The notes beneath the pieces were generated by a model. That model made no database searches. It was not told the DNA's origin and saw only the letters and a list, made by a program, of their open reading frames with translations. From the IMG/VR virus record IMGVR_UViG_3300033999_000108, positions 1-28,762 of that record: a DNA stretch of 28,762 nt; one strand, given 5' to 3'. Position 1 is the stretch's first letter; each line of letters opens with the position of its first letter. Source of the stretch: a virus. A program made the translations under genes and the position numbers. Positions 1-28,762 of the stretch are shown in pieces.

Positions 1-978
1 GAATATGGCCCTAATGAGAAGCTTGACGCATTTGAACGTCAGCTGAAGCGTTTTGGTATTATTCCTAAAACCGATTTGAGCAAAGGTATTGTTGCTTCTA
101 AGGTTGAAGCGTTCTATCAGACTCAAGAATCTGCCGTACTATTCCCTGAATTTATTAATAGGGTGGCCAGGGAAGCTATTATGGCTGATGATATTTTGAA
201 ATATCTAGTAGCTGTTACTACTCCTATTGATAGCGATGCTTATCGTACTTTCTATGTAGATGATCAACCTGAAGCTGCTCAAAAGAAACGAGTTGCCCAG
301 GGTGCTGATTTGCCTGTTTCTAAATTAGTAGGACAGGAAAATGCTATCCGCCTGTATAAATATGGCCGTAGGCTACAGATCACTTATGAAGCTGCGCGGC
401 GTATGCGTGTTGACTTGCTTGGTATCCATGTTAAGCGAATTATGCAGCAGGCTAATATCGACAAGGCCGAAGAAGCTTTGAACGTAATCGTCAATGGTGA
501 CGGCAATAATAATGCTGCTATCAATTACGATAAGACTGCCCTGCAAGGTGGCGTTGCTGCTGATCCCTTAAGCTACAAGGGGTGGCTTGCTTATCTGATT
601 AAATTCTATCCTTACCAACTTAATACTGTTATTGCTGGTGAAGGTGAAACAATTGAACTGCTTACCATGCAGCCGCCTAATGTTGACCCGTTGAAACTGA
701 TTGAACAACTGCGTGCTGGCGGCACTTCTTCTGGTGCTAATCTGGCGCAGCCGTTGTTCAGCAATTACGATGTTGTCTATGTTGCCAATGCTCCGGCTGG
801 TAAACTGGTAGGCATTGATCGTAGGTATGCGCTGGAAATGGTTACTGAAGTTGGTTCTGATATTGTTGAAACTCAAAAACTTATTTCTAGCCAGTGGAAT
901 GAAATTGCGATTTCCGAAGTTTCCGGTTTTGGTGTTCTCCTGCCTGATGCCCGTAAGATTCTTACTCTTAACGCTTAA
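1..978 (+). CDS. Major capsid protein (5' end outside window)
   Basis: Forms the icosahedral shell of the phage head. The reading frame is open from base 1, so the gene starts upstream; the TTG at 76 is only an internal codon. The visible 325 residues show the mixed helix and strand character of phage major capsid proteins, including an RLYKYGRRLQITYEAARR stretch and a C-terminal half with an SSQWNEIAISEVSGFGVLLP-type strand segment. It is followed at once by small connector genes, the position expected for a capsid gene. The gene is visibly GC-richer than the tail genes downstream. The family assignment (HK97-fold type) is from general resemblance and synteny, not from a diagnostic motif. 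Confidence 0.8.
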   Translation, partial: EYGPNEKLDAFERQLKRFGIIPKTDLSKGIVASKVEAFYQTQESAVLFPEFINRVAREAIMADDILKYLVAVTTPIDSDAYRTFYVDDQPEAAQKKRVAQGADLPVSKLVGQENAIRLYKYGRRLQITYEAARRMRVDLLGIHVKRIMQQANIDKAEEALNVIVNGDGNNNAAINYDKTALQGGVAADPLSYKGWLAYLIKFYPYQLNTVIAGEGETIELLTMQPPNVDPLKLIEQLRAGGTSSGANLAQPLFSNYDVVYVANAPAGKLVGIDRRYALEMVTEVGSDIVETQKLISSQWNEIAISEVSGFGVLLPDARKILTLNA

Positions 979-988
979 GGTGATTTAA

Positions 989-1234
989 TTGGATAAAATT
1001 AAGGTTAAAGTTACTCGCAATGTAGTTGTCTGGGATTTAGAAGCGGGTATCACGATTGATAGCGCAGGAATGTTTGATCGTGAGGGGAAGGCGCTTGACG
1101 CTGTTCCCCTCACCGATTTTATAAACCGGAAATTGCGGGAAGGTATACTGGAGGTAGTTAAAGATGCCTCTGATATTAAATCCGACAACTTACTTGACAA
1201 GGATAAGAAACAAACTAGGCGTTCTGGAAAGTGA
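989..1234 (+). CDS. Small hypothetical protein after capsid
   Basis: An 81-residue charged protein starting at TTG with an AAGGTGAT ribosome site overlapping the capsid stop. It has no recognisable motif; the N-terminal half (IKVKVTRNVVVWDLEAGITI) looks beta-rich and the tail is very basic and acidic. The position between capsid and first connector is often held by small head proteins or capsid accessory factors in Bacillota phages. Its 3' end overlaps the next gene by 71 bases in another frame, a large overlap that suggests tight coupling. Function is unknown. Confidence 0.65.
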   Translation: MDKIKVKVTRNVVVWDLEAGITIDSAGMFDREGKALDAVPLTDFINRKLREGILEVVKDASDIKSDNLLDKDKKQTRRSGK

Positions 1235-1559
1235 TTTACCAAATGAAATAATTGATGAAGCAGTTGCTAACGTAGAAAGTTGGATAGTCAAACGGGTTCC
1301 TAATTATTCTGATTTGAATACCAGTGATAAGCAAATATTAGAAAATGCTGTTGTAGCTTTTGTTGCAGGCAACCTTTGTAACACTATGCCTACCAGAATA
1401 CCTGTTAGGGAAGATGGAGCAGGCGGTAAATTTGAAATGAATATAGACTGGCAAAAGCTACAAGAAATGTTTACAACAGAAGGTGAGGTTTACCTGGGTA
1501 GTTTACTAATTCCTGATTTTACTTTTGGTCATTTTATTCTTGGTGGCCCTAGCAGATAG
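1164..1559 (+). CDS. Head-tail connector protein (adaptor-like)
   Basis: A 131-residue protein starting at ATG 1164 behind a clear GGAGGTAGTTAAAG site. The N-terminal half is helical (EIIDEAVANVESWIVKRVPNYSDL then DKQILENAVVAFVAGNLCNT), the pattern of gp6/gp15-like connector proteins that dock under the portal, which often read as about 100-130 residue all-helical proteins in this slot. It overlaps the previous gene by 71 bases and is followed 11 bases later by the next start. Assignment is from size, helical pattern and synteny; no catalytic residues are expected. Confidence 0.6.
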   Translation: MPLILNPTTYLTRIRNKLGVLESDLPNEIIDEAVANVESWIVKRVPNYSDLNTSDKQILENAVVAFVAGNLCNTMPTRIPVREDGAGGKFEMNIDWQKLQEMFTTEGEVYLGSLLIPDFTFGHFILGGPSR

Positions 1560-1570
1560 AGGTGGGGCAA

Positions 1571-2137
1571 ATGGATAATATTCGGCGGTTTTTATTGCGA
1601 AGGGGGCAGATATGCACAATTCAACGTAATCCTCCTATTAACAGTAGAGTAAGTATGAAACTTACTACAAAAGCAATGAGAGATGAGAGTGCGAGAGAGT
1701 CTTATTGGGAAGGTATAGTACTTGCAGATAGCAACCTTACTAGTGGAGAAATTATAACAATCAATGGCTTAAACTTTTTAACTCAAACAGTTTTACCTAA
1801 TCCTCAAGGTGAGCTATTATGGTACGGTGTAAAAACAAATTCTCAGCTTGAATTAATACAAGAACAAGAAACTGTTGATGACAACGGTTATATTATTAAA
1901 ACTCCGATAGTAGTAGCTACAATCCCTGCTTATGGTACGATTATAACTGCTACCTTAAGGCAACAGCAACCAGGATTGTTACCTAATTCTATTTGGTTAT
2001 TTCAAATACCTTCCAGTTATGGAGTTAAAACAGGTGATAAACTAAGGTTTAGTGGTAGGAATATTCGAGTTGAAGCAGCTAATATTTTGTTTCTTGGTGG
2101 TGTAACCGAACTTCAATGTAGTGAGGTAGTAGCTTAG
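1571..2137 (+). CDS. Head-closure-like neck protein
   Basis: A 188-residue protein. The frame is open from GTG 1562, but ATG 1571 sits 5-8 bases after AGAGGTGGGG and is the better start. It is beta-rich, with a DNIRRFLLRRG start typical of proteins that contact the connector ring, and ends with a GDKLRFSGRNIRVEAANILFL segment. Head-closure (stopper) proteins occupy this place between the adaptor and the tail-completion gene. Its TAG stop overlaps the GTG of the next gene by one base, so translation is coupled. The role is inferred from order. Confidence 0.5.
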   Translation: MDNIRRFLLRRGQICTIQRNPPINSRVSMKLTTKAMRDESARESYWEGIVLADSNLTSGEIITINGLNFLTQTVLPNPQGELLWYGVKTNSQLELIQEQETVDDNGYIIKTPIVVATIPAYGTIITATLRQQQPGLLPNSIWLFQIPSSYGVKTGDKLRFSGRNIRVEAANILFLGGVTELQCSEVVA

Positions 2138-2700
2138 TGTTTAAATTTGATAGTATAGCTGCAAAGGTTGCTTTAGAAAAAAAGCTGTATGAGGCTTTAC
2201 TAAATTTACAAGAAGAAGCTTTAAAAGACGCTCAAACAAAAATGAAAACTCCAAGAGGGGCTAAAGGGTTAAACAAAGAAGAAATAAAGAAGGTAGCTAG
2301 TATTCTTACAGGTGAAATAATTGGTAATGCTTGGAGTGTGTTAGATGAATTCGGTAAAGGCTCTCTAATGGATAGAGATAATCCTGCATTAGATGATTAT
2401 ATTAACAGCGATTTTTGGAATCCTTTGCGTGATACAAATGACTTAGCAGTAAGAGGTAGACCGAAAGGTAGCTATATTGATTTTTTTGGAAACAAAAGAG
2501 AAAGTAGTGGTAGACTGGCAGGAGTTAACTTGGAAGCGCTTGCAGAACAAGGAAAACTGCCTCAATCGTTTTTACCACAATATCCATCACATGCTTTACG
2601 AGATGCTATCAGATGGATTGGGGCAGGAAGAATACAAAAGATATTAAGTAATGTAATCGTCACCTTTCCCTGGCTTGATTATTTTGTACCTGATAAATAA
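2137..2700 (+). CDS. Tail-completion / HK97 gp10-like protein
   Basis: A 187-residue protein starting at GTG, sharing one base with the previous stop. The N-terminus is a long amphipathic helix (AAKVALEKKLYEALLNLQEEALKDAQ), as in gp10-like neck proteins, followed by a glycine-rich middle and a hydrophobic C-terminus. It lies between the head-closure-like gene and the tail-terminator-like gene. It probably helps join head and tail. No enzymatic motif is visible; the assignment is synteny plus the N-terminal helix. Confidence 0.5.
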   Translation: MFKFDSIAAKVALEKKLYEALLNLQEEALKDAQTKMKTPRGAKGLNKEEIKKVASILTGEIIGNAWSVLDEFGKGSLMDRDNPALDDYINSDFWNPLRDTNDLAVRGRPKGSYIDFFGNKRESSGRLAGVNLEALAEQGKLPQSFLPQYPSHALRDAIRWIGAGRIQKILSNVIVTFPWLDYFVPDK

Positions 2701-2715
2701 GGGAGGGGGTGGGAG

Positions 2716-3132
2716 ATGTTTGACCCTGAAAAAGTGTTAACAACAGTATGGAAACGTTTATCAAATGATACTGAATTATTAAATTTATTGGGAATAGCGG
2801 TTAATGATAATGCTGCAAAGGCCAGACAAATTTTACGTACAAGCAAGTATGAAGATTTGGCTGGTAGTATACGCAGATTAAATATATTCTTCAGACCATC
2901 ACGTAAAACTAATAATATTTTAGTGTCAGAACAGGTATTAGAAATTGATTGTCACGTTCCTTACGATGAATTTTATATGGCTTATCGAATATTAAAACGT
3001 GTTAATGCCTTAGTACACAAGTTCCAATCCGATGGTTGGATTTTTTATTATGATTCAATGCTTGGGGAGCTCGCCACAGCTCCTAATTTCTTTTGTGCAA
3101 GCATGAGGTTTTCATTTTATGAAGTTGTTTAA
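2716..3132 (+). CDS. Tail terminator-like protein
   Basis: A 138-residue protein at ATG 2716 behind a GGGAGGGGGTGGGAG site. The pattern (N-terminal helix DPEKVLTTVWKRLSNDTELL, then FFRPSRKTNNILVSEQVLEID strands and the YRILKRVNALVHKF helix) matches small tail terminator proteins that cap the tail tube at the neck. It directly precedes the major tail protein, the usual position. Identity is inferred from length, secondary-structure pattern and order. Confidence 0.55.
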   Translation: MFDPEKVLTTVWKRLSNDTELLNLLGIAVNDNAAKARQILRTSKYEDLAGSIRRLNIFFRPSRKTNNILVSEQVLEIDCHVPYDEFYMAYRILKRVNALVHKFQSDGWIFYYDSMLGELATAPNFFCASMRFSFYEVV

Positions 3133-3146
3133 AGGAGGCATGTTAA

Positions 3147-3932
3147 ATGAAACCTATTATCTTTCCACAAGCAGGTAATATCACTCTGGTTAAATATTCT
3201 AGTGATGGTACTTTAGACTTTGCAAATGCGGTAACTGCTGTTGGTACTGTTCAGTCTATTACGCCTGGTGTTAACTATGCTACTTCGGAATTGCAGGATG
3301 GCAATTCTCAATGGCCATTAGGTATTTTTGATACTGGTATTAATGCTACATTGCGAGTTAGTATGTCTAGCTTTCAACCTAACCTATATGCCGCTTTAAT
3401 TGGTACTAATGTAACAGAAGCAGCAAATGACACTTTATGGGCAGTAGAAGAAGGAGCAATAGTACCTTCAGCTTCTCCATATGAAGTAACTCTTGCCCAT
3501 ACTCCAGTAACCGGAGGTACTATAATAGTTGCTTATACTGATGGCAAGTTGCTTACCCAGGTTGCAGATGCAACATCTCTTACTGCTGCGGGTCAATACT
3601 ATGTGAGTGGAAGTACTATAACTTTCCATAGTGCCGATGCTGGAAAAGAAGTATTAATTACTTATGAATATAGCGCTACTAACGTAACATCATTTGGTAT
3701 TCCTGAAAGTGTAATCCGTCCTGCTTTACATGTAATAATTTCAGTTAAAGCTACTGATGAGTCTCAGGTAGGGCAGTATAACGCTAATATTATTATTGAT
3801 AAATGTAAAGGTGAAGGCGATATAAATACACCAGCTCTGCAGAAAGATCCTCAAGCATGGGAATTTACTCTTAGGGTACTGAAACCGCGACACGGCATGA
3901 AAGCAGTTGACTTTAAGTACGCAACTGCATAA
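3147..3932 (+). CDS. Major tail (tube) protein
   Basis: A 261-residue protein with an ideal AAAGGAGG site before ATG 3147. It is rich in beta strands, threonine, serine and glycine, as tail-tube subunits are, and polymerises into the tube around the tape measure. A central segment at roughly residues 112-170 (VTLAHTPVTGGTIIVAYTDG through VLITYEYS) reads like an inserted Ig-like or decoration domain and is flanked by the tube-fold halves. It lies directly before the two tail-assembly chaperone frames and the tape measure, the standard siphovirus order. Confidence 0.75.
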   Translation: MKPIIFPQAGNITLVKYSSDGTLDFANAVTAVGTVQSITPGVNYATSELQDGNSQWPLGIFDTGINATLRVSMSSFQPNLYAALIGTNVTEAANDTLWAVEEGAIVPSASPYEVTLAHTPVTGGTIIVAYTDGKLLTQVADATSLTAAGQYYVSGSTITFHSADAGKEVLITYEYSATNVTSFGIPESVIRPALHVIISVKATDESQVGQYNANIIIDKCKGEGDINTPALQKDPQAWEFTLRVLKPRHGMKAVDFKYATA

Positions 3933-3951
3933 GGAGGGTTTTTAGAGTTTT

Positions 3952-4281
3952 ATGGCTGATAAGAACAAAGAACCTGTATCTTTGGCTACTATGGCTGGTA
4001 TTGGAGAAGAATTTGTTGACAGTTATACAGGTAAAAAATATAAAATAATTCCATTTACTTTAATTCAATGGGCTGAATTTAGAAATGATATGATTTCAAT
4101 TGGCCCTCAAATAATTAATTTAGATGGTGGAGAACGTGAAGCGAAATTAGATAAATGGATAAGGGCTTGTGTTAGAGACAGTGATGGTAAAGAATTAAGT
4201 TTGGAAGATTTAAAACAGGATGGTATTAATCTTGTAACTTTACGAAAGCTCCTTGAAAAATTGGCTGATCTATCGGGCTGA
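3952..4281 (+). CDS. Tail assembly chaperone, upstream frame (gpG-like)
   Basis: A 109-residue protein between the major tail protein and the tape measure. ATG 3952 lies 13 bases after AAGGAGGG, a rather long spacing. The sequence has a short strand-rich N-terminus (YTGKKYKIIPFTLIQWAEF) and a helical remainder, as in phage gpG-type chaperones that coat the tape measure before tube polymerisation. The downstream frame (next entry) lies in the -1 frame, the classic G/GT arrangement. Function is from position and pairing with that second frame. Confidence 0.6.
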   Translation: MADKNKEPVSLATMAGIGEEFVDSYTGKKYKIIPFTLIQWAEFRNDMISIGPQIINLDGGEREAKLDKWIRACVRDSDGKELSLEDLKQDGINLVTLRKLLEKLADLSG

Positions 4282-4283
4282 CG

Positions 4284-4574
4284 TTGGCCCATCCGAAAAA
4301 TAAAAAAGAAATGGGCGAGGAGCCGGATTGGGCTGAAATTTATACAACGCTCCTTGCCCATACCAATCTTTCTTACGATGAAATAGGTAAGAGAACTATA
4401 AAACAGATCAATGCCATTTTAAGCAGGCTTGGTAAGCACATAAACATAAAAGTTGGGTTACCTCTATTTGGAACAGAGGAAGAAGAACCTGTAAATCCTG
4501 GCAGACAACCTACTATATCGGAATTGGCTAGGATGTGCGGGATATTATCTGGTGAGATAAAGGAGGGTAGATGA
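4284..4574 (+). CDS. Tail assembly chaperone, downstream frame (T-part)
   Basis: A 96-residue frame beginning at a TTG two bases after the TGA of the previous gene. It has no ribosome site of its own, and the frame is open back to 4269 only, because TGA at 4266-4268 blocks it. The text PDWAEIYTTLLAHTNLSYDE followed by IGKRTIKQINAILSRLGKHI is the pattern of the downstream half of Bacillota phage tail-assembly chaperones. It is in the -1 frame relative to the upstream gene, so it is made either by frameshifting within 4269-4281 or by termination-reinitiation. Its TGA overlaps the tape measure ATG. Confidence 0.6.
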   Translation: MAHPKNKKEMGEEPDWAEIYTTLLAHTNLSYDEIGKRTIKQINAILSRLGKHINIKVGLPLFGTEEEEPVNPGRQPTISELARMCGILSGEIKEGR

Positions 4575-7500
4575 TGGCAGAAAATAATTCTTCAGTTGCT
4601 AAAATAGTTGGATCAATTGTAGTAGATTTTAGTAAAACGCTTGAAAGCATAAATGCTTTGGAAAACAAAGTTAAATCTTTGGATAAACAATTTAAAGAAC
4701 TACAAAACACAGTAAATGATACTGCTAAAGTTTTACAAAAAAGCTTTAATGTACGCATACAAGGCATTAAAATTGACAGTGATAAGATTACTAAGGAGTT
4801 ATCTCAAGCAACTAAATCTGTTAATAAGGATATTCAAGATACCCTCCTACGACTTGAAAGAGGTTATACTGCACTCCTGGCTAAAGGCGAACAATTAGGC
4901 GTACTGCCTAAGATGGCAGAAGCTAATTTAGCACAAATAAGAGGTCTGCAAGAACAACTGGCTTTAGGTGAAGAACTATCTAAAAATGATTTGGCTAGAT
5001 TAAAAACACTAGAAAAACGCTTGGTAAGAGCTAATTATGAGCTTGATATAGTTAAGCAAGAGACTGAATATTATGATAGATTACGCAAAGTAAGCCGTGA
5101 AATAGGAACTCCTGAAAACAGGATGCTTACTGCTCTTTCCCGTTCTATTAGTGAAGCTCCTGCTACAATAGAACAATTACAGAGTAAATTACTTACTGCA
5201 CAACGTAATCTAGTTAAATATGGTTTAGAAACTATTCCTGAAGCCACAAAAATAGCTAGTTTGCAAAATGAACTTGCTACTTTGCAACAACAGTTTGCTG
5301 TTAAAAAGAAAATATCTCAGGCTGATGTTGATCAATATAAAGAGGCTTTAAAACGGTTAAATATTATCCAAACTGAAACAGCTAATTTAGAACGTAATTT
5401 AGGATTAAAAGTTAAAGAAAAGCAATTGGAAATTGAAAGAGCAAGACAAGCTGCTATTGCACAAAAACAATTAGAAGTAGAACAACGTAAAGCTTTGGGG
5501 CCTGAATCTTTCTTAGAAAGACGTTTTGGCTGGTTTATTGCGGGAACAGGTTTCTTTGGAAGTATCGAAGCAATTAGACAAGCAACTGCAACAATTCAAG
5601 ATGTTGAGAGTGGTATGGTACAAATTTCCCGTGTTTCTAATGAAGTTGCGGGAAATTTTACTGCCATGCGAGATAAATTAATTGATCTTGCTTATCAATA
5701 TGGTATGTCATGGAAAGATGTCCAGGATATAGCTTTAAGATGGGCACAAGCAGGTTATAATATTGCAGATACTCTTAAGCTAACAGAGACTTCTCTAATG
5801 GCCTTAAATACAGCAGAATTAGATGCCCGTTATTCAACTGAAGGTCTTATAGGTATTATGAGCCAGTGGGGTATGACAGCAGCACAATTACCTGATTTAT
5901 TAGATAAAATTAATAAAGTTGCAGATGATTATACTGTGACTTCTCAGGATTTAGTAGATGGGTTGCTTCGTTCTTCTGGTGCTGCTAAAATACTGGGATT
6001 GAGTATAGAAGATACAATAGCTATTTTAACTGTAATGCGAGAAGCTACAGGAAGAACTGGAAAAGAAGTTGGTAATGCACTTAATAGTATTTTATCCTTT
6101 ATACAAAGGCCAAAGTCATTGGAAGCATTTGCAAAAGAAGGTATAGCAGTATTTACAGATGCTACAATGACTAAATTCCGTAATGTAAAAGATATTTTTA
6201 CTGATATAGCTGCAAAATGGGATTCAATGAGTGAGGCTAGTAAAGATATATTTGTTGATGCAGCAGAAGAAGCAGGACTTTATTCAGAAGAATTAGCTGA
6301 TATAGTAGGTTTACAAAAAGAATTTAATGATTTACAACGGCGCGATATTAGCCAGGCTGCCGCAGGAATTTATCGTAGAAATTACTTGGTTGCTTTGCTT
6401 CAGAATTGGGCTAAAGTTGATCAAGTATTGTTAACGATGGAAACTGCTCATGGCTATTCAATGAAAGAAAATGCCAGAACAATGGAAACATTGGAAAAGA
6501 AAGTTGCTCAATTAAAAGCAGCTTTCGTAGAATTAGCTGTAGCGATAGGTGATAGCGGATTACTTGATTTTCTCAAAGAAACAGTAGATTTAGGTAAAGA
6601 TGTAGTTAACTTCTTTAATTCATTACCTCCTGCTGTTAAAACTGTAATAACACATTTAACTACAGCATTTCTGTTATTGAAAACATTTGAACTTACAAGA
6701 TCAACACTTGCCAGGGCAACTGCTGGAAGCAAAGCTACTAATATAACCGAATCAGTTTCTAAATCTGTAACTGATGCTGCTGCAATGGCAGTTTTATTAG
6801 ATGCAACAGGAAAAGCTATTACTCAAATTGGAGAATCTTCAGTTGCTTCAGCAACTAAGATAAGTAGGTTAGCAGGTGCTTTTGGTTTAGTTGGTAACGC
6901 CGCTAAAAGTTTGTTTGCTTTATTAGGCGGTTGGCAAGGGCTTATTGTAACTGGTATTCTTGCGACTGCTCCTTCAATATATAATACATGGAAACAACAT
7001 AAAAAAGCATTAGATGAACAAGCTGATGCAGCAGCAGGAGTTTATAAAGAGTTAGAGATTCTACAAAAAGTTTATGGAGACAACATTGAAGCAACTTCCA
7101 GATATAAACAATTAGTGCAGGAAGTAGCTGAAAACTTACCTCAATTAATTACTCAATATGATGAACAAGGAAAAGCAATTGCTTTTAATCGTCAACAGTT
7201 AGAACAGTTAGCAAGTGCAAGCCAAAAATTAAACGAAACAGACATTGCAGGTAAATATGCTCAAGAAATCAATACACTTACTAAAGAACTTAGTCATTTA
7301 GAAACTCAAAGAAAATCATTACCTGAATTAATTAATTATAGAAATAAATTGGTAAGCTCACTTTCAGCAGGAAAATTAAGTGCTGAACAGGCTGAAAAAG
7401 CAAAAAAAGACCTTATTCTGGTGGATAAACAGCTTACTGAAATTGCAAAAGAAGTTGGAGTTCAGAACTTAAAAGAAGCCTTAGATACAAATAAAGCCAA

Positions 7501-9919
7501 AGATATAATTTTAAATGCTACTGACCAAAAGATACAAAGTATCAGAGAATTAATAAAATGGTATTACAACCTTCAAATCGAGGCAAAAAATACCAGTATA
7601 AAAGAAATTGAAGGAAGAATAGCAGCATTAAAAGCTTGGCAACAGTATTTATCAGGGCTTACTGGAACTGCTAAACTTGAAGCAGAAACTGAGGCTAAAA
7701 GCCCCCCGTTTTTAAGAGAAATTCTTTCGAGAATTAGAAATTGGTATATTAGAATGGATCCACCAGGAACTCATTTTGAACCTTCTCCTGAAGGTTTCAG
7801 TCCAGATCCTGCTGAAGTTGCCAGAGCTATTAAAGCAGAAGAAGATAAATTAAGACAGGCTAGAGAAGAATTACAAAGTCTGCGAGATTCTTTGAATAGT
7901 ACTTTAGTGCCACCTTCTACTCCTGGTAGAGGGTATGTGGGGTATCCTGAAACAACTAAGGAAGCAGCTAAAGAAGCTAAAAAGTGGATAGATAGTTTTC
8001 GTGATGCTTTAGAGAAGTCTGTTCCAGCAAATGTATTGGTTAATTATTACAATCTTAACGATGCACTACAAAATACTAAAAATTATATTGAAGAACTGTC
8101 TAAGCATGAAGAAGCCTTAAAAGACAAAATTGATGCTGGTAATATTAGTCGTGAAAATTATGCTAGACTGGCTTACCTTGTCAATGAACGTGTAAGAGCT
8201 TATACAGTAGAACAACAGAGATTGGAAGCAGTTAATGCTTCCTTGAATGAGCAGTATTCATATTACTTGCAAATGTTAAGTATAGCCGAAGATAAATACA
8301 ATAAGGCTGTCAGCACAAGCAATGTAGATGCTATGTATGAAACTGCTCAAGCAATAAAAGAAGTTAAAGATAAGCTGGCAGAATTATCCAATGAAATGTC
8401 CAGTAATAATCAAGCCTGGTTTGATATGTATGTCCAAATCAGGAAAGCTAAGGAAGAATTAAATGCCTTTATCTTTGAAACTACATCTAATAAAATAGAG
8501 ACTGCTATAAAGCAACAAAAATTAAGTTTAGAATCTCAACTTGAAGTGTATAAAAGACTTGCCACTATTAGGCAGTGGGATAGTAAACAATATGAAACAT
8601 TGTATGAAAATATGGCTAAGACTTACAGTGAAATAATGCAAAAGGAATTTGATAAAGTTGAAAAATATTATGATGAACACTTGCAAACATTAGAAGAAAA
8701 ACAGAAAGAATATGAGGATAACATTCAAAAACAGATAGATGCTATAGAACAAAGTGCAAAAGAGCAAATAGATGCTATACAAAAAGTTTTGGATGCCCTT
8801 AATGAGGAAGAAGAATCTGATAAGCGTGTGAAAGCAAGAGAAGAACACGAGCGAAAATTAGCTGAATTAATGGAAGAACGCAGGTATCATGAGTTAAGGA
8901 CTGGTGTTAAACATCAAAAAGCTATTCAAGATATTGATAAGCAGATTGATGAAGAAAATAGAAGATGGGCAGAGCAACAGGCAGAATGGGAACGTGAAGA
9001 TCAACGGAAAAGACTGCAAGACCAAATTGAAAATATAAAACAACAAGCTGAGATTCAGAAAGAAGGATTACAAAAGCAGTTAGAACAAGCTAGAGAAAGC
9101 TATGAGAAACAACGGAAAGAGTTAGAAAAGAATTACAAACAGATGAGAGAAATTGTAAACAATGAGATGCTTGAAATTCTAGCTAACATGGCATCTCATG
9201 AAGAACGATGGTTTGAGATAGGTAAACAATTGGCTGAAGCAATGATACAAGGCATAGAAAGCGGAGATTGGAGTAGAGCTAGAAACATTTTAGATACTGT
9301 TCAAGGAGGTATAACTGAATATCAGCAACGCGGGGCAGAAGAAGTTTATAATCAGATTAATGAAGCACAATCACCTAGATGGATAATTTATCCAGGCCAA
9401 TACGAAATGTATGGCGACAAAGCAATAATGTGGGCAAGAGCACTAGGTAATTTAACTGGAACTCCTGTAGATTGGGATCCAGATACATGGCAGGTAATAG
9501 TTAATGGTAGGCGTTTGTCACCTATCAAAATAGAAGGCGATAGAGCTTTTGTTAGCGTAAGAGAATTTATGGATGCTATTGGTAGAGATACTAGATGGGA
9601 TTCAAATACTAATCAAATTTATGTGTATCACACCGGAGGGTTTGTAAAAGAGACTGGCCCCGCATTAGTTGAAAAAGGGGAATATGTTATCCCACGAGCT
9701 ACTGTTGCCAGTTTAAATCTTAATAGAAATTCTACTGCTGCAATTGTTGGTATTGACGGTTTAAATCGTATTGCAGACCGTATTATAGCTGCAATATTTA
9801 AACGGCCAGTAGCTAACTTTGATAAACTTGTTAATATAGAGCAGTTCATTCCTGAAGATAAAACAGATGTAGAAATTTTAAGTAGAGATTTAGCAAGAGC
9901 AGTAAAGTTATTAAGTTAG
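4574..9919 (+). CDS. Tape measure protein with C-terminal stalk-like domain
   Basis: A 1781-residue tail length ruler and DNA-injection protein. ATG 4574 is 7 bases after AGGAGG and is preferred over the ATG three bases upstream. Residues about 310-520 match the TP901-type tape-measure core (ERRFGWFIAGTGFFGSIEAI, then the MRDKLIDLAYQYGMSWKDVQ and LSIEDTIAILTVMREATG region). Two hydrophobic segments follow near 690 and 770-810. Residues about 1330-1560 are a long, highly charged coiled coil. Residues about 1600-1690 (DTWQVIVNGRRLSPIKIEG, VSVREFMDAIGRDTRWD, NQIYVY) read as a copper-amine-oxidase N-terminal (stalk) domain, unusual in a tape measure. At roughly 0.15 nm per residue the tail would be near 270 nm, an inference. 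Confidence 0.9.
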   Translation: MAENNSSVAKIVGSIVVDFSKTLESINALENKVKSLDKQFKELQNTVNDTAKVLQKSFNVRIQGIKIDSDKITKELSQATKSVNKDIQDTLLRLERGYTALLAKGEQLGVLPKMAEANLAQIRGLQEQLALGEELSKNDLARLKTLEKRLVRANYELDIVKQETEYYDRLRKVSREIGTPENRMLTALSRSISEAPATIEQLQSKLLTAQRNLVKYGLETIPEATKIASLQNELATLQQQFAVKKKISQADVDQYKEALKRLNIIQTETANLERNLGLKVKEKQLEIERARQAAIAQKQLEVEQRKALGPESFLERRFGWFIAGTGFFGSIEAIRQATATIQDVESGMVQISRVSNEVAGNFTAMRDKLIDLAYQYGMSWKDVQDIALRWAQAGYNIADTLKLTETSLMALNTAELDARYSTEGLIGIMSQWGMTAAQLPDLLDKINKVADDYTVTSQDLVDGLLRSSGAAKILGLSIEDTIAILTVMREATGRTGKEVGNALNSILSFIQRPKSLEAFAKEGIAVFTDATMTKFRNVKDIFTDIAAKWDSMSEASKDIFVDAAEEAGLYSEELADIVGLQKEFNDLQRRDISQAAAGIYRRNYLVALLQNWAKVDQVLLTMETAHGYSMKENARTMETLEKKVAQLKAAFVELAVAIGDSGLLDFLKETVDLGKDVVNFFNSLPPAVKTVITHLTTAFLLLKTFELTRSTLARATAGSKATNITESVSKSVTDAAAMAVLLDATGKAITQIGESSVASATKISRLAGAFGLVGNAAKSLFALLGGWQGLIVTGILATAPSIYNTWKQHKKALDEQADAAAGVYKELEILQKVYGDNIEATSRYKQLVQEVAENLPQLITQYDEQGKAIAFNRQQLEQLASASQKLNETDIAGKYAQEINTLTKELSHLETQRKSLPELINYRNKLVSSLSAGKLSAEQAEKAKKDLILVDKQLTEIAKEVGVQNLKEALDTNKAKDIILNATDQKIQSIRELIKWYYNLQIEAKNTSIKEIEGRIAALKAWQQYLSGLTGTAKLEAETEAKSPPFLREILSRIRNWYIRMDPPGTHFEPSPEGFSPDPAEVARAIKAEEDKLRQAREELQSLRDSLNSTLVPPSTPGRGYVGYPETTKEAAKEAKKWIDSFRDALEKSVPANVLVNYYNLNDALQNTKNYIEELSKHEEALKDKIDAGNISRENYARLAYLVNERVRAYTVEQQRLEAVNASLNEQYSYYLQMLSIAEDKYNKAVSTSNVDAMYETAQAIKEVKDKLAELSNEMSSNNQAWFDMYVQIRKAKEELNAFIFETTSNKIETAIKQQKLSLESQLEVYKRLATIRQWDSKQYETLYENMAKTYSEIMQKEFDKVEKYYDEHLQTLEEKQKEYEDNIQKQIDAIEQSAKEQIDAIQKVLDALNEEEESDKRVKAREEHERKLAELMEERRYHELRTGVKHQKAIQDIDKQIDEENRRWAEQQAEWEREDQRKRLQDQIENIKQQAEIQKEGLQKQLEQARESYEKQRKELEKNYKQMREIVNNEMLEILANMASHEERWFEIGKQLAEAMIQGIESGDWSRARNILDTVQGGITEYQQRGAEEVYNQINEAQSPRWIIYPGQYEMYGDKAIMWARALGNLTGTPVDWDPDTWQVIVNGRRLSPIKIEGDRAFVSVREFMDAIGRDTRWDSNTNQIYVYHTGGFVKETGPALVEKGEYVIPRATVASLNLNRNSTAAIVGIDGLNRIADRIIAAIFKRPVANFDKLVNIEQFIPEDKTDVEILSRDLARAVKLLS

Positions 9920-9959
9920 GCAGGTAGAGACAGTAAAATCTACCTGCCTTTCTTATTTT
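9918..9959 (+). terminator. Intrinsic terminator after the tape measure gene
   Basis: A perfect 11-bp stem, AGGCAGGTAGA (9918-9928) with TCTACCTGCCT (9939-9949), a 10-base loop and a T-rich tail (9950-9959). The stem begins inside the TAG stop of the tape measure gene. In the middle of a late operon it probably reduces rather than stops downstream transcription, or is read through by an antiterminated polymerase. Confidence 0.75.
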
Positions 9960-9978
9960 GAAACAGGAGGGGTTTAAA

Positions 9979-10365
9979 TTGGGTGCTATATCTAATTACC
10001 TTGAAAACGCATTAATAAATGCAATATTTAGAAATCTACCGTATACTTCACCTACTACTGTTTATGCTGCTTTATATACATCTGATCCTACTGATACTGA
10101 CGTTGGAACTGAAGTATCAGGAGGCGGTTATGTAAGACAGCCTATTACTTTTGGAGCGCCGAACAATGGTGTTGCTTCCAATTCTGCTGATGTTGTTTTT
10201 CCAGTTGCTACAGCAGATTGGGGAACAATTACTCATTTTGGTATTAGAGATGCTGAAACCGGAGGTAACTTGCTTTATTATGGCCCATTGACAGTTAATA
10301 AAACGATTTTGGCTGGTGACCAACTAATCATTAAGACTGGTAATATAACTGTATCCCTTGATTAA
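9979..10365 (+). CDS. Phage tail fibre family / minor structural protein (Gp80-like)
   Basis: A 128-residue protein. The frame opens earlier, at 9958, but TTG 9979 sits directly behind AGGAGGGGTTTAAA and is the start. It begins SNYLENALINAIFRNLPYTS and continues VYAALYTSDPTDTDVGTEVSG, the signature of a common small structural protein family in Gram-positive phages (annotated Gp80 or tail fibre). It is beta-rich and glycine-rich. It sits between the tape measure and the long fibre-like gene, so a tail-tip or fibre-anchoring role is likely. Exact function is not known for the family. Confidence 0.65.
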   Translation: MGAISNYLENALINAIFRNLPYTSPTTVYAALYTSDPTDTDVGTEVSGGGYVRQPITFGAPNNGVASNSADVVFPVATADWGTITHFGIRDAETGGNLLYYGPLTVNKTILAGDQLIIKTGNITVSLD

Positions 10366-10377
10366 GGGGGTATATAA

Positions 10378-11733
10378 ATGAGTCGCTTAAAGGCAGCTAA
10401 TAATGCTAGAACTACTCTTACGCAAGCTATAGATGCTACTACAAATTCTTTTACTGTAGCGAGTGCTTCAATTTTTCCCGATCCTCCTTTTAGAATAACA
10501 ATAGACGATGAAATTATGGAAGTTGGAGCTAAAGATAATGCTACTAATACATTTTCAAGTGTAATTCGCGGTGTAGAAAATACTGTACCTAGTTCACATA
10601 ACAGTGGAGCTTACGTTGAAAATAGGTTTACTGCTGGAACATTGGCTGAATTAATAGATGCTAATGAAGCACAAGCAAAAGTTGATACTCATGCTATTTT
10701 AAATCAAACTCACGGTATTGGAACAGGGTATTATATTGCAAAAACTTCTAGAACTGATCAGTTGCCAGCATGGATAGATATACCAGATAAGCCTACTGCT
10801 TTTAATCCCATTGCTCATAAAACTACTCATGCTATAGGTGGAGCAGATGCTTTAACACCAGCGGATATAGGAGCAGTAAAAAATACTGCTGGAGTACCAG
10901 AACTTCTAGCAGATGTGTTAGCTAACCGTCCAACTGCTGGAGTAGTTGGTAGGCTTTTCTTTGCTACTGATACAGGAGAAATTTATAGAGATAATGGAAC
11001 AACTTGGGATTTAGCGGCGGCTAGCAGGGATGGCCTTGCTGCGCATTTGGCCGAAAAAGCGCAAGATAATGTGCATGGCCTCGGCAACCGACCTTTTGTT
11101 AGTACACAGAGCATGACTTATTACATCGATGCTGTCAATGGCAATGATAGTAATGATGGGTTGACCAGTAGTACAGCTTTTAAAACGTGGTCAAAAGTAA
11201 TAACGGTTATTCCCAGGTTTTTGCTACACAACTATACGATTATAATCCTTGGTAATTTACCCGAAGTAGTGAAAGTAGAAGGTTTGGTTGTTGCTTCGGA
11301 TTCTAGGTTAGTCATACGAGGTAGTTCTACCACACCTGGCAATCATCAGATTAACGGAGCATATTTTGCTGGGATTATAGGAGGCTACGTTGGTGAGCCT
11401 ATATGGTTGCAATATGTTAAGAGTACAGGAACAATTTACGTCTATGGTAGTAATGGTGTCAAAATAATCAATAGTGAGCCAAAAGCAAGTGGATTGAAGG
11501 GCATAATGTTTGAGAAGAGTTTAGGCGTTGTAGATACCTGCAACTTTGGGACGGGCATTGTATCAATATCAATTTCATCACGCATTTCAGTTGTTCTATC
11601 CCTTAATAATAGTGGCAACGCGACTCAATATGGTCTTCAGGCTATCTTTGGAGGTAAGATAGGTAAAAATGGTACACAGCCTACAGGCACTACTGCAAAT
11701 GAAAATATCGCATCAGGAGGGCAGATACTCTAA
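10378..11733 (+). CDS. Tail fibre protein with beta-helix C-terminal part
   Basis: A 451-residue probable receptor-contacting fibre. Residues 1-110 form a conserved attachment part (TTNSFTVASASIFPDPPFRI then VIRGVENTVPSSHNSGAYVE). A middle region carries short repeated HxxT/HAIG-type linkers and a RPTAGVVGRLFFATDTGEIY trimerisation-like motif. From about residue 241 a YYIDAVNGNDSNDGL motif opens a right-handed beta-helix, usual for polysaccharide-binding fibres. No catalytic acid pair is obvious, so binding rather than cleavage is favoured. The DNA becomes patchily GC-richer after about 11020, hinting at an exchanged tip. Its TAA overlaps the next ATG. Confidence 0.75.
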   Translation: MSRLKAANNARTTLTQAIDATTNSFTVASASIFPDPPFRITIDDEIMEVGAKDNATNTFSSVIRGVENTVPSSHNSGAYVENRFTAGTLAELIDANEAQAKVDTHAILNQTHGIGTGYYIAKTSRTDQLPAWIDIPDKPTAFNPIAHKTTHAIGGADALTPADIGAVKNTAGVPELLADVLANRPTAGVVGRLFFATDTGEIYRDNGTTWDLAAASRDGLAAHLAEKAQDNVHGLGNRPFVSTQSMTYYIDAVNGNDSNDGLTSSTAFKTWSKVITVIPRFLLHNYTIIILGNLPEVVKVEGLVVASDSRLVIRGSSTTPGNHQINGAYFAGIIGGYVGEPIWLQYVKSTGTIYVYGSNGVKIINSEPKASGLKGIMFEKSLGVVDTCNFGTGIVSISISSRISVVLSLNNSGNATQYGLQAIFGGKIGKNGTQPTGTTANENIASGGQIL

Positions 11734-11972
11734 TGAAGCGACTTAAGGTTTCAGAAGAAATCTTTGAAGCTGAGAAAATTATCCTCTCTGGGAATAGTAT
11801 TGTTGGATATAACGGTAATAAAGAAGTTTTTGCCTTTCGAGGCATCAACGACTTTACACCGTACCAGCTTCTCGATGGAGCAGAATTTGATCTTGACCCC
11901 GAAGCCGAAAAGGAACAGCGCATAGCCGACCTTGAGGCGGCTATTGCTGCATTGTTGGGAGGTGCTGTGTGA
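11733..11972 (+). CDS. Small tail accessory protein (XkdW-like position)
   Basis: A 79-residue protein translated by TAATG overlap with the fibre gene. The first half is beta-rich (IFEAEKIILSGNSIVGYNGN, VFAFRGINDFTPYQL) and the end is an acidic helix (DPEAEKEQRIADLEAAIAAL), a common design for small proteins that follow fibre genes in Bacillota phages and that may cap or chaperone the fibre. It also overlaps the next gene (TGATG). Higher GC than the tail genes to the left suggests that it moves together with the fibre tip. Function is inferred from place only. Confidence 0.6.
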   Translation: MKRLKVSEEIFEAEKIILSGNSIVGYNGNKEVFAFRGINDFTPYQLLDGAEFDLDPEAEKEQRIADLEAAIAALLGGAV

Positions 11973-12121
11973 TGCCTCCATGGAAGAAGAATATTTTTGT
12001 GCAAGTGATTACTAGGCGCATGGCTGAAGAGGGTAGAACAGCGGAGGACATTTTGGCAGAATATCCGGCGTTGACAACGGAGGAGAAGCAGGAGATATTA
12101 GCCGCTGTTGCGGCGTCTTAG
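11972..12121 (+). CDS. 49-residue protein, XkdX-like position, DUF433-like C-terminus
   Basis: A very short gene starting at ATG 11972 inside the previous TGA and ending at TAG 12121. The product is MPPWKKNIFVQVITRRMAEE followed by GRTAEDILAEYPALTTEEKQ and EILAAVAAS. The second half resembles the C-terminal helices of DUF433-type proteins (GxxxEDILxxYPxLTxE). XkdX-like mini-proteins usually close the fibre cassette at this spot. Base composition is GC-rich like the preceding gene. It is probably real because of the start/stop overlap and coding-like codons; its role is unknown. Confidence 0.5.
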   Translation: MPPWKKNIFVQVITRRMAEEGRTAEDILAEYPALTTEEKQEILAAVAAS

Positions 12122-12151
12122 GACTTAACTACGCAATAACAATATAATATA

Positions 12152-12180
12152 TTGACTGCATACGGATAGTATGGTATGAT
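12152..12180 (+). promoter_or_regulatory. Sigma-A-type promoter of the recombinase gene
   Basis: TTGACT (12152-12157) and TATGAT (12175-12180) separated by exactly 17 bases. The predicted start of transcription, near 12187, leaves a short leader with the GGAGGG site before ATG 12217. The -10 box lies inside the left arm of the inverted repeat 12165-12224. Confidence 0.75.
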
Positions 12181-12224
12181 CACCTATGAAATGGTAAATG
12201 GAGGGTTGATCATACCATGCTATC
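12165..12224 (+). promoter_or_regulatory. 18-bp inverted repeat over promoter -10 and recombinase start codon
   Basis: Arms 12165-12182 and 12207-12224 pair over 18 bp with one G-T pair and enclose a 24-base loop that holds the GGAGGG ribosome site. The right arm contains the ATG (12217-12219); the left arm contains the -10 box. A transcript read through from the tail genes would fold the start codon into the stem. A transcript from the local promoter begins after the left arm and cannot. It could also be a protein operator, since each arm has a TGATCA core. Confidence 0.7.
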
Positions 12225-13230
12225 TAATACTTTAAATGTTGTTGCAAACGAATTACTGTTAACTCAACTTATTAACGAAATAACACAAGTATGCCGTGAA
12301 ATTAATGTTTTGGAGTTAAGAACACGTTTTAGTAATGTGCTTTCATTATATGAAATAAAACCTATAGGATCAGCTCCACAATTTCAATCTGATCTAGAAG
12401 ATAAAATAGCACTATTTTTAGCTTCTAAACAACTAGAGGGTTTAAGTAAAGTTACTTTAGATGGGTACAAAATTGAACTGAGACTTTTTGCTAAACATAT
12501 ACAAAAACCTATAGAACAAATAACAACAGCGGATATTAGAGCTTATTTAGGACAGTTTCCTCATTTAAAGTTAAGTTCTCTGACTAGAAGGTTATCTGTT
12601 CTTAAAAGCTTTTTTGGCTGGCTAACTTCAGAAGAAATAATTCAACGTGATCCTACCCGAAAAATTAAGCCTCCAAAAACAGAAAAATCTCTTCCTAAAG
12701 CTTTAACGGTTGAAGAGCTAGAAATGTTAAGAGAAGCCTGTCAAACACCTAGAGAAAGAGCGCTTATAGAAATATTTTATGCTACAGGATGTAGACTTTC
12801 TGAAATACATCAGTTAAATCGTCAAGATATAAATTGGCAAACTCAATCTGCTAGAGTAATTGGAAAAGGAGCAAAAGAACGAGAAGTATTCTTTAGTTTT
12901 CGGGCTTTATTTCATCTGCGTAAATATTTGGCAAATCGTAACGATGCTTGTTCTGCATTATTTGTAACAGAAAGAAAGCCTTATCGTAGATTGTCAAGAA
13001 GAGCAATTCAAAGAGAGATAAAATTAATTGCTCAAAGGGCAGGAATAAAGAAAAATGTTCATCCGCATACTATGAGACATACTTTTGCAACTTTAACTTT
13101 AAATAATGGTGCTGATCTTGCAACTATTCAAGCTCTCTTGGGCCATGCTAATCCTGCTACTACACAAATTTATGCTCAAGTAAGTGACGAAAGGAAAAGA
13201 GAACAATATAAACGTCATTTTGTAATGTAA
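12217..13230 (+). CDS. Tyrosine recombinase / integrase inside the tail operon
   Basis: A 337-residue XerC/D-type recombinase that cuts and rejoins DNA through a 3'-phosphotyrosine. Residues about 58-150 form the SAM-like core-binding domain, with a roughly 55-residue extra N-terminal helix region before it. The catalytic domain has the full set: R193 (GCRLSE), K217 (GKGAKE), H284 and R287 (HTMRHTF), H310 (LLGHAN) and Y319 (TQIYAQV). It is the only recombinase in the window and may be the prophage integrase, but the place is odd: between fibre accessory genes and the Dit-like gene, far from the repressor. It has its own promoter and a start-codon hairpin. Its codons are AT-rich, unlike the gene just upstream. 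Confidence 0.9.
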   Translation: MLSNTLNVVANELLLTQLINEITQVCREINVLELRTRFSNVLSLYEIKPIGSAPQFQSDLEDKIALFLASKQLEGLSKVTLDGYKIELRLFAKHIQKPIEQITTADIRAYLGQFPHLKLSSLTRRLSVLKSFFGWLTSEEIIQRDPTRKIKPPKTEKSLPKALTVEELEMLREACQTPRERALIEIFYATGCRLSEIHQLNRQDINWQTQSARVIGKGAKEREVFFSFRALFHLRKYLANRNDACSALFVTERKPYRRLSRRAIQREIKLIAQRAGIKKNVHPHTMRHTFATLTLNNGADLATIQALLGHANPATTQIYAQVSDERKREQYKRHFVM

Positions 13231-13237
13231 ATTAAAT

Positions 13238-13268
13238 AGTCGTCTTAAAAGATGGCTTTAATTTTATT
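13238..13268 (+). terminator. Weak possible terminator after the recombinase
   Basis: An imperfect 8-bp stem (13238-13245 with 13250-13257, two G-T pairs) is followed by a T-rich run TTTAATTTTATT. It would separate the recombinase transcript from the next tail gene, but the stem is weak and late transcription must pass it. Confidence 0.3.
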
Positions 13269-13286
13269 AAAGGAGTTTCGGTAGAT

Positions 13287-14348
13287 ATGTTCAATAGTAA
13301 AGCTTATAATGCCTTACTGTTTAATGATACAAGTTTATATTTTGGGTCTGTTCTTCTTAACGGAACTGGCAATATGAACGTTTTGGCTAATTTAATTCTT
13401 CAAGCTCAGGCTTCATTAACTGGTCAAAGTAACATTGAAATTTATGTAGTTAGAAGACAGTTCAGTTCAGCTAATTTTGCTGGCATAAGCAATATACAAA
13501 TTATACCACTTAAAATTTTATATGGAAATTCTTTACTAGAAGGAATAGGGAATTTAACAGTAAATGCTTTAAAAATATTGTTTGCTACATTACAAATGAA
13601 TGGTATAGGAAACTTATCAGGAAAAGCTATAGCAGCTTCTTTTATAATAACATCAGATAATATTTTACAACCTCTCAATGTTCAAGTTTTGCGTGATAGT
13701 AGAGAAGATTTGTTGCCTGGTATTCGAGAGTTTACTGAAGAAATTCCTGGTCGTCATGGTGAAATAGATTTTGGTAGTGAATTTCAACCACGAATATTAG
13801 AATTGCATGTGATTAGTGTAGATGACCTTAATATAAGTTTACGAGAACAGATTAAAAGAGATATTGCTAAATATCTTGATCCGACCAAAGGAGTTAAAAC
13901 GCTTATATTTGCAAATGATGATACCAAAACATATAACGTAAAATATGCAGGAAGAATTGATTTAAAACAATATCCAACACGGTTGGAGTTTACTATTCCA
14001 TTTAAATGCAGCGATCCTTTTATTATGGCTACTTATGAAAAAAACCATACAGGTAGTGGTATTTTAACTAATGAAGGTACATTTGAAACACCAGTTGTCA
14101 TTACAATTAAAGGGCCGGTTACTAATCCATCAGTAAAAATAGGCAATAATACACTAACTTATACCGGCACATTAAGCAGTACTGATACTCTTATTATTAA
14201 TACTGAAACAATGACTGTTACTTTTAATGGTGTAAATGCATTAGCTAACTACAGCGGAAGTTTTCCTAAACTTCCTCCAGGCAACACAGAAGTTGTAGCT
14301 GCCAGTAGTGGTACTACAATATTTACTTGGCGAGATCGTTGGATTTAA
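13287..14348 (+). CDS. Distal tail (Dit-like) protein with N-terminal repeats
   Basis: A 353-residue baseplate or tail-tip hub protein. ATG 13287 follows AAAGGAG by 10 bases. Residues about 15-118 hold five degenerate units of about 20 residues with the pattern L-x-G-x-x-N followed by a hydrophobic stretch (LLNGTGNMNV, SLTGQSNIEI, NFAGISNIQI, LLEGIGNLTV, QMNGIGNLSG). The Siphovirus tail domain follows (VQVLRDSREDLLPGIREFTE, GRHGEIDFGSEF, FKCSDPFIM), then a C-terminal galectin-like part (NEGTFETPVVITIKG). It directly precedes the tail-associated gene, the normal Dit to Tal order, so the recombinase interrupts the tail cluster just before it. Confidence 0.75.
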   Translation: MFNSKAYNALLFNDTSLYFGSVLLNGTGNMNVLANLILQAQASLTGQSNIEIYVVRRQFSSANFAGISNIQIIPLKILYGNSLLEGIGNLTVNALKILFATLQMNGIGNLSGKAIAASFIITSDNILQPLNVQVLRDSREDLLPGIREFTEEIPGRHGEIDFGSEFQPRILELHVISVDDLNISLREQIKRDIAKYLDPTKGVKTLIFANDDTKTYNVKYAGRIDLKQYPTRLEFTIPFKCSDPFIMATYEKNHTGSGILTNEGTFETPVVITIKGPVTNPSVKIGNNTLTYTGTLSSTDTLIINTETMTVTFNGVNALANYSGSFPKLPPGNTEVVAASSGTTIFTWRDRWI

Positions 14349-14361
14349 AGAAGGTGGTATT

Positions 14362-16659
14362 ATGCCATTGATTATACCAGAATATATTGAAATCCGTAAT
14401 GCTACTGGTCAAACAGTAGCTTATTTATCTCCTGATGCTGATGGATTAAAAGAAGTCTGGATTGATCAACGATTAAATGGAGAATGTACTTTAAGTTTCC
14501 AATTACCTTTAAATTCAGATAAATGGAGTGCTCTTACACCTGAATGTCGTATTATTGCTGGAGGTAGAGAATTTGTTGTTTTACTTCCAGATGTAATAGA
14601 TATTGAACGTGATAATCAAGGTAAAACATGGGGAAAGGTTACAGCACACGAAAGCTGGATTTTACTTGATAAGCAGTATCCTACTGTTTCAAATGATCCA
14701 CAGAATCCTACCCCTGCTGATTTACAGGTAAGCATTATTTCAGGCGGCCCATCTACTGGAGGGTATCCACAAGGTAGCGCAGGAAGCGCTCTAACTTATT
14801 TACTGCAAAATTCTGGTTGGTCAGTAGGAACAGTAGATGTTACAGGCACACACGATTTAGAAACAGAAAAAGAAAGCCTTTTGGCTAATATAAAGAAAGT
14901 ACAAGAAATATGGGGTGGATATTTAGTTTGGGATAGTATTAATAAAACTGTTTCCTTACGAGCTGAAGCTACTTGGCAAAATTATAGTGGTTTTCAGATA
15001 AGATATGCAAAAAATCTTAAAAGTATTACTAGAACTGCTAATTATGATATTATCACAAGGTTATATCCGTTTGGTCAAGATGACTTAGATATTTCAAGTG
15101 TGAATAATGGAGTTAAGTATTTAGAAGATTTTAGTTATACTTCCAATATTTATGTTGGTATTTATCAAAATCAGGATATATCTGATCCACAAGAATTAAA
15201 AGATAAGGCAAGTGAAGTTCTTTCTAAACTCTGTAAACCACGTTATACTTATCGAGTTCAAATAGTTGATCTAAGAACACTACCTGAATATAGTCATGAA
15301 GATTTTATTTTAGGTGATCTTGTAGATGTAATAGATGAACAGTTAGGTATTAATGTTAGAACTAGAATTATACGTCATAAATATAATGTTTTCCAACCTT
15401 GGCGTTGCGAGTTAGAATTGGGAGAGCCAGAAGAACGATTAGCAGTACAACTTGCAGAATCTTTTGATGCGGCAAGATTTGTTCGGGAAGCATTAAGACC
15501 TAATCCTGCTACTTCTAATCTGCTTAAAGGATTTATTAATACATTCGCTACCCAAATTAATAGTGCCAACGGTAAATTGGTATGGAATGATTCTACTTTA
15601 GAAGCTATAGAAATAAATGCAAACGGAAATGAAACAGGCCGTAGAGTAAGAATTACGCCTGGCGGTATTGGAGTAAGTATTGACGGTGGTCAAACTTATG
15701 AAACAGCCATGACAGGGGCCGGTGTGTTGGCAAATAAAGTTATTGTAAATGAGTTATACGCCTTGGCTACTGATGATGGCCTTACCAAATTAGCAGCAGA
15801 CGGTTTGCATGTATATGACAGAAATTTAGCAGAACGACTGATAGCTGGCCGCTGGATTGAAGGTACACAAGAGCATTTTGGACTAAAAGCAGTAGCTCAA
15901 GATGGCCGAACTGTTTTATTAGACGATCGAGGCATCCTGCAAACATGGCAGGAAGGAAGGGCAGATAATGTAGACGCCAATAATCCTTTAGTTTTAAACA
16001 TTTATTTGCCAGCAGAAACACGCGAAATTAAAAGGGCTTTATTGCGATTTAAACTACAGGCATTTAGAGCTTATGAGACAGGGGCAGCGAGTGGGGGAAG
16101 AACATCAAAAACATCTAGTAGTTATTTAGGAGAAGTTGTTACCAGTTCTACTCAACCTTCAACAGTTCAAAGTAGTGCAGGATCTATATGGAATTATGGT
16201 ACAACCTATGTACCAGAACCCATGACAACTGAGGGTGGTCATAATCATGGTATTCCCGATGGTACAGCTTTAATGACAGCTGATGGAGGCACAGTTTGGT
16301 TTGCACAATCAGGATACCATACACACGCTATTGACACAGATCATAATCATAATGTAACTATACCAAGTCATAATCATACTGTTAATATACCTTCACATTC
16401 TCATACAGTCGATATACCTAATCATTCGCATGGCCTTGTTTTTGGCATTTATACCTCAACTCGAGCGTCTAACATTACCATAAAAATTAACGGTGTAGAT
16501 AGAACTTCAATATTAGGTGGCCCTTTTACAGTAGATCAAAATAGTCTTGATATAAAACAATATTTAAGTATAGGCCAATGGAATACTATTGAAATTGGTA
16601 GTAGTACTTTAGGAAGGGTGGATGCTTCCTTATTTATTCAAACCTTACTTACTGTTTAA
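14362..16659 (+). CDS. Tail-associated protein (Tal / prophage endopeptidase tail type) with HxH array
   Basis: A 765-residue tail-tip protein. The frame is open from 14308, but ATG 14362 behind AGAAGGTGG is the start. Residues about 1-370 read as the siphovirus Gp37/Tal-like hub domain (EIRNATGQTVAYLSPDADGL, TAHESWILLDKQYP, IKKVQEIWGGYLVWD, HEDFILGDLVDVID). The middle is a linker that describes the tail-spike shaft. The C-terminus carries six HxH motifs within about 65 residues (HNH, HTH, HNH, HNH, HSH, HSH), followed by a small beta domain (TIKINGVDRTSILGGPF to LFIQTLLTV). HxH repeats in trimeric phage spikes bind metal ions. No peptidase active site could be confirmed. Its stop overlaps the stop of the leftward moron. 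Confidence 0.8.
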   Translation: MPLIIPEYIEIRNATGQTVAYLSPDADGLKEVWIDQRLNGECTLSFQLPLNSDKWSALTPECRIIAGGREFVVLLPDVIDIERDNQGKTWGKVTAHESWILLDKQYPTVSNDPQNPTPADLQVSIISGGPSTGGYPQGSAGSALTYLLQNSGWSVGTVDVTGTHDLETEKESLLANIKKVQEIWGGYLVWDSINKTVSLRAEATWQNYSGFQIRYAKNLKSITRTANYDIITRLYPFGQDDLDISSVNNGVKYLEDFSYTSNIYVGIYQNQDISDPQELKDKASEVLSKLCKPRYTYRVQIVDLRTLPEYSHEDFILGDLVDVIDEQLGINVRTRIIRHKYNVFQPWRCELELGEPEERLAVQLAESFDAARFVREALRPNPATSNLLKGFINTFATQINSANGKLVWNDSTLEAIEINANGNETGRRVRITPGGIGVSIDGGQTYETAMTGAGVLANKVIVNELYALATDDGLTKLAADGLHVYDRNLAERLIAGRWIEGTQEHFGLKAVAQDGRTVLLDDRGILQTWQEGRADNVDANNPLVLNIYLPAETREIKRALLRFKLQAFRAYETGAASGGRTSKTSSSYLGEVVTSSTQPSTVQSSAGSIWNYGTTYVPEPMTTEGGHNHGIPDGTALMTADGGTVWFAQSGYHTHAIDTDHNHNVTIPSHNHTVNIPSHSHTVDIPNHSHGLVFGIYTSTRASNITIKINGVDRTSILGGPFTVDQNSLDIKQYLSIGQWNTIEIGSSTLGRVDASLFIQTLLTV

Positions 16660-17180
16660 ATGATGTTTAATGCTTTTAAATCAGACTTATAAACTCCAGT
16701 AATACCAGTATTTGGATTGGTAATTAATCTAATATATCCTACAGTTTGCCCATTTGAATTCTTTACTTCAGTAATTATAGCTTTATTGCGTGATTCAAAC
16801 AATTGATCTACTGAAATATTAAACTCTAAATGGTTATTTGTTTTAATATATGTTCCTTCAGATGAAGCAGTCATTTCGATAATAATGCCTTTTGTTTTTA
16901 ACTCTTTTAAACTTATTACTTCATCATTGGTTATTAAGGAAACAGAATTAGAACTGTTAATAATTACTACTTGCTGCTTCTCATTCCAATTTACCTTTGC
17001 ACCTAAAGCTTCTGATACAAATCTTATTGGTACGAATGTTCTACCGTTTATTATTAGCGGTGGTGGATCACAAGGCACTTCTTTACCATTGACAATAAGT
17101 TTAATCGGCTGATCTGCAAATGCGACAACAGTAAATGAAAGAATTATACCTACTAATAGACATGTAAAAAATTTTTTCAC
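16656..17180 (-). CDS. Secreted stalk-domain (copper amine oxidase N-term-like) protein, moron
   Basis: A 174-residue protein on the opposite strand to the whole late operon. GTG start at 17180 with AGGAGGG upstream. Residues 1-22 are a clear Sec signal peptide (MKKFFTCLLVGIILSFTVVA, then FA before D23). Residues about 25-75 are a stalk domain: IKLIVNGKEV, a PPLIINGRTFVPIRFVSEAL core, GAKVNWNEKQQVVII. The rest is a beta-rich unknown part. Such domains are common in envelope proteins of Clostridia. Its own promoter (17247-17274) means that it can be expressed from a prophage, so a lysogenic-conversion or surface role is inferred. The stop codons of this gene and the tail gene share bases 16657-16658. 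Confidence 0.8.
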   Translation of the reverse strand: MKKFFTCLLVGIILSFTVVAFADQPIKLIVNGKEVPCDPPPLIINGRTFVPIRFVSEALGAKVNWNEKQQVVIINSSNSVSLITNDEVISLKELKTKGIIIEMTASSEGTYIKTNNHLEFNISVDQLFESRNKAIITEVKNSNGQTVGYIRLITNPNTGITGVYKSDLKALNII

Positions 17181-17202
17181 CGCTCATGCCCTCCTATATA
17201 GA

Positions 17203-17224
17203 AATTAGGATGACTATCCTAATT
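17203..17224. promoter_or_regulatory. Perfect palindrome in the moron 5' region
   Basis: AATTAGGAT (17203-17211) and ATCCTAATT (17216-17224) around a 4-base spacer. It lies between the predicted leftward start of transcription (about 17240) and the ribosome site, so it could be an operator or an RNA hairpin. The half ATCCTAATT also begins the repeated leader element at 20089 and, as ATCCTAAT, at 24163. Confidence 0.6.
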
Positions 17225-17246
17225 GTAACACAATAACCTTAATTTT

Positions 17247-17274
17247 ATTCTATATCTCATCCTGAATTTGTCAA
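17247..17274 (-). promoter_or_regulatory. Sigma-A-type promoter of the stalk-domain moron
   Basis: On the minus strand TTGACA (17274-17269) and TAGAAT (17252-17247) are separated by 16 bases, leading into a 5' region of about 60 bases before GTG 17180. This independent promoter pointing against the late operon is typical of a moron. Confidence 0.7.
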
Positions 17275-17300
17275 GGAAATTATTGGTAAGGAGGATAAAA

Positions 17301-18305
17301 ATGGCTAATACTTATCTATTTCCGTATGAAATTCAAGAAGTAACTCCTCAATCAGGTATACCCTGGAATGTTCAACAGGTAAATGCTCCTTCATTTTGGC
17401 AGCGTACAAAAGGAGATGGTGCAGTAGTAGCGATAATTGATACAGGATTAGATGTAAATCATCCTGAATTTGCTGGACGTGTTATAAGTTATCAGAATTT
17501 TACTTCAGATGCTTCATTAGATAGTGACGGCCATGGAACTCATGTTGCAGGTATTATAGCTGGAAAGACTGTCGGTGTGGCTCCAGAATGTCGCTTAATG
17601 GCGTTAAAAGCATTGGGTAATGGTATGGGAGCTTTTAGCATTGAAGATGCTTTTAAATATATTTTAGACTATAATGAAAAAGTTCCAGAACAAGATCGGG
17701 TAGTAGCAGTAAATTGCAGTTGGGGAGGGCCGTATAATCCTATACACCATTATTTAATCAGACGACTTATACACAGTGGTGTTGCTGTCATAGTTGCAGC
17801 TGGAAATGCTGGTGACGGAAAGCCTGAAACTGAAGAAATTTTTAGCTGGCCTGGCTTTTTGTATGAAGTTATAACGACGGGTGCTACTAATAAAGATGGT
17901 CAACCGGCAGGATATTCAAGCAGTTATGATGGAATTGATATAGGTGCTCCCGGTACTGAAATTTATAGTGCTTGGCCTGGTGGTGGGTATAAATTACTAA
18001 GCGGCACTAGTATGGCAACGCCCCATGTTACGGCAGCTTATGCTTTAATAGCTGCCGCTTTTAAACAACGTGAAGGCAGATACCCCACGGTAGATGAAGG
18101 AGAAGAAATTCTGTTTAAGCATATTCGCCAAACAGGAGCAGATCCACGTTTTATCGGAAAAGGTTTACTGGATTTAACATTTGATTTTAAACGGTGGCCG
18201 TTGTATCGAGTACAAACAGGAGCTTATTATTATAAACAGGGTGCAAAAATTACTTCTCAAAAATTAAAAGATGCTGGCTTTAATACTTACATTGTTAAGT
18301 ATTAG
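17301..18305 (+). CDS. Subtilisin-like serine protease (ISP-like) with short C-terminal SPOR-like segment
   Basis: A 334-residue S8 family protease. ATG 17301 has AAGGAGG upstream and is chosen over an upstream TTG. Catalytic D47 (IIDTGLD), H78 (DGHGTHVAG) and S237 (SGTSMATPH), with oxyanion N169 (AAGNAGDG), are all present. There is no signal peptide or long propeptide. The short N-terminus with LFPYE resembles the LIPY-type inhibitory segment of intracellular subtilisins, as does the GNAGDGKPETEEIFSWP surface. Residues 301-334 (YRVQTGAYYYKQGAKITSQK, then LKDAGFNTYIVK) match half of an SPOR peptidoglycan-binding domain. It stands at the head of the lysis cassette. A role in lysis, tail processing or host attack is inferred only. 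Confidence 0.88.
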   Translation: MANTYLFPYEIQEVTPQSGIPWNVQQVNAPSFWQRTKGDGAVVAIIDTGLDVNHPEFAGRVISYQNFTSDASLDSDGHGTHVAGIIAGKTVGVAPECRLMALKALGNGMGAFSIEDAFKYILDYNEKVPEQDRVVAVNCSWGGPYNPIHHYLIRRLIHSGVAVIVAAGNAGDGKPETEEIFSWPGFLYEVITTGATNKDGQPAGYSSSYDGIDIGAPGTEIYSAWPGGGYKLLSGTSMATPHVTAAYALIAAAFKQREGRYPTVDEGEEILFKHIRQTGADPRFIGKGLLDLTFDFKRWPLYRVQTGAYYYKQGAKITSQKLKDAGFNTYIVKY

Positions 18306-18320
18306 AGAGGGGGTATCAAA

Positions 18321-18518
18321 TTGGAAATGGAGCAGATTGTAGAAATGTTAGGTAGGCATGAAGAACGTATCTCAAATTTAGAAAAGTGGCAGGAAAAACA
18401 AAATGGCAGTCTACAACGGTTAGAGACGAAAGTAGATAACATAAATAAGCTACTTTTAACTTTATTGGGAGGAGTATGTACTTCACTTATCTTGTTAGTG
18501 TTGCAAATGGGGAGGTGA
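18321..18518 (+). CDS. XhlA-like lysis accessory membrane protein
   Basis: A 65-residue protein starting at TTG 18321, seven bases after AGAGGGGG; the ATG six bases later is too far from that site. The N-terminal coiled-coil helix (EMLGRHEERISNLEKWQEKQ, LETKVDNINKLL) is followed by one C-terminal membrane span (LTLLGGVCTSLILLVLQMG). This is the layout of XhlA-type haemolysin/lysis proteins that act with a holin and amidase. It sits in the lysis cassette upstream of the endolysin. Confidence 0.75.
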   Translation: MEMEQIVEMLGRHEERISNLEKWQEKQNGSLQRLETKVDNINKLLLTLLGGVCTSLILLVLQMGR

Positions 18519-18522
18519 ATTT

Positions 18523-18789
18523 GTGAAAGACTTTTTTAATCGCTTAGATCAGTTTAGTTTTAAAGATTTATTGGCAATAGCTTTTAGTGGATGGTTTTTG
18601 TTTTTCAGCTATCGAGCCTTAACAAGTAAAGATGCTTTAGAGTTAGTTAAAACATTAATACCTTTAATCAGCATAATTCTCATTGGCTATTTTGGTACAG
18701 AAGTCACTTCGTCTTATTTTAATAGACGGCAAAATTACAACAATCCGAATATAATTTCTAATCCTTTAGATCCGGATAAACCAATCTAA
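18523..18789 (+). CDS. Small membrane protein of the lysis cassette (holin-like)
   Basis: An 88-residue protein starting at GTG 18523 behind GGGGAGGTG. Two hydrophobic segments are seen, about residues 15-31 (LLAIAFSGWFLFFSYRAL) and 43-60 (TLIPLISIILIGYFGTEV), then a polar Asn/Pro-rich tail (NNPNIISNPLDPDKP). Size, two spans and position just before the endolysin fit a holin or holin partner. No family signature is certain, and a second holin candidate follows the amidase. Confidence 0.6.
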   Translation: MKDFFNRLDQFSFKDLLAIAFSGWFLFFSYRALTSKDALELVKTLIPLISIILIGYFGTEVTSSYFNRRQNYNNPNIISNPLDPDKPI

Positions 18790-18804
18790 CAGGGGGTGAT
18801 GCCA

Positions 18805-19536
18805 ATGCCGAGGGTAATAGTAGTAGACCCCGGCCATTAGCAAGGTGGGCGTGATCCAGGTGCTATAGGGCCGGGGGGAATAAAAGAAAAAGATATTACG
18901 TTAGCAGTTAGTAAAAAATTAGCAAATCATTTATACCAAATAGCTGATGTGCATTTAACCCGTTGGACTGATAAACATTTCGGAATTAACGATATTGATG
19001 ATTTACAAGCAAGATGTAATATAGCTAATCAACTAAGAGCGGATTTGTTTATATCAATACACTGTAATAGTGCAGGCAGTTCTTCTGCTTATGGAATAGA
19101 AACTTATGCACTTCAGCCAGGCGGTATAGGAGAAAAATTAGCTAAGGTAATACAAAATGAACTAATTGCTGCTACAGGTCTTGTTGATCGAGGAGTAAAA
19201 TATGCCAGTTATTATGTTCTTCGTAGAACTTTTATGCCTGCTATTTTAATTGAACTAGGATTTATTAGTAATCCTACTGAAGAACAATATTTAGCTAATC
19301 CTGATTTTCAAGATGTATGCGCTAAAGCAATAGCAACAGGAATAAAGAAACATTTAGGTATATACGAGGAGGAGGCGAACAAAGTGACCGAACAATGGAA
19401 AGAAGAGATTATGAAGTGGGGGCAGAAAAAAGAGACTCTTAATTTATCGCCGGAACATAAAGCTGATGATCCAGCGCCTAAGTGGTTTGTAGTAGCAGTT
19501 GCACAACGACTAATGGAGGCGTTAAAAAATGCTTAA
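18805..19536 (+). CDS. N-acetylmuramoyl-L-alanine amidase endolysin with in-frame TAG at codon 12
   Basis: The zinc amidase (Amidase_3 type) that cuts the glycan-peptide bond during lysis. From ATG 18805 (GGGGTGAT site upstream) the frame reads MPRVIVVDPGH, then TAG at 18838-18840, then QGGRDPGAIGPGGIKEKDIT and on to 19536 without another stop. Zinc ligands H11, E28 and H86 (SIHCNS) and catalytic E150 (IELGFISN) are all kept, so the gene looks intact apart from the amber codon directly after the zinc histidine of DPGH. A fragment starting after the stop would lose H11 and be inactive. The C-terminal 50 residues look like a wall-binding or linker module. Options are readthrough, suppression, point mutation or a sequence error. 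Confidence 0.75.
19384..19536 (+). CDS. Internal start producing the endolysin C-terminal module
   Basis: Inside the amidase frame, GTG 19384 lies 8 bases after GAGGAGGAGG (19366-19375), a stronger ribosome site than that of the full gene, and in the same frame. It would give a separate 50-residue module (VTEQWKEEIMKWGQKKETLN then LSPEHKADDPAPKWFVVAVA). Endolysins of clostridial phages are known to make free binding modules from such secondary starts. Because the site sits in codons for EEEAN it could also be chance. Confidence 0.45.
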   Translation: MTEQWKEEIMKWGQKKETLNLSPEHKADDPAPKWFVVAVAQRLMEALKNA

Positions 19537-19732
19537 ACAAAAACTTACGTCACGTAAATTCTGGATGGCAGTTGCCGGTGCTGCATTGTTGATAGCAAAT
19601 GAAGGTTTTAATTTAGGTATTCCAGAAGATGCATATTGGAAAATTGTAACATTAATACTTGGTTATATTTTTGGTGAAACAGTAGTAGACGTTGCTAGAG
19701 CTAAGAATAGTGACACATCTAATCAGATGTAG
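19529..19732 (+). CDS. Holin (small one- or two-span membrane protein)
   Basis: A 67-residue protein starting 8 bases before the amidase stop. SRKFWMAVAGAALLIANEGF followed by NLGIPEDAYWKIVTLILGYI and FGETVVDVARA matches small holin-family proteins that follow amidase genes in Bacillota phages. It has a hydrophobic span at about residues 11-25 and a second at 38-53. It would make the membrane hole that releases or triggers the endolysin. It is the last gene of the late operon before the terminator. Confidence 0.75.
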   Translation: MLKQKLTSRKFWMAVAGAALLIANEGFNLGIPEDAYWKIVTLILGYIFGETVVDVARAKNSDTSNQM

Positions 19733-19766
19733 ATAGTTATATTTAATTAAGAGTTATAGTATTTAA

Positions 19767-19810
19767 CTGTTCTACTGTTTATCAGTAGAACAGATTATTT
19801 TTTTTTTATT
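19767..19810 (+). terminator. Strong intrinsic terminator of the late operon
   Basis: A perfect 11-bp stem, CTGTTCTACTG (19767-19777) with CAGTAGAACAG (19783-19793), a 5-base loop and a long T tract (19794-19810). It lies 34 bases after the holin stop and is the strongest terminator in the window. Confidence 0.9.
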
Positions 19811-20018
19811 TTTAGATTTTATATTTTAGTTTAGATTAAGTTTAGATGTTATTAAATTTTTGTTTTAGTATTTTAATATTTTGATGTTTACTGTTCTACT
19901 GTTATTTTATTTTACAGTTTAAATACATAAATATAGTTATTAGTTATTGGTTATTATCTGATCTACAGTTCTACAGTATAATGATCTACTATAAGTATCG
20001 CTTAGGATTACCTGCCTG

Positions 20019-20078
20019 TTTGTAACACCTTCCTAAAATTTTTTCCCAAAATTTTTCCTGAAAATTTTCTGTTACAAA
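20019..20078. repeat. Three tandem AAAATTTT units inside a TTTGTAACA/TGTTACAAA inverted repeat
   Basis: Perfect 9-bp arms TTTGTAACA (20019-20027) and TGTTACAAA (20070-20078) enclose 42 bases with three tandem, roughly 13-base units, each a CC or CCT followed by AAAATTTT. The spacing fits a cooperative protein-binding array. It is 53 bases before the loader start. Confidence 0.6.
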
Positions 20079-20088
20079 GGCTATCCTT

Positions 20089-20117
20089 ATCCTAATTTCT
20101 TAGTAGAAGGGCATTAA
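20089..20117 (+). promoter_or_regulatory. Repeated leader element, copy 1 (before the helicase loader)
   Basis: The 29-base stretch from ATCCTAAT to TTAA, immediately before the AAGGAGGG site of the loader, is nearly identical to 24163-24192 before the SSB gene (about 25 matching positions with one gap). The core TTAGTAGAA is shared. No sigma-A promoter is visible here, so it may be a promoter for a phage factor, an operator, or an RNA leader. Confidence 0.6.
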
Positions 20118-20130
20118 GGAGGGATAGCTT

Positions 20131-20766
20131 TTGATTTGTCCTGCCAGTGATCGATGTAAAAAATTAAATTCCCCTGTTTGTAATGAACTTTGTTATGGTT
20201 ATTTGACTGTTACCTTTCAGCTAGATTCAGCAAAAATACCAAAGTTATACAGGAAGTTTAGATATTACAACATTGAAATAGGAGAAAGAGCTAAACAGAT
20301 TTTGGAAAAGTATTGTTTAAACATAGTTAAGAATGTAGAGAGTGGATACTCTTTATATCTCTACGGCGATAATACAACAGGAAAGACAGCTACAGCCTGT
20401 GCAATACTTATGGAGTATTTAATTCAAAAAGCACTGACTGTAAAGCAAGAACCTCAAGGTTTATTTGTAGTAGTACCGGAGTTATTAAATCAAATAAGAG
20501 ATTCTTTTAATAGTGATGACTATGAATGGTTACTAACTGATATTAAGAATATTCCTCTACTTGTCATGGATGATATTGGATCTGAACGTTCTACTGAATG
20601 GGCACAGGAACAGTTATTTGAAATAATTAATTATCGTTATTCTAATAACCTGGCTACTATTTATACCTCTAATGTGTCAGTAAAGATGCTTGAAGATTTA
20701 TTAGGCAGGAGAATATCTTCAAGACTAAATCAAGCTACAAAAATACCCTTCTATCGGGAGGAATAA
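20131..20766 (+). CDS. DnaC/DnaI-like helicase loader ATPase
   Basis: A 211-residue AAA+ ATPase that loads the replicative helicase. TTG 20131 follows AAGGAGGG by six bases. Walker A is GDNTTGKT (79-86), Walker B LLVMDDIGSE and the arginine-finger-like region GRRISSR. The N-terminus has cysteines at 3, 9, 17 and 21, a likely zinc-binding cluster as in DnaI-type loaders. It precedes the DnaB-like gene by 2 bases, with GGGAGG between coding ends, so the two are co-translated. The upstream leader carries the repeated element and the origin candidate. Confidence 0.85.
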   Translation: MICPASDRCKKLNSPVCNELCYGYLTVTFQLDSAKIPKLYRKFRYYNIEIGERAKQILEKYCLNIVKNVESGYSLYLYGDNTTGKTATACAILMEYLIQKALTVKQEPQGLFVVVPELLNQIRDSFNSDDYEWLLTDIKNIPLLVMDDIGSERSTEWAQEQLFEIINYRYSNNLATIYTSNVSVKMLEDLLGRRISSRLNQATKIPFYREE

Positions 20767-20768
20767 AA

Positions 20769-22049
20769 ATGTTAGAATTACAAATTTTAAACTGGGTTAT
20801 TCAAAATAAAGATTTCTATATACTTCCTAATAATGGTATTGATGAATCTTTCTTTATAGACTATAAAGATACTTACTGTTTTATTCGAGACTTTGTAAAA
20901 AACGAAGGATATACTCCTTCATTAGAGACAGTTATCAGCCAGTCTAAAGATAATTTTAGCTATGTTAATGTTACTGAGAGTATTGATTATCTTATTCGAA
21001 CTTTGAAAAGCCAAGTTGCTAAAGTGGAAGTAGCAGAATTATTGCAGAAAGAAGCTCCTAAATTCTATGATGAAATGCATGGTATTGAATTTATTAAGTG
21101 GTTGCAGTATAAGCTTGATAAACTTGTAGATCGATATGATATTAATTCTAAAGGTGTAGATTTTAAAACAAATGCAGAATTACGTTTACAGGCTTATTAT
21201 CAACGAGCTAATAATACTTCTAGAAAGATTTGGCATACAGATTTGCAGAATCTTAATGATCTAGTTGGAGGTTTTATTTCAGGAACTTATATTACTGTTA
21301 TTGCTGAAACTGGTCAGGGCAAAAGTTGGATAAGTAGAAGGATATTACCGATACCTGCATGGATAAACGGAGCTAATGTTCTAGACTACTGTTTAGAGAT
21401 GACTAATGATCAAATTCAACCTCGTTTAGATTGTATGTTAGGTGCAATTTTAAATGAGAAAAACGGTTTGAATACGAGATTTTCGTGTAGAGGATTAATG
21501 TTTGGTAATTTACCTCCAGATGAGTTATTTGCGTATAAAAATTATCTAGAGCATTTTAATGATTATTTTCCTCGTGCTGGAAAATATGTAATTAAAACAA
21601 TGGATGATGTTAAGGAATTAACTCTGGATCGATTAGAAGCTGATATAGAAGAAAATAATGCAGATATAGTTCTTATTGATCCGTTTTATTATATGGGATT
21701 TTTACGAAACATTGATAATAAAACAGGGGGAGCAGCAGAGAGAACTTCACGGGAACTGCGAAAACTGTTTAATCGGATGCAAGTGATTGGAATTGTAGTA
21801 TCTCAGGCTACAGTACAGAAAAAAGGTAAAGATATTGAAGTGCAGGCACCAACATTGGAACAAACTAAAACTACTAAAGCATTAATTGAAGATGCTGGTC
21901 TTGTATTTTCCTTTGCTGCTAAACGGAATTATAATCTTGGAAAATTGAGTGTGCTAAAGAATCGTGACGGAAATTCAGGTGATATTGAGCTTGTAGTTGA
22001 CTTTGATTACGGTATTATTCGGGAACATACTGGAGAAGAATTATTTTGA
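20769..22049 (+). CDS. DnaB-like replicative helicase
   Basis: A 426-residue ring helicase of the RecA/DnaB fold that unwinds the fork. Residues 1-125 are a helical N-terminal domain. From about 160 the ATPase starts (LQNLNDLVGGFISGTYITVI), with Walker A AETGQGKS at 179-186, Walker B ADIVLIDPFYYMG and a later SQATVQKKGKD/LKNRDGNSG region typical of motifs H3-H4. The family match is divergent, shorter and phage-like. It follows the loader and precedes the primase, giving a complete loader-helicase-primase block. Confidence 0.82.
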   Translation: MLELQILNWVIQNKDFYILPNNGIDESFFIDYKDTYCFIRDFVKNEGYTPSLETVISQSKDNFSYVNVTESIDYLIRTLKSQVAKVEVAELLQKEAPKFYDEMHGIEFIKWLQYKLDKLVDRYDINSKGVDFKTNAELRLQAYYQRANNTSRKIWHTDLQNLNDLVGGFISGTYITVIAETGQGKSWISRRILPIPAWINGANVLDYCLEMTNDQIQPRLDCMLGAILNEKNGLNTRFSCRGLMFGNLPPDELFAYKNYLEHFNDYFPRAGKYVIKTMDDVKELTLDRLEADIEENNADIVLIDPFYYMGFLRNIDNKTGGAAERTSRELRKLFNRMQVIGIVVSQATVQKKGKDIEVQAPTLEQTKTTKALIEDAGLVFSFAAKRNYNLGKLSVLKNRDGNSGDIELVVDFDYGIIREHTGEELF

Positions 22050-22055
22050 AAACGC

Positions 22056-22084
22056 TTGACTACCAAAAATATGTTCGCTATAAT
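22056..22084 (+). promoter_or_regulatory. Consensus-like sigma-A promoter of the primase
   Basis: TTGACT (22056-22061), 17 bases, TATAAT (22079-22084). Transcription would begin near 22091, only about 11 bases before ATG 22102, so the leader is almost leaderless and holds just AGGAT as a ribosome site. Confidence 0.75.
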
Positions 22085-22101
22085 AAAGGTGTAGGATAGA
22101 T

Positions 22102-23013
22102 ATGGTAACAAAAGAATATCTAGAGTATGAGTTGGGTTTAAAGAAAGTAAAAGAACTGTCTAGTGGCTGGATAATGGCTTGTTGTCCTTTTCATCAGGAA
22201 AACAGGCCATCATTTGGAGTGAATAAAGAAACAGGAGTTTACAACTGTTTTGCATGTGGAGCTTCGGGAAATCTGGCAGACCTAATATCTTTTTGTAAAG
22301 GCATCAGTGTAGCGGATGCAGTAAAAGAGATTACAAAATCTGCAAAAACACTTTTCAAACAATCATCTCTTGTTATAAACTTAGATAAGAGAAAGGAGGA
22401 TATAATACTCTCTAAAACGATACTTAAAGAATATGCATACTATCATCCGTACCTGATTAAACGCGGTATAAGTAAAGAAACTCTTAAAAAATTTGCTGTA
22501 GGCTATGATATAACTAATAGAGCAGTTACGTTTCCCTTTTTTGATTTACAAGGAAATTTGCGGACGATTAAATATCGGAAAGTTGACAGTAAACAGTTTT
22601 GGTATTATCCTGGTGGAGAAGATAAATCAAAGTTGCTGTATTTAATACATGCAGTAAAAGGCTTAAAAAGGGTTTATATTGTTGAAGGTGAAGTAGATGC
22701 ACTTTATTGCTGGGAAAACGGCTTACCGGCTGTAGCTTTAAGCGGTAGCTGGATGACTAAAGAACAGGCAAAGCTGTTGCTTAGTACAGGAGTTAAAGAA
22801 GTCGTTATATTTACAGATAATGATAGTGCAGGAGAAAAAGCTAAAAACAGGATAATATCACTTTTAAGTAGGAGGAGAGTCCAGAAGTTTGTAGAATATA
22901 CTTTAGCAGTAAAAGATCCAAACGAAATGCCTAAAGACGTAATCAGGAATTTGACTTTGAAACCTGTTCCTTTGTTTCCTTGCACAAATCAATTAAGGCG
23001 TCGAGATATTTAA
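22102..23013 (+). CDS. DnaG-type primase (zinc finger + TOPRIM)
   Basis: A 303-residue primase that makes RNA primers. The N-terminal CHC2 zinc finger is C28, H31, C49, C52 (CPFH and CFACG). The TOPRIM part has VEGEVDAL (E195) and FTDNDSAG (D239, D241), the metal-binding acidic residues. It lacks the large C-terminal helicase-binding domain of bacterial DnaG, so it is a compact phage form. It has its own promoter at 22056-22084. Its last 71 bases overlap, tail to tail, the leftward Xre repressor gene. Confidence 0.88.
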   Translation: MVTKEYLEYELGLKKVKELSSGWIMACCPFHQENRPSFGVNKETGVYNCFACGASGNLADLISFCKGISVADAVKEITKSAKTLFKQSSLVINLDKRKEDIILSKTILKEYAYYHPYLIKRGISKETLKKFAVGYDITNRAVTFPFFDLQGNLRTIKYRKVDSKQFWYYPGGEDKSKLLYLIHAVKGLKRVYIVEGEVDALYCWENGLPAVALSGSWMTKEQAKLLLSTGVKEVVIFTDNDSAGEKAKNRIISLLSRRRVQKFVEYTLAVKDPNEMPKDVIRNLTLKPVPLFPCTNQLRRRDI

Positions 23014-23323
23014 TTAAGGTTTCTTCTGGAACTAAATCTAATAAAGTTTTAATCCTACTAATAAGCCGTAAACTTATTTCAGTTTGTGTTGACGTAACCT
23101 CATTTAATGATTTTTCTCCTAACAAGACAGAAGAAGGATAACCTAAAACAGAAGCTAAATCAAAAAGCATAGATAAAGAAGGATAACTACGGCCTATTTC
23201 AATTGAAGATATGGTAGTAGGTGATACTTTGAGTATTCGTGCCAAATCTGTTTGGCTTAACTGTTTAGACAACCTAAGCTTTTTTAATATATTTCCTAAT
23301 TCTTTTGGTGTTAATTTCTTCAT
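22943..23323 (-). CDS. Xre-family transcriptional repressor (CI-like)
   Basis: A 126-residue DNA-binding protein. Residues about 8-62 form the HTH_3 fold, with LSQTDLARILKVSPTTISSI (22-41) as the helix-turn-helix; the C-terminal part is a helical, probably dimerising segment without a LexA-type Ser-Lys peptidase site. It is the only leftward gene in the early region and faces rightward genes across a divergent control region with a perfect palindrome, which is the arrangement of a phage repressor. Its ATG has only a distant GAGGG site. The 3' end overlaps the primase by 71 bases. Being short, it may be induced by an antirepressor or a partner rather than by RecA self-cleavage. Confidence 0.8.
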   Translation of the reverse strand: MKKLTPKELGNILKKLRLSKQLSQTDLARILKVSPTTISSIEIGRSYPSLSMLFDLASVLGYPSSVLLGEKSLNEVTSTQTEISLRLISRIKTLLDLVPEETLIKYLDALIDLCKETKEQVSKSNS

Positions 23324-23366
23324 TGATCTTAATCATACCCTCTTGACTATGGAGTAATTCAATAGT

Positions 23367-23408
23367 AAAATAAGATTAAAAGGCAACGGTATCCCCACTA
23401 CCGCTGCC
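23367..23408 (-). terminator. Terminator/attenuator upstream of the repressor gene
   Basis: On the minus strand, GGCAGCGGTA (23408-23399) and TACCGTTGCC (23391-23382) form a 10-bp stem (one G-U) with a 7-base loop, followed by TTTTAATCTTATTTT. It lies between the leftward promoter and the repressor ATG, so it can act as an attenuator or end a small RNA. Confidence 0.7.
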
Positions 23409-23483
23409 ATGTTAAGAATGCGGTTTGTGCAATACGCCGCCCTCCTATTTTGATGGCGTAGTATTGCGTGGTATTTTATTGTC
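23367..23483 (-). ncRNA. Structured leader or small RNA of about 115 nt from the repressor promoter
   Basis: From a predicted start near 23483 to the terminator. It contains a stem, GCAATAC (23467-23461) with GTATTGC (23435-23429) plus a GCC/GGC extension and a 3-base bulge. AGGAGGG (23446-23440) sits in the loop, spaced 7 bases from a TTG (23432) that opens a 6-codon leader peptide ending TAA (23412). A GC-rich hairpin terminator follows. This fits a transcription-attenuation leader or a stable small RNA. Confidence 0.5.
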
Positions 23484-23489
23484 ACTTTT

Positions 23490-23518
23490 ATTATATCTAT
23501 TCTATTTATCTTTGTCAA
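23490..23518 (-). promoter_or_regulatory. Perfect consensus sigma-A promoter, leftward (repressor)
   Basis: Minus strand TTGACA (23518-23513), exactly 17 bases, TATAAT (23495-23490): a full match to both hexamers. It is expected to be the strongest promoter in the window and drives the leader and the Xre gene. The -35 box lies in the left half of the 23513-23531 palindrome. Confidence 0.85.
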
Positions 23519-23531
23519 CAGGGTGTTGACA
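23513..23531. promoter_or_regulatory. Operator palindrome between divergent promoters
   Basis: TGTCAACA (23513-23520), GGG, TGTTGACA (23524-23531): perfect 8-bp arms. Each arm contains a -35 hexamer, one for the leftward repressor and one for rightward transcription. A dimer bound here would block both promoters. The Xre protein is the obvious candidate ligand. Confidence 0.75.
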
Positions 23532-23554
23532 TTTTTATGGAAAAATTTTCTTAA
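23526..23554 (+). promoter_or_regulatory. Probable rightward early promoter (weak -10)
   Basis: TTGACA (23526-23531) followed, after 17 bases, by TCTTAA, a poor -10 match. It would read into the sigma-like gene. The -35 overlaps the operator palindrome, so repression by the Xre protein is expected; a helper factor may be needed for activity. Confidence 0.45.
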
Positions 23555-23571
23555 GAAGGAGGATTGTTTCT

Positions 23572-23583
23572 ATGTTATGGTAA
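23572..23583 (+). CDS. Three-codon minigene (M-L-W) with a strong ribosome site
   Basis: ATG TTA TGG TAA preceded by AAGGAGGA (23556-23563) at 8 bases, an optimal site with nothing longer to translate. It lies in the early leader 49 bases before the sigma-like gene. It resembles the two-codon minigenes of lambdoid phages and could be a regulatory leader, or the remnant of a lost gene. Confidence 0.35.
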   Translation: MLW

Positions 23584-23631
23584 AAATCGGCTAATCACAA
23601 CTGAATAACAACTGAATATAGCTTAACATGG

Positions 23632-24111
23632 GTGAGGAGATGCCATACGTCACATACTATTTCCTATGAAGATGCTATAAAATTTGCTAGGAAAGTGGCA
23701 GACGGATATGGAAGTAGATATGCAGACGATCTCTACAGTATTTTCTTAGAAACTACTTTGGATGCATTAACAAAATATGACGGGAGTACTGGAATATATT
23801 TCTATCTTAAAAGGTGTTATGTCTATGCTGCTAGAGATTTCTTTAGGAAGGAAAAAAAGCCAGTAGTTTATTTGGATGAAGTTCTGGAAAATGAAGATGG
23901 GGAGGTGAGCTATGATAGCATAGAAGAAGGAGTGTATATTCGAATGGCTCTTGAAAAGCTGCCAGAGGAGCAGAAAAAAATATGCTATCTTCTAGGGCAG
24001 GGTTTCAGCTATCGGCAAATAGCTGAAATGCTAGGTACTTACCCTATGAAGATAGCCCGTCACGTAAAACAAATTAGAAACCACCTCTTAAAAGAATTAT
24101 ATGCTGCTTAA
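23632..24111 (+). CDS. Sigma-70/ECF-like transcription factor
   Basis: A 159-residue protein. Residues about 10-80 resemble sigma region 2 (ARKVADGYGSRYADDLYSIF, then YFYLKRCYVYAARDFFRKEK) and 105-157 region 4 (ALEKLPEEQKKICYLLGQGF, SYRQIAEMLGTYPMKIARHV), a two-domain small sigma layout. GTG 23632 has no good ribosome site and the frame is closed by TGA at 23602, so the start is uncertain. It is the first rightward gene after the control region, fitting an early activator of later phage genes. It might instead be an ArpU/RinA-like late regulator. Confidence 0.7.
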   Translation: MRRCHTSHTISYEDAIKFARKVADGYGSRYADDLYSIFLETTLDALTKYDGSTGIYFYLKRCYVYAARDFFRKEKKPVVYLDEVLENEDGEVSYDSIEEGVYIRMALEKLPEEQKKICYLLGQGFSYRQIAEMLGTYPMKIARHVKQIRNHLLKELYAA

Positions 24112-24136
24112 ATCTAAAAATCAATAATTAATTTTT

Positions 24137-24166
24137 GGATGGGCGTTACAAGTGTAATGCCCATCC
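24137..24166 (+). promoter_or_regulatory. Hairpin in the leader of the SSB gene
   Basis: GGATGGGCGTTACA (24137-24150) and TGTAATGCCCATCC (24153-24166) pair along their length with one G-U. There is no T tract after it, so it is not a normal terminator. It abuts the repeated leader element, as does the GTTACA-bearing inverted repeat at copy 1. Confidence 0.6.
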
Positions 24167-24192
24167 TAATCTATTAGTAGAAAGGCAATTAA
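24163..24192 (+). promoter_or_regulatory. Repeated leader element, copy 2 (before SSB)
   Basis: Nearly identical to 20089-20117 (ATCCTAAT, then TTAGTAGAA, GGCA, TTAA shared). It lies 21 bases before GTG 24213 and starts in the right arm of the hairpin 24137-24166. No sigma-A hexamers are visible nearby. Confidence 0.6.
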
Positions 24193-24212
24193 AGATTAAG
24201 GAGGAATAAATA

Positions 24213-24836
24213 GTGAACAACGTCTTTGTAGCCAGTGGTAAACAAGTTAAAGAAAATATTAATAAGCCAGAAATATCATCAAATGTTTTTATTCGACTAG
24301 ATGATGGTCAGCATGTCCGAATTGTTTTCTTTCCGAACGAGGAAGATCTTTTTCAGCAGTATTACAGTCATTCTGATTTTAAAAAGAAGATATTCTCTCA
24401 TCCATGCTTAATCAATGACTGTCCTTCATGTGCCGCAGACATTAAACGGACTACTAAAATTCTTGTACCAGTTTATGACTTGGATGCTGATGAAATCCGC
24501 ATAATTGATGCTTCGGCTAGGCAGTTATCTAATATTTGCCAGATATTAGATGAATATGCTGATGAACCTGGGTTGGCTTTTAAGTACAGTCGTACAGGTA
24601 AACAATTGGATACTGTTTACTCATTAACTCCTATTTTTCCATCTAAATTGAGTAAAGAAGATAGGGCTAAAATTGCTAAAGTACCTGAATTGAGGAAGCA
24701 AGTTACAGAAGAATTTTTACTCCAAGCTTTGAGACCAAAGACAAAAGAACAGATATTGGAAATGCTTAACAAAGGTCAGACTCAAACTGAAGATGAAAAT
24801 ATAAAGCCTATGGGAGATGAAGATCTGCCGTTCTAA
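24213..24836 (+). CDS. Single-stranded DNA-binding protein (gp32-like, zinc cluster, acidic tail)
   Basis: A 207-residue protein. GTG 24213 follows AAGGAGG by 8 bases. H63, C65, C70 and C73 (SHPCLINDCPSC) form a probable zinc site inside an OB-type core, as in T4 gp32. The C-terminus is acidic and ends DEDLPF, the tip used by SSB proteins to bind polymerase, primase and helicase partners. The middle (FLLQALRPKTKEQILEMLNK) is a helical linker. It lies directly before the DNA polymerase, consistent with a replication role. Confidence 0.8.
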   Translation: MNNVFVASGKQVKENINKPEISSNVFIRLDDGQHVRIVFFPNEEDLFQQYYSHSDFKKKIFSHPCLINDCPSCAADIKRTTKILVPVYDLDADEIRIIDASARQLSNICQILDEYADEPGLAFKYSRTGKQLDTVYSLTPIFPSKLSKEDRAKIAKVPELRKQVTEEFLLQALRPKTKEQILEMLNKGQTQTEDENIKPMGDEDLPF

Positions 24837-24852
24837 GAACGGGGGCTGTAAA

Positions 24853-26895
24853 ATGTGGGCTGAAATATTTCAATACAAATGGGCGCAGGAAAGGAGAGAA
24901 CAATTAGAGAGAGTTAAAAAAGCATTAGAAGCTGGTATCCTTGTTAGGGAGAATGAAAAGAAGAAACTTACTCAAAAAGAGTTTTTGGATTTAGCAAGGC
25001 AATTAAATGAAAAGGAAAGACAAGAAAAAATAGAGTACTTACTTAGGAATAAGCCAGACAACTACTTTTTGGTAAATACGGAACGTCTTTTGAAAAGACT
25101 ATGTGAGTTATGCTTGCAGGAAGAAGAAATTTCTTTAGATATAGAAACATCTCCTCAACCTGGTGGAGCCAAGGAAGATGCCTTAGATCCGTGGAAGGGG
25201 GTGATTGTTGGCATCTCCCTTGGCCTGCCAAAAGCTAACAAATATTTCTATATTCCTGTAGGTCACTCTAGTGGCTTGCAGTTATCATTAAAAACAGTTG
25301 TAGATGCCTTAAAAGATATTAACCGTTGTTTAATAATGCATAATTCACCTTTTGATACTAAATTCTTGTACCTTAATGGTTTGGATGTAATAGATTTAAT
25401 TTCTTATGACAGTTTGTTAGCTGCAAAAGTTCTTAATGAAAATGATGATCATGGGTTGAAAAGCTTATGTTCTCGTTATTTAAAGATGGAAACAACTGAT
25501 TACGAAGATTTATTTGGCCCGATACCTTTTAGGGAAATTCCAATTGATGTTGCCCTTGTGTATGCGGCTAAAGATGCTGAAATGACTATTAGATTAGCTG
25601 AATTTCAACGTGAGCATTTAGCATTACGGCCAAAATTAGCTAGATTATTTTATGAAATAGAAATGCCTGTTATGTGTGAGATGATAAAGGCAGATTTAAC
25701 TGGCAGTGCTTTTGATGTTGAGGAATGTGCTAAGTTAGATAAAGAGTTAGGTCAAGAGCAAAGTAAAATTGAAGCAGAGATTAAAGTAATGATAGGTGAT
25801 GTAAACATTAATTCTCCAGCTCAATTATCAAGAGTTTTGTATGATGAGTTAAAGCTTATTGATATTAGTGGAAAAAGATCAACGGGTGTAAAAGTGCTAA
25901 AGAAATTAAGTAACAAACATGATGTTATACCTAAAATTCTAGAGTATAGGGCTATAGCAAAGTTGCGTCAGGCATTTACTCAGAAGTTACCTAATGAACT
26001 TAAAAAAGATGGCAGAATACATCCTTGGCATAACACTTATGGAGCACATACTGGCAGGTTTAGTTGTAATAATCCTAATACGCAACAATTGCCAGCAAAG
26101 GATGAAAGATCACGTAGAGTAAGGCAGTTATTTGTTGCTGATTCTGGAAGGATATTTATTTCAATTGATTACAGTCAAATTGAGCTTAGATTGTTAGCTC
26201 ATTTCAGTCAAGATGAGAATATGATGAGGGCTTATCGAGAAGGAATTGATATTCATGCGATAACAGCAAGTAAGGTGTTTGGTCTGCCGATAGAAAAGAT
26301 TTTAGATGATGAGCAAAATGGGGGTAGTAAGGAACGAAAAAAAGCTAAAAACGTAAACTTTGGTATCAGCTACTTAATTACAGCTAAAGGATTGGCTGAT
26401 CAGATAGGATGTAGTGATGAGGAAGCTCAAAAAATTATCGAAGATTACTTTAGGAATTTTCCGAAGGTAAAACAGTTCATAGAAAACACAATTGAAACTA
26501 CTAGAAGGAGGGGGTATGCAGAGACAATTTTAGGCCGTAAACGGCGTCTGCATAAGACTATTAGGAGTAGCGATTATTCTGAAAGAGCTTCTGCTGAACG
26601 CCAGGCAGTTAATTTTGTGATTCAAGGGAGTGCTGCTGATTTACTGAAAAAGGCTATAGTAGACTTACAACCTGTACTGAAAAAGTATGATACTTATATA
26701 CGTTTTCAGGTGCATGATGAATTGATTTTTGATGCTCCTGAAAATATTACTAGAGAAGCTTTAGAAGAAATAATGGAAACAATGAGGAACGCAATTAAAA
26801 TTGATGTTCCCATTGAAGTTGATGCTGAAATTTATCCTCATAGGTGGGCTGAAGGTGTAAAGATTGATGAATGGTTTGATAATAGAAGTAGTTAA
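24853..26895 (+). CDS. polA-like: Family A DNA polymerase with 3'-5' exonuclease
   Basis: A 680-residue replicative polymerase. ATG 24853 behind GGGGGCTG is preferred over an upstream in-frame codon. The exonuclease motifs are SLDIETS (D96, E98), NSPFDTKF (D168) and YAAKDAE (Y237, D241). Polymerase motif A is SIDYSQIELR (D439). Motif B is RKKAKNVNFGISYL (R495, K499, F503, Y507), with leucine where YG is usual. Motif C is VHDELIFDAP (D622, E623). There is no 5' nuclease domain. The first 90 residues are an extra charged helical part. It lies between SSB and small phage proteins, completing a phage-encoded replisome. Confidence 0.92.
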   Translation: MWAEIFQYKWAQERREQLERVKKALEAGILVRENEKKKLTQKEFLDLARQLNEKERQEKIEYLLRNKPDNYFLVNTERLLKRLCELCLQEEEISLDIETSPQPGGAKEDALDPWKGVIVGISLGLPKANKYFYIPVGHSSGLQLSLKTVVDALKDINRCLIMHNSPFDTKFLYLNGLDVIDLISYDSLLAAKVLNENDDHGLKSLCSRYLKMETTDYEDLFGPIPFREIPIDVALVYAAKDAEMTIRLAEFQREHLALRPKLARLFYEIEMPVMCEMIKADLTGSAFDVEECAKLDKELGQEQSKIEAEIKVMIGDVNINSPAQLSRVLYDELKLIDISGKRSTGVKVLKKLSNKHDVIPKILEYRAIAKLRQAFTQKLPNELKKDGRIHPWHNTYGAHTGRFSCNNPNTQQLPAKDERSRRVRQLFVADSGRIFISIDYSQIELRLLAHFSQDENMMRAYREGIDIHAITASKVFGLPIEKILDDEQNGGSKERKKAKNVNFGISYLITAKGLADQIGCSDEEAQKIIEDYFRNFPKVKQFIENTIETTRRRGYAETILGRKRRLHKTIRSSDYSERASAERQAVNFVIQGSAADLLKKAIVDLQPVLKKYDTYIRFQVHDELIFDAPENITREALEEIMETMRNAIKIDVPIEVDAEIYPHRWAEGVKIDEWFDNRSS

Positions 26896-27082
26896 CCTTT
26901 CTACATTAGAAAAGCGTGTTTATACTATGACACCAAAAGAAGCTGTAAAAGCTGCATATTTGCAGTCTAACCATGATTATAATACTTGGGATTATAGTAA
27001 ACATAATTTACATGTTATTGAAGGGAAATATACTGTTGCTTGTGGTGATTGGGTTGCTCTAAAAAGAAATAAAAGTTATTAA
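26867..27082 (+). CDS. Small conserved phage protein
   Basis: A 71-residue protein overlapping the polymerase end by 29 bases. ATG 26867 follows GGTGTAAAG. It reads as EVVNLSTLEKRVYTMTPKEA, then VKAAYLQSNHDYNTWDYSKH and a YTVACGDWVALKR end, a pattern found in small unnamed proteins of Gram-positive phage replication modules. It has no known catalytic residues. Its place after the polymerase suggests a replication-accessory or regulatory part, but the function is unknown. Confidence 0.6.
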   Translation: MNGLIIEVVNLSTLEKRVYTMTPKEAVKAAYLQSNHDYNTWDYSKHNLHVIEGKYTVACGDWVALKRNKSY

Positions 27083-27103
27083 AATGGAGGTATTTTTGAT
27101 ACT

Positions 27104-27988
27104 ATGAGTGCATATGAACCAGAATTAGGGCACATGGTGTTTGGTAATGGATGGGGAGAGTTTGGAGTACCTAAACAAGTAGGAGAGATGCTTTACGAAC
27201 TTGCTGAAAATTTAATTGATAGTATTAATGATGATCCTGTTTATGGAACTGAATATGTAAATGATGTATTTGAGATGCACCCTTATTATTGGGGTGATTG
27301 CACTTGTGGTTTTGAAGATGAAGAAATAGAATGGGAAGAAACCCATCCACATAAATCTGATTGTTTCCATGTTAAGTATGAAAGATATATAGTAGAGCTA
27401 GAACAAAAAGGTATTTTACCCTACGGTAAAACTGAAAGAGAATATAATAAACTATTAAAGCAGTTTGCTAAGGAAAATGGCTTTAAAGGTTTATATGGTA
27501 TTGCTATCTATTGTGATTGTGGCCGTGATGAAGAGTATGAAAAATGGCGAGAAACTCATGATCATAAACCTGATTGTCCAATAGTAGTGCCTAACTTTCT
27601 TTATAAACCTACAGGTTTAGCTATTTACTGGTATAAGTACATTGGTCGAGACATGTCTGCAAATCAGAAAATAAGACTTAGAGAGTTTAGAGAGATTATT
27701 AATTACTGTTTACAGTCGGCTGAAGAGGATATTAAGAAAGCTTCTGAAAAGAAGAATATACAAAGAGCCAAAAAAGAACAATGGAAAGAAAATAAGAGGG
27801 CAAAAGGTTATATTTGTCAAGATTGTGTTAATTTCCTTGAAGAAAATCATGAAGGAAAAGTTATATGTTTTGTTTATATTAAGGAAGAAGAAAAAGTCAC
27901 AGAAGATGGTTTGAGTGTAATTACAACAATCCCTATTCCTCAAGATTATAAAAAGGAATGTGTAGACTATATTAAATTTGGTTCATAA
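27104..27988 (+). CDS. Phage protein with duplicated CxC / HxH-C metal-site modules
   Basis: A 294-residue protein of unknown function. Two similar segments are present: C66-x-C68-G, then H81, H83 and C87 (ETHPHKSDC), and C137-x-C139-G, then H152, H154 and C158 (ETHDHKPDC). Both have the order CxCG, an acidic stretch with W, ETHxHKxDC, so an internal duplication and two metal sites are likely. A WYKYIGRDMS motif and a C-terminal CQDC...C part follow. ATG 27104 has GGAGGT at a long spacing. It belongs to an unnamed group of phage accessory proteins. Confidence 0.7.
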   Translation: MSAYEPELGHMVFGNGWGEFGVPKQVGEMLYELAENLIDSINDDPVYGTEYVNDVFEMHPYYWGDCTCGFEDEEIEWEETHPHKSDCFHVKYERYIVELEQKGILPYGKTEREYNKLLKQFAKENGFKGLYGIAIYCDCGRDEEYEKWRETHDHKPDCPIVVPNFLYKPTGLAIYWYKYIGRDMSANQKIRLREFREIINYCLQSAEEDIKKASEKKNIQRAKKEQWKENKRAKGYICQDCVNFLEENHEGKVICFVYIKEEEKVTEDGLSVITTIPIPQDYKKECVDYIKFGS

Positions 27989-28013
27989 ACGGTTTATTTT
28001 AGGGTGAGTTAAA

Positions 28014-28628
28014 ATGATTGAATATAGATATTCATACAAAGATCCTGTGGTAGTACAGAAAATAGCTCAAACTATTTGTGATTTAAGGCAGGAATTAGAT
28101 CGAGATCAAACACGTCAACTTGTAATAGTCTGTATAGGTACTGATCGTTCTACTGGAGATAGTCTGGGGCCATTGGTAGGTACTTTTATAAGAGAAAAAT
28201 TAATAGATAAACTAACTGTTTATGGAACTTTAGATGAACCTGTTCATGCTTTGAATTTAAGAGAGTGTTTAAATAATATTAAACAAATTAAAAATCCATT
28301 AATAATTGCTGTTGATGCATCATTAGGTAGAGAAAAAAGTGTAGGTGATATTATTATTGGGAAGGGAAGTCTTATACCAGGTATTGGTGTAAATAAAGAG
28401 TTACCTAAAATTGGGGATATATTCATTAAGGGAATAGTTAATATTGATGCAAGTCATTTTAGTAATAGTTTTACACATTTGATACTGCAAAATACTCGTT
28501 TAGGATTGGTATGGAAAATGGCTAATGTAATTGCTAGAGGAATTGAGAAAGCTATAACACAAGATAGAATAAATGATATGTATTCTAGTTCATATTGTGA
28601 GTATGCTGTGGTAAGCTGTGTTAGCTAA
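28014..28628 (+). CDS. yyaC-like: YyaC-type sporulation protein (DUF1256, spore-protease-like)
   Basis: A 204-residue protein matching the YyaC family of spore-forming Bacillota: CIGTDRSTGDSLGPLVG (40-56), YGTLDEPVHALNL (70-82), IIAVDASLG (97-105), IPGIGVNKELPKIGDI (121-136) and LQNTRLGLVWKMAN (158-171). The fold is related to the GPR germination protease, but the biochemical role of YyaC is not settled. It starts at ATG 28014 with AGGGTGAG upstream. Carriage by a phage is unusual; it could affect sporulation of a lysogen or entry into the spore. It is the last gene before the structured tail of the window. Confidence 0.85.
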   Translation: MIEYRYSYKDPVVVQKIAQTICDLRQELDRDQTRQLVIVCIGTDRSTGDSLGPLVGTFIREKLIDKLTVYGTLDEPVHALNLRECLNNIKQIKNPLIIAVDASLGREKSVGDIIIGKGSLIPGIGVNKELPKIGDIFIKGIVNIDASHFSNSFTHLILQNTRLGLVWKMANVIARGIEKAITQDRINDMYSSSYCEYAVVSCVS

Positions 28629-28762
28629 CTCCGAGGTGGGTCGAAGTGCATTGGCTGGAGTTGTTCCGGTGGACTTCGGCGCAAGGGTAAGAATTAAATT
28701 GCCGTGGAGCTTTAGGCTCGCGTCAATCAATTGATAAAGGGTAGCCAAGTAGGGGAGAGAAA
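28629..28762 (+). ncRNA. GC-rich non-coding stretch, possible structured RNA (cut by window end)
   Basis: From 28631 to the end I count 68 G or C in 132 bases (about 51%), in a region where genes are near one-third GC. No convincing reading frame or ribosome site is present. Possible stems are GTCGAAGT with ACTTCGGC, CTGGA with TCCGG, and GAGC with GCTC. This is the composition of a folded RNA (large phage RNA or intron start) but no known family consensus was recognised. Confidence 0.4.

Follow-up and report, generated by a model that had tools for sequence, protein, structure and literature searches.

A stalk-family (PF07833) module in an exchangeable slot near the C-terminus of a phage tape measure protein

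Introduction

Some tape measure proteins (TMPs) have inserted cell-wall hydrolase domains, such as pb2 of phage T5. The module described here, which lies in a TMP encoded on a 28,762-base virus DNA (the whole stretch analysed, hereafter the window), resembles these in being an extra folded domain close to the tip end of the TMP, but it has no catalytic domain and is swapped with non-enzymatic modules among relatives. It shares sequence family, predicted fold and two-unit form with the solved domains of the copper-amine-oxidase-N or stalk family PF07833 (Cu_amine_oxidN1), namely the N-domain of PaSOD (8IMD) and that of E. coli amine oxidase; the known domains are on secreted or enzyme proteins, whereas that of the window is part of a TMP. 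In PaSOD the PF07833 domain serves dimerisation, forming a homodimer via strand and helix pairing; PaSOD carries a signal peptide but was not detected in the medium (PMC10432803). The best sequence match in a cultured phage is the end of the endolysin of Paenibacillus phage phiBP (FN538971), which likewise has two terminal stalk units but carries them on a GH25 lysis enzyme, whereas the TMP module sits on a virion rod. The C-terminus of the TMP is located in the tail tip of lambda (PMC10721106), and for p2 and TP901-1 it has been placed in the Dit-Tal cavity (PMC5099701). Ltp of phage TP-J34 is a superinfection-exclusion lipoprotein that reportedly acts on the TMP C-terminal region (PMC3952083). 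It is a prophage-made exported protein like the secreted stalk protein (moron) of the window; Ltp has repeat domains and adjoins the integrase, whereas the moron has a stalk unit, adjoins the tail-tip gene and shows no lipobox in its signal sequence as an anchor of the Ltp type. A search of the open-access literature found no paper that names a tape measure protein together with the PF07833 stalk domain.

Stalk module of the tape measure protein

The features of the TMP gene in the window are as follows.

4571-9919, + strand: TMP gene, 1782 aa (PhageMin_Tail 100 bits, TIGR01760 135 bits)
9380-9631, + strand: two-unit stalk module in the TMP slot, residues 1604-1687 (PF07833, alignment, AlphaFold)
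9404-9517, + strand: stalk unit 1 (secondary structure of the model; moron profile 8.3 bits)
9527-9631, + strand: stalk unit 2 (PF07833 match 9524-9628; model; moron profile 15.5 bits)
9632-9916, + strand: conserved C-terminal tail, about 95 aa, HTGGFV...GPALVEKGEYVIP... (local scores; common to TMPs with other slot modules)

Against the curated PF07833 cut-off of 24.2 bits, the C-terminal fragment of the TMP alone scored 28.1 bits (E 2e-6), the TMP frame scored together with its neighbours 25.1 bits, and the whole 1782-aa protein 20.7 bits, slightly under the cut-off. Pfam detects the second unit only and misses the first; the tandem was recognised by alignment with 11 other TMPs, by the AlphaFold model and by a profile built from the secreted stalk proteins, which gave the scores listed at residues 1613-1647 and 1642-1688, respectively. 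The model (pLDDT 90.5) contains a strand-strand-helix-strand-strand unit twice. Foldseek searches of the PDB with this model returned E. coli amine oxidase (E 0.3, 73 columns) and 8IMD, a SOD bearing PF07833, as weak top matches (E 0.3-0.4), and searches of predicted viral structures returned phage proteins named copper amine oxidase at the top (E 3e-4) and a peptidase-C51 protein (E 2e-3). A 12-row profile of TMP modules reached 8IMD in the PDB only at E 0.03, phmmer found no meaningful match to the TMP end in the PDB, and tblastn with the window's own TMP end matched nothing among cultured phages. As it returns in the same position in 11 further TMPs, the module is not a chance match; a preliminary description of the window had placed a stalk domain at 9355-9650, and the location is confirmed, with two units at about 9380-9631.

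Slot in related tape measure proteins

Alignment placed a stalk module in the identical position in 11 further TMPs, or 12 with that of the window. PF07833 passes its cut-off in eight of the 11; L179 falls below it (16.1 bits) and is clear by alignment, and the modules of L112 and L114 were placed solely by alignment. One is in a genome prophage (L114), seven are in viral records (L150 with its near copy L149, L151, L152, L153, L154, L196 and L179), and three are TMP genes that lie in genomes but not in ordinary prophages (L112, L113 and L115). In all 12 the module is flanked by a charged coiled-coil stretch before it and the C-terminal tail after it; the tail starts with HxGGxV or HTGAYV and has a GExV motif.

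Relatives without the stalk module retain both flanks with different sequence between them. At least three unrelated sequences fill the slot between homologous flanks: one with LKxxW and YYxQL motifs (L178, L180, L182, L190, L193 and L117), one with DWGMSDADYQAF (L183 and L186), and further contents in L184/L185 and, different again, in L116. Some of the replacing sequences are apparently helical, and Pfam gave no name to any of those scanned. Over all pairs of a stalk-bearing with a non-stalk TMP, the mean local score was 256 before the slot, 26 inside it and 97 after it, against 169 inside the slot for pairs of stalk-bearing TMPs. The clearest pair, L151 and L184, is 49% identical over 170 aa, then has unrelated inserts, then is 62% identical over 102 aa. 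On these comparisons the slot is an exchangeable cassette in which flanks are kept and inserts swapped; what the window holds in it is a real, non-catalytic end module, the function of which is considered below.

Several TMP genes differ in setting. In L006 (14993-17133, - strand) the TMP is split into two overlapping frames of 368 and 347 aa, by sequencing error, frameshift or decay. The TMP genes of L115 (2574-7013, with L220 9175-16061), L113 (4340-8539, with L221), L112 and L117, all outside ordinary prophages and three of them with the stalk module, adjoin genes for a proteasome-like protein and an HTH protein. The neighbourhood in G036 includes an integrase, a Lin1244/Phg_2220 replication protein and a Toprim/DnaB protein, with no capsid, terminase or tail-tube gene seen there, and that in G043 an integrase and a DnaG zinc ribbon. 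Such loci could be satellite-like elements with their own tape measure.

Relation to wall-acting proteins and proposed role

When two TMP modules were used in tblastn, the only cultured-phage match was the end of the phiBP endolysin (E 3e-4 and 4e-6, 26-30% identity), in which a GH25-like enzyme is followed by the two stalk units. For 10 of the 12 TMP modules the best endolysin score, mostly that of the phiBP module, exceeds the best moron score, the exceptions being L114 and L152. PF07833 is also found at the end of the amidase endolysins of L006 and L116, and the stalk module ends the S8 (subtilisin-like) proteases in the lysis regions of L153 (15104-16189, + strand) and L154 (17246-18352, + strand). 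The window has a homologue of those proteases at 17268-18305, which carries no stalk module and ends in a weak SPOR-like stretch. In a profile search of 391 Clostridia genomes, mainly stalk proteins other than TMPs were found. A passage in a paper on another lysin states that the phiBP endolysin showed a comparable loss of activity when cut down to its catalytic domain (PMC6385185); a loss on removal of the end part is no proof that the stalk units bind.

We propose that the TMP has a cassette slot between its coiled-coil rod and conserved C-terminal tail, here holding a two-unit stalk module that, by position and analogy with lambda, p2 and TP901-1, would lie in the tail-tip cavity. When the tip opens, the module would be among the first parts out and could contact the Gram-positive envelope, most likely holding the cell wall as related endolysin ends reportedly do. 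We give about an even chance to this reading as a whole, in which the TMP module is an envelope-contact part at the leading end, probably wall-binding, and the moron uses the same fold as a tether and is no dedicated partner of the TMP module.

A possible but distinctly less likely role is that of an oligomerisation or packing piece, linking TMP chains or filling out the Dit-Tal cavity without a target in the host. The homodimerisation of the PaSOD domain (PMC10432803) and the closed cavity in which the TMP sits are consistent with it, and the two units of the model could pair within one chain, as in the matched amine oxidase N-domain. Unrelated sequences, some apparently helical, replace the module while the flanks stay, however, so no specific pairing is needed, and its nearest phage relative sits on an endolysin. 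It is improbable that the module is a passenger drawn from the many stalk proteins of the host with no selected role in the TMP. Varied content is tolerated in the slot and stalk proteins are common in hosts (nine moron-like matches in one genome), but the TMP modules group together as one coherent family (mean scores of 124-190 among themselves and of about 45-58 to morons) whose core is conserved in distant phages, which argues that they are kept as TMP parts.

Secreted stalk protein beside the tail-tip gene

The second stalk protein of the window lies downstream in the tail region, with the following features.

13287-14348, + strand: distal tail protein Dit (Sipho_tail 58 bits, SPP1_Dit 45 bits)
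14308-16659, + strand: tail-tip protein Tal (Prophage_tail 172 bits)
16656-17180, - strand: secreted stalk protein (moron), convergent with Tal (PF07833 116 bits; identical copy in L005)
16953-17108, - strand: single stalk unit of the moron (PF07833; 8IMD top structural match)
17115-17180, - strand: moron signal peptide, MKKFFTCLLVGIILSFTVVAFA followed by D, no lipobox (by inspection; predicted helix 2-22)
17204-17223, no strand: perfect 8-bp inverted repeat ATTAGGAT-gact-ATCCTAAT, between the promoter-like site and the moron start
17247-17274, - strand: moron promoter-like site TTGACA-16-TAGAAT (11 of 12 consensus bases; consensus match only)

The gene has the features of a moron, being on the opposite strand between late genes with its own promoter-like site. 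The inverted repeat is present as a single copy in the window, where no second copy makes a repressor regulon visible. The moron model, well modelled solely in its N-terminal and stalk part, matched 8IMD best in the PDB (probability 1.00), and the protein matches a glucosaminidase of Paenibacillus phage Pd_22F.

Phages were collected by their Dit, a criterion independent of stalk domains, and then screened both with PF07833 and by ORF reading. In these relatives the site beside Tal is usually occupied by a secreted protein, nearly always convergent and -7 to 666 bases from Tal. A short kind, with an N-terminal unit and a variable rest, is found in the window, L006/L202, L118, L178, L179 (which has an SH3_3 domain), L184, L193, L203 and L204, with divergent forms in L183, L186 and L190. 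A long kind, in which a different N-terminal domain is followed by two units, is found in L114 and L152-L154, and L116 has the N-terminal domain of the long kind without stalk units. Given this domain without units and the two kinds, the stalk unit is a detachable tag beside Tal too. The morons of L183, L186 and L188-191 fall under the Pfam cut-off. In G528 (L186), Pfam matches a second secreted stalk protein, encoded on the other strand, and not the moron at 12495-13208; Pfam misses this moron, and a local profile found it at 45 bits. The stricter association counts given below take this into account. In the proposed reading, one unit of the widespread stalk fold would tether the moron's variable domain, and the moron would belong to a slot that commonly holds morons beside Tal.

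Other genes were also recorded. In L118 (14587-19426, Peptococcaceae BICA1-7) a Dit-like/Tal/moron block adjoins genes belonging to another tail type, as though nothing but that block had been kept; its Tal is 58% identical to that of the window. A tyrosine recombinase gene (12217-13230, + strand, Phage_integrase 136 bits) lies in the tail operon of the window, with fibre-like genes on one side and Dit on the other; L114 apparently has one in the corresponding position (7106-7942). The recombinase might act on the fibre genes. A match to the spore protease YyaC family at 28014-28628 (+ strand, TIGR02841 180 bits against a cut-off of 85) suggests a spore-forming host.

Occurrence of the two proteins

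The preliminary description had proposed that the TMP domain and the moron are of one fold type, share an envelope target, and that the moron mimics the injected domain to exclude superinfecting phages. The first point holds, the two proteins being of one fold family. For the second, an envelope target is plausible for each because such a module is also the terminal part of endolysins and of many secreted proteins, but there was no sign of a matched TMP-moron pair.

Both proteins are present in the window, L179, L114, L152, L153 and L154. Stalk morons beside Tal also occur where the TMP has no stalk module (L178, L184, L193, L202/L203 and L204, and divergent ones in L183, L186 and L188-191), and the TMP module occurs without the moron in L198/L150. 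Such free occurrence of the moron is the occurrence part of what the preliminary description had itself named as speaking against its proposal. Where both places are visible, a moron is present in five of six lineages with the TMP module and in eight of nine without it (p=1), in a sample of 15 lineages with classes assigned by hand, small enough to be compatible with a moderate link. Counting Pfam-passing morons only, the figures are five present and one absent with the module against five and four without it (p=0.58), and among near relatives five and one against three and four (p=0.27). Across the six phages with both proteins, own TMP-moron pairs summed to 327 against a permutation mean of 325, and 46% of permutations reached that sum; these phages thus show no extra own-pair similarity, as the 15 lineages show no association. 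A specific TMP-moron pairing is therefore unsupported. The TMP module was also considered as a copy of the window's own moron and rejected, as it scored 59 to that moron against 86 to phiBP and a mean of 124 to other TMPs.

That the moron excludes superinfecting phages by mimicking or binding the TMP stalk module or the envelope partner of that module is very improbable: co-occurrence in six phages, the promoter-like site and the precedent of Ltp acting on a TMP C-terminal region (PMC3952083) speak for it, but each protein occurs without the other, association and own-pair similarity are absent in the samples compared, and the TMP modules are nearer to endolysin modules than to morons.

Significance

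Beyond the preferred reading, in which the TMP module contacts the envelope and the moron acts as a tether, a broader model can be framed. The TMP slot might be a general first-contact cassette that changes the envelope partner of the ejected tape measure in Gram-positive siphophages, secreted stalk proteins beside Tal might compete for that partner, and the two loci might jointly decide phage entry into a lysogen; we regard this as a long shot. Little is known in the field about the role of the tape measure of a Gram-positive phage once it is outside the tail. The TMPs described here are a natural series differing mainly in one cassette of about 85 aa beside an essential tail, which would make envelope contact testable.
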